From Glaciecola amylolytica (GTDB lineage: Bacteria > Bacteroidota > Bacteroidia > Flavobacteriales_D > Crocinitomicaceae): a stretch of 64,000 nucleotides of DNA. Both the position numbers and the translations under genes were made by a program. The notes below the pieces were generated by a model, which saw only the letters and a program-made list of their open reading frames with translations, had not been told where the DNA came from and made no database searches. This document shows, in pieces, positions 1 through 64,000 of the stretch. Numbering within the stretch: the first letter of the stretch is position 1; every line of letters begins with the position of its first letter. The stretch is taken from positions 4,335,501-4,399,500 of the forward strand of contig CP034120.1 in the NCBI GenBank assembly GCA_003856375.1, written 5' to 3'.

Positions 1-359
1 TGTGTTTTGAAAACTTCTCCTTTCACTCCGATGAAATCACCCAGATCCAACCACTTTTTGAATACATCGTTGTAAAGTGATTTGTCTTCTCCCGGGCAAA
101 TTTCGTCGCGGTTAAAGTATACCTGAATTCTTCCTTCCGAATCTTGTATTTCAGCAAAAGAAGCTTTTCCCATTACGCGCTGACTCATCATTCGACCTGC
201 CAGACAAACCGTCTTCCCCTCTTCAAAATTGTTCTTGATAGAAGCAGAGTAATCTGTTACAGGATAAAGTGCCGCTGGATACGGATCAATTCCCGCATCG
301 CGTAAATGTTGCAACGTTTGACGTCGCTGAATTTCTTGTTCTGATAATTCTTGTGACAT
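1..359 (-). CDS. lysS: Lysine--tRNA ligase, N-terminal part (runs off the window)
   Basis: Only the first ~119 codons are present; the gene continues beyond base 1. The start [10 protein letters not shown] is followed by the class II LysRS N-terminal helix and OB-fold anticodon-binding domain, recognisable from DAGIDPYP, the [18 protein letters not shown] stretch and the following strand [15 protein letters not shown]. The enzyme charges tRNA-Lys in the cytoplasm. The ATG at 359 fits the family start. The 148 bases between this gene and the convergent-side neighbour show no clear promoter of the TAnnTTTG type. Identification is firm for the family; the catalytic core cannot be checked here. 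Confidence 0.93.
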
Positions 360-507
360 TTTTAATCGATATTGAGACTTCGGGATTTTAAGATATCAGG
401 ACTTGCCCAATCTTTGAATCTTACGTCTATTTTATTTTTTGTTTCGTTAATTTAAAATACATTTTTGACAGCTGATTCCACCACATGATGGAGTGAACTT
501 TGTCGAA

Positions 508-1383
508 CTACCAGTGCGGACAGCTGTCACAACCGTTCTTCGTCTTGATGTAGAACAACAATCCCAAAGATACATTGTAAGTGGCTAATCCGAATGCTTG
601 TTTTGCCCGTTGATTCCTGTCATTTAATCGCGTTTTGACTCCCGGAAGATGTGCGAAAGCTAATCCGCCTTCTCCCTGAATGAACAAATGTTTGAAAAAC
701 TCCAGACGAACACTGGCATTGGCTCCGATTCCGTAACCGGAAAGAGCTGTTGACCTGTTGGATTGCTCGTTTGAGAATCTGAAATTGGTTGTTGTCAGCA
801 TCGGACCCAGGTTCAAACCAACATTTCCCGTAATGGCAAATTGTCTGCGGTCTCCTGCTTCCCAGATATCGTAGGAACGCAGCAATTCGATTCGCATGTA
901 ATTCAATCCTCCCGAATGTTCGTAATGAAAATGATTCGGATCAATAACAGTTGATTCCTGATGATAATTTCCTTCCCAAAGCGAATCAGCTCCCATTGCA
1001 AAATGACCGTCGAGAACCACTTCATTATTCGGCGCCATGACGTAATTGAAATGATCTACTCCCAATGAAATAGCCCACTTTTCCGTGAAATAATAACCGA
1101 TCCGGAAGTTGTATTGCGGAATGGTCATATTCATCGGATTCAAATACAGATTGGCACCAAACTTTGGCTGTCTGTCTGTTGCTTTCACGCCTTTCATTTC
1201 AAAATCGTAATCCGACCCGATAAAGTGGATATTGGATTTTGTATAAGCGGTTCTGTTGTATCCCCAATAGAAAAAAAGTGTACCTGCATTAGTACTTCTT
1301 TTTCGTTGATGCTTTCGAACCTGAGCATTAGCCGGAATGGCAATAATTGCTAAAAGTAATAGAACAAACAGCCTTTTGTGCAT
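508..1383 (-). CDS. Predicted outer-membrane beta-barrel protein
   Basis: 291 aa. It begins with a signal peptide (MHKRLFVLLLLAIIAIPANA) followed by a basic stretch RKHQRKRS. The rest alternates hydrophobic and polar residues with many aromatic residues (FRIGYYFTEKWAISLGVDHF; MRIELLRSY; FNVSLGLLFYIK near the end), the look of an 8-12-strand porin-like barrel. It carries two cysteines near the C-terminus (CDSC). The start lies 7 bases after the stop of the pseudouridine synthase gene, so the two are probably one transcript. No specific function is recognised; it could be a transporter or a structural outer-membrane protein. Confidence 0.7.
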   Translation of the reverse strand: MHKRLFVLLLLAIIAIPANAQVRKHQRKRSTNAGTLFFYWGYNRTAYTKSNIHFIGSDYDFEMKGVKATDRQPKFGANLYLNPMNMTIPQYNFRIGYYFTEKWAISLGVDHFNYVMAPNNEVVLDGHFAMGADSLWEGNYHQESTVIDPNHFHYEHSGGLNYMRIELLRSYDIWEAGDRRQFAITGNVGLNLGPMLTTTNFRFSNEQSNRSTALSGYGIGANASVRLEFFKHLFIQGEGGLAFAHLPGVKTRLNDRNQRAKQAFGLATYNVSLGLLFYIKTKNGCDSCPHW

Positions 1384-1390
1384 GGTTGAA

Positions 1391-2359
1391 TTATTTAGTC
1401 ATTTTTAAAAAATGAACCTCTTGTTCAGTCAAATGTCTGTAATAACCTCTTGGTAAATCTTTCTTCGTTAAACTCGCAAATTGCACGCGGTCTAATTTAA
1501 CAACCTCGTAGCCCAATTTCTCAAACATACGACGTACAATGCGGTTCTTTCCGGAGTGAATTTCGATTCCGACTTCACGGGAAGATTTACTGTCTTTTAC
1601 ATATTCGGCTTTATCAGCCTGAATGCGGCCGTCTTCCAGATCAATTCCACGCATCAACAACTCCAAATGTTCAGCTTGAACAGGTTTGTCTGTTTCAACA
1701 TGATAGATCTTCGTTGCCTCATAGCGTGGGTGAGTCAGCTTTTTAGCCATATCTCCGTCGTTCGTGAAAAGCAACAAACCGGTTGTTTCACGATCCAGAC
1801 GCCCAACGGGGTAAATTCGTTCCTTACAAGCATTGAATACCAAACGCATCACTGTTTTTCTTCCAAGAGGATCATCCATTGTAGTAATAAATCCTTTTGG
1901 CTTATTTAGTAACACATAACGTTTGATTTCTGCGTTAATTGTTTCACCGTCGTATTGTACGCGGTCATCTTTTTTGACCTTGTATCCCAGTTCTGTGATG
2001 ATTTCTCCGTTTACGGAAACAACTCCGGTCTGAATCAAAACATCCGCTTCTCTACGCGAGCAAACTCCCGCATTGGATAAGTATTTGTTCAAACGAATTG
2101 CGTCATCGTTAAAGGAAGGTAACGGATCTCCTTTGCGAACTTTCGGTTTAAAATGTGGTTTTGAAGATCCTTCTGCAGCTGCTGTTCCCGGTTTCGGGGT
2201 GCTGCTTCTCGGAGCATCTGATTTCTCCGTTCTTGGAGCAGGTTTTCCACCTTTTGAAGTTGGTTTCCCTGTTCTTGGAGCAGGTTTTGAGCCACCTGGC
2301 TTTGTTCCTCTTCCTGTTGTTGTACGGCCTTTCCCTGTACCTGTTTTTCTTGTGTTCAT
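1391..2359 (-). CDS. Pseudouridine synthase of the RsuA/RluB/RluE family with a long basic N-terminal extension
   Basis: About 322 aa. Residues ~1-80 are a low-complexity Lys/Arg/Gly/Pro/Thr extension (repeated GKP, PAPRT). An S4 RNA-binding domain follows (IRLNKYLSNAGVCSRREAD), then the catalytic domain with the family motif PVGRLDRETTGLLLFTNDG, which contains the catalytic Asp, and later GKNRIVRRMFEKLGYEV. The family isomerises a uridine in rRNA (RluB in 23S helix 80, RsuA in 16S); which site is modified cannot be told. I use the ATG at 2359 rather than the GTG three bases upstream. A TAnnTTTG element lies at 2399-2406. Extensions of this kind are common in Bacteroidota homologues and are probably disordered. 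Confidence 0.9.
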   Translation of the reverse strand: MNTRKTGTGKGRTTTGRGTKPGGSKPAPRTGKPTSKGGKPAPRTEKSDAPRSSTPKPGTAAAEGSSKPHFKPKVRKGDPLPSFNDDAIRLNKYLSNAGVCSRREADVLIQTGVVSVNGEIITELGYKVKKDDRVQYDGETINAEIKRYVLLNKPKGFITTMDDPLGRKTVMRLVFNACKERIYPVGRLDRETTGLLLFTNDGDMAKKLTHPRYEATKIYHVETDKPVQAEHLELLMRGIDLEDGRIQADKAEYVKDSKSSREVGIEIHSGKNRIVRRMFEKLGYEVVKLDRVQFASLTKKDLPRGYYRHLTEQEVHFLKMTK

Positions 2360-2398
2360 CACGAGCAGAATTAATGTTTACTATCGCAGTAGACGCTG

Positions 2399-2406
2399 CA
2401 AAGATA
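2399..2406 (-). promoter_or_regulatory. -7 element (TATCTTTG) for the pseudouridine synthase gene
   Basis: Read on the minus strand the bases are TATCTTTG, an exact match to the Bacteroidota TAnnTTTG element, about 40 bases upstream of the ATG at 2359. It is correctly oriented and in intergenic DNA. Confidence 0.6.
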
Positions 2407-2526
2407 CGTTGTTTAATTTAAAATGTTACAAACCTGAAAACCAAAGTTTTAATTGATACTGGAGAATTGAAAAGAGCTGCGCTGAAATTAGCTGCATTAA
2501 AAGGGATGCTTTTCCCATCTTTTCAA

Positions 2527-2880
2527 TTACGTCGAAAAAGCATCTTCAATATGTTCCAGTTTGGTTCGAAACTGATTGTGAACGATGGAAACAATGTCGA
2601 AACGCACTTCATTGCTCAGATTTCCCGATTGCACATAATGATCGGCACATAGTATGATTTGCCGCTGCTTCTTTTTCGTGACTGCCATCCAGGGTTCTCC
2701 GATTTCAGCCGTTTGTCTGGTTTTCACCTCAACAACAATGATCTTCTCATCTTTCTCGGCAATAATATCTACTTCGAACTTCAAATACCTGTAGTTCGTT
2801 TTTCGAATGGAATAACCGTTTTTCAGTAAGAATCTTTGAGCCATCTGCTCTCCGAAAACACCCAATTCCTGATCTGTCAT
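2527..2880 (-). CDS. YraN / UPF0102 family endonuclease-fold protein
   Basis: 117 aa from the ATG at 2880 (MTDQELGVFGEQMAQRFLLK). I chose this start over one 15 codons upstream because a good Shine-Dalgarno sequence, AGAAAGGAGC, sits directly before it and because the family begins with this G-x-x-GE-x-A helix. The restriction-endonuclease-like core is visible: FEVDIIA (acidic D), then VVEVKTRQ (E-x-K). YraN proteins are small nuclease-fold proteins of uncertain biological role; some relatives are involved in chromosome processing. The product is probably cytoplasmic. Length fits the family (about 115-125 aa). Confidence 0.88.
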   Translation of the reverse strand: MTDQELGVFGEQMAQRFLLKNGYSIRKTNYRYLKFEVDIIAEKDEKIIVVEVKTRQTAEIGEPWMAVTKKKQRQIILCADHYVQSGNLSNEVRFDIVSIVHNQFRTKLEHIEDAFST

Positions 2881-2947
2881 AGCTCCTTTCTTATTTAATT
2901 TAAGAAAAAAGATGAGATCTTTCAAGTGAATAAAAAGAAGAGTGAGC

Positions 2948-3196
2948 TTATTTTTTGACGGAACACAAAGTATAATGTCCTTCTACCGGAGTCTGATTTG
3001 TTTTGATCACATCACACTGCGTTTTTGCGTCTTTTTTGCTTCCTTTAACCGGATAAGCCGTAGTTTGTTCCCGATTGACAGGTCCGAAATCTGTGTAATC
3101 AACCCAGGTTGTTTTACATTCACAGTTCTTTACTTTAGAACAAGAAGCTAATAAAGATAAGCCGAAGAAGGCAGCAAGCAAAAATTTCATATTCAT
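2948..3196 (-). CDS. Small predicted lipoprotein
   Basis: 82 aa. The start MNMKFLLAAFFGLSLLASC ends in a lipobox (LLAS-C), so the mature protein would begin with a lipidated Cys, about 63 residues. Three or four further cysteines (NCECKTTW, TQCDV, YTLCSVKK) suggest disulfides in a periplasmic or outer-membrane setting. No family is recognised. It has its own -7 element at 3219-3226. Confidence 0.72.
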   Translation of the reverse strand: MNMKFLLAAFFGLSLLASCSKVKNCECKTTWVDYTDFGPVNREQTTAYPVKGSKKDAKTQCDVIKTNQTPVEGHYTLCSVKK

Positions 3197-3218
3197 CGTT
3201 TTAGGTTCAATAAGGCTG

Positions 3219-3226
3219 CAAACCTA
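3219..3226 (-). promoter_or_regulatory. -7 element (TAGGTTTG) for the small lipoprotein gene
   Basis: The minus strand reads TAGGTTTGC, matching TAnnTTTG, 23-30 bases upstream of the ATG at 3196 and in non-coding DNA. Confidence 0.55.
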
Positions 3227-3283
3227 CTAAAATCGATTTGATTATAAAATCAAAACGCGTGATTGGACATTTGGGCTTCGTAA

Positions 3284-5011
3284 TTATCTGGTTCTAAATT
3301 CTACGTTGCTTCCTCCGTTGGTTTTAACGACCTGCTGCCCGAATTCAAATTCGATTTCCTTGATGACTTTTCCACGCTTGTCGTAAAGCTTCATTTTTCC
3401 ATGCTTCAAGCCGTCTTTGTAGTCGGTTTCAGAAATTACATTTCCTCTGCGATCCAGTTCGGTTGTCTTTCCGTGCAATTTTCCTTCTTTGTAAGTGTTG
3501 GTATTACTAGGGATTTTACCGCCCGGCCAATAGGTATACCAAACTCCGTCTTTTTCGCCGTTCTTGTAATCTCCTTCTTCGATCTTTTTGTAATCCTTTT
3601 GCGAAAAAGAAACAGAATGTCCGTTTTTGATACTTTCTTTCACCTCATAATCCTTCAGAGGTCCGTTTTTGATTTTCGACTTTTTGGTAATTACCTTGTA
3701 GTTGAAAATATCTTTTTCTTTTCCGTTTTCGAAGAAACTGGTCCATTCTCCGGTTTTTTCTCCCTCTTTGTAGTAGCCGAATACGTTCGGTTTTCCGGTA
3801 GGGTAGTAGGATTCCCATTTTCCGCTGAGCAATCCGTTTTTGAAAGTGGCAATGTTCTTTTCTTTACCATCATCCCAATAATTGACCCAGATTCCTTCTT
3901 CTTTTCCGTTTTTGTAAACCCCTGACATTAACAGCGTACCGTTTTCATACCAGGTTTCCCATTTTCCGTCCTTTTCGTCGTTTTGGAAATTTCCCACCTT
4001 GAATTTACTTCCGTCTTTGTAGAAGTAAGACCAGGTTCCCGTTTTTTTATCGTGATCGTATTCCGCGTGATAGCTGACTTGTCCGGTTGGATAATAGTAA
4101 GTCCATTTTCCGTGTTGTTTCCCCAGATCAAAACTTCCTTCCTGATCCTTGGTTCCTTTTTTGGTATACCAGGTCCACAAACCGGTTTTTTCTCCGTCTT
4201 TGTAAGCTCCTTCTACGTTTACCTGCTTGTTGTCATAATAATACTTGTATTCTCCGTGGAGTTTTCCGTTTACGTAGTTGGTTGTCTTTTCGATGGCTCC
4301 GGTATAATAGAAATAATTCCAGGTGCTGTCTTTCTGACCTTCCGTGAACTTCCCGTTAATGAGCATATAACCGTAAATGGAAAACTCTTCGAAAGGACCG
4401 TTTTTCAATCCGTTTTTATAGTTGTACCATTCTTTTTCCATCCCGGTATCGAAGAATGTAAGGTATTCGCCGGTTCCGTCTTTGATTTTTTGAGTATGAA
4501 GGCTGTCGGGCATCCAGAATTCGCGGAGATAAACCGTGGAATCGATGATTTCCTCCACCTGTTTTTTCTGTCCGGTTACATAATAGTATTCCCAAATGCC
4601 GAAAGGTTTTCCGAATTTAAAATATCCCTGAACACTGAGTTTTCCAGTTTCGTTCCACTCTCTGACAATGCTGTCCTGTTCACCCATTTTGAAGTAACCT
4701 TCCTGCTTGTTTTTCCCGTTGGAATAACTTGCAATAACTCGTCCGTGAAGCTTCCCGCGATAATAGTTTCGTTCTTCAACCACAGTCCCGAAACGATCAT
4801 AGTAAAGCCATTTTCCATGCTTGTCTTTAGATTCCCCGAGTTTGTCTTTGTAATAAGATCCTATTGATTCCAATTGCGTTTGATTGTAATCATAATAGTT
4901 TTTAACCTTGGGTGTAAGGTTTTCTTTGTTTACAACTTGCCCGAGTAATGTGAAGGAAAAGAAGGAAAAAAGGATACAAACGAATTTCATGGAATTTGAA
5001 TGATAGTTCAA
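3284..5011 (-). CDS. Exported protein built of MORN-type (YwqK-like) repeats
   Basis: 575 aa. A signal peptide (MNYHSNSMKFVCILFSFFSFTLLGQ) is followed by about 20 copies of a 22-24-residue unit of the form G-x-W-x-Y-Y-x-x-(T/N)-G-x-x-x-x-x-G-x-Y-K-x-G-x-K-x-G-x-W, from residue ~55 to the C-terminus. This is the MORN-repeat variant often named YwqK-family antitoxin. Nothing near it resembles a toxin and it is exported, so that label should not be taken as function. Such repeats form elongated beta-hairpin solenoids and probably mediate binding at the cell surface. An ATG at codon 8 (MKFVCILF) is an equally good start. It stands alone between the lipoprotein gene and the LysE gene. Confidence 0.82.
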   Translation of the reverse strand: MNYHSNSMKFVCILFSFFSFTLLGQVVNKENLTPKVKNYYDYNQTQLESIGSYYKDKLGESKDKHGKWLYYDRFGTVVEERNYYRGKLHGRVIASYSNGKNKQEGYFKMGEQDSIVREWNETGKLSVQGYFKFGKPFGIWEYYYVTGQKKQVEEIIDSTVYLREFWMPDSLHTQKIKDGTGEYLTFFDTGMEKEWYNYKNGLKNGPFEEFSIYGYMLINGKFTEGQKDSTWNYFYYTGAIEKTTNYVNGKLHGEYKYYYDNKQVNVEGAYKDGEKTGLWTWYTKKGTKDQEGSFDLGKQHGKWTYYYPTGQVSYHAEYDHDKKTGTWSYFYKDGSKFKVGNFQNDEKDGKWETWYENGTLLMSGVYKNGKEEGIWVNYWDDGKEKNIATFKNGLLSGKWESYYPTGKPNVFGYYKEGEKTGEWTSFFENGKEKDIFNYKVITKKSKIKNGPLKDYEVKESIKNGHSVSFSQKDYKKIEEGDYKNGEKDGVWYTYWPGGKIPSNTNTYKEGKLHGKTTELDRRGNVISETDYKDGLKHGKMKLYDKRGKVIKEIEFEFGQQVVKTNGGSNVEFRTR

Positions 5012-5047
5012 TTTAATAATCGGGTTTTATTTGAAATGTTACAAGGT

Positions 5048-5698
5048 CTATTTTGCAAGAGAACCTTTAATGACCAATAAAACTCCGGTTCCGATAATGA
5101 CCAGACCAATAAACCTGTTCAGACCGATCAAAAGATTATCTGTAATAAACGGCCGCAATTTTTTAGCCCCTACTATTTTTAATAAATCTACAGAAAAGAA
5201 GGTCACCATGATAATCAGAATGTACCAGTAAGTACTTTCATCGATAGCTTCTCCGGTATTCTTTTTCCCGTCGGCACCTAAAGCAATCACAGTAATCCAG
5301 TAGAAAATGACTCCCGGATTTGCGAAATTCAACAGAAATCCTTTCAAACCCAACAAAATCATGTCTTTGGTTTGGGAGTTCAATTGCTTGTCTGCTTCCT
5401 TGCTTTCATCTTTCGGTTTTTTGAGAAGGGTAACCAGACCAAAGATGATCAGAATAGCCCCGCCGACAATAGAAATGATGTGTCCGTATTCACCGGAAGT
5501 GATTTTACTTACTTCGGAATAGAAGATAAGTGCAATGATAATGTAAATGAGATCTGAGAGAAAAACCCCGATATCGAATGCAATAGCAGCCCGGATTCCT
5601 TTACGGATACTTGTTTCCAAAAGAAGAAAAAATACCGGACCGATCATTATACTGAGTATAAATCCGGTTATGATGCCTTTGAGTAAAATATCGAGCAA
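5048..5698 (-). CDS. LysE/RhtB family amino-acid exporter
   Basis: 216 aa from a TTG at 5698 (LLDILLKGIITGFILSIMIGPVFF). About six hydrophobic segments are visible: residues ~5-25, 38-60, 70-90, 115-135, 150-170 and 190-212. The family signature near the N-terminus (GxxxSxxxGPVFF) is present. LysE proteins export basic or neutral amino acids across the inner membrane. An ATG 19 codons upstream keeps the frame open, but a TATATTTG promoter element lies between it and the TTG (5721-5728), so the transcript could not include that ATG. The real substrate is unknown. Confidence 0.82.
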   Translation of the reverse strand: MLDILLKGIITGFILSIMIGPVFFLLLETSIRKGIRAAIAFDIGVFLSDLIYIIIALIFYSEVSKITSGEYGHIISIVGGAILIIFGLVTLLKKPKDESKEADKQLNSQTKDMILLGLKGFLLNFANPGVIFYWITVIALGADGKKNTGEAIDESTYWYILIIMVTFFSVDLLKIVGAKKLRPFITDNLLIGLNRFIGLVIIGTGVLLVIKGSLAK

Positions 5699-5720
5699 AA
5701 GATTGGTTTTTCTGTTTTTA

Positions 5721-5728
5721 CAAATATA
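5721..5728 (-). promoter_or_regulatory. -7 element (TATATTTG) for the LysE-type gene
   Basis: The minus strand reads TATATTTG. It lies inside the upstream-extended ORF and 23 bases before the TTG start, which argues for the shorter LysE protein. Confidence 0.6.
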
Positions 5729-5854
5729 ATCATTCGTTCTTCTTACGAATAGCAAATCTGAAAGAATACAAAAGAGAAGATCAACTTCGACCTGAATTCG
5801 AAGGATTTTTGTAAAAAAACACAGCCGATGTTATTTTAACTGCTAATAAGTCAT

Positions 5855-5862
5855 TACATTTG
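5855..5862 (+). promoter_or_regulatory. -7 element (TACATTTG)
   Basis: Exact TAnnTTTG match, 53 bases upstream of the ATG at 5915. It is the only good promoter candidate in the gap between the divergent LysE gene and the 119-aa gene. Confidence 0.55.
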
Positions 5863-5914
5863 CATGTCTTGAAAGTTGTAATAAAGTAGTTACAAACTTG
5901 AAAATAAGTGTAGT

Positions 5915-6274
5915 ATGAAAACGGCCATTGCCAATAAGAAATTAGAAACAATTATTTCCAAAGTGGAAAGCGAAGGGATTGCTTACAAAGAACTTGTGGA
6001 GGATTTGAAAGAATTGCGCGAACAAGCATTGAAAGAGCAAGATCCTTTGGTGGTGAAGGTTTTGCGTTTGTCATACGAGTTTTTGCAAGATAGAAAGGCA
6101 TTTGACGTTCAGGCACAATACGAGGAAGATGAAGAAGGAAATGAATATCCTTTGGAAATCGAAGATCAGGAAAACTTCTTGTATTTGTTGAACCTTTTGA
6201 AAAATGCTGAGCATAAAATCAACAGAGAAGAAATCAAGGATTACCGTACGGCTTTGAAACAAGAGTTGTACTAA
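5915..6274 (+). CDS. Conserved-looking small cytoplasmic protein, function unknown
   Basis: 119 aa, strongly charged and predicted mostly helical (KKLETIISKVESEGIAYKELVEDLKELREQ), with an acidic central stretch YEEDEEGNEY and a second helical half (YLLNLLKNAEHKINREEIKDYR). It has no signal peptide or membrane segment. It is a clean monocistronic unit: own -7 element at 5855 and a strong terminator at 6296. I recognise no family. Confidence 0.75.
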   Translation: MKTAIANKKLETIISKVESEGIAYKELVEDLKELREQALKEQDPLVVKVLRLSYEFLQDRKAFDVQAQYEEDEEGNEYPLEIEDQENFLYLLNLLKNAEHKINREEIKDYRTALKQELY

Positions 6275-6295
6275 ATCCGGTATTAAATACGTTAG

Positions 6296-6331
6296 AACCC
6301 CGAATCTGATAAACAGATTCGGGGTTTTTTT
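6296..6331 (+). terminator. Rho-independent terminator
   Basis: A 13-bp perfect stem AACCCCGAATCTG / CAGATTCGGGGTT with a 5-base loop, followed by a run of T. It lies 22 bases after the stop at 6274. Confidence 0.9.
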
Positions 6332-6441
6332 ATGCGATTTGGAGAATTTCCGATTTCCCCAAATCCCAATTTCCCCAAATTGGGTCACCAGCCAAAAGAA
6401 AGGAGTATTTTAGCAGCCTGTTGGAAAAGGAGAAAAAACAT

Positions 6442-7386
6442 ATGGGTCATATTGAATCTCTGCGTGCAATTGCCGCATTGATGGTATTGTGCTTCCATTT
6501 ACTCTCATTTGAAGGAATTAACGGAAAGCTGATAGCAAACGATTCAATCCGGGAATATTCCAAATTCGGAGCGCAAGGGGTGGAGTTGTTTTACCTGATT
6601 TCCGGCTTTGTGATCTACTTTTCCCTGTCTAAGGTTGATTTCACCCTTCGGATGTATCCGAAATACCTTTTAAAACGTTTCCTGCGCATCTTTCCGCCTT
6701 TTTGGGGAGTTGTACTGCTCATTTGTCTGATTGCGCTGATCTGGAAAGGGATTTACCCGTATTCATTTGAACAGATTGTACAAAACGCGACCCTTACGAT
6801 TGACCTGTTCGGAACTTCCGACTGGTTGAATCCTATTTTTGCAACTCTGAAGGTGGAATTTTTGTTTTATCTGTTGATCGGATTTCTGGCTGTTTTCATG
6901 CGGAAAAGCCCTTATTTCTATGCGGGAATTTGTTTTTCGGCGTTGGGAAGCACGTATTTTTTTCATACGATCGACATCATTCACAACATTCCGTTTTTCC
7001 TTTTGGGAATTGCCTGCTCGGAGATCTATCAATCAAAAAACAAGGAGTTGAATTATAGCCTCATTGCAGCTTCATTGCTATTGCTGGGGTTCATTTTCCC
7101 TTTAGAAGATTTGATCGTAGCACTTTTGGGAGTTTGTTTCATCCTTTGGATCAAAGTCCACGGAAAATGGATCGAGTGGATCGGTCACTTCTCCTATTCG
7201 CTTTACCTGACACATGGATTGTCGATCGGATTGTTTTTGCTGTTCTTCAAAAATGAGAAATACTTCAACCTGAATAGCTGGGTGGCTTTTTTACTTGCCT
7301 TTATTGTTGCTTTGGGCTGCGCTTTTTTGTATTACCGGATCATCGAGAAAAAGGCAATCCGCTGGTCAAAAGGAGTGAAGTATTAA
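6442..7386 (+). CDS. Acyltransferase 3 family membrane protein
   Basis: 314 aa from the ATG at 6442 ([20 protein letters not shown]). This start is preceded by AAAAGGAG at a spacing of 9, better than the in-frame TTG at 6421. The family hallmark R-A-x-A-A-L-x-V-x-x-x-H ([12 protein letters not shown]; the His is catalytic) is at residues ~9-20. About ten hydrophobic segments follow, plus the typical motif FLRIFPPFW after the second. These enzymes O-acylate extracytoplasmic glycans or lipids using acyl donors. The gene is followed, in opposite orientation with a 4-base overlap of 3' ends, by a polyprenol-type glycosyltransferase, in keeping with a role in surface glycan modification. Confidence 0.88.
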
Positions 7387-8099
7387 TTCGAGAAACGGTA
7401 TTTGATGATGCAGTAAATGGCACGAAAACCATCTTTCCAGCCAATTTTCTTTCCTTCTTCGTACGTTCTTCCGTAGTAAGAAATACCAACTTCATAAATC
7501 CGGATTCCCTTTCTTTTTGCCAGTTTCGCTGTGATTTCGGGTTCAATTCCGAAGCGATTTTCCTTGATCTTGATGTCTTTGGCAATGGAAGAACGAATGA
7601 GTTTGTAACAGGTTTCCATATCCGTTAAATTCAGATTCGTCATCATGTTCGAAAGTCCGGTAAGGAACTTGTTTCCTTTGGAATGCCAGTAGAACAAAAT
7701 GCGATGAGGTTGATGTCCCATAAAACGGGAACCGTAAACCACATCCGCGTTATCCATATAAACCGGTTTCAGAAGCAGGTTGTATTCTTCCGGGTCATAT
7801 TCCAGATCCGCATCCTGAATAATAATGTATTCACCGTTTGCTTCCTGAATGGCGCGGTTAATAGCTGCTCCCTTTCCCTGATTGTAGGGTTGGGAATACA
7901 AACGGATATCCATCTCCGGATTGGCAGCCATATAAGCTTCTATGCGCTCAACGGTATTGTCCTTTGAACAGTCGTTGACGATAACGATTTCTTTATGGAC
8001 GTCGTTTTCCAATTGGACCTTTTTGATCTTGTCCAAAATAAGATGGATCGTAGGCCCTTCGTTATAAGCCGGAATAAGAATGGATAATTTTTGAATCAT
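7383..8099 (-). CDS. Glycosyltransferase family 2, dolichyl/polyprenyl-phosphate sugar synthase type
   Basis: 238 aa. GT-A fold start [22 protein letters not shown], the DCSKDNT nucleotide-binding region, and the metal-binding DAD motif in [13 protein letters not shown]. The C-terminal part ([36 protein letters not shown]) is that of DPM1-like enzymes which transfer a sugar to polyprenyl phosphate at the cytoplasmic face. No membrane segments are present. Its 3' end overlaps the acyltransferase 3' end by 4 bases. Confidence 0.88.
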
Positions 8100-8125
8100 G
8101 AGTCGGATAAGGTAAAGGAATCTGT

Positions 8126-8782
8126 TTAAATACTCATCTCCGGAACAAAATCAGGAACCACCAAATCCCCTTCTGTTTTCGAAATGATTTCCTCCACACT
8201 TACGCCAGGAGCACGCTCCACCAGGTGGAATTTATTATCCTTGATCTCCAGTACCGCAAGTTCAGTGACTACTTTCTTAACGCAGCCAACGCCGGTTAAG
8301 GGAAGCGTACATTCCTTCAGGATTTTGGATTCACCTGCTTTGTTGGAATGCATCATTGCAACGATGATATTTTCTGCAGAAGCAACCAAATCCATTGCTC
8401 CTCCCATTCCTTTCACCATTTTCCCCGGAATTTTCCAGTTGGCGATATCTCCGTTTTGTGAAACTTCCATTGCTCCGAGAACAGTCAACTGAACATGTTG
8501 CCCGCGGATCATTGCAAAAGACATGGCAGAATCGAAGAAAACAGCACCTTTTCGTGCAGTAATGGTTTGTTTTCCGGCGTTGATCAAATCCGGATCTTCT
8601 TCTCCTTCGAAAGGGAAAGGCCCCATTCCCAGGATTCCGTTTTCGGATTGAAATTCAACTTCAATTCCTTCCGGAATATAATTTGCCACAAGTGTCGGAA
8701 TACCAATTCCCAAATTCACATACCAGCCATCGCGTAGTTCCTGCGCAATTCGTTTTGCTATTCCGGTTTTATCTAGTGCCAT
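8126..8782 (-). CDS. scoB: 3-oxoacid CoA-transferase, subunit B
   Basis: 218 aa. The active-site glutamate motif [12 protein letters not shown] is at residues ~44-55, and the N-terminal [23 protein letters not shown] block is typical. With subunit A it moves CoA between succinyl-CoA and acetoacetate (or another 3-oxoacid), linking ketone-body or leucine/lysine breakdown to the TCA cycle. It is 44 bases downstream of scoA on the same strand and probably cotranscribed. Length agrees with the family (~215-220 aa). Confidence 0.92.
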
Positions 8783-8826
8783 AATTGTAATTTTAACTCA
8801 ATAATCAAATAAGTATCTCGGAGAAA

Positions 8827-9525
8827 TTAAGACCTGCTTCTAACAGTGCGCTGCTCAATGCGCTTTTCGAATTTTTCTCCTTTGAAAATACGTTGAACGA
8901 AAATTCCCGGAGTGTGGATGAAATTCGGATCCAATTCACCTGCAGGAACCAGTTCTTCTACTTCTGCAATGGTGATTTTTCCGGCCATAGCCATCATCGG
9001 GTTGAAATTACGAGCAGTTGCTTTGAAAACCAGGTTTCCTTCCGTGTCACCTTTCCATGCTTTCACAATAGCAAAATCAGCAGTCAGTGCGCTTTCGAGA
9101 ATGTGCGGCTTTCCGTTGAAAACACGAACTTCTTTCCCTTCAGCAACTTCTGTTCCGTAACCGGCAGGAGTGAAGAACATCGGGATTCCGGCTCCACCTG
9201 CCCGGCAGCGTTCTGCCAAAGATCCTTGAGGAATCAGATCCACTTCCAATTCTCCGGAAAGCATTTGCCGTTCGAATTCCTCGTTTTCACCAACGTAAGA
9301 TGAAATCATTTTCTTCACCTGTTTGTTTTGAAGCAGTAAACCCAAACCAAAGTCGTCCACACCGGCATTGTTCGAAATACAAGTCAGTCCTTTTGTCCCC
9401 ATTTTCACAAGTTGTGCGATGGAATTTTCAGGAATTCCGCATAAACCGAATCCTCCGACCATCAGGGTCATGTTATCTTCAATGCCAACTAAGGCTTCTT
9501 CAACGTTTTTTACAACTTTGTTCAT
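8827..9525 (-). CDS. scoA: 3-oxoacid CoA-transferase, subunit A
   Basis: 232 aa from the ATG at 9525 ([19 protein letters not shown]). The glycine-rich motif [14 protein letters not shown] and the block [16 protein letters not shown] are family signatures. A TTG nine bases upstream would overlap the preceding gene; the ATG leaves a one-base gap to the stop of the penicillin-binding protein gene, so all three genes probably form one transcript. It forms the heteromer with the scoB product. Confidence 0.92.
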
Positions 9526-9526
9526 T

Positions 9527-12058
9527 CTAATCAATTTTTATCTGATCAACAATATTTGCTGTCGAATCTGCGACTTCCGGTTCAATTTCAACGCCCGTGA
9601 GATTAAACACGGAGGCGTCGTAATTTCGTGGCGCTTCAAAATCGGTGGTCGATATGGCTATTTTAGGATCTTTGTAGACTTTGTTCATGTAATATCCATA
9701 GATCGGAAGGGCCGTTCGCGCTCCCTGACCTTGCTCTGTACTTCTGAATCGAACACCGCGATCTTCTGCTCCAACCCAAACACCGGTTGCCAGATCAGGA
9801 GTCAAACCAACAAACCATCCGTCTGAATTGTTCTGAGTTGTTCCTGTTTTTGCCGCTGTCGGATAAGGAATGTTCCCGTATTCGGAACCACCGCGCAATC
9901 TGCTCGCAGTACCACCCTGAACAACGCCTTTCATCATTTTAAGAATCGTATAAGCTACGTTTTCGTTCATGGCTTCTTTCGATACACTTTTTGCACTATA
10001 AATCACGTGACCAGAACGGTCTTCGATTCGCATAATGCTGGTTGGTTTATTGAAAATTCCTTTGTTCACGAAAGTTGCCTGTGCACCAACCAGTTCATAC
10101 AGCGATAAATCCATTGAACCCAGACACATTGCCGGAACGATATCCAGCTCACGAAGGTCGATGTCCATATCGCGCATCAGTTTTGCAACGGTTTTTGGCC
10201 CTGCCAAAGCTCCCATTTGTTTCATCACGTAAACGGCAACATTGTTTTTAGACATTGCAAGCCCTTTTTGGATCGAAATCGTACCACCGTTTCCGCTTCC
10301 GTCGGAGTTTCTTGGACACCATTGCCCATCCGGATTTCCGTTCGGATCATACAGATCCACACAATAGGAAATGTTCGGGATAACCAAGCCCGGTTTAACC
10401 ACGTTCATGGTAATTCCGGCAGCGTAAACGAAAGGCTTGATGGTAGAACCTACCTGACGTTTCCCCAATTTCACGTGGTCATAAGCAAAGTGGTCGATGT
10501 TTGCACCACCAACCCATGCTTTGACAAATCCGGTGCTTGGCTCGATGGAAAGCAAACCAGCCTGTAAGAAGGATTTGTAATATCTGATAGAATCCATTGG
10601 AGTCATTACGGTATCTCTTTCGCCGTTCCAGCTGAAAACCCTCATTTGAACAGGTTCGTCAAAAGCCCGTTTGATTTCTTCTTCCGATAATCCTGCATCT
10701 GACAAGTTTCTATAGCGGTCAGACCGGCGCATGGAAGAATTCAGAATGTTTTTTACTTCGTCTGCAGACAGAGAGTTGGAGAAAGGCCAGTTTTTCGCAG
10801 ATCTATTGTTTTTGTCGAATTGAGGCTGAAGTGTTTCTTTTAAATGTCTTTCCAGAGCATACTCAGCATGTTCCTGCATATCTGCGTTCAAACTGGTGTA
10901 AATCCGAAGTCCGTCTCTGTAGATATCGTAAGGAAGTCCGTCTTCTCTCTTGTAAACCAAAGAACCGTCAGCTTTTTTGGTATTCAACAAGGTGGTAACC
11001 TCGTTTCTCAATGATTCTCTGAAGTAAGGAGCAATTCCACGTTTGTGGTCAACGATCTGATAGTTCGTGATCAGAGGTTTTTTGCTCAGTTTGTCATACT
11101 CTTCCTGTGTCAATGTCTGGCGCAGCGCCTCATTTCCTTCGTTCGAGTTTTTCAGCCATTGTTTCAATACCTGATTACGTCTTGTTAAAGCACGGATACT
11201 ATCTGAAGCTCTGGCATCTGCGATTTCTTCTGCGGTAATTGATGCGGCATCTACTCCTTTATTTCTTGCAAGTGAAATGCGGTAATTTTTAATCTTAAAA
11301 GTATATGGATTGTAAAGAGCCGGGTTTTTACACATTCCCACAAGCATGGCTGCTTCCTCTTTGTTTAATTCGCTTGGTTTTTTGTTAAAGTAAACCTTTG
11401 AAGCATTGGAAATCCCGACAGCGTTGTATAAAAAGTCAAATTGATTCAAATACATGGTGATGATTTCTTCCTTCGTGAATCGTGCTTCCAAACGGGTTGC
11501 AATGATGTTTTCACGCGCCTTTTCGTTCAGACGGCTCCACATTCTACCGATTCTGCCTGAAGAACCTGCCTCTACATCTTCACCATTCGCACGGGCAAGT
11601 TCTTGTCTTTCACGAAGTTGAAGGGTGTATAACTGTTTTGCAAGCTGCTGTGTAATCGTTGATGCACCACCGGCTCCACCAACATTGATAATAGCACGTC
11701 CTACCGCTCTGAAATCTACTCCGGAATGGTCGTGAAAACGCTCATCTTCCGTTGAAATCAGGGCGTCAGTCACATTCGGACTGATTTTCCGGTATTCAAC
11801 CGACGTACGATTGATTTTCCAGTATCTTCCCAATTCCGTTTCACCATCGTCTGCAATGATCACAGAAGCTAATAATTCCGGTGGATTGTCCAGCATGGCA
11901 ACCGGCGGAAGGTTGTCTTCGGATTGGAACAAAAGCAAAGCTGCAATGAAGTAAAGCGGAAACGTGGCAAACAGCCAGTAAGCAATAGTTGCTCTTTTAT
12001 GTTCTTTTGGTGAAAAAGACCCAGTTGGTCCTTTACTTTTTTGTGCCATACGACTCAT
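9527..12058 (-). CDS. Class A penicillin-binding protein (PBP1A-like transglycosylase/transpeptidase)
   Basis: 843 aa. A cytoplasmic tail and one membrane segment ([18 protein letters not shown], residues ~27-45) anchor it in the inner membrane. The glycosyltransferase (GT51) domain shows [14 protein letters not shown] with the catalytic Glu and [13 protein letters not shown]. The transpeptidase domain shows the S-x-x-K motif GSTIKPF, the S-x-N-type SKNNVAVY, and the K-T-G motif [15 protein letters not shown]. It polymerises and crosslinks peptidoglycan. It is first in an operon with scoA and scoB, an unusual pairing of wall synthesis with ketoacid metabolism. Length is typical of Bacteroidota PBP1A. 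Confidence 0.93.
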
Positions 12059-12190
12059 TTGAATGGTAAAAATAACGAAATACTATTCGCGCAACAAATA
12101 TCGAAATTCAGAACCAAATGTTCTCATTGTTTCAGGATACTTTCTAACAAAAAAATGCTAAAAAGGGAATGTTTGATGCATTGGTGCTTA

Positions 12191-12228
12191 AAAAGATAGG
12201 GGCGCGATACATCGCGCCCCTATCTTTT
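12191..12228 (-). terminator. Strong hairpin, probable terminator for the DUF4271-hemD transcript
   Basis: An 18-base inverted repeat (AAAAGATAGGGGCGCGAT and its complement) separated by two bases, so about 17 bp of stem around a four-base loop. It is flanked by A/T runs on both sides and could act in either direction. It lies ~190 bases beyond the hemD stop, a long way for a terminator, with the repeats in between. Confidence 0.6.
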
Positions 12229-12247
12229 ATCAATTTTGTTAATCCTG

Positions 12248-12413
12248 TTTGCTGATCTGCGTTGATGTTTGATCAGTATCAGGATTGAATTTTATTCTAA
12301 CGAAGAGATCTTTTTTTGTTGATCCGCGCTAACGCTTGATCAGTTTTTAAAGATTATCTGTTTTTCAGGAAAATCCCCTTTGTTGATCTGCACTAACGTT
12401 TGATCAGTATCAG
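12248..12413. repeat. Three degenerate ~33-base repeat units with inverted ends
   Basis: Units near 12250-12282, 12318-12347 and 12380-12413 each follow the pattern (C/T)TGATC - TGCG-type core - TTGATCAGT, for example TTGATCTGCACTAACGTTTG. Every unit starts with (C/T)TGATC and ends with GATCAG, so each could fold on itself. Spacing between units is ~65 bases and the intervening sequences differ. They look like a small family of dispersed palindromic repeats of unknown role. Confidence 0.55.
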
Positions 12414-12418
12414 AAGTT

Positions 12419-13168
12419 TCACTTCTTCTTATTATGCTCCTTAATGAAATTCTCAATGGCAGCGGTCATGCTTGGTGCGTTTGGCATCGGTGCATGAACA
12501 TCCAGTCTCAGATTGTTTTTTACAACTGCGTTTGCGGTTGTAGGACCAAATGCTGCGATCAATGTTTTGTTTTGTTTGAAATCAGGGAAGTTTTTGAACA
12601 AACTTTCAATCCCGCCCGGACTAAAGAAAACAAGCATATCATAATAAACATCCTCCAAATCACTTAAATCCGAAGCAACCGTTCTGTAAAGCATCGCTTT
12701 GGTGAAAGGTATTTTAGCGTCTTCAAGCGTCAATGGAATTTTATCTTGCAAAATATCAGTACAAGGAAGAATGAATTTTTCGCCTTTATGTTTTTTGATC
12801 GGGTCAATTAACTCTTCAATCGTTTGTTTTCCAAAGAAAATTTTTCGTTTGCGATAAGTTACGTACTTCTGAAGGTATAGAGCAACTGCCTCTGAAATAC
12901 AGAAATACTTCATAGTATCAGGAACTTCGAAACGGATTTCTTCTGAAATACGGAAAAAGTGATCCACTGCAGTTTTTGAAGTTAAGATAACAGCAGTATG
13001 TTCTTTAAAGTCGATTTTTTGTGTACGAAACTCCTGAACGGAAACTCCTTCCACGTGAATAAACGGCCTGAAATCAATTTTCAACTTATACTTTTCGGCC
13101 AAATCAAAATACGGAGACTTGTCGCCTTCTGGTTTCGGTTGAGAAACCAATATTGTCTTAATACTCAA
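12419..13168 (-). CDS. hemD: Uroporphyrinogen-III synthase
   Basis: 249 aa, starting at a TTG (SIKTILVSQPKP). The loose HemD signature is visible: an N-terminal ILVSQP strand, AVILTSKTAVDHFF in the first half, and near the C-terminus DMLVFFSPGGIESLFKNFPDFKQNKTLIAAFGPTTANAV, split here into two domains typical of the U-shaped enzyme. It closes and inverts ring D of hydroxymethylbilane in heme and siroheme synthesis. The Bacteroidota arrangement with DUF4271 just upstream on the same strand (32-base gap) supports the call. Confidence 0.85.
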   Translation of the reverse strand: MSIKTILVSQPKPEGDKSPYFDLAEKYKLKIDFRPFIHVEGVSVQEFRTQKIDFKEHTAVILTSKTAVDHFFRISEEIRFEVPDTMKYFCISEAVALYLQKYVTYRKRKIFFGKQTIEELIDPIKKHKGEKFILPCTDILQDKIPLTLEDAKIPFTKAMLYRTVASDLSDLEDVYYDMLVFFSPGGIESLFKNFPDFKQNKTLIAAFGPTTANAVVKNNLRLDVHAPMPNAPSMTAAIENFIKEHNKKK

Positions 13169-13200
13169 GGTTTAATTTTGTTTTAGCGTTCAACATTTAC

Positions 13201-13920
13201 TTAACCTAACCAACTTGAAATTTCACCATTAAAGACCAGTTTCAGCACGATCAAAAGCGGCAAAATTTCGAGGGTCCAAAGGTACAAAATTATATAATAC
13301 CATGATACACCCAATTGGAAGACGTGATAAAAACCACGAATCATGCGTAAAAGAGTAAAAAACAGGAAGGTCCCGAGAATAATAAACTTGGATTGAGTAA
13401 TGAATTCCGGTTGAAAATAGATGAAAAAGAACTCAATAAGGATGACAATTCCGGCAGTTTGAGCCATTATTAAGGTCAATTGATTCACCTCCAGAACGAC
13501 TTCTCTTAAGCCGGTAATTGTTCCTGCAATCGAAATCACTAAAAGATGATACAAAAGCAGAATTGCCGGAAAAGCAGTCAGTATAATTGTCTGATAGGTA
13601 TTGAAATCCGTTATGGAAAAATGATTGTACCAATAAATGCAGACGCCGGTTATAATAACGTACTGAACAATCAGAAAAATGGAAGTAAGCGGGTTTTCCC
13701 GGATTCCGTTCTTATATTGCTCGGAAATACTTTGAAAGAAAAAGGTTGTTTGGCCGAGAACCAGAAAAACTTCCCGTTGTCTTAAACGTGCAGCGGAAAC
13801 CAAAAGCAAACAAAAAATCAGAGCCGCGATAATGATATAAGAGTGATTCGCACTTCTTTCAGTGAGAGCCATGACCTCATTCGCAGTTGAACCAGTAAAG
13901 AATTGCCCGCTTAATTGCAT
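13201..13920 (-). CDS. DUF4271 family membrane protein
   Basis: 239 aa with about six to seven hydrophobic segments (residues ~28-45, 85-105, 118-140, 150-175, 180-198, 205-230). The motif region RMIRGFYHVFQLGVSWYYIILYLWTLEILPLL is characteristic of DUF4271. Function is unknown; the consistent Bacteroidota linkage to hemD suggests a role connected with heme or with a shared membrane process, but this is inference. It has its own -7 element at 13943. Confidence 0.85.
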   Translation of the reverse strand: MQLSGQFFTGSTANEVMALTERSANHSYIIIAALIFCLLLVSAARLRQREVFLVLGQTTFFFQSISEQYKNGIRENPLTSIFLIVQYVIITGVCIYWYNHFSITDFNTYQTIILTAFPAILLLYHLLVISIAGTITGLREVVLEVNQLTLIMAQTAGIVILIEFFFIYFQPEFITQSKFIILGTFLFFTLLRMIRGFYHVFQLGVSWYYIILYLWTLEILPLLIVLKLVFNGEISSWLG

Positions 13921-13942
13921 GAATTGAAATAAGATTCAAGTA

Positions 13943-13950
13943 CAAAAGTA
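13943..13950 (-). promoter_or_regulatory. -7 element (TACTTTTG) for the DUF4271-hemD operon
   Basis: The minus strand reads TACTTTTG, 23 bases upstream of the ATG at 13920. Confidence 0.55.
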
Positions 13951-14150
13951 CTATTTTGGAATCACTATTATCCGCAGAAACTAAATCTTCGTTGATTCGA
14001 GTGCTATAATTGACTGCTTAGTTGTTTAAGGGCTGTTCATACTTTGATTGGTTCAGGATGTTTTGTTCAAATGTTCAAATGGTTTGTTCGATTAAACTCT
14101 TTGAACTCATTTAGTACACTTCTCTATTTTTATTCATTGGTTGATTTGAT

Positions 14151-14158
14151 TACATTTG
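14151..14158 (+). promoter_or_regulatory. -7 element (TACATTTG) for the acyl-CoA dehydrogenase gene
   Basis: Exact TAnnTTTG match 25 bases upstream of the ATG at 14184, giving a short leader of about 20 bases. Confidence 0.6.
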
Positions 14159-14183
14159 CATCGAACATTGAAAAAAAACTCAA

Positions 14184-15374
14184 ATGAAATCTGATTTATA
14201 TTCTCATCCGGACTATTTATTAATGGATGAATTGCTTACAGATGAGCAAAAGTTGGTACGTGATGCTGCTCGTGCGTGGGTGAAAAAAGAGGTTTCCCCG
14301 ATCATTGATGAACATTATGAAAAGGCGACTTTTCCAATGCACTTATTGAAAGGATTAGGTGAAATCGGAGCTTTCGGGCCATATATTCCTGAAGAATACG
14401 GTGGACCGGGTCTGGATCAGATTTCATACGGATTGATCATGCAGGAATTGGAGCGTTGTGATTCAGGTTTGCGTTCAACGGCTTCCGTTCAAAGTTCATT
14501 GGTGATGTATCCGATTTGGAAATACGGAACTGAAGAGCAAAAAAAGAAGTATTTGCCGAAATTGGCTACCGGTGAAATGATGGGATGTTTCGGTTTGACA
14601 GAACCGGATCACGGATCAAATCCGGGTGGAATGATCACGAACTTTAAGGACATGGGTGACCATTACTTATTGAACGGAGCAAAAATGTGGATTTCCAATG
14701 CACCATTTGCGGATATCGCAGTTGTTTGGGCGAAGGATGAAACAGGTCGTATTCACGGAATGGTTGTGGAACGTGGAATGGAAGGATTTACAACTCCTGA
14801 AATGCACGGAAAATTGTCGCTTCGTGCTTCGTCAACAGGTGAGTTGATTTTTGTGAACGTAAAAGTTCCGAAAGAAAACTTGCTTCCGGGCCGTTCAGGT
14901 TTGGGGGCACCTTTAAGCTGTTTGGATTCTGCTCGTTTCGGAATTGCATGGGGAGCATTAGGTGCTGCTATGGATTGTTACGATCAGGCATTGAGATATT
15001 CGAAAGAAAGAACGCAGTTTAACGTTCCGATCGGAGCTTTCCAGTTGACTCAAAAGAAATTGGCTGAAATGATCACTGAGATCACAAAAGCACAGTTCAT
15101 CACTTTGCGTGTAGGACAATTGAGAAACGAAGGAAGAGCAACTTCCTCTATGATCTCCATGATTAAGAGAAATAACGTAGAGATTGCTTTGAATATCGCT
15201 CGTGAGGCTCGTCAGATCCACGGAGGAATGGGTATTACAAGCGAATACTCCATGATGCGCCACATGGCGAACCTGGAATCTGTGGTAACGTATGAAGGAA
15301 CTCATGACATTCACTTGTTGATTACTGGTATGGATGTTACGGGAATTTCAGCTTTCACAAGAGAAATGCCTTAA
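14184..15374 (+). CDS. Acyl-CoA dehydrogenase, glutaryl-CoA dehydrogenase-like
   Basis: 396 aa. FAD/acyl-CoA binding motif MGCFGLTEPDHGSNPGGM, the second motif KMWISNAPFADIAVVWAKD, and the C-terminal catalytic-base region ESVVTYEGTHDIHLLITG with the Glu of YEGTHDIH. This pattern and the RxxLR-type helices match glutaryl-CoA dehydrogenases more than short-chain acyl-CoA dehydrogenases. Glutaryl-CoA is oxidatively decarboxylated to crotonyl-CoA in lysine and tryptophan breakdown, electrons going to ETF. It is monocistronic with its own promoter element and terminator. Confidence 0.87.
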   Translation: MKSDLYSHPDYLLMDELLTDEQKLVRDAARAWVKKEVSPIIDEHYEKATFPMHLLKGLGEIGAFGPYIPEEYGGPGLDQISYGLIMQELERCDSGLRSTASVQSSLVMYPIWKYGTEEQKKKYLPKLATGEMMGCFGLTEPDHGSNPGGMITNFKDMGDHYLLNGAKMWISNAPFADIAVVWAKDETGRIHGMVVERGMEGFTTPEMHGKLSLRASSTGELIFVNVKVPKENLLPGRSGLGAPLSCLDSARFGIAWGALGAAMDCYDQALRYSKERTQFNVPIGAFQLTQKKLAEMITEITKAQFITLRVGQLRNEGRATSSMISMIKRNNVEIALNIAREARQIHGGMGITSEYSMMRHMANLESVVTYEGTHDIHLLITGMDVTGISAFTREMP

Positions 15375-15406
15375 TAATAAAGGTTAAACCCTTTAATAAG
15401 AATATT

Positions 15407-15441
15407 AAAAAACCTTCGGATATTGTTCGAAGGTTTTTTTA
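15407..15441 (+). terminator. Rho-independent terminator
   Basis: Stem AAAAAACCTTCG / CGAAGGTTTTTT with a 9-base loop, 33 bases after the acyl-CoA dehydrogenase stop. The A-rich side may let it work in both directions. Confidence 0.85.
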
Positions 15442-15472
15442 TTTTAGTACCAAAACTCTAAATATACAATAC

Positions 15473-15778
15473 ATGGAAAACGATACATTAGATTCAATTG
15501 CAATGACAACTAAGCCACCCAAGGATTTGGACGGAGCCGGAGGAATTTTGGCAATGGGAATTATTTCCATTCCGTTTTTCGGAGGGTTTATCGGATTGAT
15601 TCTGGCAATTGTCACTTTAACCAAATCCGGAAAGGCATTGTCGCTTTACAGAGATTATCCGCTTCAATACACTGAAAAATCATACAAAAAAGTAAAAGCG
15701 GGAAGAATTTGCGCAATAGTGAGTTTGTCTCTTTTAGGGCTTGCTATCCTGCTTCTTATGGCATTAGGAGGATTTTAA
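15473..15778 (+). CDS. Small membrane protein with two transmembrane segments (CD225/CCC-type look)
   Basis: 101 aa. The first hydrophobic segment is at residues ~24-47 (GGILAMGIISIPFFGGFIGLILAIV), followed by a positively charged, Tyr-rich loop (SLYRDYPLQYTEKSYKKVKAGR) and a second segment at ~76-98. This two-segment layout recalls the CD225 / DUF4190-type small membrane proteins of Bacteroidota. Function unknown. It ends one base before the 3' end of the convergent gene. Confidence 0.7.
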   Translation: MENDTLDSIAMTTKPPKDLDGAGGILAMGIISIPFFGGFIGLILAIVTLTKSGKALSLYRDYPLQYTEKSYKKVKAGRICAIVSLSLLGLAILLLMALGGF

Positions 15779-15779
15779 A

Positions 15780-16130
15780 CTAATTCCATTGAATCATCGC
15801 TCCGGTGACAAGGGCATCTTCGAATGATTTTCGGAGATGCTCTAATTTTTGAATAGCTACCTCATCTCCGTTTTGCGCCTTTTTCTTGGTCTTGTAATAT
15901 TGATGCAAACCGTGTCCGAAAACATCTTGCTCCAGAATGTTTTTTATTTCTCCGATCCGGCCGTTTACGCCAATCAGAAAATGTTCCATTTCCCCCAGTT
16001 CGTGCAATTCGTCTTCGGATAAATTTTTGCTTTTCAACAATTTGGAGTATCTGGGCAACATAACGCCAAGCAAGTCGATAAATCGATCTAACTCTCGCTG
16101 AATGGCTGCTTGTTGTTCTTTGAATCCCAT
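15780..16130 (-). CDS. Small helical cytoplasmic protein, function unknown
   Basis: 116 aa, no signal peptide or membrane segment. Sequence is amphipathic helical throughout (QQAAIQRELDRFIDLLGVML; LSEDELHELGEMEHFLIGVN; KKAQNGDEVAIQKLEHLRKSFEDAL). It is convergent with the small membrane protein gene and divergent from hemW, so it is its own unit. No family recognised. Confidence 0.65.
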   Translation of the reverse strand: MGFKEQQAAIQRELDRFIDLLGVMLPRYSKLLKSKNLSEDELHELGEMEHFLIGVNGRIGEIKNILEQDVFGHGLHQYYKTKKKAQNGDEVAIQKLEHLRKSFEDALVTGAMIQWN

Positions 16131-16236
16131 ATGAGAAAAGTATATCTTTTTATCTTATAGTAAAAATTAAAAGCGTTTTTTAACATTTAAGAAAAAGTAC
16201 GCCGTTCAGATCATTGTGCTCCCCGCGATTAATCCC

Positions 16237-16244
16237 TAATTTTA
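16237..16244 (+). promoter_or_regulatory. Candidate -7 element (TAATTTTA) four bases before the hemW start
   Basis: Seven of eight positions match TAnnTTTG (final G replaced by A). It ends four bases before the ATG at 16249, the same geometry as at 18404 and 24615. If used, the hemW mRNA would be leaderless. Confidence 0.35.
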
Positions 16245-16248
16245 CACC

Positions 16249-17379
16249 ATGTCCGGCTGTTATATTCATATTCCGTTTTGTGCCCAAAAATGTAGTTACT
16301 GCGACTTTCATTTTTCCACCGATCATTCCTATCAAAATGAGATGGTAAGGGCCTTGTGTAAGGAAATTGAACTGCGTGCAGGGGCTTGGAAATCTGAAAT
16401 TTTCGAAACTATTTATTTTGGTGGAGGCACTCCCAGTGTGTTGACTCCCGAGCAATTAGAACAATTGATCCGGCAAGTCCGTCAATTTTATGCCGTGTCG
16501 GAGAAAGTGGAAATTACACTGGAATGTAATCCGGATGATTGTAATCCGGAAAATCTGAGCAAATGGAAAGCCTTGGGAGTTACACGCCTGAGTATGGGAA
16601 TTCAGTCTTTTGATGAAGAACAGCTCCGATGGATGAATCGGAGTCATACTGCAGCAGAAAGCATGAATGCAGTTCTGAATGCCAAACAGGTTGGTTTTGA
16701 TGAATTGAGCCTGGATTTGATTTACGGATTGCCCAATTTGACGTTGGAAGACTGGAAACAGCAAATTCAACAGATTGTGGCTCTGAACCCGGAACATATT
16801 TCAGCCTATTGCTTGACCGTTGAAGACAAAACGGCTTTGTCCAAATGGGTTGCGGAAGGTAAAATTGCCATTTCAAACGTGGATCAGCAATCTGAGCAGT
16901 TTGAATTGTTGGTTTCGGAACTGAAAAAAGCAGGCTACGAACAGTACGAGATTTCGAATTTTGCCCGAAACGAGCATTATTCCAGGCATAACACATCCTA
17001 TTGGAAAGGGTCGAAATATCTTGGAATCGGACCTTCTGCGCATGGTTATAATCGGACGGAACGCTATTGGAACCGATCGAACAACCGGATCTATATGAAC
17101 GAACTGGAAAAATCAACACTGCCGGAAACCATTGAAGTTCTGACTCCTTTTGATCGGTTCAATGAAGCATTGATGATTGGTTTGCGAACGAAATGGGGTG
17201 TTTCAAAGAAAGAACTCTTTAAAAACATTCAGCCAAAAGCAGATTGGTTTGAGATCGTAAAGAGTTACGAAGATCAGAAATTGCTTGTGGAAACCGAAGA
17301 TTCTTTTGTCTTGACAGAAGCAGGAAGACTGTTGGCCGATGCGATTGCCGCAGACCTGTTTATAATTGCGAATTCCTAA
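16249..17379 (+). CDS. hemW: Radical SAM heme chaperone HemW
   Basis: 376 aa. The N-terminus has the radical SAM cluster motif C-x3-C-x2-C in YIHIPFCAQKCSYCDFHF, then the HemW glycine block FGGGTPS and ECNPDD. The extra Cys after the motif expected for coproporphyrinogen oxidase HemN is replaced by Phe, as in HemW. The C-terminal HemN_C-like domain includes NEALMIGLRTKWGVS. HemW binds heme and passes it to respiratory enzymes; it is commonly mis-named oxygen-independent coproporphyrinogen oxidase. It is isolated from hemD by several genes. Confidence 0.88.
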   Translation: MSGCYIHIPFCAQKCSYCDFHFSTDHSYQNEMVRALCKEIELRAGAWKSEIFETIYFGGGTPSVLTPEQLEQLIRQVRQFYAVSEKVEITLECNPDDCNPENLSKWKALGVTRLSMGIQSFDEEQLRWMNRSHTAAESMNAVLNAKQVGFDELSLDLIYGLPNLTLEDWKQQIQQIVALNPEHISAYCLTVEDKTALSKWVAEGKIAISNVDQQSEQFELLVSELKKAGYEQYEISNFARNEHYSRHNTSYWKGSKYLGIGPSAHGYNRTERYWNRSNNRIYMNELEKSTLPETIEVLTPFDRFNEALMIGLRTKWGVSKKELFKNIQPKADWFEIVKSYEDQKLLVETEDSFVLTEAGRLLADAIAADLFIIANS

Positions 17380-17547
17380 TGCCGAATTGAGAATAATGCA
17401 GCGGCACTTTTAAGCTGAAGTTTGTATTGAAACCGGGTTGCTAATTTGGCCGGAATCCCTTGCTGCGACTGGCTGGTACCTAATATCGCGAATTTGTAAC
17501 CCGAAAGCATAAAAATACCGGATTTGTTCAATTTAAGAAATTCGTAA

Positions 17548-18327
17548 TTACTTCTCTAATGTCTCCAACCCATATTGACAACGAAAATCCTCCCGGTTCT
17601 TCTTCTCGAAGAATTGATTTTTGCTGATCGTAACGAAATCTTCCCGATCCGGACGTTCGTGAAAAAGGTGATATTGGATCGTTCTGAAACGGGTAGAATA
17701 GGGTGTTAAACCTGCTTTTTTCGCCCGGAACTCAATATCCGTATCTTCTCCGAAACCCGGATTTGTATATGTTTCATCAAAACCATTCAGAAGAAACAGA
17801 TCATTTTTGTGCCAGCTCATGTTGCAGCCCAGGAGATTCCCTTTGCTTGTTTTGGCAAAACCCGGAAGGAAAAAACTTTCTTCCACGCGGATACTCTTGT
17901 TTCGGATCATTTCTATAAAAGTCGGAATGACGCTGATTCCCTTGCGGATCTTTTGAGATGTTTTTGAATCCAGATCAACCCTTCTTCCAATACAAAACCT
18001 GCCTTTTTGAAGCGAGCGGATGTGTTGCTGAACAAATCGCGGGTGAAGAACACAATCACCGTCAATAAAAATCAACAAATCAGTTGAAGAAGCCTTGATT
18101 GCCTTGTTGAGCATTTTATTCTTTAAAAAACCAAGATCGGGCTGCTGCAGGTGTTTGATCGTGAGAGAACGGCTGTATTTTTCGATCAATTCATCAAAAC
18201 ACGGGTCTTCACAATCCTGTGAAACAATTACCTCGATGTCTTTTTCCACCTGGATCAGAACTGACTTCAAAATTGCTTCAAGAGCTTCTACATCCTTGTA
18301 GACTGAGATAATTAACGTTGCTTTCAC
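17548..18327 (-). CDS. Glycosyltransferase family 2 (galactosyltransferase-type)
   Basis: 259 aa. GT-A fold start KATLIISVYKDVEALEAILKSV, SQDCEDP, then the metal-binding DGD of LLIFIDGDCVLHP, and the acceptor-side motif NPGFGEDTDIEFRAKKAGL with the E-D that usually supplies the catalytic base. It is soluble, with no membrane segments. It probably decorates lipopolysaccharide or a capsule; the acceptor is unknown. The gene stands alone. Confidence 0.85.
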   Translation of the reverse strand: MKATLIISVYKDVEALEAILKSVLIQVEKDIEVIVSQDCEDPCFDELIEKYSRSLTIKHLQQPDLGFLKNKMLNKAIKASSTDLLIFIDGDCVLHPRFVQQHIRSLQKGRFCIGRRVDLDSKTSQKIRKGISVIPTFIEMIRNKSIRVEESFFLPGFAKTSKGNLLGCNMSWHKNDLFLLNGFDETYTNPGFGEDTDIEFRAKKAGLTPYSTRFRTIQYHLFHERPDREDFVTISKNQFFEKKNREDFRCQYGLETLEK

Positions 18328-18403
18328 GCTTCAAAGATAGAAAATTAACATTTAGTATTTAGTAACCTTTTGTAATACACTCAAACCGAGCCTATTTGAC
18401 CCG

Positions 18404-18411
18404 TACTTTTG
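18404..18411 (+). promoter_or_regulatory. -7 element (TACTTTTG) four bases before the amidase start codon
   Basis: Exact TAnnTTTG match ending four bases before the ATG at 18416. Transcription would then begin at or next to the A of the ATG, implying a leaderless mRNA. Confidence 0.55.
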
Positions 18412-18415
18412 CAAT

Positions 18416-19342
18416 ATGCAGTTAGTTTATACCAGTTTGGTTTTTATTTTTGTTTCCTTTCTGTCTTTTAGTCAGGGAGTTACGATTTTAATTGATCCCG
18501 GTCATGGCGGGTCAGATCCCGGTCACGAAGCAACGGATAAAAATTTACCTCCGGAGAAAGACCTGACATTGAAGATTGCATTGAAATTCGGGGCTTACCT
18601 GAGTGAAAAACTGGAGAATGTAACAGTACTTTACACCCGTACAGACGATCGCTATCCAACTTTGGATGAACGGGTGGAAATGGCCAATGCAAAAAAAGTA
18701 GACTACTTTATTTCAATTCATATCAACGGAAGTCCAAATTCCAATATAAAGGGAACAGAATCCCACGTTCATTCCTTCAGCTCGCATGCATCCGTGAAAC
18801 TTGCAAGAGCGTTTGAAAATGAGTTTAAGGGTCGTGCCGGAAGAAAATCCAGAGGCGTAAAGGATTCAGATGACCGCGAACATACACTGCAGGTATTGAA
18901 GTTTACTCAAATGACAAGTGTATTGGTAGAATGCGGTTTCATGACCAATAAATCGGAAGCCAATTATCTGAACACTTCCGAAGGTCAGGATATCATCGCA
19001 TCGGCGTTGTTTCGTGGAATGAGGACACATCTGAAGGAAGCTCATAAGAATATCTCATTCACTAAAAAAGAGGCAGAAGCATCAAAGGATTCCAAATCAG
19101 AAAAAGACAGCGGGAAGACCTACAGCGTTCAAATCATGAGTTCAAAGGAATGGCTGGATACTGAAAAAGGTGGATTTAAGAATCTGAAACATGCGGTAAG
19201 TCGCACGCAGATAGCTCAAACCGGATATCGTTACAAATATTTTTCGGGAAGTTTTGCTACTAAGAGTGAGGCAGAGGAGTATTGTGCGGAAGTCAGGAAG
19301 AAGGGTTTCCCCGACTCAATTGTTGTGGAACGGAAAAATTAA
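18416..19342 (+). CDS. N-acetylmuramoyl-L-alanine amidase (Amidase_3) with a C-terminal SPOR-like domain
   Basis: 308 aa. A signal peptide (MQLVYTSLVFIFVSFLSFS) is followed by the Amidase_3 zinc fold: ILIDPGHGGSDPG (first His), the Glu in the PEKDLTL region, FISIHING (second His) and the catalytic Glu in VLVECGFMTN. Residues ~235-308 (KTYSVQIMSSKEWLD ... FATKSEAEEYCAEVRKKGF) resemble a SPOR peptidoglycan-binding domain. It cuts the amide between MurNAc and the stem peptide in the periplasm during cell separation. The signal peptide lacks the usual N-terminal Lys/Arg. Start choice rests on the promoter position and the signal peptide. Confidence 0.87.
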   Translation: MQLVYTSLVFIFVSFLSFSQGVTILIDPGHGGSDPGHEATDKNLPPEKDLTLKIALKFGAYLSEKLENVTVLYTRTDDRYPTLDERVEMANAKKVDYFISIHINGSPNSNIKGTESHVHSFSSHASVKLARAFENEFKGRAGRKSRGVKDSDDREHTLQVLKFTQMTSVLVECGFMTNKSEANYLNTSEGQDIIASALFRGMRTHLKEAHKNISFTKKEAEASKDSKSEKDSGKTYSVQIMSSKEWLDTEKGGFKNLKHAVSRTQIAQTGYRYKYFSGSFATKSEAEEYCAEVRKKGFPDSIVVERKN

Positions 19343-19354
19343 GTTGAAATGTAT

Positions 19355-19362
19355 TACTTTTG
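19355..19362 (+). promoter_or_regulatory. -7 element (TACTTTTG) for ssb
   Basis: Exact TAnnTTTG match 41 bases before the ssb ATG and 13 bases after the amidase stop. Confidence 0.6.
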
Positions 19363-19403
19363 TGACGAAACACACTTGAACACATTAATTTACCAAAAAG
19401 AAT

Positions 19404-19856
19404 ATGGCAACTGTTTTTGAAACACGTTTAATTGGAAATATTGGAAAGGATGCTGTCGTGAAGCAAATGGAACGCGGCGTCATTGCAATTAATTTTCCGG
19501 TTGCGCACAATAAGAACTGGCGCGATAAGCGTACAGGGGAAGCAAGAACCAAAACGACTTGGGTAAATTGCACAATTTGGAAAAAAGAAGGCGCAAATAT
19601 GCGTATTCTGGATTTTTTGAAGAAGGGTGCCCTGGTGGAACTGGTGGGAACTCCATTTGCAAAATCCTTTTCTCAGGAAGACGGAACGTTCCGATCAGAA
19701 ATCCGTTTGAATGTTTCACGCACGAATATTTTGAGACCTGCAAAATGCGAAGATGAATTGATGTTTGACATGATTGATGACAATGAATCACCATGCGAAG
19801 ATGAAGGATGCGACGCAAGTTTGGAAGATTTCACTTTGTCGGAAGATGATTTTTAG
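19404..19856 (+). CDS. ssb: Single-stranded DNA-binding protein
   Basis: 150 aa. OB-fold start TVFETRLIGNIGKDAVVKQM, the core TTWVNCTIWKKEGANMRILDFLKKGALVELVG, then strands through LNVSRTNILRP. The C-terminus is acidic and ends SEDDF, the tail that recruits partner proteins, as in E. coli SSB (DDDIPF). It coats ssDNA during replication and repair. Being a short SSB with an atypical Cys-containing linker (EDEGCDAS), it could be a second, specialised copy rather than the main housekeeping one. Confidence 0.88.
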   Translation: MATVFETRLIGNIGKDAVVKQMERGVIAINFPVAHNKNWRDKRTGEARTKTTWVNCTIWKKEGANMRILDFLKKGALVELVGTPFAKSFSQEDGTFRSEIRLNVSRTNILRPAKCEDELMFDMIDDNESPCEDEGCDASLEDFTLSEDDF

Positions 19857-19941
19857 TCCTGAAAGTCAGACTAGTACTGAATTCCATTAAAAATAATTGC
19901 AATTTTTTTCGAGGAATTTGTGTTAAAAGCAATTCTTTGTC

Positions 19942-19949
19942 TATATTTG
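19942..19949 (+). promoter_or_regulatory. -7 element (TATATTTG) for tRNA-Asn
   Basis: Exact TAnnTTTG match 22 bases upstream of the tRNA 5' end. Confidence 0.6.
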
Positions 19950-19971
19950 CAACCGCGAAAGCGATATAGAT

Positions 19972-20045
19972 TCCTTCTTAGCTCAGTTGGTTAGAGCATC
20001 TGACTGTTAATCAGAGGGTCGCTGGTTCGAGCCCAGCAGAGGGAG
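19972..20045 (+). tRNA. tRNA-Asn (anticodon GUU)
   Basis: Cloverleaf folded by hand: 7-bp acceptor stem TCCTTCT / AGAGGGA (one G-U), D-arm GCTC...GAGC, anticodon stem TCTGA / TCAGA with loop CTGTTAA (anticodon GTT), T-arm GCTGG-TTCGAGC-CCAGC, discriminator G at 20045. The CCA end is not encoded. It has its own promoter element and terminator. Confidence 0.96.
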
Positions 20046-20047
20046 CA

Positions 20048-20090
20048 AAAAAGAAAAAGAGCGTGATTATTCACGCTCTTTTTCTTTTTA
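20048..20090 (+). terminator. Terminator of the tRNA-Asn transcript
   Basis: A 19-bp perfect stem centred on GCGTGA-TTAT-TCACGC with flanking A- and T-rich arms, starting three bases after the tRNA. Confidence 0.92.
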
Positions 20091-20091
20091 C

Positions 20092-20117
20092 CTCATTCTC
20101 GTTTTGTTTCTCATTCT
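20092..20117 (+). repeat. 26-base repeat just beyond a tRNA terminator (copy 1)
   Basis: It begins CTCATTCTCGTTTTG and ends TCTCATTCT. It matches 25 of 26 bases at 42169-42194, where it again lies just beyond a tRNA terminator. It contains the word CTCATTCT twice. Confidence 0.6.
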
Positions 20118-20135
20118 TCCCTTGGCCTTTCTGAT

Positions 20136-21371
20136 TTATTTTGAAACAACAAACAGTTTTTTTCTAAAAGTATTCTTTGACACTAAATTCAGTTGGTAAA
20201 CTCCGTTAGCAAAATCACTTAGATTAATTGTTCTTCCTTCCGAATGGTTTTGAATCTTTAATGTTTGTCCGAAATTGTCACAGATTACCAAGTAATCAAA
20301 AGCAATTTCTGAAAGTGTTATTTGGCTATTTGCAGGATTGGGGAATAGAGAAAATTCTAAATCTTTTTCTTGATCATCTATGCCAGCGGTATTCGATTCA
20401 ATGCACAGTTGATTGATCCCTGATTCAAAGAATCTGAAAGTAATTGTGTTGATACTTCCGTTGAAAGTCAAAAGTGCATCGTTAAACCCGGTCACAGAGG
20501 TGTTCGCTAAGGTTGAATCCAAAGAAATTCCTATTCCTGAAAGGGATGAACTCGTGAAAAAAGTTGAAATCGGCGTGAAAGCATTACCGTTTACAGCGAT
20601 CTCAAATTGATTTTCTTGTCCTGTCATATAGTAAATCTGACAATTCACAAGTTGGTTACTTCCGTCAAAATCGAAACTGACATCGCCGGTTCCATACATA
20701 CCGGGATAGGTGTCGAATTGCACACCTCCGTTTAACAAGGTTACTGCTTGTGAATTATTTTGGGTGTATCCAATGATTCCGGGAGTTGAGAAGCTCGTTA
20801 GATTTACCCATGCCGAGTCGCTGTTAAAGTCATCACATCCATAATAGGGTTGCGAAGTTCCATCGTCTTTACACAGTTGATTGATTCCGGATTCAAAGAA
20901 TCTGAAAGTAATCGTGTTGATACTTCCGTTGAAAGTCAAAAGTGCATCATTAAACCCGGTCACAGAGGTATTCACTAATGTTGAATCTAAGAGAACTCCA
21001 ATTCCCGAAAGCGATGAACCCGTGAAAAAAGTTGAAATCGGAGAGAATGCACTGCCGTTTACAGCGATCTCAAATTGATTTTCTTGTCCTGTCATATAGT
21101 AAATCTGACAATTCACAAGTTGGTTACTTCCGTCAAAACCGAAACTGACATCGCCGGTTCCATACATGCCGGGATAGGTGTCGAATTGCACTCCTCCGTT
21201 TAACAAGGTTACTGCTTGTGAATTATTTTGGGTGTATCCAATGATTCCGGGAGTTGAAAAGCTCGTTAGATTTGCCCAGGCTGAGTCGTTGTTAAAATCA
21301 TCACAGAATGTTTGTGCATTTAATTCAGTGACAAAAAAAGCGAGTGTAAAAAGTAGTGCTGTAGTTTTCAT
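20136..21371 (-). CDS. T9SS-secreted protein with two near-identical tandem domains
   Basis: 411 aa. Signal peptide (MKTTALLFTLAFFVTELNA), then two ~156-residue copies: residues ~22-166 and ~178-322, each starting DDFN(N/S)DSAW and ending FRFFESGINQLC. Residues ~330-411 are a type A T9SS sorting domain (FSLFPNPANSQITLS ... GVYQLNLVSKN). The repeats are rich in beta strands and contain no enzyme motif that I recognise; the layout suggests a jelly-roll, carbohydrate-binding-like or adhesin domain. Export across the outer membrane by T9SS is inferred from the sorting domain. No partner genes are adjacent. Confidence 0.82.
   Translation of the reverse strand: MKTTALLFTLAFFVTELNAQTFCDDFNNDSAWANLTSFSTPGIIGYTQNNSQAVTLLNGGVQFDTYPGMYGTGDVSFGFDGSNQLVNCQIYYMTGQENQFEIAVNGSAFSPISTFFTGSSLSGIGVLLDSTLVNTSVTGFNDALLTFNGSINTITFRFFESGINQLCKDDGTSQPYYGCDDFNSDSAWVNLTSFSTPGIIGYTQNNSQAVTLLNGGVQFDTYPGMYGTGDVSFDFDGSNQLVNCQIYYMTGQENQFEIAVNGNAFTPISTFFTSSSLSGIGISLDSTLANTSVTGFNDALLTFNGSINTITFRFFESGINQLCIESNTAGIDDQEKDLEFSLFPNPANSQITLSEIAFDYLVICDNFGQTLKIQNHSEGRTINLSDFANGVYQLNLVSKNTFRKKLFVVSK
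20404..21306 (-). repeat. Two tandem ~435-base copies with a 468-base period inside the T9SS gene
   Basis: Bases 20404-20838 align with 20872-21306 at a constant offset of 468 (156 codons), with differences at only a few percent of positions by eye. The ~33-base linker between them is not repeated. Long identical runs show a recent duplication or ongoing gene conversion. Confidence 0.88.
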
Positions 21372-21791
21372 AGTTTGGTAGGAATTAAGTTCATTTGAAC
21401 ATATAACGATCGCACAAGTTGTCTGGTTGCCTGAAGCAGATAAATACTAAAGCACACCTTTGTCTTTAATTTTGCACTTGTGCTTAAATAAATGGGTTTA
21501 TTCATGTTATGAACGAAGAAAGGATAAGCAGTGCTCTCAAAAAATTACTTCATGTGAATTGGTACAGTTGCCCGCTTTGTCAGATCTGGTTTCGAAGGTA
21601 AATTAGCCCGCTAAATGTTAAAAATGAGGTGGTTAATGAGTTTTTTATGATGTATCATTTTTATCAAGCATCTTGTTCTCAGTTTGTTATGTTCTTTTTT
21701 GACTTGATTTTTTATGGTTTCGGAAGAAATAAGCTTTTTCCAAGTCATCATAAATGCATAACTTTGAGAACTTTCATAAATCGCCTAAACA
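21372..21791. other. 420-base intergenic stretch
   Basis: It separates two divergently transcribed genes. Apart from one 30-codon ORF (listed) and AT-rich sequence I see no repeat, terminator or clean TAnnTTTG element. Confidence 0.5.
21509..21601 (+). CDS. Possible 30-aa microprotein with a CPLC motif
   Basis: ATG at 21509, stop at 21599. The peptide is basic at its ends and contains a zinc-ribbon-like CPLC. There is no Shine-Dalgarno sequence and chance occurrence is quite possible. It could also be the remains of a longer gene. Confidence 0.15.
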   Translation: MNEERISSALKKLLHVNWYSCPLCQIWFRR

Positions 21792-23834
21792 TTGAAGTTT
21801 TTAACCGGCATACTATTTACTTTTTCCATTTGGGGCATCTATTGTCAAAATGATAGTTTGGCTGATGGCGAAGTGTCCCCACCCTTATTTTATTTAGGTG
21901 GAGTGAATATCGATATCGGAGCAAATGCAGGCGTTCAGTCGAATTTTCTGGATAAACGCGGCCGGATGAATCATTTCATCGAGGTTTCATCCTCTTTTCG
22001 ATACAAGAATATTCCTTTAACTTTTCAAGGCAGGCTTTCAGATGAAAAGTATATTTCCGGCAAACCAACCTATTTTCGTTTAAGCTATGATGCTATTGCG
22101 AAGTATCGTCTTAGAAAGACTGAACTGGAGCATGAAATCGGGGATTTGAATACAGGAATTGGTGAGATAAACAAAGATATTTATGCCTGGGAAGGAAAAC
22201 TGGGTTATCTGGATTTTTTGCTTCAACAATACAAATTACTCAAAGGTAAAAACAAGAAAGATAACGGTGAATTTGGGATGCCTGATATTCCGGAGCTTAA
22301 TGTTCCGGATGTAAAAACGGAATTCCCGGATTTAAAAGTTCCCGCCAAAGGAAAAATTGATTTTGATAAGTTGAATCTGGATTCGCTGAATCGGTTAATC
22401 TCCAATTACAATATCAATATTGATAAATGGAATAATAAGAAAGACAGTCTTCAGAAACTAAAAGATTTGAAATTGGGAGATCTGAATGCTTTGAATCTTA
22501 GAAAGCCCAATGGTTTTTTAGATGGAATCAAACGGTTTGATCTGGGCTTGACTTCACTTTCCGGAGGTAAAATGTCGAACAGCAGCGTTCCCATTCAAGG
22601 ACTTCGTTTCAAAGGAACTTACCGTAAGTGTTTTTATGATGTTGCAGCAGGATTAACCGTTCCGAATCGTTTGTTTTCCAATTCAGTTATTGATCAATAT
22701 CTCAGCAATTCTCAGAATGTGTTCAACATGAACCAATTCTTCACTGTAAATACAGCACGTTTTGTGAGTGCAATTATTTTAGGATACGGTGATGAAGAGA
22801 AGAATTCAATTTCTGTAGAGAATTACTACAATGGAAGGGATTTGCAGAGCATTCTTCACAAAGTGAAACGGGTAACCAATAACACATCGAATGTAAGTTT
22901 TACACTTTCACCTTTCAAATCCGGAAGACTGTTTATCAGTGGAAGTGCCGGTCAAACAATTCCAATCGGAGATTCTGTTTCACGGAATTATGGCAGTCGT
23001 TTAGCTTTCAATGCCAAAATTAAGTACCGTTTCAGAAGGATGAATACTCAGGTGTTTTCTCAGATCAGGAGAATCGGAGTCAATTACGACGGATTTTCTC
23101 AGGGAATTTATAACTCCGGATTTTTTCATCAGGAGTATGGATTTCAAAGCAAGTTTTTTAAACACCTGTCGCTGACGGCAAAATATACAGGTGACAAATA
23201 CGACATTAATTCTTTAGGAAAAGGACTCGTGACAAACGGACTTCATGTGGATATTCAGGAAACTATTCTTAAGAATCTGCTGCTTTTTGCCGGCTACTCT
23301 TTGATTCATGCCCGCGGAAACGATTCCATTACTTACGGAAATAATGCGCTTTACAGAGGTGGGTTTGCTTATCAAAAGAAATTCAAAAAAACCAGGTTTG
23401 TTTTGTCGGGTAACAGCACTTATTCGCGGGTAAACGGGCTGGACTCGACTATCCAGCTGACAAACATTATTCTCAAAACAGATTTTTCGCATAAATACTT
23501 GTTCTACGGACTTTCTGCAAATTATCAGAGTTTTAAAGGAATGTCGCGAATCTATGGAACGAATATCATCGTAACTCCCGAGTTGGGAGTTAAATACAAG
23601 GGGTTTCAGTTTGCATCAACTTTCAGTTATTTGAATAGTCAGCAATTTTCCGATCAGTATGGCTTTTCGTTTACCATGAGTGCTTCTCCAAGTAAACATT
23701 TTACCTGGTATCTGACAGGTCGGAGATGGCTGCCAACCGACGCTGTGAACTTTATAACTCCTGAAATTGATTATCCGATCAGGCCCTGGTTTTGGGAGCT
23801 TCGCTTGAAATTACATTTAAATGTTATGAAATGA
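21792..23834 (+). CDS. Large outer-membrane protein with a coiled-coil segment, function unknown
   Basis: 680 aa from a TTG (KFLTGILFTFSIWGIYCQ, signal peptide). Residues ~110-240 are charged and helical with heptad character (LEHEIGDLNTGIGEINKDIY, then LNRLISNYNINIDKWNNKKDSLQKL), including a Pro-rich strip PDIPELNVPDVKTEFPDLKVP. From ~250 to the end the sequence is aromatic and beta-rich with TonB-barrel-like alternation (NGLHVDIQETILKNLLLFAGYSL; FTWYLTGRRWLPTD) and ends in RLKLHLNVMK. The layout suggests a barrel with a periplasmic helical domain. I recognise no family. Confidence 0.7.
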   Translation: MKFLTGILFTFSIWGIYCQNDSLADGEVSPPLFYLGGVNIDIGANAGVQSNFLDKRGRMNHFIEVSSSFRYKNIPLTFQGRLSDEKYISGKPTYFRLSYDAIAKYRLRKTELEHEIGDLNTGIGEINKDIYAWEGKLGYLDFLLQQYKLLKGKNKKDNGEFGMPDIPELNVPDVKTEFPDLKVPAKGKIDFDKLNLDSLNRLISNYNINIDKWNNKKDSLQKLKDLKLGDLNALNLRKPNGFLDGIKRFDLGLTSLSGGKMSNSSVPIQGLRFKGTYRKCFYDVAAGLTVPNRLFSNSVIDQYLSNSQNVFNMNQFFTVNTARFVSAIILGYGDEEKNSISVENYYNGRDLQSILHKVKRVTNNTSNVSFTLSPFKSGRLFISGSAGQTIPIGDSVSRNYGSRLAFNAKIKYRFRRMNTQVFSQIRRIGVNYDGFSQGIYNSGFFHQEYGFQSKFFKHLSLTAKYTGDKYDINSLGKGLVTNGLHVDIQETILKNLLLFAGYSLIHARGNDSITYGNNALYRGGFAYQKKFKKTRFVLSGNSTYSRVNGLDSTIQLTNIILKTDFSHKYLFYGLSANYQSFKGMSRIYGTNIIVTPELGVKYKGFQFASTFSYLNSQQFSDQYGFSFTMSASPSKHFTWYLTGRRWLPTDAVNFITPEIDYPIRPWFWELRLKLHLNVMK

Positions 23835-23940
23835 AATTGACTTGTTTTTTTCTGATGTTTGTTTGTTGCGAATTGGAAAAGATTCGGATGACAGGAAGAT
23901 CAATCGAACCGTTTTCAGCTTAATTTTAAAGTTCAATAAA

Positions 23941-24534
23941 GTGCGATATATATTCACAATAGGGTCTCTTGTTCTATTAGTAAGTTGTGCAAGTGTCAAT
24001 AAGTCCATGAATCCTCAGGATTATCTGGGTTGGTATCAATCAAAGGAGTTTGGATGGAAAGGAATCGATACAATTCAAAATGTGATTTGCGGGATTCGTT
24101 TGTTCCCTAAAGAAGTGAGTATAGCAAGGTGTGCGATTGACAACTGTGAGTCGAAAGAAATCTTGAAAGAACGTTCTGCTGCCAAAACTGACTATTTTGA
24201 ATTCATCTTGGAGTTTGCCAGTTTAAAGCCGAACGAAAGCATTTTTGACCTGCCGGGGAGATTGGGGACTTCCAGTCCGTATCGCGTCACCTATTTCAGC
24301 AGCGCAATTAAAAATGATATAAAAGGTTTAACATCGTCGGGAGACACGGTGGAATGTCAAAGTGTTATTTACGAACCGTCATTACCTCAAAAGGCCCGCA
24401 TGTTGATCAATTTAGAGATCACCAAAAAAAGCATTGTTGAAATTATTATCACCGATCGTATTATTAGTGGTGAAACATTTCATTTTAACTTACCTGAATT
24501 AACAGATAAATCGATTCCGTCACTGAAATTGTGA
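23941..24534 (+). CDS. Predicted lipoprotein, function unknown
   Basis: 197 aa from a GTG at 23941 (RYIFTIGSLVLLVSC). I chose this start because it gives a lipoprotein signal with lipobox LLVS-C; the longer frame from 23842 would bury it. The mature part has a Cys pair (CAIDNCESKE) and a later Cys, otherwise no recognised motif. It follows the outer-membrane protein gene by about 100 bases on the same strand and may be cotranscribed. Confidence 0.65.
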   Translation: MRYIFTIGSLVLLVSCASVNKSMNPQDYLGWYQSKEFGWKGIDTIQNVICGIRLFPKEVSIARCAIDNCESKEILKERSAAKTDYFEFILEFASLKPNESIFDLPGRLGTSSPYRVTYFSSAIKNDIKGLTSSGDTVECQSVIYEPSLPQKARMLINLEITKKSIVEIIITDRIISGETFHFNLPELTDKSIPSLKL

Positions 24535-24614
24535 GAATTGCAATCTCTCAAACCAATCACCAAATTCTATAAAACAGAAAATCAGCACCCATTGACTCAA
24601 AAAACTTTTTTTAG

Positions 24615-24622
24615 TAATTTTC
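24615..24622 (+). promoter_or_regulatory. Candidate -7 element (TAATTTTC) four bases before the next start codon
   Basis: Seven of eight positions match TAnnTTTG. It ends four bases before the ATG at 24627, as at 16237 and 18404. Confidence 0.35.
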
Positions 24623-24626
24623 TCCC

Positions 24627-25082
24627 ATGAATTTGGATGCAGTATCTTTTTTAATAGAGCAAAGTCTCATAGAATTAGGCGTTGATCCCGGATTGTGCCG
24701 AGGAGAAAAGGCCGGACAATGGAATTTAACCTACAAAGGTTCAACCGTGTGGATTGATGTGTTCAACTTTCCGCAAAATCCGGACAAATACTACTTTCAG
24801 GTAATGAGTCCGCTAACGCGGATTCCGGATCGCAATCAGGAAGCATTTTTCAAGAACTGCCTGGAGATCAACCATGGATTGTATGGTTCCGGAATCAGTA
24901 TCAAAGGGGATTGGACTTATGTGCTTTCATTGCGTGAAGCAGATAATCTGGATAAAAGCGAGATTGATGCAACACTGGATCGGGTGGCATTCTACTCCGC
25001 TGATTATTTTGGAAAACTGACCTTCAAATTTGAAGGATGCTGGGATCCGAAACCAAATGATAAGCCGGTGAATTTTAATTGA
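24627..25082 (+). CDS. YbjN-like protein (type III chaperone-like fold)
   Basis: 151 aa, soluble and acidic. The pattern of an N-terminal helix (AVSFLIEQSLIELGVD), beta strands (STVWIDVFNFPQ; YYFQVMSPL), a helical segment (EAFFKNCLEINHGLYGSGISIKGDW) and the long final helix (IDATLDRVAFYSADYFGKL) is that of the YbjN/CesT-like superfamily. Such proteins modulate stress responses or act as chaperones; the precise role here is unknown. Confidence 0.7.
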   Translation: MNLDAVSFLIEQSLIELGVDPGLCRGEKAGQWNLTYKGSTVWIDVFNFPQNPDKYYFQVMSPLTRIPDRNQEAFFKNCLEINHGLYGSGISIKGDWTYVLSLREADNLDKSEIDATLDRVAFYSADYFGKLTFKFEGCWDPKPNDKPVNFN

Positions 25083-25090
25083 TCGCTGGT

Positions 25091-25165
25091 TTATTCGATC
25101 ACAAAAAATCCGTTTTTTACTGCGTACATCACGAGTACAACTTTAACTCTTCCGTTATTGTGGAA
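25091..25165 (-). pseudogene. C-terminal remnant of a NarL/LuxR-type response regulator
   Basis: The last ~24 codons before a TAA read FHNNGRVKVVLVMYAVKNGF, the end of a LuxR-type DNA-binding domain. The intact regulator at 32919 ends with the same LVMYAVKNG and shares most bases there. No start or upstream domain remains; the upstream side runs into the 3' end of the hydrolase gene, which overlaps the remnant by 11 bases. Confidence 0.6.
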
Positions 25166-26042
25166 AATAGGTATTGATGAACAAAGCCATTTTCGTGATG
25201 CAATCCTGCGATTGAGTTTGATTCCAGTTGCCGTGTCCGGCTCCCTGATACATCGTCGATTCATTGTAAACACCATGAGCATTCAGTGAATCGTGCAGAC
25301 GACCCATTTGTGTTGCAGGAACCAGTGGGTCCAGTTCTCCGTAAAAGGAAAGTGTGGGAGGAGCTGTTGGCGTTACACGGCAAGCCGGACTCACTTCCCG
25401 GATCAGAGACATCGGAATAGGATTCGACTGTCCCACCAAAACAGGATAATAGTAAGAAAAGGAAGGATTGTTTAAATAATTCGGATCAGTGAAATCAGCC
25501 GGACCAACCGTGTTGCAGATTCCCTTTACCCTGTGATTGAAATCAAATCCGTATGCATACAAGAGCGAAAGATGTCCGCCGGCAGAGTTTCCGAAGAGAA
25601 AAAATTGTTCAGAAACATTGTATTTGGCAAGACTGATTTCAATCAAAGCATCCCGGATATCATTGATTTGTTTCGGATAAGCCGGACTTGTCTGACTCGC
25701 CAAACGATAATTGAGATTAATAATGGCGTGATTCGGATAATACGTTTTCAGTGAATTCATCATATACGTAAAATCCGATTTGTCACCTGCGCTCCAGCCG
25801 CCGCCGTGAATCAAAACAAATACTTTCGTGGTTGCAGAACTTCTGTTAGCAGGCAAATAGATATCCATTTTCTGCTGATTGTCGTTTCCGTACGAAATAT
25901 TCTGAAGATTGTATGCCTGATTGACTTCATAAACCGGTTCCTGATCAGAAGTTTTCTTTTTGCAGGCAACAAAAAATACCAGCAATAAACCAAGTAGAGG
26001 AAGGATGATTTTATTCGAAGATCGTAGATTGAAATATGACAT
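25155..26042 (-). CDS. Alpha/beta-hydrolase (esterase/lipase-like) lipoprotein
   Basis: 295 aa from the ATG at 26042 (MSYFNLRSSNKIILPLLGLLLVFFVACKKK), which gives a lipoprotein signal ending FFVA-C. The oxyanion-hole motif LIHGGGWSAGD, the nucleophile elbow FGNSAGGHLS, an Asp in GELDPLVPATQ and the His in GAGHGNW complete a catalytic triad of the hormone-sensitive-lipase type. It is likely an outer-membrane or periplasmic esterase for small acyl esters or acetylated sugars. It stands alone. Confidence 0.85.
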   Translation of the reverse strand: MSYFNLRSSNKIILPLLGLLLVFFVACKKKTSDQEPVYEVNQAYNLQNISYGNDNQQKMDIYLPANRSSATTKVFVLIHGGGWSAGDKSDFTYMMNSLKTYYPNHAIINLNYRLASQTSPAYPKQINDIRDALIEISLAKYNVSEQFFLFGNSAGGHLSLLYAYGFDFNHRVKGICNTVGPADFTDPNYLNNPSFSYYYPVLVGQSNPIPMSLIREVSPACRVTPTAPPTLSFYGELDPLVPATQMGRLHDSLNAHGVYNESTMYQGAGHGNWNQTQSQDCITKMALFINTYFPQ

Positions 26043-26125
26043 GATCAAAGCACTTTCCACTAAAATAATGGTTTTTGTTCAGATTTTGGAAAGAAAGTTC
26101 AACTCAGATGGATTGTTCCTGGCTT

Positions 26126-27670
26126 TTATCGAAGCCAGTCTGCGCGTAATTTCTGCTGCTCCGGAGTACTGTTTTCTACTTCCGAGATCCGACCGTTTAC
26201 CACTTTCAATCCTGCTTTCAGCAATAGTTCCTCCAAAGGAAGAGCCTCTGTTCCCTCGATGTATTTTGCAATAAAGGCTTCAAGTTCTTTAAAACCGGTC
26301 ATACTTACGATTTCCGCGAAAAGTTTATCATCTTCAAACGGTTTTCCCTGACCGTAACGATCGGTGAGTTGCAGCACCAAATCCTTTACACCGTATTTCC
26401 CGCCGGATAATTCCCGAAGCTTGATATCCAGACACAAGTTGATCAAAGCACCTTTCAGGTAAACGTTGTAATACTCGTTTTGCATTTCCATCGGATGAAG
26501 GCTCAGGTCTGTGATGGCAAGATTCGGATCGAACTCTTTCATAACCGCCATTTTTTCTTCTACGGTATTAAAAAATTCCTTTTCTGTTTTCAAGCCGGTT
26601 TTCACGGGCATATGCATGGTGAAGTATTCCGTCATTCCTTCGTACAACCACAAATGTTTCGAAAATTTCGGATCGTTATAGTCGTAATTTTCAATTTCGT
26701 GTGAGTGTAAACCCAATGGCATCAGAGTATGGAAGAACTCGTGACTGGCGATTCCGTAAATGTTTTGCCGGATAGTTTCGATATCCAGCGGCATGTACAA
26801 CAAAATCAGTGTTGAATTGGAATGCTCCAGACCATCTCCGATTAAATGATTGCGGTTCGTTGCAAGATGATGGTAAATCAGAAAAGTATAGTGGTCTACC
26901 GGCAATTTGTTGTTCAGGTATTTGGTCTGCGCAATCAAAAGCGGACGAATGTATTCAGCGATATCTTTGGAAATGGGTTTCCCCGAAGTAGAATGACAAG
27001 CAACTTCTACGGAAATTCCCGGCAGGTGAATCATGGTGGTGTCGGGAAGCGCATACAAAATCGGATTGTCGACAAGTTGGTGGTAATTCTCCGCAGAGAA
27101 CAAATCCAAATTTGGTTTTACCACTTTTTTCAGACTCGTTGCAGGATACAAATTGATTCCTTTTTGAATGCTGACTTTGACAGGGTGATTGATATGTCCG
27201 CGGAAATAACCGAAAAGGCTGTTTGGGGTAATGACCAGCGAACTGTCACTGAATGAGCTTGCCGCAGACCGGTAAAAACCGTATTCCATTTTGTCGTCAA
27301 AAGCTTCCCATGCATCATCTACCAGATAAGAAACTCCGGCGATCTTTTTGGCGTCGTAAATCTTCCAGGTATTCAGATCCGTTTGTTCTGATCTGAGTTT
27401 CTTTCCTTTTTTGTCGAAAACCTCGAAATACGAAATGTATTGCCCGAAATTCATCGCTCCATAGATTCCCGGAACGATCTTCGGAAAGCAATAAGTGAGC
27501 GTGTCTTCTGAAAAACCACTGATTTTTAAGCGAACAGAAAGCTTATCATCCGAAAGATTTTTAATGCTTGTTTCGTAGCGATATTCGATCTGTTTTGTTT
27601 GTCCGTAAACGGGTTGACAAATCCCCGCGAAAACCGCAAAAGTCAAAAGAAAAAAAGCCGCTCTGTTCAT
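26126..27670 (-). CDS. M61 family peptidase (glycyl aminopeptidase-like)
   Basis: 514 aa. Signal peptide MNRAAFFLLTFAVFAGICQPVYG. An N-terminal beta-sandwich (residues ~25-170) precedes the zinc site IASHEFFHTLMPLGLHS (H-E-x-x-H) with the third ligand in HLWLYEGMTEYF. The C-terminal PDZ domain seen in many M61 enzymes appears to be short or missing: after ~residue 400 only FKELEAFIAKYIEG and a short tail (LPLEELLLKAGL) remain. It likely acts on peptides in the periplasm. An ECF sigma factor gene lies 61 bases upstream on the same strand. Confidence 0.88.
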   Translation of the reverse strand: MNRAAFFLLTFAVFAGICQPVYGQTKQIEYRYETSIKNLSDDKLSVRLKISGFSEDTLTYCFPKIVPGIYGAMNFGQYISYFEVFDKKGKKLRSEQTDLNTWKIYDAKKIAGVSYLVDDAWEAFDDKMEYGFYRSAASSFSDSSLVITPNSLFGYFRGHINHPVKVSIQKGINLYPATSLKKVVKPNLDLFSAENYHQLVDNPILYALPDTTMIHLPGISVEVACHSTSGKPISKDIAEYIRPLLIAQTKYLNNKLPVDHYTFLIYHHLATNRNHLIGDGLEHSNSTLILLYMPLDIETIRQNIYGIASHEFFHTLMPLGLHSHEIENYDYNDPKFSKHLWLYEGMTEYFTMHMPVKTGLKTEKEFFNTVEEKMAVMKEFDPNLAITDLSLHPMEMQNEYYNVYLKGALINLCLDIKLRELSGGKYGVKDLVLQLTDRYGQGKPFEDDKLFAEIVSMTGFKELEAFIAKYIEGTEALPLEELLLKAGLKVVNGRISEVENSTPEQQKLRADWLR

Positions 27671-27731
27671 CCGTTTTGTTTGAAAAGTTATCTCTTAGAC
27701 GGCTGATGTGCAAATAAGTTACATGAAAAAA

Positions 27732-28391
27732 TCAATGAACCGGTGCATTCTTTTGAATTTCCAGCATCACAAAATTCACGATCCGGTCGCAGCGGATGAG
27801 GTTGAAATCAAAGAGCTGCTGAGGTTTGTAATAAGTGCTCAATTCTCTTTGCAGCATTTCTTTTGCGCGTTTCAAACGAACCTTAACGTTGGATTCGCTG
27901 ATGTTCAGGACGTTCATCGTTTCCAAAGTACTCATCTCCTCAATTTCCCGCATGACGAAAACAAGCCGGTACTTTTCAGGTAAGCCGGAAACCGATTTTT
28001 CCAATAATGATTTTAGTTCTTTGTTCATGAGATTTGTTAATGGAGTATCCGAATGATTGGTTTCTTTTTGAAGTAAAACAAGTTCTTGTTGTTTTGCCCG
28101 TTTCTTGAGATACAACAAACTTTCATTGATCAGAATCCGTGTTATCCAGGTTCCGAAACCGGATTTATGTTGAAAATTTCGAAGTTGCAGGTACGCATTG
28201 AGATAGGCTGTTTGCATGACATCTTCAACGGCCATGTCGTCTTTGATGATGGAAATACTGATGCGGTACAAACGCTGATTGAATTTACGCATCAGATCCG
28301 CATACAAATGTGTTTCGCCCTTTAATATCCGATCTACCAACTCTTCATCGCTCAGGAATGAGGTTTCTTCTGAATGGTTCTGCAGCTTCAT
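27732..28391 (-). CDS. ECF-type RNA polymerase sigma factor
   Basis: 219 aa. Region 2 is at residues ~15-85 (ELVDRILKGETHLYADLMRKF; VEDVMQTAYLNAYLQLRNF) and region 4 at ~140-195 (LPEKYRLVFVMREIEEMSTLETMNVLNISESNVKVRLKRAKEML). There is no adjacent anti-sigma factor gene with a membrane segment, contrary to the usual arrangement; the next gene on the strand is the M61 peptidase. It directs RNA polymerase to a set of unknown promoters. Start ATG at 28391 fits the family. Confidence 0.9.
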   Translation of the reverse strand: MKLQNHSEETSFLSDEELVDRILKGETHLYADLMRKFNQRLYRISISIIKDDMAVEDVMQTAYLNAYLQLRNFQHKSGFGTWITRILINESLLYLKKRAKQQELVLLQKETNHSDTPLTNLMNKELKSLLEKSVSGLPEKYRLVFVMREIEEMSTLETMNVLNISESNVKVRLKRAKEMLQRELSTYYKPQQLFDFNLIRCDRIVNFVMLEIQKNAPVH

Positions 28392-28536
28392 TGAAAATTC
28401 GTTTTACGTAATATTACTCATTACTACAGAGTATCGAAAACAAAAAGGGTTACAAAAAATTGCGAATTGCGAATTCAATTTTTTGTAACCTTTTCAACGC
28501 TGATGTCTCCAATGATGAAACAATAATTCAAATCAG

Positions 28537-28923
28537 ATGGAAAATTCAACAAGAACATTCAGAGAAGTTCAGATCCTTTTAAAATTTACGTACGGAATTA
28601 TTCCGATTGTTGCAGGTGCCGACAAGTTTTCAAACCTGATCACAGATTGGTCGAAATACCTGGATCCGACTCTTGCAGAAACACTGCCCTTCAGCGCAGC
28701 TACTTTTATGGCCATTGTCGGAATCATTGAAATATGTGCCGGAATCCTGGTTTTCTTTCAACCTCAGAGAGGAGCGTATCTCGTATCTGCCTGGTTGGTC
28801 TTGATTGCATTGAGTTTATTGATCAGTGGAAATTACCTGGATGTTGCCGTAAGAGATCTGGCAATGGCGATCGGTGCTTTTTCCCTTGGACGCATTTCCG
28901 GAATCAAAGGGTTCAATAACTAA
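28537..28923 (+). CDS. DoxX-like small membrane protein
   Basis: 128 aa with four hydrophobic segments (residues ~12-30, 52-75, 82-100, 104-120). The first contains the DoxX-like stretch LKFTYGIIPIVAGADKF, and the loop between the second and third has FFQPQRGAY. Function is unknown. It ends 20 bases before folE on the same strand and is likely cotranscribed. Confidence 0.72.
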   Translation: MENSTRTFREVQILLKFTYGIIPIVAGADKFSNLITDWSKYLDPTLAETLPFSAATFMAIVGIIEICAGILVFFQPQRGAYLVSAWLVLIALSLLISGNYLDVAVRDLAMAIGAFSLGRISGIKGFNN

Positions 28924-28943
28924 TCGATGCAAAAGTAGAATCT

Positions 28944-29627
28944 ATGAAACAGAACGAAACAGTATCAGATACATTGGAAATTGAAACGAATGACCTGATA
29001 GGAGAAGAGCACATCGGAACGTCTTACGATACTCCGTTGCGGGAAGATGCTTTTCTCCTTACGGACGAAGAGAAGATTCAACACATTTCACATCATTTCC
29101 GGAAAATTATGGAAACGCTGGGTTTGGATCTCACAGACGACAGCTTACAGGGAACTCCGGGAAGAGTGGCTAAAATGTTTGTCAATGAAATTTTCAGTGG
29201 TCTCGATCCGAAAAACAAACCGGCAATTGCACTTTTTGAAAACAAATACGGATTCCGGCAAATGCTGGTTGAAAAGGATATCACGCTTTATTCCAATTGC
29301 GAACACCATTTTGTGCCGATCATCGGAAAGGTTCACATCGGATACATTTCATCCGGTAAAGTGATCGGACTCTCCAAGCTGAACCGCATTGTTCATTATT
29401 ATGCGCAGAGACCACAGGTTCAGGAACGTCTGAACATTCAAATTGCCAATGAGTTAAAATCTGTTTTGGGAACGGAGGATGTAGCCGTTGTCATCGATGC
29501 GGTTCATTTGTGTGTTTCATCAAGAGGAATCCGGGATACGAACAGCAGTACGATTACTTCGCAGTATTCCGGAGCATTTTTAGAAGAAGGAACAAAAAAG
29601 GAGTTTCTAAGTTATCTTAAAACATAA
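28944..29627 (+). CDS. folE: GTP cyclohydrolase I
   Basis: 227 aa. After a non-conserved ~45-residue N-terminus the catalytic core shows the zinc-binding CEHHFVPIIGKVHIGYI, KLNRIVHYYAQRPQVQERL, and the second zinc Cys in HLCVSSRGI. It turns GTP into 7,8-dihydroneopterin triphosphate, the first step of folate and biopterin synthesis. The acidic N-terminal extension is common in Bacteroidota enzymes. ATG at 28944. Confidence 0.95.
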   Translation: MKQNETVSDTLEIETNDLIGEEHIGTSYDTPLREDAFLLTDEEKIQHISHHFRKIMETLGLDLTDDSLQGTPGRVAKMFVNEIFSGLDPKNKPAIALFENKYGFRQMLVEKDITLYSNCEHHFVPIIGKVHIGYISSGKVIGLSKLNRIVHYYAQRPQVQERLNIQIANELKSVLGTEDVAVVIDAVHLCVSSRGIRDTNSSTITSQYSGAFLEEGTKKEFLSYLKT

Positions 29628-29718
29628 TTCTTTTCAATGAATTGAATAACAGTTTGTTAAGTGTTTGTTTGGGGAGAATTCCCCCGGATCACTCAATAAA
29701 ATTCCCCCTACCGGTTAG

Positions 29719-29752
29719 TTATACCCGTTTTTTTATTGGAGTATTTCTACTC
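29719..29752 (+). promoter_or_regulatory. Bipartite regulatory box A, upstream of the 122-aa gene
   Basis: TTATACCCGTTTTTTT (29719-29734), then GTATTTCTACTC (29741-29752). The same two parts occur at 30370 and 30853. GTATTTCTAC starts 35 bases before a weak -7-like element (GACATTTA, 29776-29783), the position of an activator site. Confidence 0.55.
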
Positions 29753-29775
29753 TGAAATAATCGATTGATTATCAG

Positions 29776-29869
29776 GACATTTACAGATGTAATATTACAG
29801 CATTTGTGACGTGGAGCCTGATACCATATAATGAAACGGGGCGAAATCCGAAAAGCCATATGAGTAGGA
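29776..29869 (+). promoter_or_regulatory. Promoter/leader region A with the conserved GAAAAGCC-ATGAGTAGGA segment
   Basis: It starts with the weak -7 element, followed by CAGATGTAATATTA. The end at 29838-29869 (GGCGAAATCCGAAAAGCC, two bases, ATGAGTAGGA) is nearly identical to 30493-30522. The ATG in the motif opens a nine-codon ORF that stops three bases before the ATG at 29893. It may be a structured leader or a leader peptide; I cannot assign it to a known riboswitch class. Confidence 0.45.
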
Positions 29870-29892
29870 AAACATGCAAAAAATATTGAATC

Positions 29893-30261
29893 ATGGGATT
29901 TTATGGAAAAGAGCCGGTTGATCCGGCAAAAACAAAAGCAACTTATTTGTGGACCGGATTAGGAACTCCGGGAATATTTATCATTGAAGTTCAGGGAGAC
30001 GCACCGAACTATTCATACGGATTCAGTTTGGTACGTGATACGCACTTTGTTGGCGGACTGAAAATTGATTCTATGGGATGGACTGGGCCTTTGGGGGCAG
30101 GAACTACTCCGTATAAATCAAGAGGTTCATTTCCGGGACAGTACGTTTCCAAGATTGTGATCTCAGGATCGAACGGAGATTTCGTGATCCCTGTTGAAGA
30201 GATTGCACACGATCAGGTAGATAACTTCGTGAAATCAAAAGTTGAGCAAGTACTTTCATAG
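29893..30261 (+). CDS. 122-aa protein of unknown function, candidate target of the adjacent two-component system
   Basis: No signal peptide or membrane segment. It begins MGFYGKEPVDPAKTKATYLW, has a Gly-rich beta-type middle (GLGTPGIFIIEVQGDAPNYS; MGWTGPLGAGTTPYKSRGSF) and finishes with a helix (IAHDQVDNFVKSKVEQVL). I recognise no family. It forms a separate unit: upstream box A, conserved leader, and a strong terminator 20 bases after its stop. Sharing box and leader with the next transcript and the box with the kinase/regulator operon suggests joint control. Confidence 0.7.
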   Translation: MGFYGKEPVDPAKTKATYLWTGLGTPGIFIIEVQGDAPNYSYGFSLVRDTHFVGGLKIDSMGWTGPLGAGTTPYKSRGSFPGQYVSKIVISGSNGDFVIPVEEIAHDQVDNFVKSKVEQVLS

Positions 30262-30280
30262 TACCTTTTAAAAATCGTGA

Positions 30281-30316
30281 AAGCCTGTTTGTTCATCAGA
30301 ACGAACGGGCTTTTTT
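30281..30316 (+). terminator. Terminator of the 122-aa gene
   Basis: 14-bp stem (AAGCCTGTTTGTTC / GAACGAACGGGCTT, two G-U pairs), loop ATCA, then six T. Confidence 0.9.
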
Positions 30317-30369
30317 ATTTCTGTCGATAAAGCATGGTGATTTATCTGTAACAAGGCAGAACCCCGTAA

Positions 30370-30404
30370 TTATACCTGTTTTTGTGAATAAGGTATTTCT
30401 ACCC
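30370..30404 (+). promoter_or_regulatory. Bipartite regulatory box B
   Basis: TTATACCTGTTTTTG (30370-30384), then GGTATTTCTACCC (30392-30404). GTATTTCTAC starts 35 bases before CAGATTTG (30428-30435), a one-mismatch -7 element, exactly as in box A. Confidence 0.55.
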
Positions 30405-30427
30405 TTAAATCCGTTTGGGATTCTTTC

Positions 30428-30746
30428 CAGATTTGCAGATGTAAAATTAGCAGTGGTTTTCAGTGGAATCCGTCTCCACTTTAAAAAACGGAGGCGGAAT
30501 CCGAAAAGCCAAATGAGTAGGATTGAAATGACATTTTTGTTTTACCAATTCACTGGAAAAGAAAACGTAGCGCAATAGGAATTTGATAATTCCGATACAG
30601 CTGAAGATAGATAAATGTATGACGGAAGATTCAAGGGTTTCGTCGGAATGAATTACGCTTCTTGTTTCCTCTTCATTAAAAAGAGTCAACAGATTTTCAA
30701 AGTCAAAAAGCGTTTTCCTTGAGAAATGGGAAACGCTTTTTCTTTT
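30428..30746 (+). ncRNA. Putative short transcript with conserved leader and no clear gene
   Basis: It is delimited by a box-B promoter (-7 element 30428-30435) and a terminator (stem AAAAAGCGTTT / AAACGCTTTTT at 30705-30741 with a T run). It contains the conserved segment 30492-30522, which here can pair upstream (CCGTCTCC with GGAGGCGG). The ATGAGTAGGA start opens a 21-codon ORF ending in TAG at ~30578; a larger protein is absent. It could be a small RNA, a small-peptide gene, or a decayed copy of the neighbouring unit. Confidence 0.45.
30705..30746 (+). terminator. Terminator closing the short transcript
   Basis: 11-bp perfect stem AAAAAGCGTTT / AAACGCTTTTT extended by a few pairs towards the loop, followed by CTTTT. 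Confidence 0.85.
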
Positions 30747-30845
30747 GTAATGGACTATTCCGTTTTCCCTTTAATAGACCGAAGCAGATGGTTGAATTGT
30801 TTGTTTTAACAAACGGTTAGATTTATCTGTTTCTTTTGCTTTTTG

Positions 30846-30883
30846 CAGGTATTTATACCTGTTTTTTGAAAAGTATCTGTAAG
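30846..30883 (+). promoter_or_regulatory. Bipartite regulatory box C, upstream of the kinase/regulator operon
   Basis: CAGGTAT-TT-ATACCTG (30846-30861) is a perfect 7-2-7 inverted repeat, the geometry of NarL-family sites. It runs into GTTTTTTG and GTATCTGTAAG (30873-30883), paralleling boxes A and B. GTATCTG starts 29 bases before the -7 element at 30902. Confidence 0.55.
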
Positions 30884-30901
30884 ATAAGTGGAAGTTTTGT
30901 A

Positions 30902-30909
30902 TAGATTTG
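30902..30909 (+). promoter_or_regulatory. -7 element (TAGATTTG) for the kinase/regulator operon
   Basis: Exact TAnnTTTG match, leaving a ~60-base leader before the ATG at 30976. Confidence 0.55.
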
Positions 30910-30975
30910 ATTCGAATTTCTAAGAGTTAGAAATTTCAATTTTTAAATTATTCTTGATAAAAACGACTTGAAATT

Positions 30976-31473
30976 ATGAAAAAGACAATTTTGATCGCAT
31001 CCGTGCTTCTGAATGTGGTATTGGCAATTTTGGTAATCATTCCTTTGACTTCAAAAGAAGAAGTAGCGAAAGAAGAAGTAAAGGACACAGTGCACAAGTA
31101 TTATTCAAGTAATACCGCAAATGAAGTCAATATCAATGCTGCAATTGATAATTTGGAGAACTTACATAATTACGATACTTTGCTTAGAGCATACACAATC
31201 TCTGCAAGAGATATGATGCAGGTAATGGGTATGGATACAACTAAAAAACCTCGATATACAAGCTGCAGAGCCTATTTAGGATTAGATACCATAGGGAATT
31301 TCAGAATGTTCCTTACACCGATTAAAGATAGCAGAGATGTCTTTTTTAATCCGACCAGTACCCTTGCAGGACCTGCGAAATCGACCAGCTATGTTTTGGA
31401 CTTAATTGCACCTTGTCCGAATACATGTGATTACTCAAGCCCATTATATACGTTTGTTAAACCGAAACCTTGA
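30976..31473 (+). CDS. Membrane-anchored periplasmic protein, first gene of a two-component operon
   Basis: 165 aa. One N-terminal hydrophobic segment (KKTILIASVLLNVVLAILVIIPL, residues ~2-24) acts as signal anchor. Residues ~25-165 are outside, with a Lys/Glu-rich linker and a C-terminal region holding three cysteines (TSCRAYLG, APCPNTCDY). No family is recognised. Its stop overlaps the TTG start of the next gene (TTGA), so translation is coupled. Position at the head of a membrane protein-kinase-regulator operon suggests a sensor accessory or a substrate of the response. Confidence 0.72.
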   Translation: MKKTILIASVLLNVVLAILVIIPLTSKEEVAKEEVKDTVHKYYSSNTANEVNINAAIDNLENLHNYDTLLRAYTISARDMMQVMGMDTTKKPRYTSCRAYLGLDTIGNFRMFLTPIKDSRDVFFNPTSTLAGPAKSTSYVLDLIAPCPNTCDYSSPLYTFVKPKP

Positions 31474-32120
31474 TCAATACAAAGTTCATTTTAATATTAT
31501 TTCACCTTCCACTATTCGCTATTGCACTCTATGCCTTAGGGATATGGAAGAGGCTGAAACCGGAACTGAAAGTTCTTGCGTGGTATTTGGTGCTTACCGG
31601 AGTTTTACAAATCATTTCTTTAGTGCTTTGGTTTCTCCATGTAAACAACTTACCGATCCTGCATTTTTTAGTTCCCTTGCGTTTTGTTTTATTGGTTTTT
31701 ATGTATAAAAGCATCCTGAGCGGCTATGTCCGCTCTTGGGTGCTTGATACACTAATGGTGGGTTTTTGCGCATTTTCGATCTTAAACACACTGTTTTTTG
31801 ACCCCTGGGATACCTTCAATTCCAATGCAATGACCGTAGAAAGCATTCTGATGATTATTCTGTCCTTGTCGACCTACGTTTTTCTGATGGATAAACGGAT
31901 GACCGAACATTTGAAAAATTATCTGCGCTCAGCGGAATTGATGAATTCAGGAGTCTTCATTTATTACACCTCGTCTCTCCTCCTGACGTATTTCGGAAAG
32001 TATATCATTCAGGTTATAAATCCTGAATTGAGTCGCTATACTTGGATTATACATGGAATTTTTTCCGTAATTATGTACTGTTACTTCTGGAGAGCGTTAT
32101 GGAAACAGAACACCACATAA
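31470..32120 (+). CDS. Polytopic membrane protein (about seven segments) next to a histidine kinase
   Basis: 216 aa from the TTG at 31470 (INTKFILILFHLPLFAIALYALGIW). Hydrophobic segments at ~4-24, 34-56, 60-80, 88-105, 120-138, 155-175 and 186-206. It resembles the membrane halves that precede kinases in Bacteroidota and may be the sensor part of the kinase downstream, split into its own gene. It overlaps the preceding stop by four bases and the kinase start by 22. Confidence 0.72.
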   Translation: MINTKFILILFHLPLFAIALYALGIWKRLKPELKVLAWYLVLTGVLQIISLVLWFLHVNNLPILHFLVPLRFVLLVFMYKSILSGYVRSWVLDTLMVGFCAFSILNTLFFDPWDTFNSNAMTVESILMIILSLSTYVFLMDKRMTEHLKNYLRSAELMNSGVFIYYTSSLLLTYFGKYIIQVINPELSRYTWIIHGIFSVIMYCYFWRALWKQNTT

Positions 32121-32917
32121 CTTTCATTGAAACCTTGTTCCCTTTTGTAGGCATGGTTTTCCTGATTGCCGCAGGAGTGGTTTTCCTAACTCAGCAATTT
32201 CGTAAAAATCTCTACAGAGAGCAACTTAAGCAAGAAGCATTAAGAAATCAGCATCGATTGGAGTTGCTGCGATCCGGGATTTTGATTCAGGAACAGGAGC
32301 GAAAACGCATTGCTCAGGATATGCACGATGATCTCGGAGCAGTATTGTCCATTTCCAGAATGCACCTGCTTCAGGCCGAACGCAAATACGGTCATCTGGA
32401 TGAACAATTGGTTGCAGATCTGCAAAATGTAAGACAATTAACCGAAAGCTCTATTGAAAATATGCGCCGCATCAGTCATGAATTGATGCCGCCTCAGTTG
32501 GAACTCTTCGGAGTGATCCAAACCCTGGAAGCCGTTTGCGAACAATTGAACAATACCGGTAAAATCAGAAGTATTTTTTACGCAACGGAAGACATTCATT
32601 CATTTATGAAAGATGAATTGATCGATCTTACTTTGTATCGCGTTTGTATGGAATTGATCAACAATACGATCAAGCATGCCGAAGCAACAGAATTGAGAAT
32701 TACCATTACCGGTTCGGAAAAGGAAGTAAAGGTTCATTACGTTGATAACGGAAAAGGACTGCCTGCTGAAAGTTTCGGTAAAGGAGCAGGATTGAAGAAT
32801 ATTAAGAACAGACTACTATTTTTAGAGGGAGATATTTTGTTAGGTACGCAGCAGGAAGGTTTTCATGCTACGGTGAATCTCCCACTGCAATCGATAAAAG
32901 CTGAATTGGAAACATAA
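32099..32917 (+). CDS. Sensor histidine kinase, HisKA_3 type
   Basis: 272 aa from the ATG at 32099 (METEHHITFIETLF), preceded by GGAG; the longer frame from 32042 lies mostly inside the upstream gene. One membrane segment (residues ~13-33) is followed by a coiled-coil linker, the HisKA_3 dimerisation helix with the phospho-acceptor in RKRIAQDMHDDLGAVLS, and an HATPase domain with the N box LINNTIKHAEATEL and G box VDNGKGL. It has only one short membrane anchor, so signal detection probably depends on the preceding membrane protein. Partner of the regulator one base downstream. Confidence 0.92.
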   Translation: METEHHITFIETLFPFVGMVFLIAAGVVFLTQQFRKNLYREQLKQEALRNQHRLELLRSGILIQEQERKRIAQDMHDDLGAVLSISRMHLLQAERKYGHLDEQLVADLQNVRQLTESSIENMRRISHELMPPQLELFGVIQTLEAVCEQLNNTGKIRSIFYATEDIHSFMKDELIDLTLYRVCMELINNTIKHAEATELRITITGSEKEVKVHYVDNGKGLPAESFGKGAGLKNIKNRLLFLEGDILLGTQQEGFHATVNLPLQSIKAELET

Positions 32918-32918
32918 G

Positions 32919-33590
32919 ATGAAAGAACATATTACAATTGGATTGGTAGAAGATCAATTATTATTCAGGAATGGAATTAAAGCCATTTTGAATAGTTGGG
33001 ATGAACTGGAAGTCATTTTTGAATCCGGTGAAGGCTATTCTGTAATTGACCGCCTGCATGAAATGGAACGTACTCCGGATGTTATGCTCGTGGATCTCTC
33101 TCTCCCCGCTGATGGCAATAAAGCTTATTCAGGTGAACAATTGACAATTGATCTGGCGGAACACTTTCCGGAAATGAAAGTATTGATTCTATCAGGCTAC
33201 CAGGACGAACATTTTATAGCCCGCTTAATAGAAATCGGAGCGCATGGCTATTTGGTTAAAGACAGCGATCCTTTGGAGGTCTATCAGGCAATTACAACGA
33301 TTCATCAAAAAGGAGTGTATATCAATCAATTGGCTCTGAAAGCAATTCAGCGAAATTTCGGTAAACGAACAAAAAGTGTCGTTCAGACAAACTCCGATCT
33401 GACACGCCGCGAAATTGAAATTCTTCAGTTGACCTGTGAACAATATACCGCTGAAGAGATTGGCGAAAAACTCTACATCAGTGTAAAAACAGTGAACGGA
33501 CACCGTGCCAATCTTCTGCTGAAAACCGGTTCCAGAAATGCGGCCGGATTGGTTATGTACGCTGTCAAGAACGGTTTGGTGGATATTTGA
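32919..33590 (+). CDS. NarL/LuxR-family response regulator
   Basis: 223 aa. Receiver domain residues ~5-125, with the phosphorylated Asp in VMLVDLSLPADG and the conserved Lys in GYLVKDSDP. The LuxR-type HTH is at ~155-220 (LTRREIEILQLTCEQYTAEEIGEKLYISVKTVNGHRANLL). The receiver has a six-residue-long insertion after the Asp loop (PADGNKAYSGEQL), common in Bacteroidota members. It is one base downstream of the kinase gene. Boxes A, B and C are its most plausible binding sites, because box C has the 7-2-7 NarL layout, but this is inference. Confidence 0.92.
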   Translation: MKEHITIGLVEDQLLFRNGIKAILNSWDELEVIFESGEGYSVIDRLHEMERTPDVMLVDLSLPADGNKAYSGEQLTIDLAEHFPEMKVLILSGYQDEHFIARLIEIGAHGYLVKDSDPLEVYQAITTIHQKGVYINQLALKAIQRNFGKRTKSVVQTNSDLTRREIEILQLTCEQYTAEEIGEKLYISVKTVNGHRANLLLKTGSRNAAGLVMYAVKNGLVDI

Positions 33591-33717
33591 TACAACAAAC
33601 TGTGAGTGTTTAATAAAATAATTTCAAGAGCCTAATCAGTTGGAATTCAGTAATTCTGAATGAATACCTAAATCATACTACAGGGGTTTCTGTTCCCGGA
33701 TAAATTCTTTCGACTCC

Positions 33718-33749
33718 ATATGGCGGTGATTTAAGAGTCTCCGCCATAT
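33718..33749 (+). terminator. Inverted repeat, weak terminator candidate
   Basis: ATATGGCGG (33718-33726) and CCGCCATAT (33741-33749) form a 9-bp stem with a 14-base loop, 130 bases after the regulator stop. There is no long T run, so it may be a structured or operator element instead. Confidence 0.35.
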
Positions 33750-33839
33750 TCATATTTGCACGAAACTGAGGCTTGCAGGTAGTGTTAAAACTCTTTGAAA
33801 ATTCATTTTGGAAATGATTTAATCAAAAAAATGATGTAT

Positions 33840-33854
33840 TTTTCAAATTGAAAA
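33840..33854. promoter_or_regulatory. TTTTCA-AAT-TGAAAA palindrome before the hybrid kinase gene
   Basis: A perfect 6-3-6 inverted repeat ending 11 bases before the chosen ATG. The same half-sites recur twice at 37795-37829. A weaker relative (AATTCA-TTT-TGGAAA, 33800-33814) is 40 bases upstream. Confidence 0.5.
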
Positions 33855-33865
33855 TTCATGTCGAT

Positions 33866-36370
33866 ATGAAAATGGGTAGGAAGAATCTTCTTTTTGAGCG
33901 TATTCTCTTCGCGGTAATCGGACTGTTGCTGATCTTCGTTTGTACAACCGGATATTGGGTGTATGACCGGCTTTCGCAAGTTTCAGAGAGCCCCTTACCG
34001 ACAGATTTGAAAGAAAACCGCCGTTTTATTGTCCGCGATTTGAACAACAATATTTTGAAATCGGATAATTTGACCTATTCCTACATTTACCAAAATAATC
34101 CCGATGCTCCTTTGGATTTCGAAATCCTGGAATCGCAAACAAATCGCAAGATCAACTTATTGCAATCATACAAACCGGAAGATTCAACCTATCAGGAAAA
34201 AATCCGGAAATTGAATGCTTTGGTTCAGGCACGGTTCTCTAACCTGGATACTTTGATGAGTATTAAAAATGAGAATCGGGTAAATGAAACCATGGCAATA
34301 GTGGAAAGCGAGGTAGAAAATGCCAGTGAAGTTGCCAAGATTAAAATGGAGATCCGGGACAAGGTGAATGAACTTCAAAATCCCGCTCCTCAAACTTCTC
34401 AGCCTCCTCCAAGCCAGGAAGAATCGAAAAAGAAATGGTTTCAGCGAAAGAATAAAAAGACAGAGCAGCCCGCAGCTCCTGTTGTACATCAGGCAACACC
34501 GCAAGTCAAAATCAAAGCTTCGGATATCGCTGCTGCAAGTACCAATGAAATAGCACAAAAAATCAGATCAGTTAAAACGGCTGCGGTTTCGAAAGAATCC
34601 AGAATGAACCGCTATAAATTGAGTCTGGAACAGGAAAACAATTTGTTGAGTAAGGAAATCGGCCAGATTTTCCGGTCGATTGAGCTGGCCGATAAAAAAG
34701 AACTTCTGAAAGAAACACAACATGCCAAACAGGTTGCAGCGGAAACTAATCAGATCATTTTTCTTTTCAGCATCATTTCCAGTTTGCTTATCATCATGAT
34801 CATCATTCTGATCATTACCCTGTTCAATAAATCGAAAGAAACGAATTATCAGCTGAAACTGGCAAAAGATAAAAGTGACCAGCTCACAGAAGCAAAATCG
34901 CGTTTCCTGGCAACCATGAGTCATGAAATCCGGACACCTTTAAATGCCATTTCAGGTTTTACCGAACAGCTTTTCTTTGAACCCTTGAATCAAAGTGCGG
35001 CCAAAAAAGTGAAGATTATCCGCAATTCGGTTAAACACCTTTCTCAGATCACGAACGAAATTCTGGATTTGTCCAAATTGGAAAAGGATCACATTCAATT
35101 GGAGACCATTGCCTTTAATCCAGCAAATGAAATTATGATGCTCCACGAACAGTATGAATTGCAGGTTCTGGAGAAAAATAACCGACTAGTGGTCGAACTG
35201 GATGAAAACCCTTTCCCGAATGTGATGGGAGATCCTTTGCGTTTCCGTCAGATTATTATTAATCTGATCAGTAATGCCAACAAGTTCACAAAAGATGGAT
35301 TGATCACCATTGATCTGAAGTTCAAAGAACTGGATCCGCGAAATATCCGCTGTTTGATTGAAGTACAGGATCAGGGAATCGGAATGTCGCCGAGTCAGAA
35401 AGAACGCATTTTCGAACCTTTTGAACAGGCAGATCTGACGGTAACCAGAAAGTATGGCGGAACTGGTTTGGGTTTGAGCATTACCAAACAAATTATCGAC
35501 AAACAAAACGGCTCCATTCGATTGAACAGCGAAGAAGGAATCGGAACGACATTTTACATCGAAATTCCGTTCGAAGTAACGGATGAAAAGATCGATGCTC
35601 CACGCGCACCTTCACGTACGGATTTCTCGTTTCTGAAAGATAAAACCGTACTGATCGTAGACGATGAACCCTTTAATCGTACGCTCTTACGAAGTATGTT
35701 TCACGGAGTGAATGTGAAGCTGCTCGAAGCAGTAAACGGATTGGAAGCGCTGGAATCTTTGAAAAATAATGACATTGATTTCGTTTTGCTGGATGTGCGC
35801 ATGCCGGAAATGAACGGACATGAACTCCGGCAGAAAATGGCTGAAATGGAAACCCTGGATCAGATTCCTGTGGTGGGTTTGACCGCTACGCTGGATGAAG
35901 GAAAAAGAGAAGATATGTTGGATTCGGGATGGACGGAAGTACTTACCAAACCTGTTAACCCGGAGGAACTAAGAAGAATATTATTTCAAATATATAAAGA
36001 CCGCAATATGGGAACTGAATTAGATGAAGCAGATTTTAAAAGTCTTCAAAAACTGACGAACAATAACGACAGTTTTTATATGGAACTCCTGCAAACATTT
36101 GTGAGTTCGACTGAGAACGGTTTGTTGAAGATCGAGGGTCTGGTTCAAACAGAGAACTGGGCAGAGATTTCGGAATTAGCACATCAATTGGCTGCTCCGT
36201 TCAAGCATTTTGGAGCGAATAATTGCTACACCACGCTAAAAGAGGTCGAACGGATGGGAAAAGAATCCAAAATCGATTCTGCTTCAATGATAGAATTGAT
36301 CGAGGTCTTTGAAGAGCAGGCAAATCACATAATCACACAAGTGAAAGATAAATTAAACTCAAATGACTGA
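33866..36370 (+). CDS. Hybrid histidine kinase with receiver and Hpt domains
   Basis: 834 aa from the ATG at 33866; an in-frame TTG at 33848 is possible but overlaps the upstream palindrome. TM1 at ~8-30 and TM2 at ~295-320 (IIFLFSIISSLLIIMIIILIITLF) flank a largely coiled-coil, Pro/Lys-rich periplasmic region. Then HisKA (SRFLATMSHEIRTPLNAISGF, His of SHEIRTPL), HATPase (LISNANKFTKDG; DQGIGMS; YGGTGLGLSI), a receiver (VLIVDDEPFNR; Asp in FVLLDVRMPEM) and a C-terminal Hpt domain with AHQLAAPFKHFGA. It is the partner of the NtrC-type regulator whose start overlaps its stop by eight bases. Confidence 0.92.
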   Translation: MKMGRKNLLFERILFAVIGLLLIFVCTTGYWVYDRLSQVSESPLPTDLKENRRFIVRDLNNNILKSDNLTYSYIYQNNPDAPLDFEILESQTNRKINLLQSYKPEDSTYQEKIRKLNALVQARFSNLDTLMSIKNENRVNETMAIVESEVENASEVAKIKMEIRDKVNELQNPAPQTSQPPPSQEESKKKWFQRKNKKTEQPAAPVVHQATPQVKIKASDIAAASTNEIAQKIRSVKTAAVSKESRMNRYKLSLEQENNLLSKEIGQIFRSIELADKKELLKETQHAKQVAAETNQIIFLFSIISSLLIIMIIILIITLFNKSKETNYQLKLAKDKSDQLTEAKSRFLATMSHEIRTPLNAISGFTEQLFFEPLNQSAAKKVKIIRNSVKHLSQITNEILDLSKLEKDHIQLETIAFNPANEIMMLHEQYELQVLEKNNRLVVELDENPFPNVMGDPLRFRQIIINLISNANKFTKDGLITIDLKFKELDPRNIRCLIEVQDQGIGMSPSQKERIFEPFEQADLTVTRKYGGTGLGLSITKQIIDKQNGSIRLNSEEGIGTTFYIEIPFEVTDEKIDAPRAPSRTDFSFLKDKTVLIVDDEPFNRTLLRSMFHGVNVKLLEAVNGLEALESLKNNDIDFVLLDVRMPEMNGHELRQKMAEMETLDQIPVVGLTATLDEGKREDMLDSGWTEVLTKPVNPEELRRILFQIYKDRNMGTELDEADFKSLQKLTNNNDSFYMELLQTFVSSTENGLLKIEGLVQTENWAEISELAHQLAAPFKHFGANNCYTTLKEVERMGKESKIDSASMIELIEVFEEQANHIITQVKDKLNSND

Positions 36371-37730
36371 TATGGAAACCGGCATCACACAACGTATTTT
36401 CATAGTAGAAGACAATGATTGGTATCAAAAATTGTTGGTACATACCGTTTCATTGAACCCGGATTACGAAGTGGAATCCTTTTCAACCGGAAAGGAGCTG
36501 CTTACCCGTTTGAATAATGAAATTCCGGATTTGATTACGATGGATTACCGCCTGCCCGATATCTCAGGGGAGGAATTATTGGAAAAGATCAAATCCATCA
36601 GTCCGGGAACACAGGTAATCGTTATTTCGGAACAGGAAGAAATTGAAACGGCGGTGAGTCTTTTGAAATTGGGAGCTTATGATTATATCGTAAAAGGAAC
36701 CGATATCCGTAACCGTTTGTTGAACACGCTTTCCAACGCGCAGAATCAAACGAAACTCCTGAAGAAGATCGAAAAACTGGAGCAGGAAGTCCAGACAAAA
36801 TACAATTTCAGTGATACGATTATCGGGCAAAGCAGTAAAATGCAGCACATTTTTATGCTGCTTCAAAAAGCCGTTTCGAACAACATCACTGTTTCCATAA
36901 CCGGAGAAACCGGGACTGGAAAAGAAGTGATTGCCAAAGCGATTCACTACAATTCTATTTACAAGGATAAACCCTTCGTTGCGATCAACGTGGCCGCAAT
37001 TCCGAAAGAATTGTTCGAAAGCGAGTTGTTCGGGCATGAGAAAGGATCGTTTACAGGTGCCAATCAAACGCGGATCGGGAAGTTTGAAGAGGCAGACGGA
37101 GGAACCCTGTTTCTGGATGAAATTGCAGAATTGGATCCTGTATTTCAGGCAAAACTATTGCGTGCATTACAGGAGCGTGAAATTACACGTGTCGGAGGAA
37201 ATAAGATTTACAAGTTCAATTGCCGGATTATTGTCGCAACCCACAAAAATCTATTGCAGGAAGTGAAATCCGGTGCTTTCCGTGAAGATTTATACTATCG
37301 TTTGTTCGGTCTTCCGATTGAACTGCCGCCTTTGCGTGAGCGCGAAAAGGACACACTTTTGTTGAGCAAGAGTTTTGTAGAGCGTTTTTGCAAGGAAAAC
37401 AGCATGGGAGTAAAAAAGATCAGTCCGGCGGCACAAAACAAATTGTTGGCTTATCCGTGGCCGGGGAATGTGCGTGAGCTCAAATCAGTCATCGAACTGG
37501 CTTCCGTTATGTCGATGAATGACCTCATTGAAGCAGATGATATCGTGGTGGCAAGTGCTGATATTCTTTCAGGGATTATTGCTGAAGAAATGAGTTTGAG
37601 AGCTTACAATCGAAGAATCGTTCAATTGTTTTTGGATAAATACAACAACAACACCAAGTTGGTGGCAGATAAATTAGATATTGGTCAAACGACCATTTAT
37701 CGGATGTTGAAAGAAGATGAGGAGGATTAA
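36363..37730 (+). CDS. NtrC-family sigma-54-dependent response regulator
   Basis: 455 aa. Receiver residues ~9-125 (FIVEDNDWYQKLL; Asp in LITMDYRLPD; Lys in YDYIVKGTD). The AAA+ domain shows Walker A GETGTGKEVIAKAI, the sigma-54-contacting loop as GSFTGA (usual GAFTGA), Walker B GGTLFLDEIAEL, and the arginine-finger region YYRLFGLPIELPPLRER. A Fis-type HTH closes the protein (NNTKLVADKLDIGQTTIYRML). It opens promoters with sigma-54 after phosphorylation. Its reading frame overlaps the kinase stop. The likely target sites are the TTTTCA-N3-TGAAAA repeats. Confidence 0.93.
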   Translation: MTDMETGITQRIFIVEDNDWYQKLLVHTVSLNPDYEVESFSTGKELLTRLNNEIPDLITMDYRLPDISGEELLEKIKSISPGTQVIVISEQEEIETAVSLLKLGAYDYIVKGTDIRNRLLNTLSNAQNQTKLLKKIEKLEQEVQTKYNFSDTIIGQSSKMQHIFMLLQKAVSNNITVSITGETGTGKEVIAKAIHYNSIYKDKPFVAINVAAIPKELFESELFGHEKGSFTGANQTRIGKFEEADGGTLFLDEIAELDPVFQAKLLRALQEREITRVGGNKIYKFNCRIIVATHKNLLQEVKSGAFREDLYYRLFGLPIELPPLREREKDTLLLSKSFVERFCKENSMGVKKISPAAQNKLLAYPWPGNVRELKSVIELASVMSMNDLIEADDIVVASADILSGIIAEEMSLRAYNRRIVQLFLDKYNNNTKLVADKLDIGQTTIYRMLKEDEED

Positions 37731-37794
37731 TGTCAGATTTCCACCTTTTTGGTAATGAAAAAGGTGGAAGACAAACTTAAAACAGAAGATTAAA

Positions 37795-37829
37795 TTTTCA
37801 TTTTGAAAATATTTTTTTCATTTTGAAAA
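37795..37829. promoter_or_regulatory. Two TTTTCA-TTT-TGAAAA palindromes exactly 20 bp apart (enhancer-like)
   Basis: Perfect 6-3-6 inverted repeats at 37795-37809 and 37815-37829. They lie on the same face of the helix, about 80-100 bases before the TGGCACG at 37894, as for NtrC-type upstream activating sequences. The same palindrome precedes the kinase gene. Confidence 0.55.
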
Positions 37830-37852
37830 TAAATTGAAGATGTGCTATTTTT

Positions 37853-37879
37853 AAAACCGTTGATTTTCAGCGGTTTTTT
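37853..37879 (+). terminator. Terminator of the hybrid kinase-NtrC operon
   Basis: Stem AAAACCGTTGA / TCAGCGGTTTT (one G-U) with a three-base loop and a T run, 122 bases after the regulator stop. It separates the two palindromes from the sigma-54-like element. Confidence 0.8.
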
Positions 37880-37893
37880 CTTTTTAGCCGCTT

Positions 37894-37909
37894 TGGCACG
37901 TTCTTTATA
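37894..37909 (+). promoter_or_regulatory. Sigma-54-like promoter (TGGCACG-N4-TTATA)
   Basis: The -24 half is a full match (TGGCACG). The -12 half reads TTATA instead of TTGCA, so the invariant GC is missing, which lowers confidence. It is directly downstream of the sigma-54 activator gene and of the paired palindromes. Confidence 0.4.
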
Positions 37910-38053
37910 ATAGATACAGCAAGAAAATCACTTTTGAAAGAACGATTTCAGAGATAGTGAAACAAAGTTGAAGAAAATCTGAGTTATATAGGAAGTATTT
38001 CCGTTTAATGGAGTGGTGAAGGTCTCGTTTCGGGGCCCGACCACGACTCGAAA

Positions 38054-38206
38054 ATGCAACCAACGATTTTGCAATGGTGTAGACTTAGGAATGATGGTAT
38101 AGAAGTGGGTTTGAATTACAACGTTCCTAAGGCACCTGTTGCGAAAGAAGATTATGAAGAAAGATTATTAGAAGAGTATACTATCAATCATAACGCTATA
38201 AGTTAG
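38054..38206 (+). CDS. Possible 50-aa protein downstream of the sigma-54-like promoter
   Basis: ATG at 38054, TAG at 38204. It starts MQPTILQWCRLRNDGIEVGL and ends in a charged helical part (KEDYEERLLEEYTINHNAIS). It has no signal peptide. The codon pattern looks protein-like and the unit is closed by a terminator at 38297, so it could be a real small gene; no family is recognised. Confidence 0.4.
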   Translation: MQPTILQWCRLRNDGIEVGLNYNVPKAPVAKEDYEERLLEEYTINHNAIS

Positions 38207-38296
38207 GTAACAATTAGGTTAGTTTAGGTTTCAGTTTAGGTTTAATTTAGAGGTATACATGTACAGGTTGATAGTGAAGTACGTGTGGTAGCTACG

Positions 38297-38330
38297 CCCC
38301 CGTTGATTTATTCAACGGGGGTTTGTATTT
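38297..38330 (+). terminator. Rho-independent terminator
   Basis: 10-bp perfect stem CCCCCGTTGA / TCAACGGGGG, five-base loop, then a T-rich tail. It closes the transcript expected from the sigma-54-like promoter. Confidence 0.85.
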
Positions 38331-38568
38331 TATATCGTTTTGGAATTTCTTGAAACCTACATGATCACTGAAGGGGTAATTTACAGTAACCTTTTCGAAT
38401 GCAAATTTGCAATATCGCAATATTACGAACCGACCTCAAGTTTAGAATTAAATTAATCGATGTAAACTATTGATTATCAATTGTAAAATTTAAACATGAT
38501 TCTTTTACTTCTCATAAAATATTGTCTTGACCCTTCAAGATTCCTCAATGGAACAATTGTCAGTCCAA

Positions 38569-38832
38569 TCAATAATAACTAATCAGCCAGGAAGCTACTA
38601 AAGTTACCGAAAAAGAAAGGATGGAGAAGTAAACACGATGCTTTAAATGGAGATTGACTATCAAAATGGCATGATAAAGTAAACTTCCTGCAACGGAGAA
38701 AAGTAAGAATGCAATATCTCCTCCTGATTTCCCTTTTTGCGAATAGAACAAAAACGATGTCACTATCGCCGGAATCAGCAAATACCATAGTAGACAGATT
38801 AAAAGATTTTTCTTTTCGTTTTCTAAATACAT
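38569..38832 (-). CDS. Small membrane protein, function unknown
   Basis: 87 aa with three hydrophobic segments (residues ~9-28 LLICLLWYLLIPAIVTSFLF; ~36-57; ~66-84). The N-terminus is basic-acidic (MYLENEKKN). It is divergent from the outer-membrane barrel gene at 38889. No family recognised. Confidence 0.6.
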   Translation of the reverse strand: MYLENEKKNLLICLLWYLLIPAIVTSFLFYSQKGKSGGDIAFLLFSVAGSLLYHAILIVNLHLKHRVYFSILSFSVTLVASWLISYY

Positions 38833-38888
38833 AGCGGGTTTACGAAATTATCTATTTTTAGTGATTCAAAAATCAAATCTAAACAACT

Positions 38889-39791
38889 TTGAAAACCATT
38901 ATTTACTCGTTAACTTTCCTGATTTCCAATTATGTATTCAGCCAATCGGAAACTCCCTCTACATCAATAAAAAAACACAGTAACTCTTTCGGAGTCTCAT
39001 TTGAGTCGGGCGGTGGTCTGGAAATGGCTGATGACATAAAAACAGTCACTTCGAATGATCAAAACAGGCAGGTCGTAGAAGCTGTTGGTAAACCAAACGT
39101 TGGTTTCGGATTGTTTTGGGAACATCAATGGAATTTTCACAAAAACCATGGCCTTCTCTTTGGTGTTGCAGCTACTTACACTTCATTCTATTCCGGTGTC
39201 AGGTTTAAGAATCCTGAATATTACGGACCACAGTATATTGCTCCTACAAAAGAGTATATTCTGGGAAATTTTCGTCAAAGTTTCGCGAGTCTTGAGCTGC
39301 CGTTGTATTATACTTATGCTATAAAAACTAAGATCGGAACTTTTAATCCGTTTCTGGGTGTTACTTTGAAAACCATTGCCTATGTGCAGAATGCCGGAAG
39401 GAATTATGGTGGAGTAGGTAGTGTTACTTCGGAGATAAATGGGAGTGATACCATTTACTATAATGATCATACTTTTCGTTACGGAACCAAGAGTATTTCA
39501 CCGGTATTGATGCCAACAATCGGATTGAAATACAGTCTTGGTTTGAAAAATGGCGGAAGAATAAATGTTTCCTTTAATTACAAGTTTTTTATCAGAACCT
39601 CTAACACCGTGGAAGCTTATTTGAATAATTATGATAACGTCGAAAATGGGGTCGGATATCAATACTTTAACTCTGATAATCCTGTTTTTTATAACCCGGC
39701 TACCGGACAATGGAGTGGTACTAAACAGAGTATTTATTTCAGGGTGAATTTGTCGGGTTTTAATGTGGGAGTATCCTATACTTTTAAGTAG
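38889..39791 (+). CDS. Predicted outer-membrane beta-barrel protein
   Basis: 300 aa from a TTG (KTIIYSLTFLISNYVFSQ, signal peptide). The rest is a repeating pattern of aromatic beta strands and Gly/Asn turns (NVGFGLFWEHQWNFHKNHGL; SFASLELPLYYTYAIKTKIG; YFRVNLSGFNVGVSYTFK), ending in a barrel-typical YTFK. It resembles the OmpA/PorT-like 8-strand barrels common in Bacteroidota. No specific function. Confidence 0.75.
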   Translation: MKTIIYSLTFLISNYVFSQSETPSTSIKKHSNSFGVSFESGGGLEMADDIKTVTSNDQNRQVVEAVGKPNVGFGLFWEHQWNFHKNHGLLFGVAATYTSFYSGVRFKNPEYYGPQYIAPTKEYILGNFRQSFASLELPLYYTYAIKTKIGTFNPFLGVTLKTIAYVQNAGRNYGGVGSVTSEINGSDTIYYNDHTFRYGTKSISPVLMPTIGLKYSLGLKNGGRINVSFNYKFFIRTSNTVEAYLNNYDNVENGVGYQYFNSDNPVFYNPATGQWSGTKQSIYFRVNLSGFNVGVSYTFK

Positions 39792-39928
39792 AGAGAATCA
39801 TTTCACTAATCCGGGAAGTGATACCACGTCAGAAGATAGTTGCCAATAAGGTATCTTGTTTATGATGAGTGTGGTAGTCGTGATGTTCCTCTGAATTTAA
39901 ATTGTAAGTTTGACTCTAAAAATAAAAT

Positions 39929-40972
39929 ATGAAGCTGATTTTAATGATGGTTATGTTGACGGGATCACTTATTTCGTACGCCAAAAAACAGGTTGTAGCC
40001 TATAAGACATACGAGGATTACGTGGCTGAAAAGGGTGACGAAATGGGTAGTTACTTAGGCTACGAAAACACTAGAAATGGAATGAAAATCAATTTTAAGC
40101 AGGAAGGCAAAGAAATCGCAGTAAGTGCTGAAAACTATTGGGGGCTTAAAATTGAGGATTGTTTCTTCCGGTTCGATGGTGATAACCAACTCATTAAACT
40201 GGTAAACAATGGAAAGATTGTATATTGGGAAAATGGATTAGTCAATCTTCGGATTTGTCTGGATCTTGTAACTTCAAGTCCATTCATTTATGGACACTCG
40301 GCCTATTTCTCTGTCTCATTAAATGGTGAAGTAACGCCATTATCCAAAAAAACCTTGAAGAAATTCAAAGAAGAGCATCCGGAACATGCCGAGTTGTGCG
40401 ACTGCATCGGTGAGGATTTTTATGATGCGCATGTGAGGTTCTGTATTGCCAAATATGAGGGGTTGCCCCAAAAGGAAATTGTGTTGTATAAAACATACGA
40501 GGATTACGTGTCCGGAAACGGTGAAAAAATGGATTTCTATGCAGGATCCGGTTACATGAACACCCGAACATTGATTGATTTCCAAAAAGGAAGCGAGGTA
40601 ATAAGCGTAAATTCAAGTAAGTATTGGGGATTTAAAATTGATGATTGCTTCTTCCGGTTCGATGGGTATGGCACGCTTATAAAATTGATAAGTACTGAGA
40701 AAATTGTTTACTGGGAAAATGGATTGGCCAATCTTGAAATGTGCGAAAACGGAAGCACTTCGGCAGAAATGAGTGTAGGCTATTACTGTTATTTTTCTGC
40801 CACATTGGATGGTAAGGTAACACCATTACCACGAGACAAGGTAGACACGGCGAACAAACTCTGGAAAAAATTCGAAGAAGAACATCCGGAACATGCAAAG
40901 CTATTTGAATGTATTGGCGATTCCTTGAACTACGATATCGTGAGACACTGTGTCGCAAGATATGCAAACTGA
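39929..40972 (+). CDS. Exported protein with two tandem ~160-residue domains, function unknown
   Basis: 347 aa. Signal peptide MKLILMMVMLTGSLISYA. Domain 1 (residues ~22-180) and domain 2 (~185-347) share YKTYEDYV, the centre W-G-x-K-I-(E/D)-D-C-F-F-R-F-D-G, KIVYWENGL and EEHPEHA. The domains differ by more than half of their residues, so the duplication is older than that at 20136. Each has a conserved Cys in the DCFFRF strand and others near its end. No enzyme motif is seen. Confidence 0.72.
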   Translation: MKLILMMVMLTGSLISYAKKQVVAYKTYEDYVAEKGDEMGSYLGYENTRNGMKINFKQEGKEIAVSAENYWGLKIEDCFFRFDGDNQLIKLVNNGKIVYWENGLVNLRICLDLVTSSPFIYGHSAYFSVSLNGEVTPLSKKTLKKFKEEHPEHAELCDCIGEDFYDAHVRFCIAKYEGLPQKEIVLYKTYEDYVSGNGEKMDFYAGSGYMNTRTLIDFQKGSEVISVNSSKYWGFKIDDCFFRFDGYGTLIKLISTEKIVYWENGLANLEMCENGSTSAEMSVGYYCYFSATLDGKVTPLPRDKVDTANKLWKKFEEEHPEHAKLFECIGDSLNYDIVRHCVARYAN

Positions 40973-41082
40973 ATACTCAGTTCTCACACCCACATTGAAA
41001 GAAAAAGAGTTCAGAGTGAGTTTGAGTGTTAGAGAAAGGGACAAAAAGAAATCGAACTTTTTAGTTGATATTTAAGATGTGT

Positions 41083-41616
41083 TTAGTAATTCATAGTTGA
41101 AACTAGAAAATCTACTTGATTTTTTGTTAGATTCAAATTCGCATTTTTTAGTGTGTCAAAATTAATGAGGCCTATATAAGGTTGTTTTGTTCTTAATTCT
41201 TTAATACATTCTGGAAATTCAGTTAGCAAATCTCGAACCATTATGAATGGATCATAATAAGCGGTATTGACTAATCCCCAAGTCGCATAATGCACATCTC
41301 CTGTATATTCTCCAACCATCAAATTTGAAAAATGACATGCCAGTCCTTCTTCTAAATTGGAAGTTTTGGGAACTATTCTTGGGCTGAGAAGATGAACGAC
41401 TTCATGAGCTAACTGAAAAATTGTTCTTTTGTCGTCTCCTTGAATACCTTGAGTCAGAGAGACGAAAACGTTTTCTCTTTTTTCGTCAAAAAAAATTCGA
41501 GGAACTTTTTCACCTCTAATTATTACTCCTCCAAAAGCATATTCTGATGAAATAGCACCGTATAAACTAATTGCTTTATTAAGTAGTTCTCTCGCTAAAA
41601 TATTTAAATCATTCAT
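41083..41616 (-). CDS. Zincin-like (HExxH) protein
   Basis: 177 aa, no signal peptide. The motif FQLAHEVVHLLSP gives H-E-x-x-H, followed 20-25 residues later by EEGLACHFS, whose Glu could be the third zinc ligand. This layout recalls small ImmA/IrrE-type or gluzincin proteins, but no HTH or phage-like partner gene is adjacent. Its substrate is unknown. It could be part of a small accessory pair with the four-helix-bundle gene 143 bases upstream. Confidence 0.65.
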   Translation of the reverse strand: MNDLNILARELLNKAISLYGAISSEYAFGGVIIRGEKVPRIFFDEKRENVFVSLTQGIQGDDKRTIFQLAHEVVHLLSPRIVPKTSNLEEGLACHFSNLMVGEYTGDVHYATWGLVNTAYYDPFIMVRDLLTEFPECIKELRTKQPYIGLINFDTLKNANLNLTKNQVDFLVSTMNY

Positions 41617-41759
41617 AGCGTTTTGATTTAATTATAATTCACCTCCTTATTCAAAATCTGATAATTCTATTGCTATATGCTTTAGAGTTTGTCAATAGTT
41701 TAATATTACTTTGATTATTCAATAAGGGAGATTTTCATTCTTGTTTTAAAAATATGAAA

Positions 41760-42107
41760 CTAATTGCTCAAATTTTTAATCATCGTATAGAGAATCCGAG
41801 ATAATTCATCTGCCTTTTTTAAAAAAGAGCTGAACGTACTTTCTTCAATTGAATCTGAATCATGTAATATGTCAAGAATAGCGACACACTCAAAAACAGA
41901 TCCTCGTGAAATAATAAAGAAATTGCGTCTATCTGGTTTTGAAAATCGTCCGGAACCTTCCGCAATATTAAGTGCAATGCTAAAGGAAGCTCTCGATAAT
42001 TGATCTTTTGTTGTTTTATCCAACTGAATTGACTGAATCAGATGCTTTGATTCTAAATGAAAGGTTTTGGCTTTCTTGTATACCTCCAAATTCTGAAATT
42101 CAAACAT
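41760..42107 (-). CDS. Four-helix-bundle protein (S23/IVS-type family)
   Basis: 115 aa. The family signature is visible in LEVYKKAKTFHLESKHL, then the central RASFSIALNIAEGSGRFSKPDRRNFFIISRGSVFECVAIL. Such proteins were first noticed in 23S rRNA intervening sequences and are related to the accessory protein Avd of diversity-generating retroelements. Here it stands by itself; no rRNA or reverse transcriptase is near. Function unknown. Confidence 0.85.
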   Translation of the reverse strand: MFEFQNLEVYKKAKTFHLESKHLIQSIQLDKTTKDQLSRASFSIALNIAEGSGRFSKPDRRNFFIISRGSVFECVAILDILHDSDSIEESTFSSFLKKADELSRILYTMIKNLSN

Positions 42108-42168
42108 AGTAGTGAAATGTAGTTGTTACTTGAATATACAAATTTCATTTCAGAACTACAATCTAAAT

Positions 42169-42194
42169 CTCATTCTCGTTATGTTTCTCATTCT
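42169..42194 (+). repeat. 26-base repeat near the tRNA-Leu terminator (copy 2)
   Basis: It matches 25 of 26 bases of 20092-20117. A related inverted piece (GAGAATGAGAACG) occurs at ~42222-42234, so the region could form a hairpin across ~30 bases. Confidence 0.55.
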
Positions 42195-42243
42195 CAAAAA
42201 TAACGGCTCAATGAAGAGCGAGAATGAGAACGAAAATGAAGAC

Positions 42244-42287
42244 AAAAAAATAACGGCTGCGAAGAATCTTCACAGCCGTTATTTTTT
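42244..42287 (-). terminator. Terminator of tRNA-Leu
   Basis: Very long hairpin: AAAAAAATAACGGCTG and its complement, with an inner GAAG/CTTC stem. It lies immediately beyond the CCA end of the tRNA on the minus strand. Confidence 0.9.
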
Positions 42288-42372
42288 TGGTACCTCGGGC
42301 CGGAATCGAACCGGCACACCCGAAAGTACAGGATTTTGAATCCAGCGCGTCTACCAGTTCCGCCACCGAGGC
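42288..42372 (-). tRNA. tRNA-Leu (anticodon CAA)
   Basis: Acceptor stem GCCTCGG / CCGAGGT (one G-U), class II variable arm, T-arm GCCGG-TTCGATT-CCGGC. The anticodon loop TTCAAAA gives CAA. The stem CTGGA / TCCTG has one T-T mismatch. The discriminator A and CCA are encoded (42288-42291). Confidence 0.94.
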
Positions 42373-42474
42373 ATTTATTTAATCGTTGTCCGACTGACAA
42401 CCACTTACCGATGCAAGCGGGTGCAAAAATAAAGAATTATTTTAAATCTACAAGCAGATATTAAAAAATCAAGA

Positions 42475-44544
42475 CTATTTAATGATTTTTAATGTTGCGT
42501 GTTCTTCTCCCTTGATCAGTTCGATGAAATAGATTCCGGATGCCAGATCGTCCAAATAATTCAGAGTTAATGATTTATCATAAGAGGACGCAGTCGTAAT
42601 GGTTTGCTGCGTAACAACTCTGCCCATTCCGTCGCGAAGTACAATTTCTGCTCCGGTCAGGTCCATTTGCTGCCATTGAATCGTGATGAGCGACGAAAAA
42701 GGGTTCGGATAAGCGCTGATTTGATTCAGATTCACTAAATCCTGAATTCCCAACATGCTGCAGCCATTCAGTGTTCCGGGCATGTTTGCATCCAGCCAAG
42801 CCAATCTTCTGTGAAACCAATCTTTCAAACGCTGCACTTCCTCAGCAAAACTCTGACTTGGAGCTTGAATTTCCGGAGTTCCGGTGGCACTTCCCAGATG
42901 TCCCCAGGTATTGTAGTGCCACACCTGACTTTCATTTACAGCTTGTGCAACTGAATCGATCTTCGCGTCAATGTAGGGTTCTTTCAAAATGCTTCTTCTC
43001 AGATCGTCGTACCGACAGCGAAGTTCGTTTGCAAATAAGGAATCTTCCAACAAACGGATATACCAGCCGGGAGCATTGACATCCTGATCACATTCTCCGT
43101 ACATGAATTGAGAACCGTCTTCCGAACCACCCCACATATCCTTTTCTGCCCAATCGAAATCCCAAACCGGACCCGCTTTCAGCTTTCGGACCGTTCCGTC
43201 ACTTTTGTCCTTGTCTTTGGAGAAAAACCTGCTTTTTTTGAACCCGTCTCCGTTTCGCGCCACTTCATTCACAATGAAATAATCGATAAAGGAAGGAACA
43301 TCAATGTATGCGCGATAGCCTAAAGTCGGGTGATTAAAATTGTTTCCATACAAAGCGTTTTCATAATCGTTGATGAAATTCTGGATATATGTTTTTTGTT
43401 GCGGCATGATTTCATCCGGTTTCGGATAAACATAAACCATGTGAACATCTAATCCGGGAAATCCGATCGGACTGTGATTCAATTGCCAGGAATCGTCATT
43501 TGTCCAGTAATCAATTTTCAGGATATAACCTCCCGTCAGATCATTTCCGCTGATTTCCGTTGGTTCGAGTTTGGAAACATCCACCCGCTTATTGTCGCGT
43601 TTGATCTTTTCGCCCAAGAGATAAATTCCCTGGTATTCGCCATTCAGAACAACATCCACCAAACGCATTCTGGTAGCATAATGCCCCATTGAGTCGAATA
43701 AATGGAAAGGAATGATGTTTCTGGCGAAGGATTTATCGTTATAATTTGCAAGTAAAAGCCAATCGCTTTCTGTGGGCATGCCAAGAAGAGAAGTATCGAT
43801 CGTATTTCCGTTGATGTCCCATGTTTCAAAAGCAAAAGGTTTTTGAGGAAGAGTTGCTGAATAATTCCCGCGATACTCAATGCCGATCTTTCCGTTGAAA
43901 TGAGCAGGCTGGTCGGTCATATAGTTTCTGATTCCCGGACCGTTGTATCGAATCCGCATATCTGCCATCACTTTCGGGTCATTTTGAATGGTATTTCCGT
44001 TGGTGTTGATTTCTACAATCGGAAGCAAAGACGAAGTCAGTGAAAAATAGTCTGCCGGATTATTTCCGAAAGTAATGGAGAAAGACAAGAGGTTTCCCTG
44101 ATCTCCTCCATAACCATCATTGATCCGCAATTTCCAGATTCCGTTCGGATTCTGACCATTGTTTACAAATCCCATTTGACCCTGAGGTTTGAAAGTGCCA
44201 GTAAACGGAGCGCTTTCGGAAGCCAGGCTGCTTGCTGCATCTGTATTCAAACAGGTATTAGTGAAATTGTCATCGCCGCCGCCAATGTTTGAAAACAACA
44301 AACCGGTTGTTCCGTCGGGAGCCACGATCCAAACAGATAAATCTGCATCCCAGGTATGATTGAGATTGATACAAACCGTTTCCAACCCAAAATTGGTCGT
44401 GTTGATGGTATTCGGAAGTCCGCTGACAGTTACGGGAACATCAATGGTTGTGTTGTCATTGACAGGAGCGGATCCTCCATTGAATGTTTGGCAAAATACT
44501 GAAGAAGAGATGCTTGTAAAGAGAATCAGGAGCGTTTTTTTCAT
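42475..44544 (-). CDS. CotH-kinase-family protein with P-domain, T9SS-secreted
   Basis: 689 aa. Signal peptide MKKTLLILFTSISSSVFC. Residues ~20-165 are a proprotein-convertase P-domain (LNHTWDADLSVWIVAPDGT; WKLRINDGYGGDQGNL). Residues ~190-560 resemble the CotH kinase fold (GIEYRGNYSATLPQKPFAFE; NGEYQGIYLLGEKIKRD; GPVWDFDWAEKD with the metal-binding DFD). A type A T9SS sorting domain closes the protein (ISAYPNPFSSLITIQ ... ASGIYFIELIKGE). CotH-family kinases phosphorylate extracellular proteins in spores; here a surface role is inferred only. It is monocistronic. Confidence 0.88.
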   Translation of the reverse strand: MKKTLLILFTSISSSVFCQTFNGGSAPVNDNTTIDVPVTVSGLPNTINTTNFGLETVCINLNHTWDADLSVWIVAPDGTTGLLFSNIGGGDDNFTNTCLNTDAASSLASESAPFTGTFKPQGQMGFVNNGQNPNGIWKLRINDGYGGDQGNLLSFSITFGNNPADYFSLTSSLLPIVEINTNGNTIQNDPKVMADMRIRYNGPGIRNYMTDQPAHFNGKIGIEYRGNYSATLPQKPFAFETWDINGNTIDTSLLGMPTESDWLLLANYNDKSFARNIIPFHLFDSMGHYATRMRLVDVVLNGEYQGIYLLGEKIKRDNKRVDVSKLEPTEISGNDLTGGYILKIDYWTNDDSWQLNHSPIGFPGLDVHMVYVYPKPDEIMPQQKTYIQNFINDYENALYGNNFNHPTLGYRAYIDVPSFIDYFIVNEVARNGDGFKKSRFFSKDKDKSDGTVRKLKAGPVWDFDWAEKDMWGGSEDGSQFMYGECDQDVNAPGWYIRLLEDSLFANELRCRYDDLRRSILKEPYIDAKIDSVAQAVNESQVWHYNTWGHLGSATGTPEIQAPSQSFAEEVQRLKDWFHRRLAWLDANMPGTLNGCSMLGIQDLVNLNQISAYPNPFSSLITIQWQQMDLTGAEIVLRDGMGRVVTQQTITTASSYDKSLTLNYLDDLASGIYFIELIKGEEHATLKIIK

Positions 44545-44725
44545 TGTTTTCGTAGTTCTGAAACGAATGTAGTTAAAATTGAATTAACGATTTCTTAATA
44601 TTGAATTTTAACAGTGCTGCACCTGAATGATCCAGATCCGAAACAGCTTCTGGATAATTTAAATCCCTGATCATTTCTAATTACGGACTATTTGAGCTTT
44701 TAGATAGAAGGAGATTTAAAAATAG

Positions 44726-44733
44726 TACCTTTG
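44726..44733 (+). promoter_or_regulatory. -7 element (TACCTTTG) for hutI
   Basis: Exact TAnnTTTG match ending 11 bases before the ATG at 44745, so the leader is at most a few bases; a start at 44754 would leave a slightly longer one. Confidence 0.55.
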
Positions 44734-44744
44734 AACACTGAAAA

Positions 44745-45986
44745 ATGAGCACAATGTCGAAGATTCTGATTAAAAATATCCACACACTTTATCAGGCGGG
44801 AGAAGAGTTTCCTGCATTTCTGAGCGGAGAAGCAATGAGCGTTGTTCCGACAATCAAAAATGCCTACCTGGCTTTGGAAGACGGAGTGATTATTGCTTAC
44901 GGCCCGATGGACGAATGGGAAGGAATTACGGATTGGCGAGGAGTTGAAATTATCGACGCGGAAGGACAAAGCGTTATGCCTGCTTTTTGCGATCCGCATA
45001 CACACACGGTTTTCGCACGTACACGTGAAGAGGAATTTGTAGACAGAATAAAAGGATTGACTTACGAAGAGATTGCACTGAAAGGCGGAGGGATTTTGAA
45101 TTCTGCCCGCAGATTGGGCGAACTTTCGGAAGAAGAGCTTTTTCAGGAAGCCATGAAACGAATCCGCAAAATGATGGCAAACGGAACCGGTGCACTTGAG
45201 ATCAAATCGGGCTATGGATTGTCTGTTGAAGCGGAATTGAAAATCCTGCATGTGATCAAGCGATTGAAACAGGAATCAGGAATTGCAATCAAAGCAACTT
45301 TTTTGGGGGCACACGCTTTCCCGAAGGAATTCAAGGAAAACCATCAGGGATACATTGATTTGATTGTCAATGAAATGCTTCCGTTGATTGCGAAAGAAGG
45401 TTTGGCGGATTACATCGACGTTTTTTGTGAACGAAATTACTTCTCGGTTGAAGAGATGCAATATATTTTAAGTGAGGGAAAGAAACTCGGACTGATTCCG
45501 AAAGTGCATGTCAACCAATTCTCTATTATGGGAGGAGTGAAAGCGGCTGTGGAACTGGGAGCTTTGTCGGTAGATCATCTCGAAGAATCAAACGATGAAG
45601 ACATCGAAGTGTTGAAAGGAAGCGGCTGCATGCCGACTTTCTTGCCGGGATGTTCTCATTTTATCAGTATTCCTTTCGGAAATGCGCGAAAATTCATTCA
45701 GGAAGGATTGCCGGTTGCATTGGCAACGGATTACAATCCGGGAACAACCCCTTGCGACAATATGCAGATGATTTTTTCATTGGCGTGCGTCAAAATGAAG
45801 CTCACTCCGGAAGAAGCGTTCAATGCGCTGACGATCAATGCGGCTTATGCGATGGGCTTATCTGAAACACACGGAACCATTTCTATCGGGAAGTCAACAC
45901 CCTTGATTTTAACGAAACCAATTGATTCACTGGCATATATTCCATATGCTTTTGGAGAAAATCACGTGGACCGACTTGTTTTTTAG
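44745..45986 (+). CDS. hutI: Imidazolonepropionase
   Basis: 413 aa. Amidohydrolase metal motif DPHTHTVFARTREEEF, substrate region ALEIKSGYGLSVEAELK, then FLGAHAFPKEF (third ligand His), VHVNQFS, and the catalytic Asp in ALATDYNPGTTPCDNM. It hydrolyses 4-imidazolone-5-propionate to formiminoglutamate in histidine degradation. The other hut genes are not in this window. An ATG at 44754 (MSKILIKN) is an alternative start and fits the family better. It is probably monocistronic. Confidence 0.94.
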   Translation: MSTMSKILIKNIHTLYQAGEEFPAFLSGEAMSVVPTIKNAYLALEDGVIIAYGPMDEWEGITDWRGVEIIDAEGQSVMPAFCDPHTHTVFARTREEEFVDRIKGLTYEEIALKGGGILNSARRLGELSEEELFQEAMKRIRKMMANGTGALEIKSGYGLSVEAELKILHVIKRLKQESGIAIKATFLGAHAFPKEFKENHQGYIDLIVNEMLPLIAKEGLADYIDVFCERNYFSVEEMQYILSEGKKLGLIPKVHVNQFSIMGGVKAAVELGALSVDHLEESNDEDIEVLKGSGCMPTFLPGCSHFISIPFGNARKFIQEGLPVALATDYNPGTTPCDNMQMIFSLACVKMKLTPEEAFNALTINAAYAMGLSETHGTISIGKSTPLILTKPIDSLAYIPYAFGENHVDRLVF

Positions 45987-46053
45987 TTAATTTTAAAATT
46001 GTTTAACTTTCGTTGAGCAAACATTTTGTCACTTTTAGCGTTTTGATGTTCAC

Positions 46054-47268
46054 ATGAACAAACTGGTATTTTTGCTTTTCTTTCCCTTGTGTTTTCAGTC
46101 CTTTGGGCAGGAAACAGGAAAAGACTATCAGTTATTGTGGGAAATCAAGGCAAAAGGAAATAAAAAACCAAGCTACGTTTTCGGAAGTATGCATTCCAAT
46201 GATCCGAGATTATTCAACTTTCCGGATTCCCTGTATTCCGCTTTTGTAAGTGTCGATGCGGTGGTATTGGAAACAGATGTGATGCAGATCTATGATCAAT
46301 ACGATGTTCGTCTGAATCTCTTCAATTTTGATTTGTTCGACAAGAAGCGTTCGTTTGCAGGATCGAAAAAAGCCACGCAGACCGTTTACGGTTCGGAAGA
46401 CGGAAGACCTCAGTTTTTAGATGCTTATTTTCAACAGGCAGGATATTGCGGAGGAAAAGGTTTCTACCAGCTGGAAACAGTTCAGGATCAATTGAAACTG
46501 GCGGAAAATCCGGAATTGTTCAATACGCGAACTGCCATTAACGGGTTGTTCTTCACGAAAGAAGCTTTTATTCAAACGTACCTGAACGGAGATATTGCTT
46601 CGCTCACCAATATGCTGAAATCTCAGTTCAAAGGCGCTCCGGATGCGTACGACGAATTAATTACGAAAAGGAATCAGGTCATGGCGAAAGGGTTGGATAC
46701 CTTGATCCGAAAGAAAAGCGTTTTTTGTGCAATCGGTTCCGGACATTTATATGGTTCGGACGGAGTGTTGCAGCTTCTGAAACAGAAAGGATTTCAGGTA
46801 AGACCTGTCAAAGCAACGTACACCAATTCGACGCTTGAACAAAAGAAACTGGTACAATCCTGGAAAAACTACCCGATTACGGACGAAGAAAATTCCTTCC
46901 GGATGACTTTTGGAGGAAAGCCGATCGAACTGGAAGACGGAAATAAGAAGCATTATATTTATCAGGAACTCGGGCAGGGAAATACCTTCGAATTAATCAT
47001 TCACGAATCGGAAGATTATCTGGATGACAACCGCTACAATTTTGTGGAGAACGAACTGGCGCAAACAAAAGAAATGACTCTTGATGCCGGCGCGGTAGTG
47101 ATTGAAGGATTGGTTTTGGATCTGATCAAAGGATATCAATGGAAGCGTTTTATTCAATTCGGCGATGTTTGTTACGAGCTGGTTTGTTACGGAGGAAACA
47201 AATTCATGCATTCCGACCGGGCAGGAAAATTCTTCCAAAAGTTTGAAATTCTGACAGAAAAGGAATAA
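46054..47268 (+). CDS. TraB/GumN family protein
   Basis: 404 aa. Signal peptide MNKLVFLLFFPLCFQSFGQ. The TraB fold is marked by VFGSMHSNDPRLF (GxxH), VVLETDVMQIYDQYD in the N-terminal half and FCAIGSGHLYGSDGVLQLLKQKGFQVRPV towards residue 250. A further ~130-residue C-terminal domain is not typical. TraB/GumN proteins resemble metalloproteases (Tiki, PrgY) and act on or near the membrane; a peptidase role is inferred. ATG at 46054. Confidence 0.8.
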   Translation: MNKLVFLLFFPLCFQSFGQETGKDYQLLWEIKAKGNKKPSYVFGSMHSNDPRLFNFPDSLYSAFVSVDAVVLETDVMQIYDQYDVRLNLFNFDLFDKKRSFAGSKKATQTVYGSEDGRPQFLDAYFQQAGYCGGKGFYQLETVQDQLKLAENPELFNTRTAINGLFFTKEAFIQTYLNGDIASLTNMLKSQFKGAPDAYDELITKRNQVMAKGLDTLIRKKSVFCAIGSGHLYGSDGVLQLLKQKGFQVRPVKATYTNSTLEQKKLVQSWKNYPITDEENSFRMTFGGKPIELEDGNKKHYIYQELGQGNTFELIIHESEDYLDDNRYNFVENELAQTKEMTLDAGAVVIEGLVLDLIKGYQWKRFIQFGDVCYELVCYGGNKFMHSDRAGKFFQKFEILTEKE

Positions 47269-47354
47269 CCAACAACAGATTGTTTATTCATATTTCGCAA
47301 TCTTCAAATGAATTTATCGGTTAATCATAATTTAGATGCGACTTATCGTACAAT

Positions 47355-48476
47355 ATGATTGAAAGAACCTTAGAACCGATTCTTCGCCAAAAATGCAAGG
47401 AAAGTAAAATTGTAGTGCTCAGAGGAGCTCGAAGAACAGGACGTTTGACACTTGTTTCACGCATTTTCAACCTCGACGACGAACAGGTCGGAATCTTTGA
47501 TTGTTCGAACAAAAAGGAATTGAAACACATGAATTCCATCGAACAGTTGAAGCAGTTCAGCACCGGCAAAAAAGTGGTTATTATCCGGGATGCGCAATTA
47601 CTGGAACAACTTCAGGAATACATTGATTTTGCAATTGATTCCGATTCTCTGGAAAACATCATCCTGATTTGTTCTTTTGAACCCGAATTGCATGAAGATT
47701 TATGGGAAGCATTGCGCGATCAGGGATTGGAATTGAATTTGTTTCCGCTTTCCTATTCCGAAAGTGCAAAATTCCATGGACTGGTTCAGGAAGATAAGGA
47801 ATTGGAGCAAAGACTCATTTACGGTTATTACCCGGAAGTTATTCTCAATCAAAACGACGCTGAAACAATCATTTCCGGAATCATCGAAACAAGTATTTTC
47901 ACACAGCTGGGAGCTTCTGAGCGAATCAATAAAAAGGAAAACCTGATCAAACTGCTTCGTCATTTGGCTTTTAATATCGGAAAAGTGATCAGTTTCAATG
48001 ATCTGGGGAAAAAGTGCAATCTGGACAATGAGACGGTTGAACGCTATGTAAAACTGTTTGCAAAAGCGAATCTCTTGGTGTTGATTTCGTCATACAACAA
48101 CGGTCATCGCTACGAATTGAAGAAAAGTCATGTGGTTTATTTTCTGGATAACGGAATCCGCAACGCGTTGATTCGTGCTTTCCAACCGTTGGAATTTCGC
48201 AACGATGTGGAAGAATTGTGGCGCAATTTTGTGATTAGCGAACGCTATAAAGCCAATCAATATGCGAACAAAAATCCGGAAGTATTCTTTTGGCTGACAC
48301 ATACCAAACAGGAAGTGGATTATCTGGAAATAGAGAATCAGGAAGCTTTCGGAGTTAAAATGCGTTGGGAAGATTCGAAGAAAATCAAAGTGCCGGCATC
48401 GTTTCAGGAATTGTATCCTCAGATTAAAGTCACGGGAGTGAACAAGAAAACCTTCTGGACCTTTCTTCGGAAATAG
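47355..48476 (+). CDS. DUF4143-type ATPase with degenerate Walker A
   Basis: 373 aa. The fold of archaeal/bacterial AAA ATPases with DUF4143 is seen in IVVLRGARRTGRLTLVSRIF, where the usual GARQVGKTTL has Arg instead of the invariant Lys, and in KKVVIIRDAQLLEQL (Walker B-like, lacking the second acid). The C-terminal winged-helix and nuclease-like part (LGKKCNLDNETVERYVKLFAKANLL; VVYFLDNGIRNALI; EVFFWLTHTKQEVDYL) is conserved. Loss of the P-loop Lys suggests it no longer hydrolyses ATP. Role unknown. Confidence 0.75.
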   Translation: MIERTLEPILRQKCKESKIVVLRGARRTGRLTLVSRIFNLDDEQVGIFDCSNKKELKHMNSIEQLKQFSTGKKVVIIRDAQLLEQLQEYIDFAIDSDSLENIILICSFEPELHEDLWEALRDQGLELNLFPLSYSESAKFHGLVQEDKELEQRLIYGYYPEVILNQNDAETIISGIIETSIFTQLGASERINKKENLIKLLRHLAFNIGKVISFNDLGKKCNLDNETVERYVKLFAKANLLVLISSYNNGHRYELKKSHVVYFLDNGIRNALIRAFQPLEFRNDVEELWRNFVISERYKANQYANKNPEVFFWLTHTKQEVDYLEIENQEAFGVKMRWEDSKKIKVPASFQELYPQIKVTGVNKKTFWTFLRK

Positions 48477-48494
48477 AAAAATGCTGATTTGGAA

Positions 48495-48593
48495 TTTACC
48501 ACGAAGCACATAATAACCCAAGGTTTTTGGTGTTTAATGCTTGCTGTTTAAGCTGGAATCAGTTCTTCATGAACTTCGTGTTCTTGGTGGTAA
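48495..48593. repeat. Imperfect inverted repeat with TTTACCAC ends
   Basis: TTTACCACGAAG at 48495-48506 faces CTTCGTGTTCTTGGTGGTAA at 48574-48593. The ends are TTTACCAC/GTGGTAAA. It resembles short dispersed non-coding repeats seen in many genomes. No gene is inside. Confidence 0.4.
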
Positions 48594-48710
48594 AAATGGA
48601 TGGATTATAAACTTGAATGGTTGGGAGGACAATATCGTTTTAGCCTCATTTTCACATAAAAATAACACGGCTTCTTAAATTTCTTCGTTAAATTCACGTG
48701 AAATCACAGT

Positions 48711-49481
48711 ATGAAGACAAAATCAGAAATAGTAGAAAACTGGCTGCCTCGCTACACAGGGGAAGAATTGGCAAACTTCGGACAATACATTTTGTTGTGC
48801 AACTTCCACAATTACGTGGAGAAATTTGCGGAAATGTATGGTGTGGAAGTGATTGGTAAAAGTAAACCGATGCAGTGTGCAACGGCAAACGGAATTACCA
48901 TTATCAACTTCGGAATGGGAAGTGCTTCAGCAGCTACGTGTATGGATTTGTTGTCGGCGATCAAACCGAAAGCAGTATTGTTTCTGGGGAAATGCGGTGG
49001 TTTGAAAAATAAAAGTGAAGTGGGAGATCTGATCTTACCCATTGCGGCAATCAGAGGAGAAGGAACCAGTAACGATTACTTTCCATCGGAAGTTCCTGCA
49101 TTACCGGCCTTCGCGCTTCAAAAAGCGATTTCGACAACCATCCGTGATGCAGGATTTGATTATTGGACCGGAACCTGTTATACAACCAACCGCAGAGTTT
49201 GGGAGCACGACGAAAAGTTCAAAGAATATCTGAGCAGCATCCGTGCAATGGCAATTGATATGGAAACGGCGACTATTTTCATGGTCGGATTTGCAAACAA
49301 AATTCCTACTGGAGCTTTGCTATTGGTAAGTGATCAACCGATGACACCGGAAGGAGTAAAAACCAGTGAAAGTGATTCGAAAGTAACTGCCGGATATGTG
49401 GATGCTCATTTAAATATTGGAATTGATTCGTTGAAACAATTGATCAATAACGGACATACGGTGAAGCATTTGAGGTTTTGA
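48711..49481 (+). CDS. amn: AMP nucleosidase (Bacteroidota type)
   Basis: 256 aa, without the long N-terminal domain of the E. coli enzyme. Start MKTKSEIVENWLPRYTG; phosphorylase-fold signatures FGMGSASAATCMDLLSAIKP, VLFLGKCGGLKNKSEVGDLI and the catalytic-region MAIDMETATIFMVGFANKIPTGALLLVSDQ. It cleaves AMP to adenine and ribose-5-phosphate, lowering AMP levels. Start confirmed by family-typical beginning. It stands alone. Confidence 0.9.
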   Translation: MKTKSEIVENWLPRYTGEELANFGQYILLCNFHNYVEKFAEMYGVEVIGKSKPMQCATANGITIINFGMGSASAATCMDLLSAIKPKAVLFLGKCGGLKNKSEVGDLILPIAAIRGEGTSNDYFPSEVPALPAFALQKAISTTIRDAGFDYWTGTCYTTNRRVWEHDEKFKEYLSSIRAMAIDMETATIFMVGFANKIPTGALLLVSDQPMTPEGVKTSESDSKVTAGYVDAHLNIGIDSLKQLINNGHTVKHLRF

Positions 49482-49662
49482 TGTAAACCGTTGAACGATT
49501 GGTGACGATTTTGTCTGAAGAAAGGAAAACGGATACTTTGAATTAACCAATTGCATCACTTCGACTGCCGGAGCATGACGGAAGCGTATCAGGAAGAAGT
49601 CGTCCGTAACACTAAGTATAAAATCTGACACAAATTGGTATCTTAGTTGAAAATCAAATTTC

Positions 49663-51957
49663 ATGCGGTTTTCATTATTGATTTCTGGAATTCTTATTGC
49701 ATCAGCTTCTGCTTTTGGTCAGAACAAACTCAAATACGTCAATCCGCTCATCGGAACATCCAAAATGGGACACACTTTTCCGGGAGCAACTGTTCCTTTC
49801 GGGATGGTTCAGCTGAGTCCGGATACAGATACGATACCATATGCTGTCAATGGAAAGTACAATCCGGATGTTTACAAATACTGCGCGGGATATCAATACG
49901 AAGATCCGACAATCGTTGGTTTCAGTCACACGCATTTCAGCGGCACCGGGCATTCTGATTTGGGAGACATACTCATTATGCCTACAAGTGGAAAACTGCA
50001 GTTGAATCCGGGAGTGGCTTCCAATCCCAAAAGTGGTTTTCGTTCAGCATACAATCACGAAAATGAAATTGCAAAGCCAAATTACTATTCCGTTTTATTG
50101 GATGATCATCAGATTCGGGCTGAACTAACGACCACAACTCGCGTCGGAATTCACAAATACACCTTTTCAGAACAGGATTCTGCAAACATTATTCTGGATT
50201 TGGTTTCCGGGATTTACAATTACGAAGGAAAGAACGTAAATACTTACGTTCGTGTGGTCGACGCCTTTCATATCATTGGTTTCCGGCAAACTTCCGGTTG
50301 GGCAAAGAACAGAACGGTCTATTTCGCGATCGAATTTTCCAAGCCAATTAAATCTTATGGTTATGATGATTTTCAGGCAAAAAAAGTATATCAGGGTTTT
50401 TGGAGAAAGTTCAATCTGAAAGATAATTTCCCTGAAATGTCTGCAAATCAGCTTCGGGCTTTCTTTGAGTTTGATCTGGATGCTTCTAAGGAATTGCTCC
50501 TGAAAGTGTCTCTTTCAAATGTGAGTATGGAAGGAGCTTTATTGAATATGGTGACGGAAACCCCGAACTGGAGTTTTGATACTTACCGGAAGGCAGGAGA
50601 AACCTTGTGGCAGACGGAACTGAACAAGTATGAAGTGGAAATGCTCAATGAAGGTGATCTGATCAATTTTTACACAGCTGTTTATCACACATGTCTGGGG
50701 CCAACAGTTTATCAGGATGTTTCGGGATCTTACCGCGGATTGGATTTTGCGAATCATTCGAATCCGGATCAACAGACAAATTACACGACTTTTTCTTTGT
50801 GGGATACCTATCGGGCTTTGCATCCGCTTTTCAATCTGGTGCAGCGAAAACGAAATGCCGACATGGTTCTTTCCATGCTGGCTCATCAGGAGCAGAGCGC
50901 TCAAAGAATGCTTCCTGTTTGGTCTCATTACGCCAATGAAAATTGGTGTATGATCGGATATCATTCGGTTTCGGTTATTGCCGATGCTTACAATAAAGGT
51001 TTGGAAGGAATCGATTATCACAAAGCTCTGGATGCCTGCGTTCAAACTGCAAGAACCCGCTATTTTGACGGAATCGGTTCGTATATGGATTTAGGTTATG
51101 TGGCCGAAGATCAGAGCTCGAGTTCCGTTTCAAAAACACTGGAATATGCTTACGATGACTGGTGTATTGCTCAACTGGCTTTGGGCTTGAAACGCATGGA
51201 TATCTATGATGAGTTTTCGAAAAGAAGTGCAGCCTACAAAAATGTATTCGATCCGAAATCCGGATTTATGAGGGCAAAATTGAAATCGGGGAGTTTCATA
51301 GAGAAATTTGATCCTTTGGAAACACATCAGGCTGGATATATTGAAGGAAATGCCTGGAATTACAGCTTGTATGTTCCGCATCAGGTAGATTCCATGATTG
51401 CACTGATGGGAGGAAAAAAACGTTTTGCAGCTCATTTGGATTCCTTGTTTACTATGCAATTGGCCGACAAGTATTTTGAACATACGGAAGACATCACGCG
51501 TGAAGGAATTATGGGTTCCTATGTTCATGGAAACGAACCTTCACATCACGTTATTTACTTGTTTGATTGGGTTGGAAGACCGGATTTGACTCAAAAATAC
51601 ATCCGGCAGGTATTGAGAACCAAGTATCTTCCGAAAATTGACGGTTTGAGCGGAAACGACGACTGCGGACAAATGAGTGCCTGGTATATTTTCAGCACTT
51701 TGGGTTTTTATCCGGTATGTCCGGGTTCCGATGATTATAATATTGGAGCACCTTTGGTTAAATCAGCTAAAATTCATTTGGAAAACGGAGCGGAGATTAC
51801 CATCGAAGTGAAAGATCAAAGTGAGAAAAATGTGTTTGTAAAAGCAGTTTATCTGAATGGTGTGCGAATGAAAGATTTCAAATTGAACTATCAGAATTTG
51901 AAAAACGGAGCCAGATTAGTCTTCGAAATGAGTGCTAAACCAAACAGGACATTCTGA
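49663..51957 (+). CDS. GH92 family alpha-1,2-mannosidase
   Basis: 764 aa. Signal peptide MRFSLLISGILIASASAFGQ. N-terminal beta domain with PLIGTSKMGHTFPGATVPFGMVQLSPDT and GFSHTHFSGTGHSDLGDILIMPT; (alpha/alpha)6 catalytic domain with YTTFSLWDTYRALHPLFNLV, and the late motif SGNDDCGQMSAWYIFSTLGFYPV carrying the catalytic Glu/Asp region. It trims alpha-mannose from N-glycans or mannans. With the GH20 and protease genes downstream it makes a glycoprotein-degrading neighbourhood. No T9SS domain, so it is likely periplasmic. Confidence 0.93.
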   Translation: MRFSLLISGILIASASAFGQNKLKYVNPLIGTSKMGHTFPGATVPFGMVQLSPDTDTIPYAVNGKYNPDVYKYCAGYQYEDPTIVGFSHTHFSGTGHSDLGDILIMPTSGKLQLNPGVASNPKSGFRSAYNHENEIAKPNYYSVLLDDHQIRAELTTTTRVGIHKYTFSEQDSANIILDLVSGIYNYEGKNVNTYVRVVDAFHIIGFRQTSGWAKNRTVYFAIEFSKPIKSYGYDDFQAKKVYQGFWRKFNLKDNFPEMSANQLRAFFEFDLDASKELLLKVSLSNVSMEGALLNMVTETPNWSFDTYRKAGETLWQTELNKYEVEMLNEGDLINFYTAVYHTCLGPTVYQDVSGSYRGLDFANHSNPDQQTNYTTFSLWDTYRALHPLFNLVQRKRNADMVLSMLAHQEQSAQRMLPVWSHYANENWCMIGYHSVSVIADAYNKGLEGIDYHKALDACVQTARTRYFDGIGSYMDLGYVAEDQSSSSVSKTLEYAYDDWCIAQLALGLKRMDIYDEFSKRSAAYKNVFDPKSGFMRAKLKSGSFIEKFDPLETHQAGYIEGNAWNYSLYVPHQVDSMIALMGGKKRFAAHLDSLFTMQLADKYFEHTEDITREGIMGSYVHGNEPSHHVIYLFDWVGRPDLTQKYIRQVLRTKYLPKIDGLSGNDDCGQMSAWYIFSTLGFYPVCPGSDDYNIGAPLVKSAKIHLENGAEITIEVKDQSEKNVFVKAVYLNGVRMKDFKLNYQNLKNGARLVFEMSAKPNRTF

Positions 51958-52034
51958 TGATTTGAATGTTAAAAAGCATTTTTTCATGAATTTTTAGAAT
52001 TAAATGCTAAATTCAAGGCTTAAAATTATTACTT

Positions 52035-54731
52035 ATGAAAAGAAGAATACTACTCTCCAGCGTATTTTTTCTTAGTGTATCCTTATGCTCTGTTTCTTAC
52101 TCTCAATCAGGAAAAACAGTTGATGGTACCTGGAAAACAATTACGCAAAGCGAGATTCCCGTAAGCGGCACCCGTTATATTAAACCAACAAGGTTTATGA
52201 CGATGCACTTGGATGTCGAATTGTTGAGACAACAGTTGGCAGGGGTGAAACGAATTACGGACCCTTCATATATTCCTGTTTTTGTTAAGATCCCGAGAGC
52301 AGACGGAACTTTCGGAATTTATCAGGTACATGAAAATGAAACCATGTCGGAAGGCCTGGCAGCTCAATTTCCTGAGATCCGTTCTTATGACGGAATTCCA
52401 TTCGATAATTCAGGTGAAGTTGTCAAGTTCGACTTAACACCACAAGGTTTCCACGCAATGACTTTGATTCCGGGAAAACCAACCTTGTTTATTGATCCGT
52501 ACTCTTTCGGAGGTGGTGATATCGAACATTACATTGTTTATTCAAAAGCAGATTTCACAACAGATAAAATTTTCTCTTGCCCGATGGAAGAAGCTTCACT
52601 GACTGAAGTGGAGGAAAACGATCCGGTAAAATCTTTCGGAAACTGTACAAAGAGAACTTATCGTTTGGCTTTGTCAGCGACGGGAGAATATACAACTTTC
52701 CAGGGTGGAACTGTTGTTTTGGCTCAGGCTGCTCAGGTAACGACTATGAACCGTGTGAACGGTGTTTACATGCGTGATTTGGCGGTAACTCTGACGATTA
52801 TTGCAAATAACAACCTATTGATTTATACGAATTCGGGATCGGATCCATTTACAAACGGGAATCCGGGAACGATGATTACTCAGAATCAGAATAATACTAC
52901 AACAGTGATCGGAACTGCCAATTTCGATATCGGTCACGTATTCGGAACAAACTCCGGAGGTTTGGCAGGACTTGGAGTTGTTTGTAGTGCAACTAATAAA
53001 GCGCGTGGAGTTACCGGATCAGGTGCTCCTGTCGGAGATCCTTTTGATATCGATTATGTAGCTCACGAAATGGGGCATCAATTCTCAGGAAATCACAGTT
53101 TCAGAGGAAATGCAGGTTCTTGTTCAGGAAACGCAAATGGTGCAACAGCAATGGAACCGGGATCAGGAAGTTCTATTATGGCTTATGCGGGAATTTGTTC
53201 TCCTCAGAATGTTCAGGCAAATTCGGATGACCATTTCCACGGAGTGAATATGAATGAAATGCACGTGTTTATTAACGCAGGTGGAAACGGATGTGCTGTT
53301 TCTTCTCCGATTCCAAGCCAGTCTTCTCCTACGATTACAGGAACTGTAGGAAATGTAACTATTCCTGCGGGAACTCCTTTTGCATTGACTGCTACAGCTA
53401 CAGATCCTGACGGAGATGTATTGACTTACTGCTGGGAGCAGATGAATAATCAGAGCTCTACGCAACCGCCGGTTGCAACTTCCACAAACGGACCAAACTT
53501 CCGTTCAAGAACTCCTTCTGCAAGCGGAACACGTTATTTCCCTTCTATTGCAAGTTTGATGTCAAACGGACCTTTTACCTGGGAAGTAATTCCAACGGTA
53601 AGCAGAACAATGAATTTCCGTTGTACGGTTCGTGATAACGAGGCAAACGGAGGTTGTAATGATCATGCAGATTTGGTAATCACAACAACAACTTCGGCTG
53701 GACCATTCATCGTAAATTATCCTTCTGCAACAGGAATTACCTGGCAGGGAAATACAACACAAACGGTAACATGGTCTGTAGCAAACACAGATGTTGCACC
53801 GGTTGCTTGTGCAAATGTGGATGTTTTGATTTCAACTGACGGAGGAGTAACATTTACGGTGCTTGCGAATAATGTACCGAATGACGGTTCTCAGGATGTT
53901 ACTGTACCGAACACGGCTACTACCAATGCAATTATCATGGTAATGTGCGAAAACGGAACTTTCTTTGATGTTTCCAATAACAAGTTTACGATTACGGTTG
54001 GAGTACCATGTAACAATCCTACTTTACCGACACTTTCCGGAAACACAACCATTTGTCCGGGTGGAAACACAACTATTACTGTAACAGCAGGTACTTTGAA
54101 TGATGCAACTGCATGGAACTGGACTTCCGGTTCTTGTGGAGGAACAAACCTTGGAAACGGAACATCCATGGTTCTGTCTGCTGCAGGAACATATTTTGTT
54201 CGCGGTCAGGGAGGTTGCGTTTCAGGAGGAGCTTGTCAATCAATTACTATTACACAAACTCCTGTAAATACAACAACATCTGTAAGCGGAGCTACAATAT
54301 CGGTAGCTCAGAATGGTGCGCAATACCAATGGTTGAATTGTTCAACAGGAAATAGCCCGATTGCTGGTGCAACATCACAATCGTTTACTCCTGGCTCGAA
54401 TGGTTCATATTCGGTTACTGTTACGGTTGGCGCTTGTTCGTCTACAAGTTCTTGTGTGAATATCACAAATCTTGGAATTGATGACCTGAACTTCGAAGAT
54501 GTATCGATTTACCCGAATCCGTCGAACGGAAAGATTACGGTTTCTTTCAACAAGGAAGTAAATCTGAAGTCTTTTGTGATTCGTGATGTAACGGGAAGAA
54601 TGGTGCGTGAAGAGAAAGCACAGACAACAAATGGTTTGACATTTGACATTTCAACGGAAGCTCAGGGTGTTTACTTCCTGAACATTGAAGTTGGAAATTC
54701 CATTCAATCCTTCAAGTTGATTAAGAATTAA
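52035..54731 (+). CDS. Secreted reprolysin-like metalloprotease with T9SS domain
   Basis: 898 aa. Signal peptide MKRRILLSSVFFLSVSLCS. The metzincin zinc site is in YVAHEMGHQFSGNHSF (HExxHxxGxxH type), in a catalytic domain at ~190-420 after a ~170-residue prodomain. Three beta-sandwich modules follow (P-rich PKD/Ig-like; TITGTVGNVTIPAGTPFALT; VTWSVANTDVAPV; CNNPTLPTLSGNTTICPGG). It ends with a type A T9SS domain (VSIYPNPSNGKITVSF ... GVYFLNIEVGN). It is probably released to or bound on the cell surface to digest protein. Typical for predatory or polymer-feeding Bacteroidota. Confidence 0.9.
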   Translation: MKRRILLSSVFFLSVSLCSVSYSQSGKTVDGTWKTITQSEIPVSGTRYIKPTRFMTMHLDVELLRQQLAGVKRITDPSYIPVFVKIPRADGTFGIYQVHENETMSEGLAAQFPEIRSYDGIPFDNSGEVVKFDLTPQGFHAMTLIPGKPTLFIDPYSFGGGDIEHYIVYSKADFTTDKIFSCPMEEASLTEVEENDPVKSFGNCTKRTYRLALSATGEYTTFQGGTVVLAQAAQVTTMNRVNGVYMRDLAVTLTIIANNNLLIYTNSGSDPFTNGNPGTMITQNQNNTTTVIGTANFDIGHVFGTNSGGLAGLGVVCSATNKARGVTGSGAPVGDPFDIDYVAHEMGHQFSGNHSFRGNAGSCSGNANGATAMEPGSGSSIMAYAGICSPQNVQANSDDHFHGVNMNEMHVFINAGGNGCAVSSPIPSQSSPTITGTVGNVTIPAGTPFALTATATDPDGDVLTYCWEQMNNQSSTQPPVATSTNGPNFRSRTPSASGTRYFPSIASLMSNGPFTWEVIPTVSRTMNFRCTVRDNEANGGCNDHADLVITTTTSAGPFIVNYPSATGITWQGNTTQTVTWSVANTDVAPVACANVDVLISTDGGVTFTVLANNVPNDGSQDVTVPNTATTNAIIMVMCENGTFFDVSNNKFTITVGVPCNNPTLPTLSGNTTICPGGNTTITVTAGTLNDATAWNWTSGSCGGTNLGNGTSMVLSAAGTYFVRGQGGCVSGGACQSITITQTPVNTTTSVSGATISVAQNGAQYQWLNCSTGNSPIAGATSQSFTPGSNGSYSVTVTVGACSSTSSCVNITNLGIDDLNFEDVSIYPNPSNGKITVSFNKEVNLKSFVIRDVTGRMVREEKAQTTNGLTFDISTEAQGVYFLNIEVGNSIQSFKLIKN

Positions 54732-54748
54732 GATCGATTTAAAAATAG

Positions 54749-54785
54749 AAAATCCCGGTTTCCAATAAAGGAGCCGGGATTTTTT
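54749..54785 (+). terminator. Rho-independent terminator
   Basis: AAAATCCCGG / CCGGGATTTT stem, 17 bases after the metalloprotease stop, between convergent genes. The A-rich start allows it to act in the other direction too. Confidence 0.88.
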
Positions 54786-54817
54786 ATTCGCCTAAAAGGC
54801 AAGGATTCTCAGGATGA

Positions 54818-55516
54818 TTATGCCTGAATGGCTGCTAAAATAGCACTGAGTTTATTTTCATCTGGCAAGAGCAGGTTTTCTTCGAAAGCGGTTCCTGATT
54901 CTACTGTTACTGCAGAGGTTCCCGAAAAATGAATGGCATCTACTCCGGCAGCTTTTAATTCAGGAATCAGTTCTTCTTTTACACCGCCTCCGGCCATGAT
55001 TTCGATTCGTCCGTTTGCATAGGAAACCAATTCTTTCAAACGGTTCATACCTTGAGAAACATTTTGGTCGGAACCGCTTGTCAGGATGCGTTTGAATCCC
55101 ATTTTGATCAGTTGATCCATAGCCGTTTTCCAATCCGGAATACTGTCGAATGCCCGGTGAAAGGTGAAATCCAGCTGAGGTGCTGTCCGTTTCCATGTTT
55201 CCAGTGCTTCTAAATTCAATTTGAAGTCAGAGGTCAATGCACCAACTACAAATCCTGTGATTCCTGAATTCTTCAATTCCAGAATCTGGTCGCGCATCAC
55301 CACCATTTCATCGTAGTTGTAAACAAAACCTCCCGCTCTGACACGAATCAGGGCGTGTTGTTCCACATGAAAAGTATTGTGAATCCATGAAAGCATTGCC
55401 CCGGAAGGAGTCAATCCGCCTTGTTCCAAAGCAATACAGGTTTCTATCCGGTCAATTTTTTGCTTACTTACAATTCTTGCGGCTTCCAATGTGCCGACGC
55501 AGATTTCTATTTTCAT
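54818..55516 (-). CDS. cutC: CutC family protein (copper homeostasis protein by name)
   Basis: 232 aa from the ATG at 55516 (MKIEICVGTLEAARIVSKQK). The TIM-barrel CutC signatures are RIETCIALEQGGLTPSGAM, FHRAFDSIPDWKTAMDQLIKMGFKRILTSG and IEIMAGGGV. The start ATG overlaps the TGA of the hexosaminidase gene (ATGA), so it is translated with it. The copper role of CutC rests on E. coli genetics later disputed; coupling to a GH20 enzyme suggests a role in amino-sugar or glycan metabolism, which is inference. Confidence 0.88.
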   Translation of the reverse strand: MKIEICVGTLEAARIVSKQKIDRIETCIALEQGGLTPSGAMLSWIHNTFHVEQHALIRVRAGGFVYNYDEMVVMRDQILELKNSGITGFVVGALTSDFKLNLEALETWKRTAPQLDFTFHRAFDSIPDWKTAMDQLIKMGFKRILTSGSDQNVSQGMNRLKELVSYANGRIEIMAGGGVKEELIPELKAAGVDAIHFSGTSAVTVESGTAFEENLLLPDENKLSAILAAIQA

Positions 55517-57720
55517 TTGGATAGGATGAGTTCGTTGATAAATGTCCATGGTGTGAATCCCGCGCCGGTTTGTCCTTGCGGAATCACTTCTTTATTGAAA
55601 ATCGTCACTTTCACAAAGCGTGCTTTCATTTTTTTCTCCACCTCGATCAAATCTCCGTTCAATTTGGCAACAGCAAGGTTTTTGTACTTTTTGCCATTGG
55701 AACTGACTTGAATCTGAAAACTTTCCGGACGGTAAATCCACGATCCCGGATCATTCAGTGTTCCGATTCGGATGCTGTTGAACTTGGTTACCGTTTCCAG
55801 ATCCAGAGTGAATTGAATGGTGTCTTCATTGAAACCCAGCCATTCGTTGCCTTTCCACGGCTTTCCGCCTACAATGCCGTCTGTGAGTCCTAAATTTCCA
55901 TTGTGATTGTATTTTTCATGTGGTTTTGTGCCGAATACAACCGGTTTCCCCAAAGCCAGATGTGAAGTGAAACGATAAGAACAGGTTCTCAATTCCTGGT
56001 TTCCGATACGGGAATGAACTTCGAGAGATTGTGTCTTTGCCGTATTGGTGCTTTGGATTGATAGGGAATTAACGACTTCGTTATTGATGTAAAAGCTTAC
56101 TTCATCTACCGGTTTTGAAAGGTCGTAATCGATTCCGGTTGCTGAAGCTTTTGCTTTCAAAGCAGGATCCAAAAAGGAAGTTGAGAAATTGATCCCGTCT
56201 TTTTTCAATTGTGGGAGGTAAATGGTCGATAAAGCCTCTACAAAAGTGTTATAAGGAAGCTTGCTTCGATTCCACAGAACTTCCGACATGGCAACCAAAC
56301 GCGGAAAGATTTGATATTCGACAGCCTGCATCGTTGAAATATACTCCGTCCAAAGATTTGCCTGTCCTCCTAAAATGTAACGTTTGTATTCATTCTCAAT
56401 TCCTTTTGTAGGATCAAATTGATACACTTTTTCCAAAGGCAGATAACCGCCGATTGCCAAAGGCTCGGAAGGATGTCCGCTTTGGTAGTAATCGAAGTAG
56501 CAATAAGAAGTCGGAGTCATTACCACTTGATGTTTTTGCTTTGCAGCTGCAATTCCGCCTTCCATTCCCTGCCACGACATCACTTGTGCATTCGGAGCCA
56601 AACCGCCTTCCAGGATTTCATCCCAACCGATAATGGTTCTTCCTTTGGAATTGAGGTGTTTTTCGATATCCGTGATGAAAAAGCTTTGAAGTGCATGCGT
56701 GTTATGAATGTGATTTGCTTCCATAACGGCTTTGCATTTCGCGCATTTATCCCAATTGATTTTCGGTGATTCATCTCCACCGATATGAATGACCGGCGAC
56801 GGGAAAATCTCAATGATTTCATCCAGAACATCTTTTAAAAAGGCTCTTGTTTTATCCTGTGAACAGAAAACATCGTCAAAAACTCCCCAGGTTCCGACCA
56901 CCGGAAGCTGTTTTTCCGTACAGCTCAATTCCGGATAAGCGGCCAAAGCTGCCCGTGCGTGCCCCGGCATTTCGATTTCGGGGATAATTTCAATTCCACG
57001 GATTCTGGCGTATTCCACCAGGTGTTTTGCTTCTTCCTGCGTGTAAAATCCGCCGTATCTTTTATGTTCGTATTCGATGGGTTGTTTGCTGAAGTGACCG
57101 ATCAGTGTGCTGTCTCTCCATGCTCCGACAGAAGTCAGTTTCGGATACTTTTTGATCTCGATTCTCCAACCCTGATCGTCTGTTAAATGCCAGTGAAAAC
57201 GATTGAATTTCAGTCGGGCAATTTGATCGATAAATCCTTCCACTTCTGCGATGGTGAAGAAATGACGGCTGCAGTCCAAATGAACTCCACGGTAGGAAAA
57301 AGCGGGCTCGTCCGAAATACGAATCCCGCCAAGCGTATTCGGATTCTGAATGAGTTGATTCAGACTTTGCAGAGCATTGCAAAGACTTTGATAATTGCTG
57401 TATTGAATGTCGATTCCCTTGTTTGAAACCGTTAATTGATAGCCTTCCGTATAGACAAATGTGTTGATTCGCTGTAAATGAACAGAGGCATCTTTCGGAT
57501 CGCTCAAGGCTAAATGAATGCCATGATCTTTCTCAAACAACTCATGAAAATACGGATACAGTTTTTTTGTATCCTCATTGTTTTCCAGTTTCAGCTGACC
57601 ATTGAAAGTAAAAGAATCTGAAGTTTGTTCTACGTTGTTTGGCTGCGGAAAAATAGTACTGTGCTGAGCAGATAACTGCATGGTCACGAATGACAGAAGA
57701 ATAAGAAATGGAATTTTCAT
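55513..57720 (-). CDS. GH20 beta-N-acetylhexosaminidase
   Basis: 735 aa. Signal peptide MKIPFLILLSFVTMQLSAQ. A GH20b domain (residues ~20-130) is followed by the catalytic barrel with HWHLTDDQGWRIEIKKYP, IPEIEMPGHARAAL and the acid/base pair in HIGGDESPKINW (Asp-Glu), then WDEILEGG and ANLWTEYIS. A C-terminal beta domain (LGKPVVFGTKPH ... FNSIRIGTLNDPGSW) resembles a F5/8 or CBM-type module. It removes terminal beta-GlcNAc/GalNAc from glycans in the periplasm. It is cotranscribed with cutC. Confidence 0.93.
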   Translation of the reverse strand: MKIPFLILLSFVTMQLSAQHSTIFPQPNNVEQTSDSFTFNGQLKLENNEDTKKLYPYFHELFEKDHGIHLALSDPKDASVHLQRINTFVYTEGYQLTVSNKGIDIQYSNYQSLCNALQSLNQLIQNPNTLGGIRISDEPAFSYRGVHLDCSRHFFTIAEVEGFIDQIARLKFNRFHWHLTDDQGWRIEIKKYPKLTSVGAWRDSTLIGHFSKQPIEYEHKRYGGFYTQEEAKHLVEYARIRGIEIIPEIEMPGHARAALAAYPELSCTEKQLPVVGTWGVFDDVFCSQDKTRAFLKDVLDEIIEIFPSPVIHIGGDESPKINWDKCAKCKAVMEANHIHNTHALQSFFITDIEKHLNSKGRTIIGWDEILEGGLAPNAQVMSWQGMEGGIAAAKQKHQVVMTPTSYCYFDYYQSGHPSEPLAIGGYLPLEKVYQFDPTKGIENEYKRYILGGQANLWTEYISTMQAVEYQIFPRLVAMSEVLWNRSKLPYNTFVEALSTIYLPQLKKDGINFSTSFLDPALKAKASATGIDYDLSKPVDEVSFYINNEVVNSLSIQSTNTAKTQSLEVHSRIGNQELRTCSYRFTSHLALGKPVVFGTKPHEKYNHNGNLGLTDGIVGGKPWKGNEWLGFNEDTIQFTLDLETVTKFNSIRIGTLNDPGSWIYRPESFQIQVSSNGKKYKNLAVAKLNGDLIEVEKKMKARFVKVTIFNKEVIPQGQTGAGFTPWTFINELILSK

Positions 57721-57930
57721 GAATTAAAGTTTGATTCCTGCCGGTATTACCTGATCAATTTACGGAAAAGTGTCGTTTTTTGAAGGATAATAACAAGGTG
57801 CTGAAAGCCGGAATTCTCAAAATAAGTTGATTGTGAGCATCGTTCCTTTTTTCAGTATCATCGGTTTTATTATTTGCGTCACAAATTAAGTATTTATATT
57901 TAAGCTTTGGTTTAAAATTATTTCGTTTTG

Positions 57931-60738
57931 ATGAAAGCTTCAGTAGGATTCAGTCTTTTGATTGTGATGTTGTTTGGAACAAGTGTCTTCGGGCAAAAGA
58001 AAATACTTGGGCCGGAGGTTTATAATTCCTGGAACAGGGTAGGAGACGTTCAGCTTTCTCAGGATGGCAGATTCGCAGTTTATTCCGTTAAACCTTATCG
58101 CGGCGATGGATTCTTGTTTGCGGTTGATCTGGAAACAGGGAAAAAGGATTCGGTTGCAAGAGGATATGAACCGAGATTTGAAGGAACAGGAAATGTGATT
58201 TCATTTAAAATTCACCCCGGTTTCGACACGCTGCGCAAAGTGGAATTAGCAAAAGTGAATAAAGAAAAATGGCCGAAAGATTCCTTGGGAATTTGGTTTT
58301 TGAGCCAGGATTCACTGGTGAAATTCAGTCAATTGAAAGAATTCCGTCTCTCTGAAAAAGGAAATACACTTGCTTTCACGTCCAATAAAAACGAATGGCC
58401 GAAAGCGTATTTGACCAAAAAAGAAGATAAAAAGGAAAAGAAGCAGGAGAAGAAAAAAGGCAAGATCAAAACAGACGGAAAGCTTTTGACGGTGATCAGC
58501 CTGGATTCGAAGGAAAAGAAATGTTTCAAGAATGTCACTCAGTTTGAAGTGAGCAAAGACGGACAATATGTGCTTTTTGTACAGCAGGAAAAATTCAAAA
58601 AAGATTCCCTGCGACTGAATATTTACAATCTTTCGGGGAAAGATCTCTGGAGCAGTAAAAAACGCGTTACAGAATATTCCGGACTGACTTTTTCGGGAAA
58701 AAACAACACGCTTTTAGGTTTGGCGACAGTTGATACGAGTTCTAATAAACGCTGGTCTTTGTTCATGATTCAGCCTGCTTCGAAAGAGTTCAGACAATTA
58801 GTCGATACGGCAGTTGTTTTCGATAACGATGAGGTGCTTTCTTCCAATTTTAAGCCATATCTCAACAACAATGATTCGGAAGTGTTTTTCGGAGTGGCAG
58901 ACAGACCTGAAAAACCGTTCAAGGATACGGTGTTGGAAAGTGAAAAAGCGAAAGTAGATTTGTGGCACTGGAAAGATGATCGTTTGCAGCCGCAGCAATT
59001 GGTGGAATTGAAACGCGATCAGAACAGAACGAATCTGGCGGTATATCACCTCAATTCCGGAACAACGACTCAATTGGGTTCCGATTCCCTGAATTTGTAC
59101 ACATCTGAGAGATATCCTCAGCAGGTGATTCTGGCAAGCAGTGATGCAGCTTATCGCTTTGCAACCTGGACTTTCCCGAATCCGGATAATTATTACCTGA
59201 TTCAGGTCAAGGACGGAAAGATTACGCCTCTGCGTGATAAATTGTATTCCCGGCCTTCATTATCACAGAACGGAGAGTATTTTGTTTTCTGGAACGATAT
59301 TACCAAAAATTACTATCTGATGAATGTGGATTCTCAGGTAGAAGAATGCATCACCTGCGGATGGAAAGGTACGTTGATCGAAGATAAGAACGGACAGATT
59401 TATGAAGATTTGCCACAGGGAATCATCGGTTGGGGTCCAAACGATCAAAACGTGCTGATTCAATCGGACAAAGATCTTTTATCTTACGACCTGAAACAAA
59501 AGTCCCTCCGACCAATCACAAGTATTCTTCAGAATTCGGAAACAGATACCAATTACAATTATGTGTTGTACAACCTGAATCCGGATTCCCTTCGCTACTA
59601 TCCTGAAAACACCGTTCTGACACGTTTCAGCAAAACAACTAAGATGATGGATGTGTATCGCGTAAAAGGTTCTTTTGCCAATCCTGCATTCGAATTGATT
59701 TCGGGTTCTGGACACAGCTATTACAATTTCTACAAGTCGAAGAAAAGCGACCGTATTTTGTTTAACAAGTCTTCCAACAGCGATTTCCCTGATTTGTTTT
59801 CGACCACAAAACCCGGAGCAAATATTTCGCAGATTTCATGGGCAAACCCGCAGCAAAGCCAATACAATTGGTCGACGGTGGAATTGATCAAATGGAACAG
59901 CTATTCGGGAATTCCTTTGGAAGGATTGCTTTACAAACCGGAAAATTTCGATCCGAATCAGGAATACCCTTTACTGGTGTATTTTTATGAAACCTATTCA
60001 GATCAGATCCACAATCATTATGCCCCTAAACCAACAGCATCAATCATTTTCCCGACAGAATATGCATCTGCAGGATATGTTGTCTTCATTCCGGACATTC
60101 GCTACACTCCCGGACATCCGGCAAACAGTGCTTACGATTGTATTTTGAGTGGAACGGATGCGGTTTTGAAGAAATATTCAAATATTGATTCGAAGAGAAT
60201 GGGGCTTCAGGGACAAAGCTGGGGAGGTTACCAAACGGCACAGTTAATTACGATGACAGATCGTTTTGCGGCGGCAATGGCGGGTGCACCTGTGAGCAAC
60301 ATGTTTTCGGCTTACGGAGGAATCCGTTGGGGATCCGGCTACAGCCGTCAGTTCCAATACGAGCATTCACAAAGCAGAATCGGGAAAACCATTTGGGAAT
60401 CTCCTGAATTGTATGTCGAAAACAGTCCTTTGTTTGGGTTGCCGAAAGTGAAAACTCCGTTGTTGATCATGCACAACGACGAAGACGGGGCAGTTCCGTG
60501 GTATCAGGGAATCGAATTGTATACAGGTCTTCGCAGGCTTCAGAAACCGGTTTGGCTGCTGAATTATAACGGAGACGATCACAACCTGATGAAACCTGCC
60601 AATAGAATGGATTTGAGTATCCGGATGCGTCAGTTCTTTGATTATTACCTGCTCAATAAGTCGGAGCCTTTGTGGTTGAAATCGGGGATTCCCGCAATCG
60701 TAAAAGGAAAGAAAACGAATTACGAACTAGTAGAATAA
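57931..60738 (+). CDS. S9 family prolyl-oligopeptidase-type serine peptidase
   Basis: 935 aa from the ATG at 57931 (MKASVGFSLLIVMLFGTSVFGQ, signal peptide). A beta-propeller N-terminal domain (~25-610) includes a Lys/Glu-rich loop (residues ~165-185) and repeated strand pairs. The catalytic domain has the Ser motif GLQGQSWGGYQTAQL, the Asp in MHNDEDGAVPWYQG, and the His in NYNGDDHNLMKP. It cuts short peptides, probably after proline, in the periplasm. Length is long for the family (600-800 aa) because of the propeller insertions. Confidence 0.9.
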   Translation: MKASVGFSLLIVMLFGTSVFGQKKILGPEVYNSWNRVGDVQLSQDGRFAVYSVKPYRGDGFLFAVDLETGKKDSVARGYEPRFEGTGNVISFKIHPGFDTLRKVELAKVNKEKWPKDSLGIWFLSQDSLVKFSQLKEFRLSEKGNTLAFTSNKNEWPKAYLTKKEDKKEKKQEKKKGKIKTDGKLLTVISLDSKEKKCFKNVTQFEVSKDGQYVLFVQQEKFKKDSLRLNIYNLSGKDLWSSKKRVTEYSGLTFSGKNNTLLGLATVDTSSNKRWSLFMIQPASKEFRQLVDTAVVFDNDEVLSSNFKPYLNNNDSEVFFGVADRPEKPFKDTVLESEKAKVDLWHWKDDRLQPQQLVELKRDQNRTNLAVYHLNSGTTTQLGSDSLNLYTSERYPQQVILASSDAAYRFATWTFPNPDNYYLIQVKDGKITPLRDKLYSRPSLSQNGEYFVFWNDITKNYYLMNVDSQVEECITCGWKGTLIEDKNGQIYEDLPQGIIGWGPNDQNVLIQSDKDLLSYDLKQKSLRPITSILQNSETDTNYNYVLYNLNPDSLRYYPENTVLTRFSKTTKMMDVYRVKGSFANPAFELISGSGHSYYNFYKSKKSDRILFNKSSNSDFPDLFSTTKPGANISQISWANPQQSQYNWSTVELIKWNSYSGIPLEGLLYKPENFDPNQEYPLLVYFYETYSDQIHNHYAPKPTASIIFPTEYASAGYVVFIPDIRYTPGHPANSAYDCILSGTDAVLKKYSNIDSKRMGLQGQSWGGYQTAQLITMTDRFAAAMAGAPVSNMFSAYGGIRWGSGYSRQFQYEHSQSRIGKTIWESPELYVENSPLFGLPKVKTPLLIMHNDEDGAVPWYQGIELYTGLRRLQKPVWLLNYNGDDHNLMKPANRMDLSIRMRQFFDYYLLNKSEPLWLKSGIPAIVKGKKTNYELVE

Positions 60739-60776
60739 AAAAAGTCGGGGCGAAAAATTTTTCGCCCCGACTTTTT
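60739..60776. terminator. Bidirectional terminator between convergent genes
   Basis: A 38-base perfect palindrome, AAAAAGTCGGGGCGAAAAA and its complement without spacer. It follows the S9 stop and also the stop of the lipoprotein gene on the other strand at 60785. Confidence 0.92.
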
Positions 60777-60784
60777 ATAATTAA

Positions 60785-61159
60785 TTACGGAATAAACACC
60801 GTTTCTTCAGTAGTTTCTTCCTGCTCCACTTTGATGATGCCGTTACCAACGGCACCACCCAAGCTTGCTTCTATTTTAAAAACGGCGACACCAGATTGCC
60901 CCAACTGATAGATATCGTTGTAATTGAAAATGGCCTCACCCTTATCATTAGTCGTTGCTACTTTTGGATCTCTTAATGAACCATGTGGTTGATTACCTCC
61001 AGTATCTTCTCCGACAAGTTTTACTGTTGCTCCGGCAACACGGCTGTTGGTCTGATCCAGAACATAGATCTTAGCAATTGTGTCGGCTTTCTTTCTGCAA
61101 GAGCCGATGCTTACTAAAGCTATTCCTATTGTCAGGGTTAAAACAGTTCGTGTTATCAT
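60785..61159 (-). CDS. Lipoprotein of a tandem paralogous family (copy 3)
   Basis: 124 aa from the ATG at 61159 (MITRTVLTLTIGIALVSIGSC), with lipobox SIGS-C. The mature part contains IYVLDQTNSRVAGATVKLVG, FNYNDIYQLGQSGVAVFKIEA and IIKVEQEETTEETVFIP. This is the carboxypeptidase-regulatory/transthyretin-like beta-sandwich pattern. It is very like the next gene. Function unknown. Confidence 0.78.
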   Translation of the reverse strand: MITRTVLTLTIGIALVSIGSCRKKADTIAKIYVLDQTNSRVAGATVKLVGEDTGGNQPHGSLRDPKVATTNDKGEAIFNYNDIYQLGQSGVAVFKIEASLGGAVGNGIIKVEQEETTEETVFIP

Positions 61160-61265
61160 AATAGTGATAAGTTTGTCTTCCAAATCTCGAACATTCTCTC
61201 TTAAGAATCGGGGGCAAATGAATGAAATGGCTCTGTGAATTTTTTTTTCAAAATTCTCAATGAAT

Positions 61266-61304
61266 AAAAAACCCCGACTTCCGAATATTTCAGAATGTCG
61301 GGGC
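61266..61304 (-). terminator. Terminator between the lipoprotein genes
   Basis: On the minus strand CCCCGAC / GTCGGGG with a variable loop, then a run of six T. It follows the stop of copy 2 by 23 bases. Confidence 0.8.
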
Positions 61305-61326
61305 TTAAGCCTTCTATACTAAAGAA

Positions 61327-61710
61327 TTACTGGATGAATACAGTTTCTTCGTTATCTTTTTCTTGTTCGATTTTAATAATAGCTTGTCCGCTTAAAGCAT
61401 CTTTTCGTGCTTCGATATTTAAAACGGCTACTCCTGCTTGTCCAAGTTGGTAGACATCATTGAAGTTGAAAATCGCTACACCGGAACCATCCGATAGTGT
61501 TGTGTCAAATAAAATTACCGGCGGGGAAGGTGTAACAGTCGATTCACCCTTAAGTACAACTTGTGCTCCGGCAACTCGTTCATTCTGAGCATCTACAACA
61601 TAGATGATGGCTGTAGTGTCTTTCTTTTTTCTACAACCTGAAGAAGAGAAAACGACACCCATTCCAACAACCAGGGCTCCATAAAATGCTGATTTAATTA
61701 TTATATTCAT
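61327..61710 (-). CDS. Lipoprotein of a tandem paralogous family (copy 2)
   Basis: 127 aa from the ATG at 61710 (MNIIIKSAFYGALVVGMGVV), lipobox SSSG-C. The mature part has IYVVDAQNERVAGAQVVLKG, FNFNDVYQLGQAGVAVLNIEA and IIKIEQEKDNEETVFIQ, paralleling copy 3 at most positions. A longer frame from 61767 adds a piece that overlaps copy 1 and is unlikely. Function unknown. Confidence 0.78.
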   Translation of the reverse strand: MNIIIKSAFYGALVVGMGVVFSSSGCRKKKDTTAIIYVVDAQNERVAGAQVVLKGESTVTPSPPVILFDTTLSDGSGVAIFNFNDVYQLGQAGVAVLNIEARKDALSGQAIIKIEQEKDNEETVFIQ

Positions 61711-61721
61711 GTTTTTCAATG

Positions 61722-62096
61722 TTATTGGAGATGAACAGTTAGGACATTTGTAATGTGGGCTCTGCAACGAATGTATCCTGATCCCTGAGAAGTGTCTCTT
61801 TTTACCAATACGTCGAAGTATCCTGTCGTCTCTTTCTTTCCAAGTAAGCTAAAAAATTCTTCCATATCGAAGTAGGCAAAACCCGAGGAGTTTGTTTGAA
61901 CAGTATCCACATATTCAGGTGTAGCAGGTTCTGAATTAACGTCAGCAATAAGAATAACCTTTGCATTGTTCACTAATTCGTTGTTTGATGAACGCACGAA
62001 AACCTTCAGGATTGAAGGGTCCTTTTTACAGGAGCTCAATACCAAAAGCACTGAAAGCAAGGAGAAATATCCAATTTTACGTACCATTTTGTTCAT
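61722..62096 (-). CDS. Lipoprotein of a tandem paralogous family (copy 1, more diverged)
   Basis: 124 aa from the ATG at 62096 (MNKMVRKIGYFSLLSVLLVLSSC), lipobox VLSS-C. The same layout is visible (LKVFVRSSNNELVNNAKVIL; TNSSGFAYFDMEEFFSLLG; LVKRD) but the sequence is less similar. It is the first gene of the minus-strand run; the next gene begins 11 bases after its stop. Near 62117-62124 the minus strand reads TATATTTA, a one-mismatch -7 element. Confidence 0.75.
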   Translation of the reverse strand: MNKMVRKIGYFSLLSVLLVLSSCKKDPSILKVFVRSSNNELVNNAKVILIADVNSEPATPEYVDTVQTNSSGFAYFDMEEFFSLLGKKETTGYFDVLVKRDTSQGSGYIRCRAHITNVLTVHLQ

Positions 62097-62279
62097 AGTG
62101 TTATTTTTTTTCGTTGTAAATATAATCTTTTTGCGATTATAATCTGATTCTCCACAATTTCGTAACTTCGTTGCTCGAAAAAGTATGTTTTTAAACATCA
62201 AATTAAAAGAAAAAGTTACATTTTCGGTAATATTTTTTTAGATAGACGTTTAGAAACCCCAAAAGGTTGTTACAAAATA

Positions 62280-63305
62280 ATGAAAGAGCAAATCGCTGCA
62301 GCTAAGGAAGCTATTGAAAATTATGCATTAACGGATTTAAATGCTGTTGAGGCATTCCGTATTCATTTTTTAGGGTCAAAAGGAGAATTGAAGAATCTTT
62401 TCGGAGAGTTGAAAAGCGTTCCGAATGAGGAAAAAAAGGAAGTTGGGCAGCTTTTGAACGGCTTGCGTTTGCTGGCAGAAGAAAAGTGGCAGATCTCCAA
62501 AGAAAGTTTTGAAAATACACAAAGCTCCGACTCTGATGTAGATGTTACAAGACCGGCAGAACCGATTCCGCTTGGTGCAAGACATCCGCTTTCCATTGTT
62601 CGCAGCGAAATCATTTCCATTTTTGAACGTATCGGTTATTCTGTTTCGGAAGGACCGGAAATCGAAGATGACTGGCACAATTTCTCTGCATTGAACTTCC
62701 CGCCGGAACACCCGGCAAGAGATATGCAGGATACTTTCTTCATTGAAAAAGGAGAACGCGAAATGGCTTTGAGAACGCATACTTCTTCCGTTCAGGTGCG
62801 TGTGATGGAATCTTCCACTCCGCCGATCCGGACAATTTCTCCGGGAAGGGTTTACCGGAATGAAGCGATTTCTGCTCGTGCGCATTGCTTTTTCCATCAG
62901 GTAGAAGGATTGTACATCGATAAAAATGTATCCTTCGCAGATTTGAAACAAACGCTGGATTACTTTGCGAAATCCCTGTTCGGAGATAAAGCTAAAATTC
63001 GTCTTCGACCTTCATACTTCCCGTTCACGGAACCAAGTGCAGAAGTGGATGTTTCCTGTACAATTTGTAATTCGAAAGGATGCAATGTGTGTAAATACAC
63101 CGGTTGGTTGGAAATTTTAGGTTGCGGAATGGTTGACCCGAATGTGTTGGAAGCTTCCGGCATTGACTCGGAAGTATACACCGGTTTTGCATTCGGAATG
63201 GGAATCGAACGCATTGCTCAATTGAAATTCAGAGTAAACGATCTGAGATTGTATTCTGAAAATGACGTGCGTTTCCTGAAACAATTTAAAGGAGTGAATT
63301 TCTAA
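62280..63305 (+). CDS. pheS: Phenylalanine--tRNA ligase alpha subunit
   Basis: 341 aa. The N-terminal coiled-coil (residues ~1-85) precedes the class II core: HPLSIVRSEIISIFERIGY, HNFSALNFPPEHPARDMQDTFF, motif 2 RVYRNEAISARAHCFFHQVEG, motif 3 GFAFGMGIERIAQLKF. A Cys-rich knuckle (CTICNSKGCNVCKYTGW) is inserted before the C-terminal motif, as in many Bacteroidota and Gram-positive enzymes. It charges tRNA-Phe with PheT, not in the window. ytxJ follows after one base. Confidence 0.95.
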   Translation: MKEQIAAAKEAIENYALTDLNAVEAFRIHFLGSKGELKNLFGELKSVPNEEKKEVGQLLNGLRLLAEEKWQISKESFENTQSSDSDVDVTRPAEPIPLGARHPLSIVRSEIISIFERIGYSVSEGPEIEDDWHNFSALNFPPEHPARDMQDTFFIEKGEREMALRTHTSSVQVRVMESSTPPIRTISPGRVYRNEAISARAHCFFHQVEGLYIDKNVSFADLKQTLDYFAKSLFGDKAKIRLRPSYFPFTEPSAEVDVSCTICNSKGCNVCKYTGWLEILGCGMVDPNVLEASGIDSEVYTGFAFGMGIERIAQLKFRVNDLRLYSENDVRFLKQFKGVNF

Positions 63306-63306
63306 G

Positions 63307-63666
63307 ATGGGACTTTTTTCGAGTAAGCAAAAAACAGAATTTTCCTGGGTGAAACTGACCAGTTCAGAGCAATTGCGTGAATTAGTTGATTCATCTGATG
63401 AGAAACCCGTTTTGCTGTTCAAACACAGTACGCGTTGCAGTATTTCCTCCATGGCACTCAACCGATTTGAAAATAAAATGGATCCGGAAAAGGCAGTTTG
63501 CGTTTACCTGGATTTGTTAGCTTATAGACCTTTATCTGACGAGATTGCAGAAATGACAAACGTTCAGCATCAATCTCCTCAGGCAATACTGATGAATAAC
63601 GGGGAAGTTATTTATTCCGCTACACACAGTGAAATAGATGCTTCGGAAATTATGAAACTCATTTAA
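63307..63666 (+). CDS. ytxJ: YtxJ-like thioredoxin-fold redox protein
   Basis: 119 aa. A monothiol thioredoxin-fold motif is visible in PVLLFKHSTRCSISSMAL with the single redox Cys. The remaining pattern (CVYLDLLAYRPLSDEIAEMTNVQHQSPQAILMNNGEVIY) fits the bacillithiol-linked YtxJ family. It probably reduces mixed disulfides of bacillithiol. It is translated one base after pheS, an operon seen in relatives only by inference. Confidence 0.85.
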   Translation: MGLFSSKQKTEFSWVKLTSSEQLRELVDSSDEKPVLLFKHSTRCSISSMALNRFENKMDPEKAVCVYLDLLAYRPLSDEIAEMTNVQHQSPQAILMNNGEVIYSATHSEIDASEIMKLI

Positions 63667-63668
63667 CT

Positions 63669-64000
63669 ATGAAAAAATACGGAATCATTATTCTGCTTAT
63701 TTTGGTTGTTGCGGCATTCGTTATTGTTCCGCTGATCAATAATTCGAGTGAAGAACCGGAAGATACGCCAATGGCGAAGTTTGAAACTCCCGGAAACATC
63801 CAGGTGGAATACGGAACAGAAGTTCCCGTAAAATTTTCGATTCCGGAAGGAATGGTGAAAGTGGAGTTGCTTTATAACGATTCAATCTTTGAAACCTGGA
63901 ATAACCCGAAGCCTCAAATGAGAACCGTTGCCATGCAGACAAATTATTATGGGGTTGGGACGAGACCTTTGGTGCTTCGATCTACTTTTAAGGATGGAAC
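63669..64000 (+). CDS. Membrane-anchored or exported protein, N-terminal part (runs off the window)
   Basis: About 110 codons are present from the ATG at 63669, two bases after ytxJ. The N-terminal segment KYGIIILLILVVAAFVIVPLI is a signal or anchor. The following beta-rich sequence (VEYGTEVPVKFSIPEGMVKV; LYNDSIFETWNNP; LVLRSTFKDGT) resembles the N-terminal domain of Bacteroidota glutaminyl-peptide cyclotransferases, but the catalytic propeller is outside the window, so this is only a guess. Confidence 0.7.
   Translation, partial: MKKYGIIILLILVVAAFVIVPLINNSSEEPEDTPMAKFETPGNIQVEYGTEVPVKFSIPEGMVKVELLYNDSIFETWNNPKPQMRTVAMQTNYYGVGTRPLVLRSTFKDG

Follow-up and report, generated by a model that had tools for sequence, protein, structure and literature searches.

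Genes and predicted features of the locus

The window, by which we mean the whole analysed stretch of 64,000 nucleotides, carries the gene of a hybrid histidine kinase and, next to it, that of an NtrC-type response regulator, followed by a palindrome pair, a sigma-54-like promoter and a predicted non-coding RNA (Table 1). In profile searches the HisKA, HATPase_c and REC domains of the kinase scored above cut-off, and its C-terminal Hpt domain reached 24.5 bits with a cut-off of 24.6. The regulator combines REC (PF00072, 80.6 bits) with a sigma-54 interaction AAA+ domain (PF00158, 229.9 bits) whose loop reads GSFTGA in translation (NtrC-family form GAFTGA), and its Fis-type C-terminal HTH_8 scored 15.9 bits (cut-off 22). 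The genome holds one sigma-54 factor gene (PF04552, 178.7 bits). A REC-AAA+ regulator beside a HisKA-HATPase-REC kinase, here with a borderline Hpt, resembles other NtrC-family activators that work with hybrid kinases; the 15-bp palindrome, the 20-bp spacing and the GSFTGA loop set the present system apart.

Table 1. Genes and predicted features of the locus, in window coordinates
Feature	Position	Strand	Remarks
Imperfect box AATTCATTTTGGAAA	33800..33814	.	40 bp upstream of the kinase-proximal box
Palindrome TTTTCAAATTGAAAA, probable autoregulatory site	33840..33854	.	
Hybrid histidine kinase	33866..36370	+	HisKA, HATPase_c and REC domains, C-terminal Hpt borderline; ATG at 33866 is the conserved start codon
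NtrC-type response regulator	36363..37730	+	REC, sigma-54 activator AAA+, GSFTGA loop, Fis-like tail below cut-off
Palindrome pair, putative upstream activating sequence	37795..37829	.	Exact matches, relatives, genome and family scans
Hairpin resembling a terminator, probably the one that ends the kinase-regulator operon	37853..37877	+	Between pair and promoter
Sigma-54-like promoter TTTGGCACGTTCTTTATAA	37892..37910	+	Canonical -24 half; AT in place of GC in the -12 half; expected transcript start near 37920
Predicted non-coding RNA, ~400 nt	37920..38325	+	Present in 9/14 genus genomes
Variable hairpin	38011..38046	+	Alignment columns 114-153; holds 5 of 10 pairs changed on both sides
Long-range helix CTTAGGAAT / GTTCCTAAG	38084..38131	+	Alignment columns 212-259
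Invariant block, proposed decoy sites	38203..38255	+	TTAGGT at 38203, 38214, 38224, 38236, plus TTTAGAGGT variant
Intrinsic terminator of the RNA	38296..38322	+	Terminator prediction

An earlier, sequence-only reading of this DNA had pointed to the palindromes, to a -24 promoter half beyond the pair and to a strong terminator at the end, all of which were recovered; it had overlooked the hairpin between pair and promoter, the sequence of which differs among relatives while its pairing, judged by eye, is preserved.

The palindrome pair and its probable link to sigma-54

The palindrome TTTTCANNNTGAAAA occurs, as had been claimed, once before the kinase gene (33840) and twice after the regulator gene (37795 and 37815, 20 bp centre to centre), each time as an exact match. 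By count, the single palindrome is unremarkable in the window, since its 5 matches at one mismatch (2.19 expected) are reached by 7 of 100 shuffles. The whole genome holds 15 copies of it and 4 of the reversed pattern, and inspection of the flanks of the 12 palindromes outside the window assigned one to a second 20-bp pair (3711984-3712018) and gave two a weaker neighbour box at 16 or 28 bp, with no partner box within 70 bp of the other nine. With only one of these 12 in a 20-bp pair, the single palindrome was rejected as a genome-wide regulon marker. The pair was found at 3 places in the genome (at most 3 mismatches) and in 22 of 200 family genomes (at most 2 mismatches), the reversed pattern at none and in none. 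On these counts, specificity resides in the pair and not in the single box.

When 36 family genomes were compared and presence of the regulator gene was defined as a homologue at E of at most 1e-100, the pair was found in 13 of 20 genomes with the gene and in 0 of 16 without it (Fisher 5e-5), no pair being found in the remaining 7 of the 20; with one genome per genus, the figures were 4/10 and 0/13 (p 0.024). Of 34 pairs, among which 8 are orthologues of the present site, 26 are followed at a distance of 35-125 bp by TTGGCA or TGGCAY and 8 are not; three control motifs followed 5, 4 and 2 pairs, and 500 shuffles gave a mean of 2.07 and a maximum of 7. GC at the exact sigma-54 spacing (GG-N10-GC) was seen in 6 of 15 selected pair sites, the nine other offsets giving 0 or 1, where the 15 sites result from merging the 34 pair rows by orthology (the 8 rows of this RNA became one, as did L152, L153 and two L155 rows), from excluding the 8 without a TTGGCA-like motif plus L092 (without GC), and from reading L159 on the side bearing TTGGTA. 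Genes for DUF4382 proteins lie behind 9 pairs in 8 genomes.

At the present promoter, the -24 half is TTTGGCACG (37892-37900, GG at 37895-37896), with TTTGGCA in 9/9 sequences. The weak point already named for it, the -12 half, stands: AT takes the place of the GC typical of sigma-54 promoters, and the region is kept as TTTATAATA in 8/9 sequences and reads TTTAGAATA in L032. In 9/9 Fluviicola-group sequences, 83-84 bp separate the pair centre from the -24 GG downstream of it, and the spacing holds in L013 despite ~350 bp inserted between regulator gene and pair. A genome scan for the strict sigma-54 consensus TGGCACN5TTGC gave 4 matches against 11 for its reverse, so that this consensus is no guide in this genome. 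Since the pair co-occurs with the regulator gene, with TTGGCA-like elements and with GC at the exact spacing, its reading as an NtrC-type activator site acting on sigma-54 promoters is supported by these comparisons, and very probably it is the site of the adjacent regulator and drives the downstream RNA.

The sequence-only reading had also let the regulator control its own operon through the kinase-side box. Only 11 bp separate the end of the nearer kinase-side box from the conserved kinase start codon, so that activation from there is unlikely; autorepression by the conserved boxes on this side is the more likely mode. A second imperfect box, overlooked before, lies 39-40 bp upstream of the nearer one in 6 of the 7 sequences compared, window included, with 3 mismatches in the window and L011 and 2 in four relatives; none was found in L010.

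The predicted downstream RNA and the TTAGGT motif

The unit beyond the promoter, in which a small gene of 50 codons (38054-38206) had been seen, looks like a non-coding RNA conserved without a conserved ORF, the frame being kept in 0/8 relatives. Its TTAGGT block is invariant in 9/9 sequences. Both sides have changed in 10 of 104 consensus pairs, yet covariation is weak, its term amounting to -0.24 kcal/mol for the RNA as a whole, and the predicted pairs of the TTAGGT block never vary and hence give no covariation signal inside it. Thermodynamic folding did not make the block stand out as open: its mean unpaired value was 0.34-0.47, that of the RNA as a whole 0.37-0.42. Rfam gave no family at gathering score over 37920-38325, and the locus was rejected as a tmRNA gene or as one for another known structured RNA, the best matches lying below that score. 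Five of the 14 genus genomes had no match to the long RNA; in four of these, TTAGGT is still present where a gene for an RRM protein begins, and the fifth has Ns there.

The product of this RRM gene matches PF00076 at 72.7 bits (paralogue 83.3; cut-off 20.7). TTAGGT lies within 60 nt upstream of 18 of 26 orthologues, 1 of 20 paralogue genes and 12 of 529 other ORF starts, and TTAG within 16 nt upstream of 21 of 26 (8/12 outside the genus), 0 of 20 and 31 of 529, respectively, the 529 background starts being drawn from selected loci rather than whole genomes. In the set of 26, L270 stands in for L189; L199, for which no start was found, is excluded, as are L201, L202 and L203 (41-43% identity). 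Of the 14 genus orthologues, 10 have a further copy between -45 and -53; by eye, a small hairpin lies between the two copies. TTAGGT also recurs in another family of genes, short and RNA-like, and, in another genus (L087), behind a perfect pair in otherwise unlike sequence. A short motif that recurs within an RNA and also marks the beginning of a gene for an RNA-binding protein is a trait of Csr/Rsm-type decoy systems, and it is seen here. Musashi RRMs recognise RUnAGU with a UAG core, according to PMC10942595. The present RRM protein probably binds UUAGGU.

The bare TTAGGT triple was found in 24 of 399 order genomes and its reversed control in 50; with wider gaps the figures were 9/28 and 20/28, and in 14 genomes the two-site-plus-ATG pattern was matched 61 times, its reverse 180 times. 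The triple was accordingly rejected as a stand-alone genome marker, and because reversed patterns outnumber it the argument from the motif is one of context only. When the two-site matches of the genus were inspected by eye, nothing recurred apart from the RRM gene and the short RNAs, and a second mRNA target was not found; several TTAGGT clusters elsewhere lack the pair, are coding or are simple repeats.

A possible decoy circuit and its alternatives

Sequence comparison supports the pair and its link to the regulator, the pattern of sigma-54 sites, the conserved RNA unit lacking a conserved ORF and the motif common to the RRM gene, and these would fit together as follows. The hybrid kinase would phosphorylate the NtrC-type regulator, which would bind TTTTCANNNTGAAAA pairs spaced 20 bp and activate sigma-54 RNA polymerase, its nearest target being the unannotated ~400-nt RNA starting near 37920. 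With four UUAGGU motifs, this RNA may be a decoy that captures a single small RNA-binding protein of the RRM type. UUAGGU also stands at the start codon in the mRNA of that protein, which makes autorepression probable. Once the signal is on, the decoy would be made, the RRM protein titrated and its target mRNAs released; DUF4382 proteins and single-domain REC proteins may be further regulator targets, and the kinase-side boxes may provide feedback. Phosphotransfer, regulator binding, direction of control, RRM-UUAGGU contact and titration are what we infer here, and we give the whole circuit, with its Gac/Rsm-like logic, a probability of roughly 0.5. That the motifs serve as a decoy rather than in some other way is, likewise, an even call.

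Perhaps the RNA is a base-pairing sRNA of the Qrr or GlmY kind, its UUAGGU motifs being landing pads for an RRM chaperone or competitor instead of titrating it. LuxO/Qrr and GlrR/GlmY are NtrC-type/sigma-54 circuits that drive sRNAs. RbpB is a precedent for an RRM protein acting so, on FopS RNAs (PMC11697453). Yet the RRM start codon bears the motif and not its complement, and in the G025 unit several motif copies are kept while other parts have diverged, which fits a decoy better; we regard this alternative as rather unlikely. Less credible still is transcription by a housekeeping sigma factor from TATAAT at 37906-37911, with the pair as operator of another protein: TATAAT is present in 8/9 sequences and the -12 half is not GC, but the conserved TTTGGCA is too near for a -35, L032 (G013) reads TAGAAT and GG-N10-GC recurs at other pair sites.

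The TTAGGT at the RRM start could also be an ordinary Shine-Dalgarno-like AGG, its recurrence in RNAs reflecting composition. In most Fluviicola-group orthologues AGG stands 3 nt before ATG, a short but possible spacing, and the commoner reversed patterns would agree with composition; the rarity of TTAGGT at the 529 other ORF starts, its near absence at the paralogue and the extra upstream copy with its hairpin make this explanation improbable. As for a small protein gene, a frame that is open in the window, with a 33-aa frame of similar ending in L031, hardly weighs against the loss of the ORF in 8/8 relatives and its lack of a Pfam match, and we give this idea almost no credit.

In the decoy reading, the circuit comes close to GacS/GacA - RsmY/RsmZ - RsmA, in which a hybrid kinase relay drives repeat-motif RNAs titrating an autoregulated RNA-binding protein. 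Kinase relay, repeat-motif RNA and titrated autoregulated protein would be shared, the counterparts here being an NtrC/sigma-54 activator instead of GacA, an RRM instead of CsrA/RsmA, UUAGGU instead of GGA and an RNA with no Rfam match. With LuxO-Qrr and GlrR-GlmY it has in common an NtrC-type regulator, upstream sites, a sigma-54 promoter and an sRNA gene, from which it differs by a ~400-nt RNA with repeat motifs, an off-consensus -12 and another phylum. The suggested circuit would be built from parts unrelated to the known ones; if true, it would mean that Csr/Rsm logic was invented independently from eukaryote-like RNA-binding domains, in genomes that seldom use Shine-Dalgarno sites. More tentatively, at somewhat less than even odds, the Bacteroidota of this family may have evolved their own Csr/Rsm-like system, in which a UUAGGU-binding RRM protein represses its own and other mRNAs and is titrated by several unrelated UUAGGU-array RNAs (~65-nt ones with housekeeping-type promoters, long ones under phosphorelay and sigma-54), the array and not the fold being kept by evolution. 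RRM proteins are common in Bacteroidota, and to our knowledge little is known of their RNA motifs and circuits. Comparative genomics here yields a motif and two RNA families, together with a candidate site of autoregulation and a promoter under signal control, and therefore makes bacterial RRM function directly testable.

Among the literature titles retrieved on RRM proteins, sRNAs and two-component sRNA circuits of bacteria, and on decoy RNA and sigma-54 in Bacteroidota, none describes such a circuit; on sRNA in Fluviicola and on RRM autoregulation no paper came up. The Rfam search of the loci gave no FopS-type family at gathering score; FopS is deposited in Rfam according to PMC11697453, and release 15 may not include it. 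RbpB of Bacteroides thetaiotaomicron favours unpaired stretches in the RNAs that it binds and works against FopS-10; no motif at its gene start was seen in passages of PMC11697453. FopS RNAs are made from housekeeping promoters and pair with susC mRNAs, in which they differ from the RNA described here. What RbpB with FopS/GibS shares with the present system is a Bacteroidota RRM protein, a multicopy sRNA family and a UUAG-containing seed, the FopS R1' query containing ATTAGATTTAAGGTTAAC (PMC11697453).

Palindrome pair, adjacent regulator and sigma-54-like promoter

At the level of sequence, comparison between genomes establishes the pair of palindromic boxes behind the NtrC-type regulator gene, its spacing, the promoter pattern beyond it and its association with the regulator. 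Pattern search of the window confirmed the three exact palindromes at their claimed positions and the 20-bp spacing of the last two. The sequence-only reading took each palindrome as an operator site; across the genome (a single contig of 4,606,342 bp that contains the window) the single palindrome does rise above its control, with 15 exact matches against 4 for the reversed pattern, yet by count it is weak evidence, because of these figures and of the 5 one-mismatch matches against 2.19 expected in the window. The pair carries a different weight: with at most 3 mismatches it turned up three times in the genome and its reversed pattern not at all, and with at most 2 mismatches 22 of 200 family genomes contain it, whereas none of the 200 contains the reversed pattern.

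That the pair belongs with the adjacent regulator is borne out by its presence in 13 of 20 family genomes that encode a close homologue of the regulator (at E ≤ 1e-100, a threshold of our choosing) against 0 of 16 without one (Fisher p 5e-5, 36 genomes), and on this association the regulator would bind the pair. Since genomes share ancestry, the safer figure comes from one genome per genus, where the pair occurs in 4 of 10 with the homologue and 0 of 13 without (p 0.024). Profile search found REC and sigma-54 activation domains in the regulator, its Fis-like tail scoring below the cut-off, and HisKA, HATPase_c and REC in the hybrid kinase, with Hpt 0.1 bit below the cut-off. The kinase start (ATG 33866) is conserved, the box before it is exact in all six relatives that cover it (L010-L015), and a second box lies 39-40 bp further upstream in 6 of 7 sequences.

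Synteny in relatives upheld the arrangement: in nine sequences (the window, L010-L014, L016, L031 and L032) the pair centre lies 83 or 84 bp from the first G of the -24 half, a distance kept although the intervening hairpin varies, and in L013, where about 350 bp separate the regulator gene from the pair, the pair remains with the promoter. More generally, of 34 non-identical pair sites from the compared loci (a set that includes eight orthologues of the window site), 26 have TTGGCA or TGGCAY at a distance of 35-125 bp to one or both sides, and the other 8 lack the TTGGCA-like element in that interval. The reversed, complemented and reverse-complemented motifs gave 5, 4 and 2 sites, and 500 shuffles a mean of 2.07 and a maximum of 7. 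Of 15 sites, collapsed by orthology and selected because they carry the motif, 6 show GC at a distance of exactly 10 bp from GG, and at nine other offsets the count is 0 or 1. The off-consensus -12 half, recognized from the start as the weak point, stands: the window promoter has AT where GC is expected, as does a second site of this genome, 4076809. A genome scan with the strict sigma-54 consensus gave 4 matches, against 11 for its reverse. The genome has one RpoN gene.

Coordinates of the features discussed
Feature	Sequence	Coordinates	Strand	Basis or remark
DUF805 RNA motif (RF03081)	window	29806-29874	+	Rfam match
DUF805 RNA motif (RF03081)	window	30458-30527	+	Rfam match
HisKA_3 kinase and LuxR-type regulator, second two-component pair	window	32042-33590		domain matches; directly upstream of kinase/NtrC pair
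Hybrid histidine kinase	window	33866-36370	+
NtrC-type regulator	window	36363-37730
Palindrome pair	window	37795-37829
Sigma-54-like promoter	window	37892-37910
Long RNA (predicted)	window	37920-38325	+
Block with four TTAGGT	window	38203-38241
RRM gene	own genome	3064159-3064566
DUF4382 gene	L027, own genome	2059-2832		behind 20-bp pair
DUF4382 gene	L082, own genome	3937-4458		behind 20-bp pair
Pair-hairpin unit	L085, G013	2936-3230		no obvious gene

The two DUF805 motifs lie about 650 bp apart and flank a 122-aa ORF.

A predicted long RNA and the start of an RRM gene

What follows the promoter is, by sequence comparison, conserved as a unit but not as an ORF, and it shares a motif with one RRM gene. 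The 50-codon ORF noticed in the sequence-only reading is not conserved in any of 8 relatives, and the predicted RNA is matched over its full length in 9 of the 14 genus genomes (G000-G013, treated as Fluviicola) and has no match in the other five. The genus assignment rests on the nearest named matches to the regulator, Fluviicola and Flavobacteriales records with 95-97% identity over the best segment for 7 of 8 loci. All nine sequences agree at every position of its block with four TTAGGT and one TTTAGAGGT variant. RNAalifold gave 104 pairs, 10 of them changed on both sides (5 in the variable hairpin), and covariation contributes little to the energy (-0.24 of -73.77 kcal/mol). Folding predicts no unusual openness of the block, so that exposure of its repeats is an assumption. 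In Rfam (release 15) no family reached its gathering score over the RNA, the matches being weaker.

The genome encodes two RRM_1 proteins. In the gene of one, TTAGGT ends 2 nt before the ATG, with a second copy at -46 and a small hairpin between; the hairpin sequence differs among relatives while its pairing, judged by eye, is maintained (GGAC/GTCC, GGAA/TTCC, GAACC/GGTTC). Of 26 orthologues, 18 have TTAGGT in the 60 nt upstream and 21 have TTAG in the nearest 16 nt (outside the genus, 8 of 12); the same two counts are 1 and 0 for the paralogue (20 genomes), and 12 and 31 for 529 other ORF starts from the compared DNA. Among the best 60 of 95, the solved chains scoring best against the protein are eukaryotic RRM proteins, hnRNP A1 being lower. 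Musashi RRMs recognize RUnAGU with a UAG core, and in E. coli such a protein represses translation when it binds close to where a coding region begins (PMC10942595).

In the circuit that we propose, the regulator would be phosphorylated, bind and activate, the RNA would be transcribed, and the RRM protein would contact UUAGGU and be titrated. Such a circuit most likely works like Gac/Rsm, although it is built from other parts. We judge it a novel form of a known circuit type, its RNA having no match in Rfam release 15; no description of such a circuit was found in the literature, as judged mostly by titles. Of the five genus genomes without a long-RNA match, four carry TTAGGT where the RRM gene starts, a site that reads as Ns in the fifth (G003), and the RRM motif is therefore independent of the long RNA. 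An RRM circuit that came first and later gained a phosphorelay-driven RNA would fit this; independent use of the motif would fit as well.

TTAGGT units and other genes behind pairs

In another genus (G025), a perfect pair is followed by TTTGGCACGTTGATTGAAA and by a short unit that contains TTAGGT three times and has a terminator; in other respects its sequence does not resemble that of the window. Two units of this plan lie about 300 bp apart in G116; the first has one perfect box in front of it, the second a couple of weaker boxes spaced 20 bp. In G020 (L198), CTTTGGCACAATCAGGGGTATAAG stands shortly before the RRM start codon and resembles an element near the G116 boxes. G018 (L205, L215) has four TTAGGT-rich units that closely resemble one another and are arranged two by two.

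In a second TTAGGT family a hairpin stands behind TTAGGTGGTTAGGTTAGGTT; there are one to four copies in each of 12 of the 14 genus genomes, and the family is also present in G363, of another genus; none is listed for G004 and G010, where copies may be missed as the pattern also required a nearby ATG. In 14 aligned copies, 8 of 24 consensus pairs are changed on both sides. Just upstream, 13 of 18 sequences examined carry a TAnnTTTG box, the Bacteroidota -7 element, and none of 17 copies examined has a 20-bp pair in front of it. The two copies of this genome matched no Rfam family.

Several results go against the proposed circuit, among them the eight pairs without a TTGGCA-like element and the five genus genomes without a long-RNA match. 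Taken by itself, the TTAGGT triple occurs in 24 of 399 order genomes, its reversed control being commoner (50, by our own count of the table); with wider gaps the figures were 9 of 28 against 20 of 28, and a two-site pattern with ATG nearby gave 61 matches against 180 for the reverse. Several TTAGGT matches are coding or simple repeats (e.g. L102, L106, L119, L204, L206, L207).

DUF4382 proteins stand behind pairs at 9 sites in 8 genomes, recurring in other genera; the pairs of the two sites in this genome are its only other 20-bp pairs at up to 3 mismatches. Single REC proteins also follow pairs, one above the cut-off, one just below and three more by translation only. In G013 (L085), a pair is followed by TTTTGGCATATTGTTCGC and, about 110 bp on, by a terminator-like hairpin; this unit is possibly a further sigma-54 RNA.
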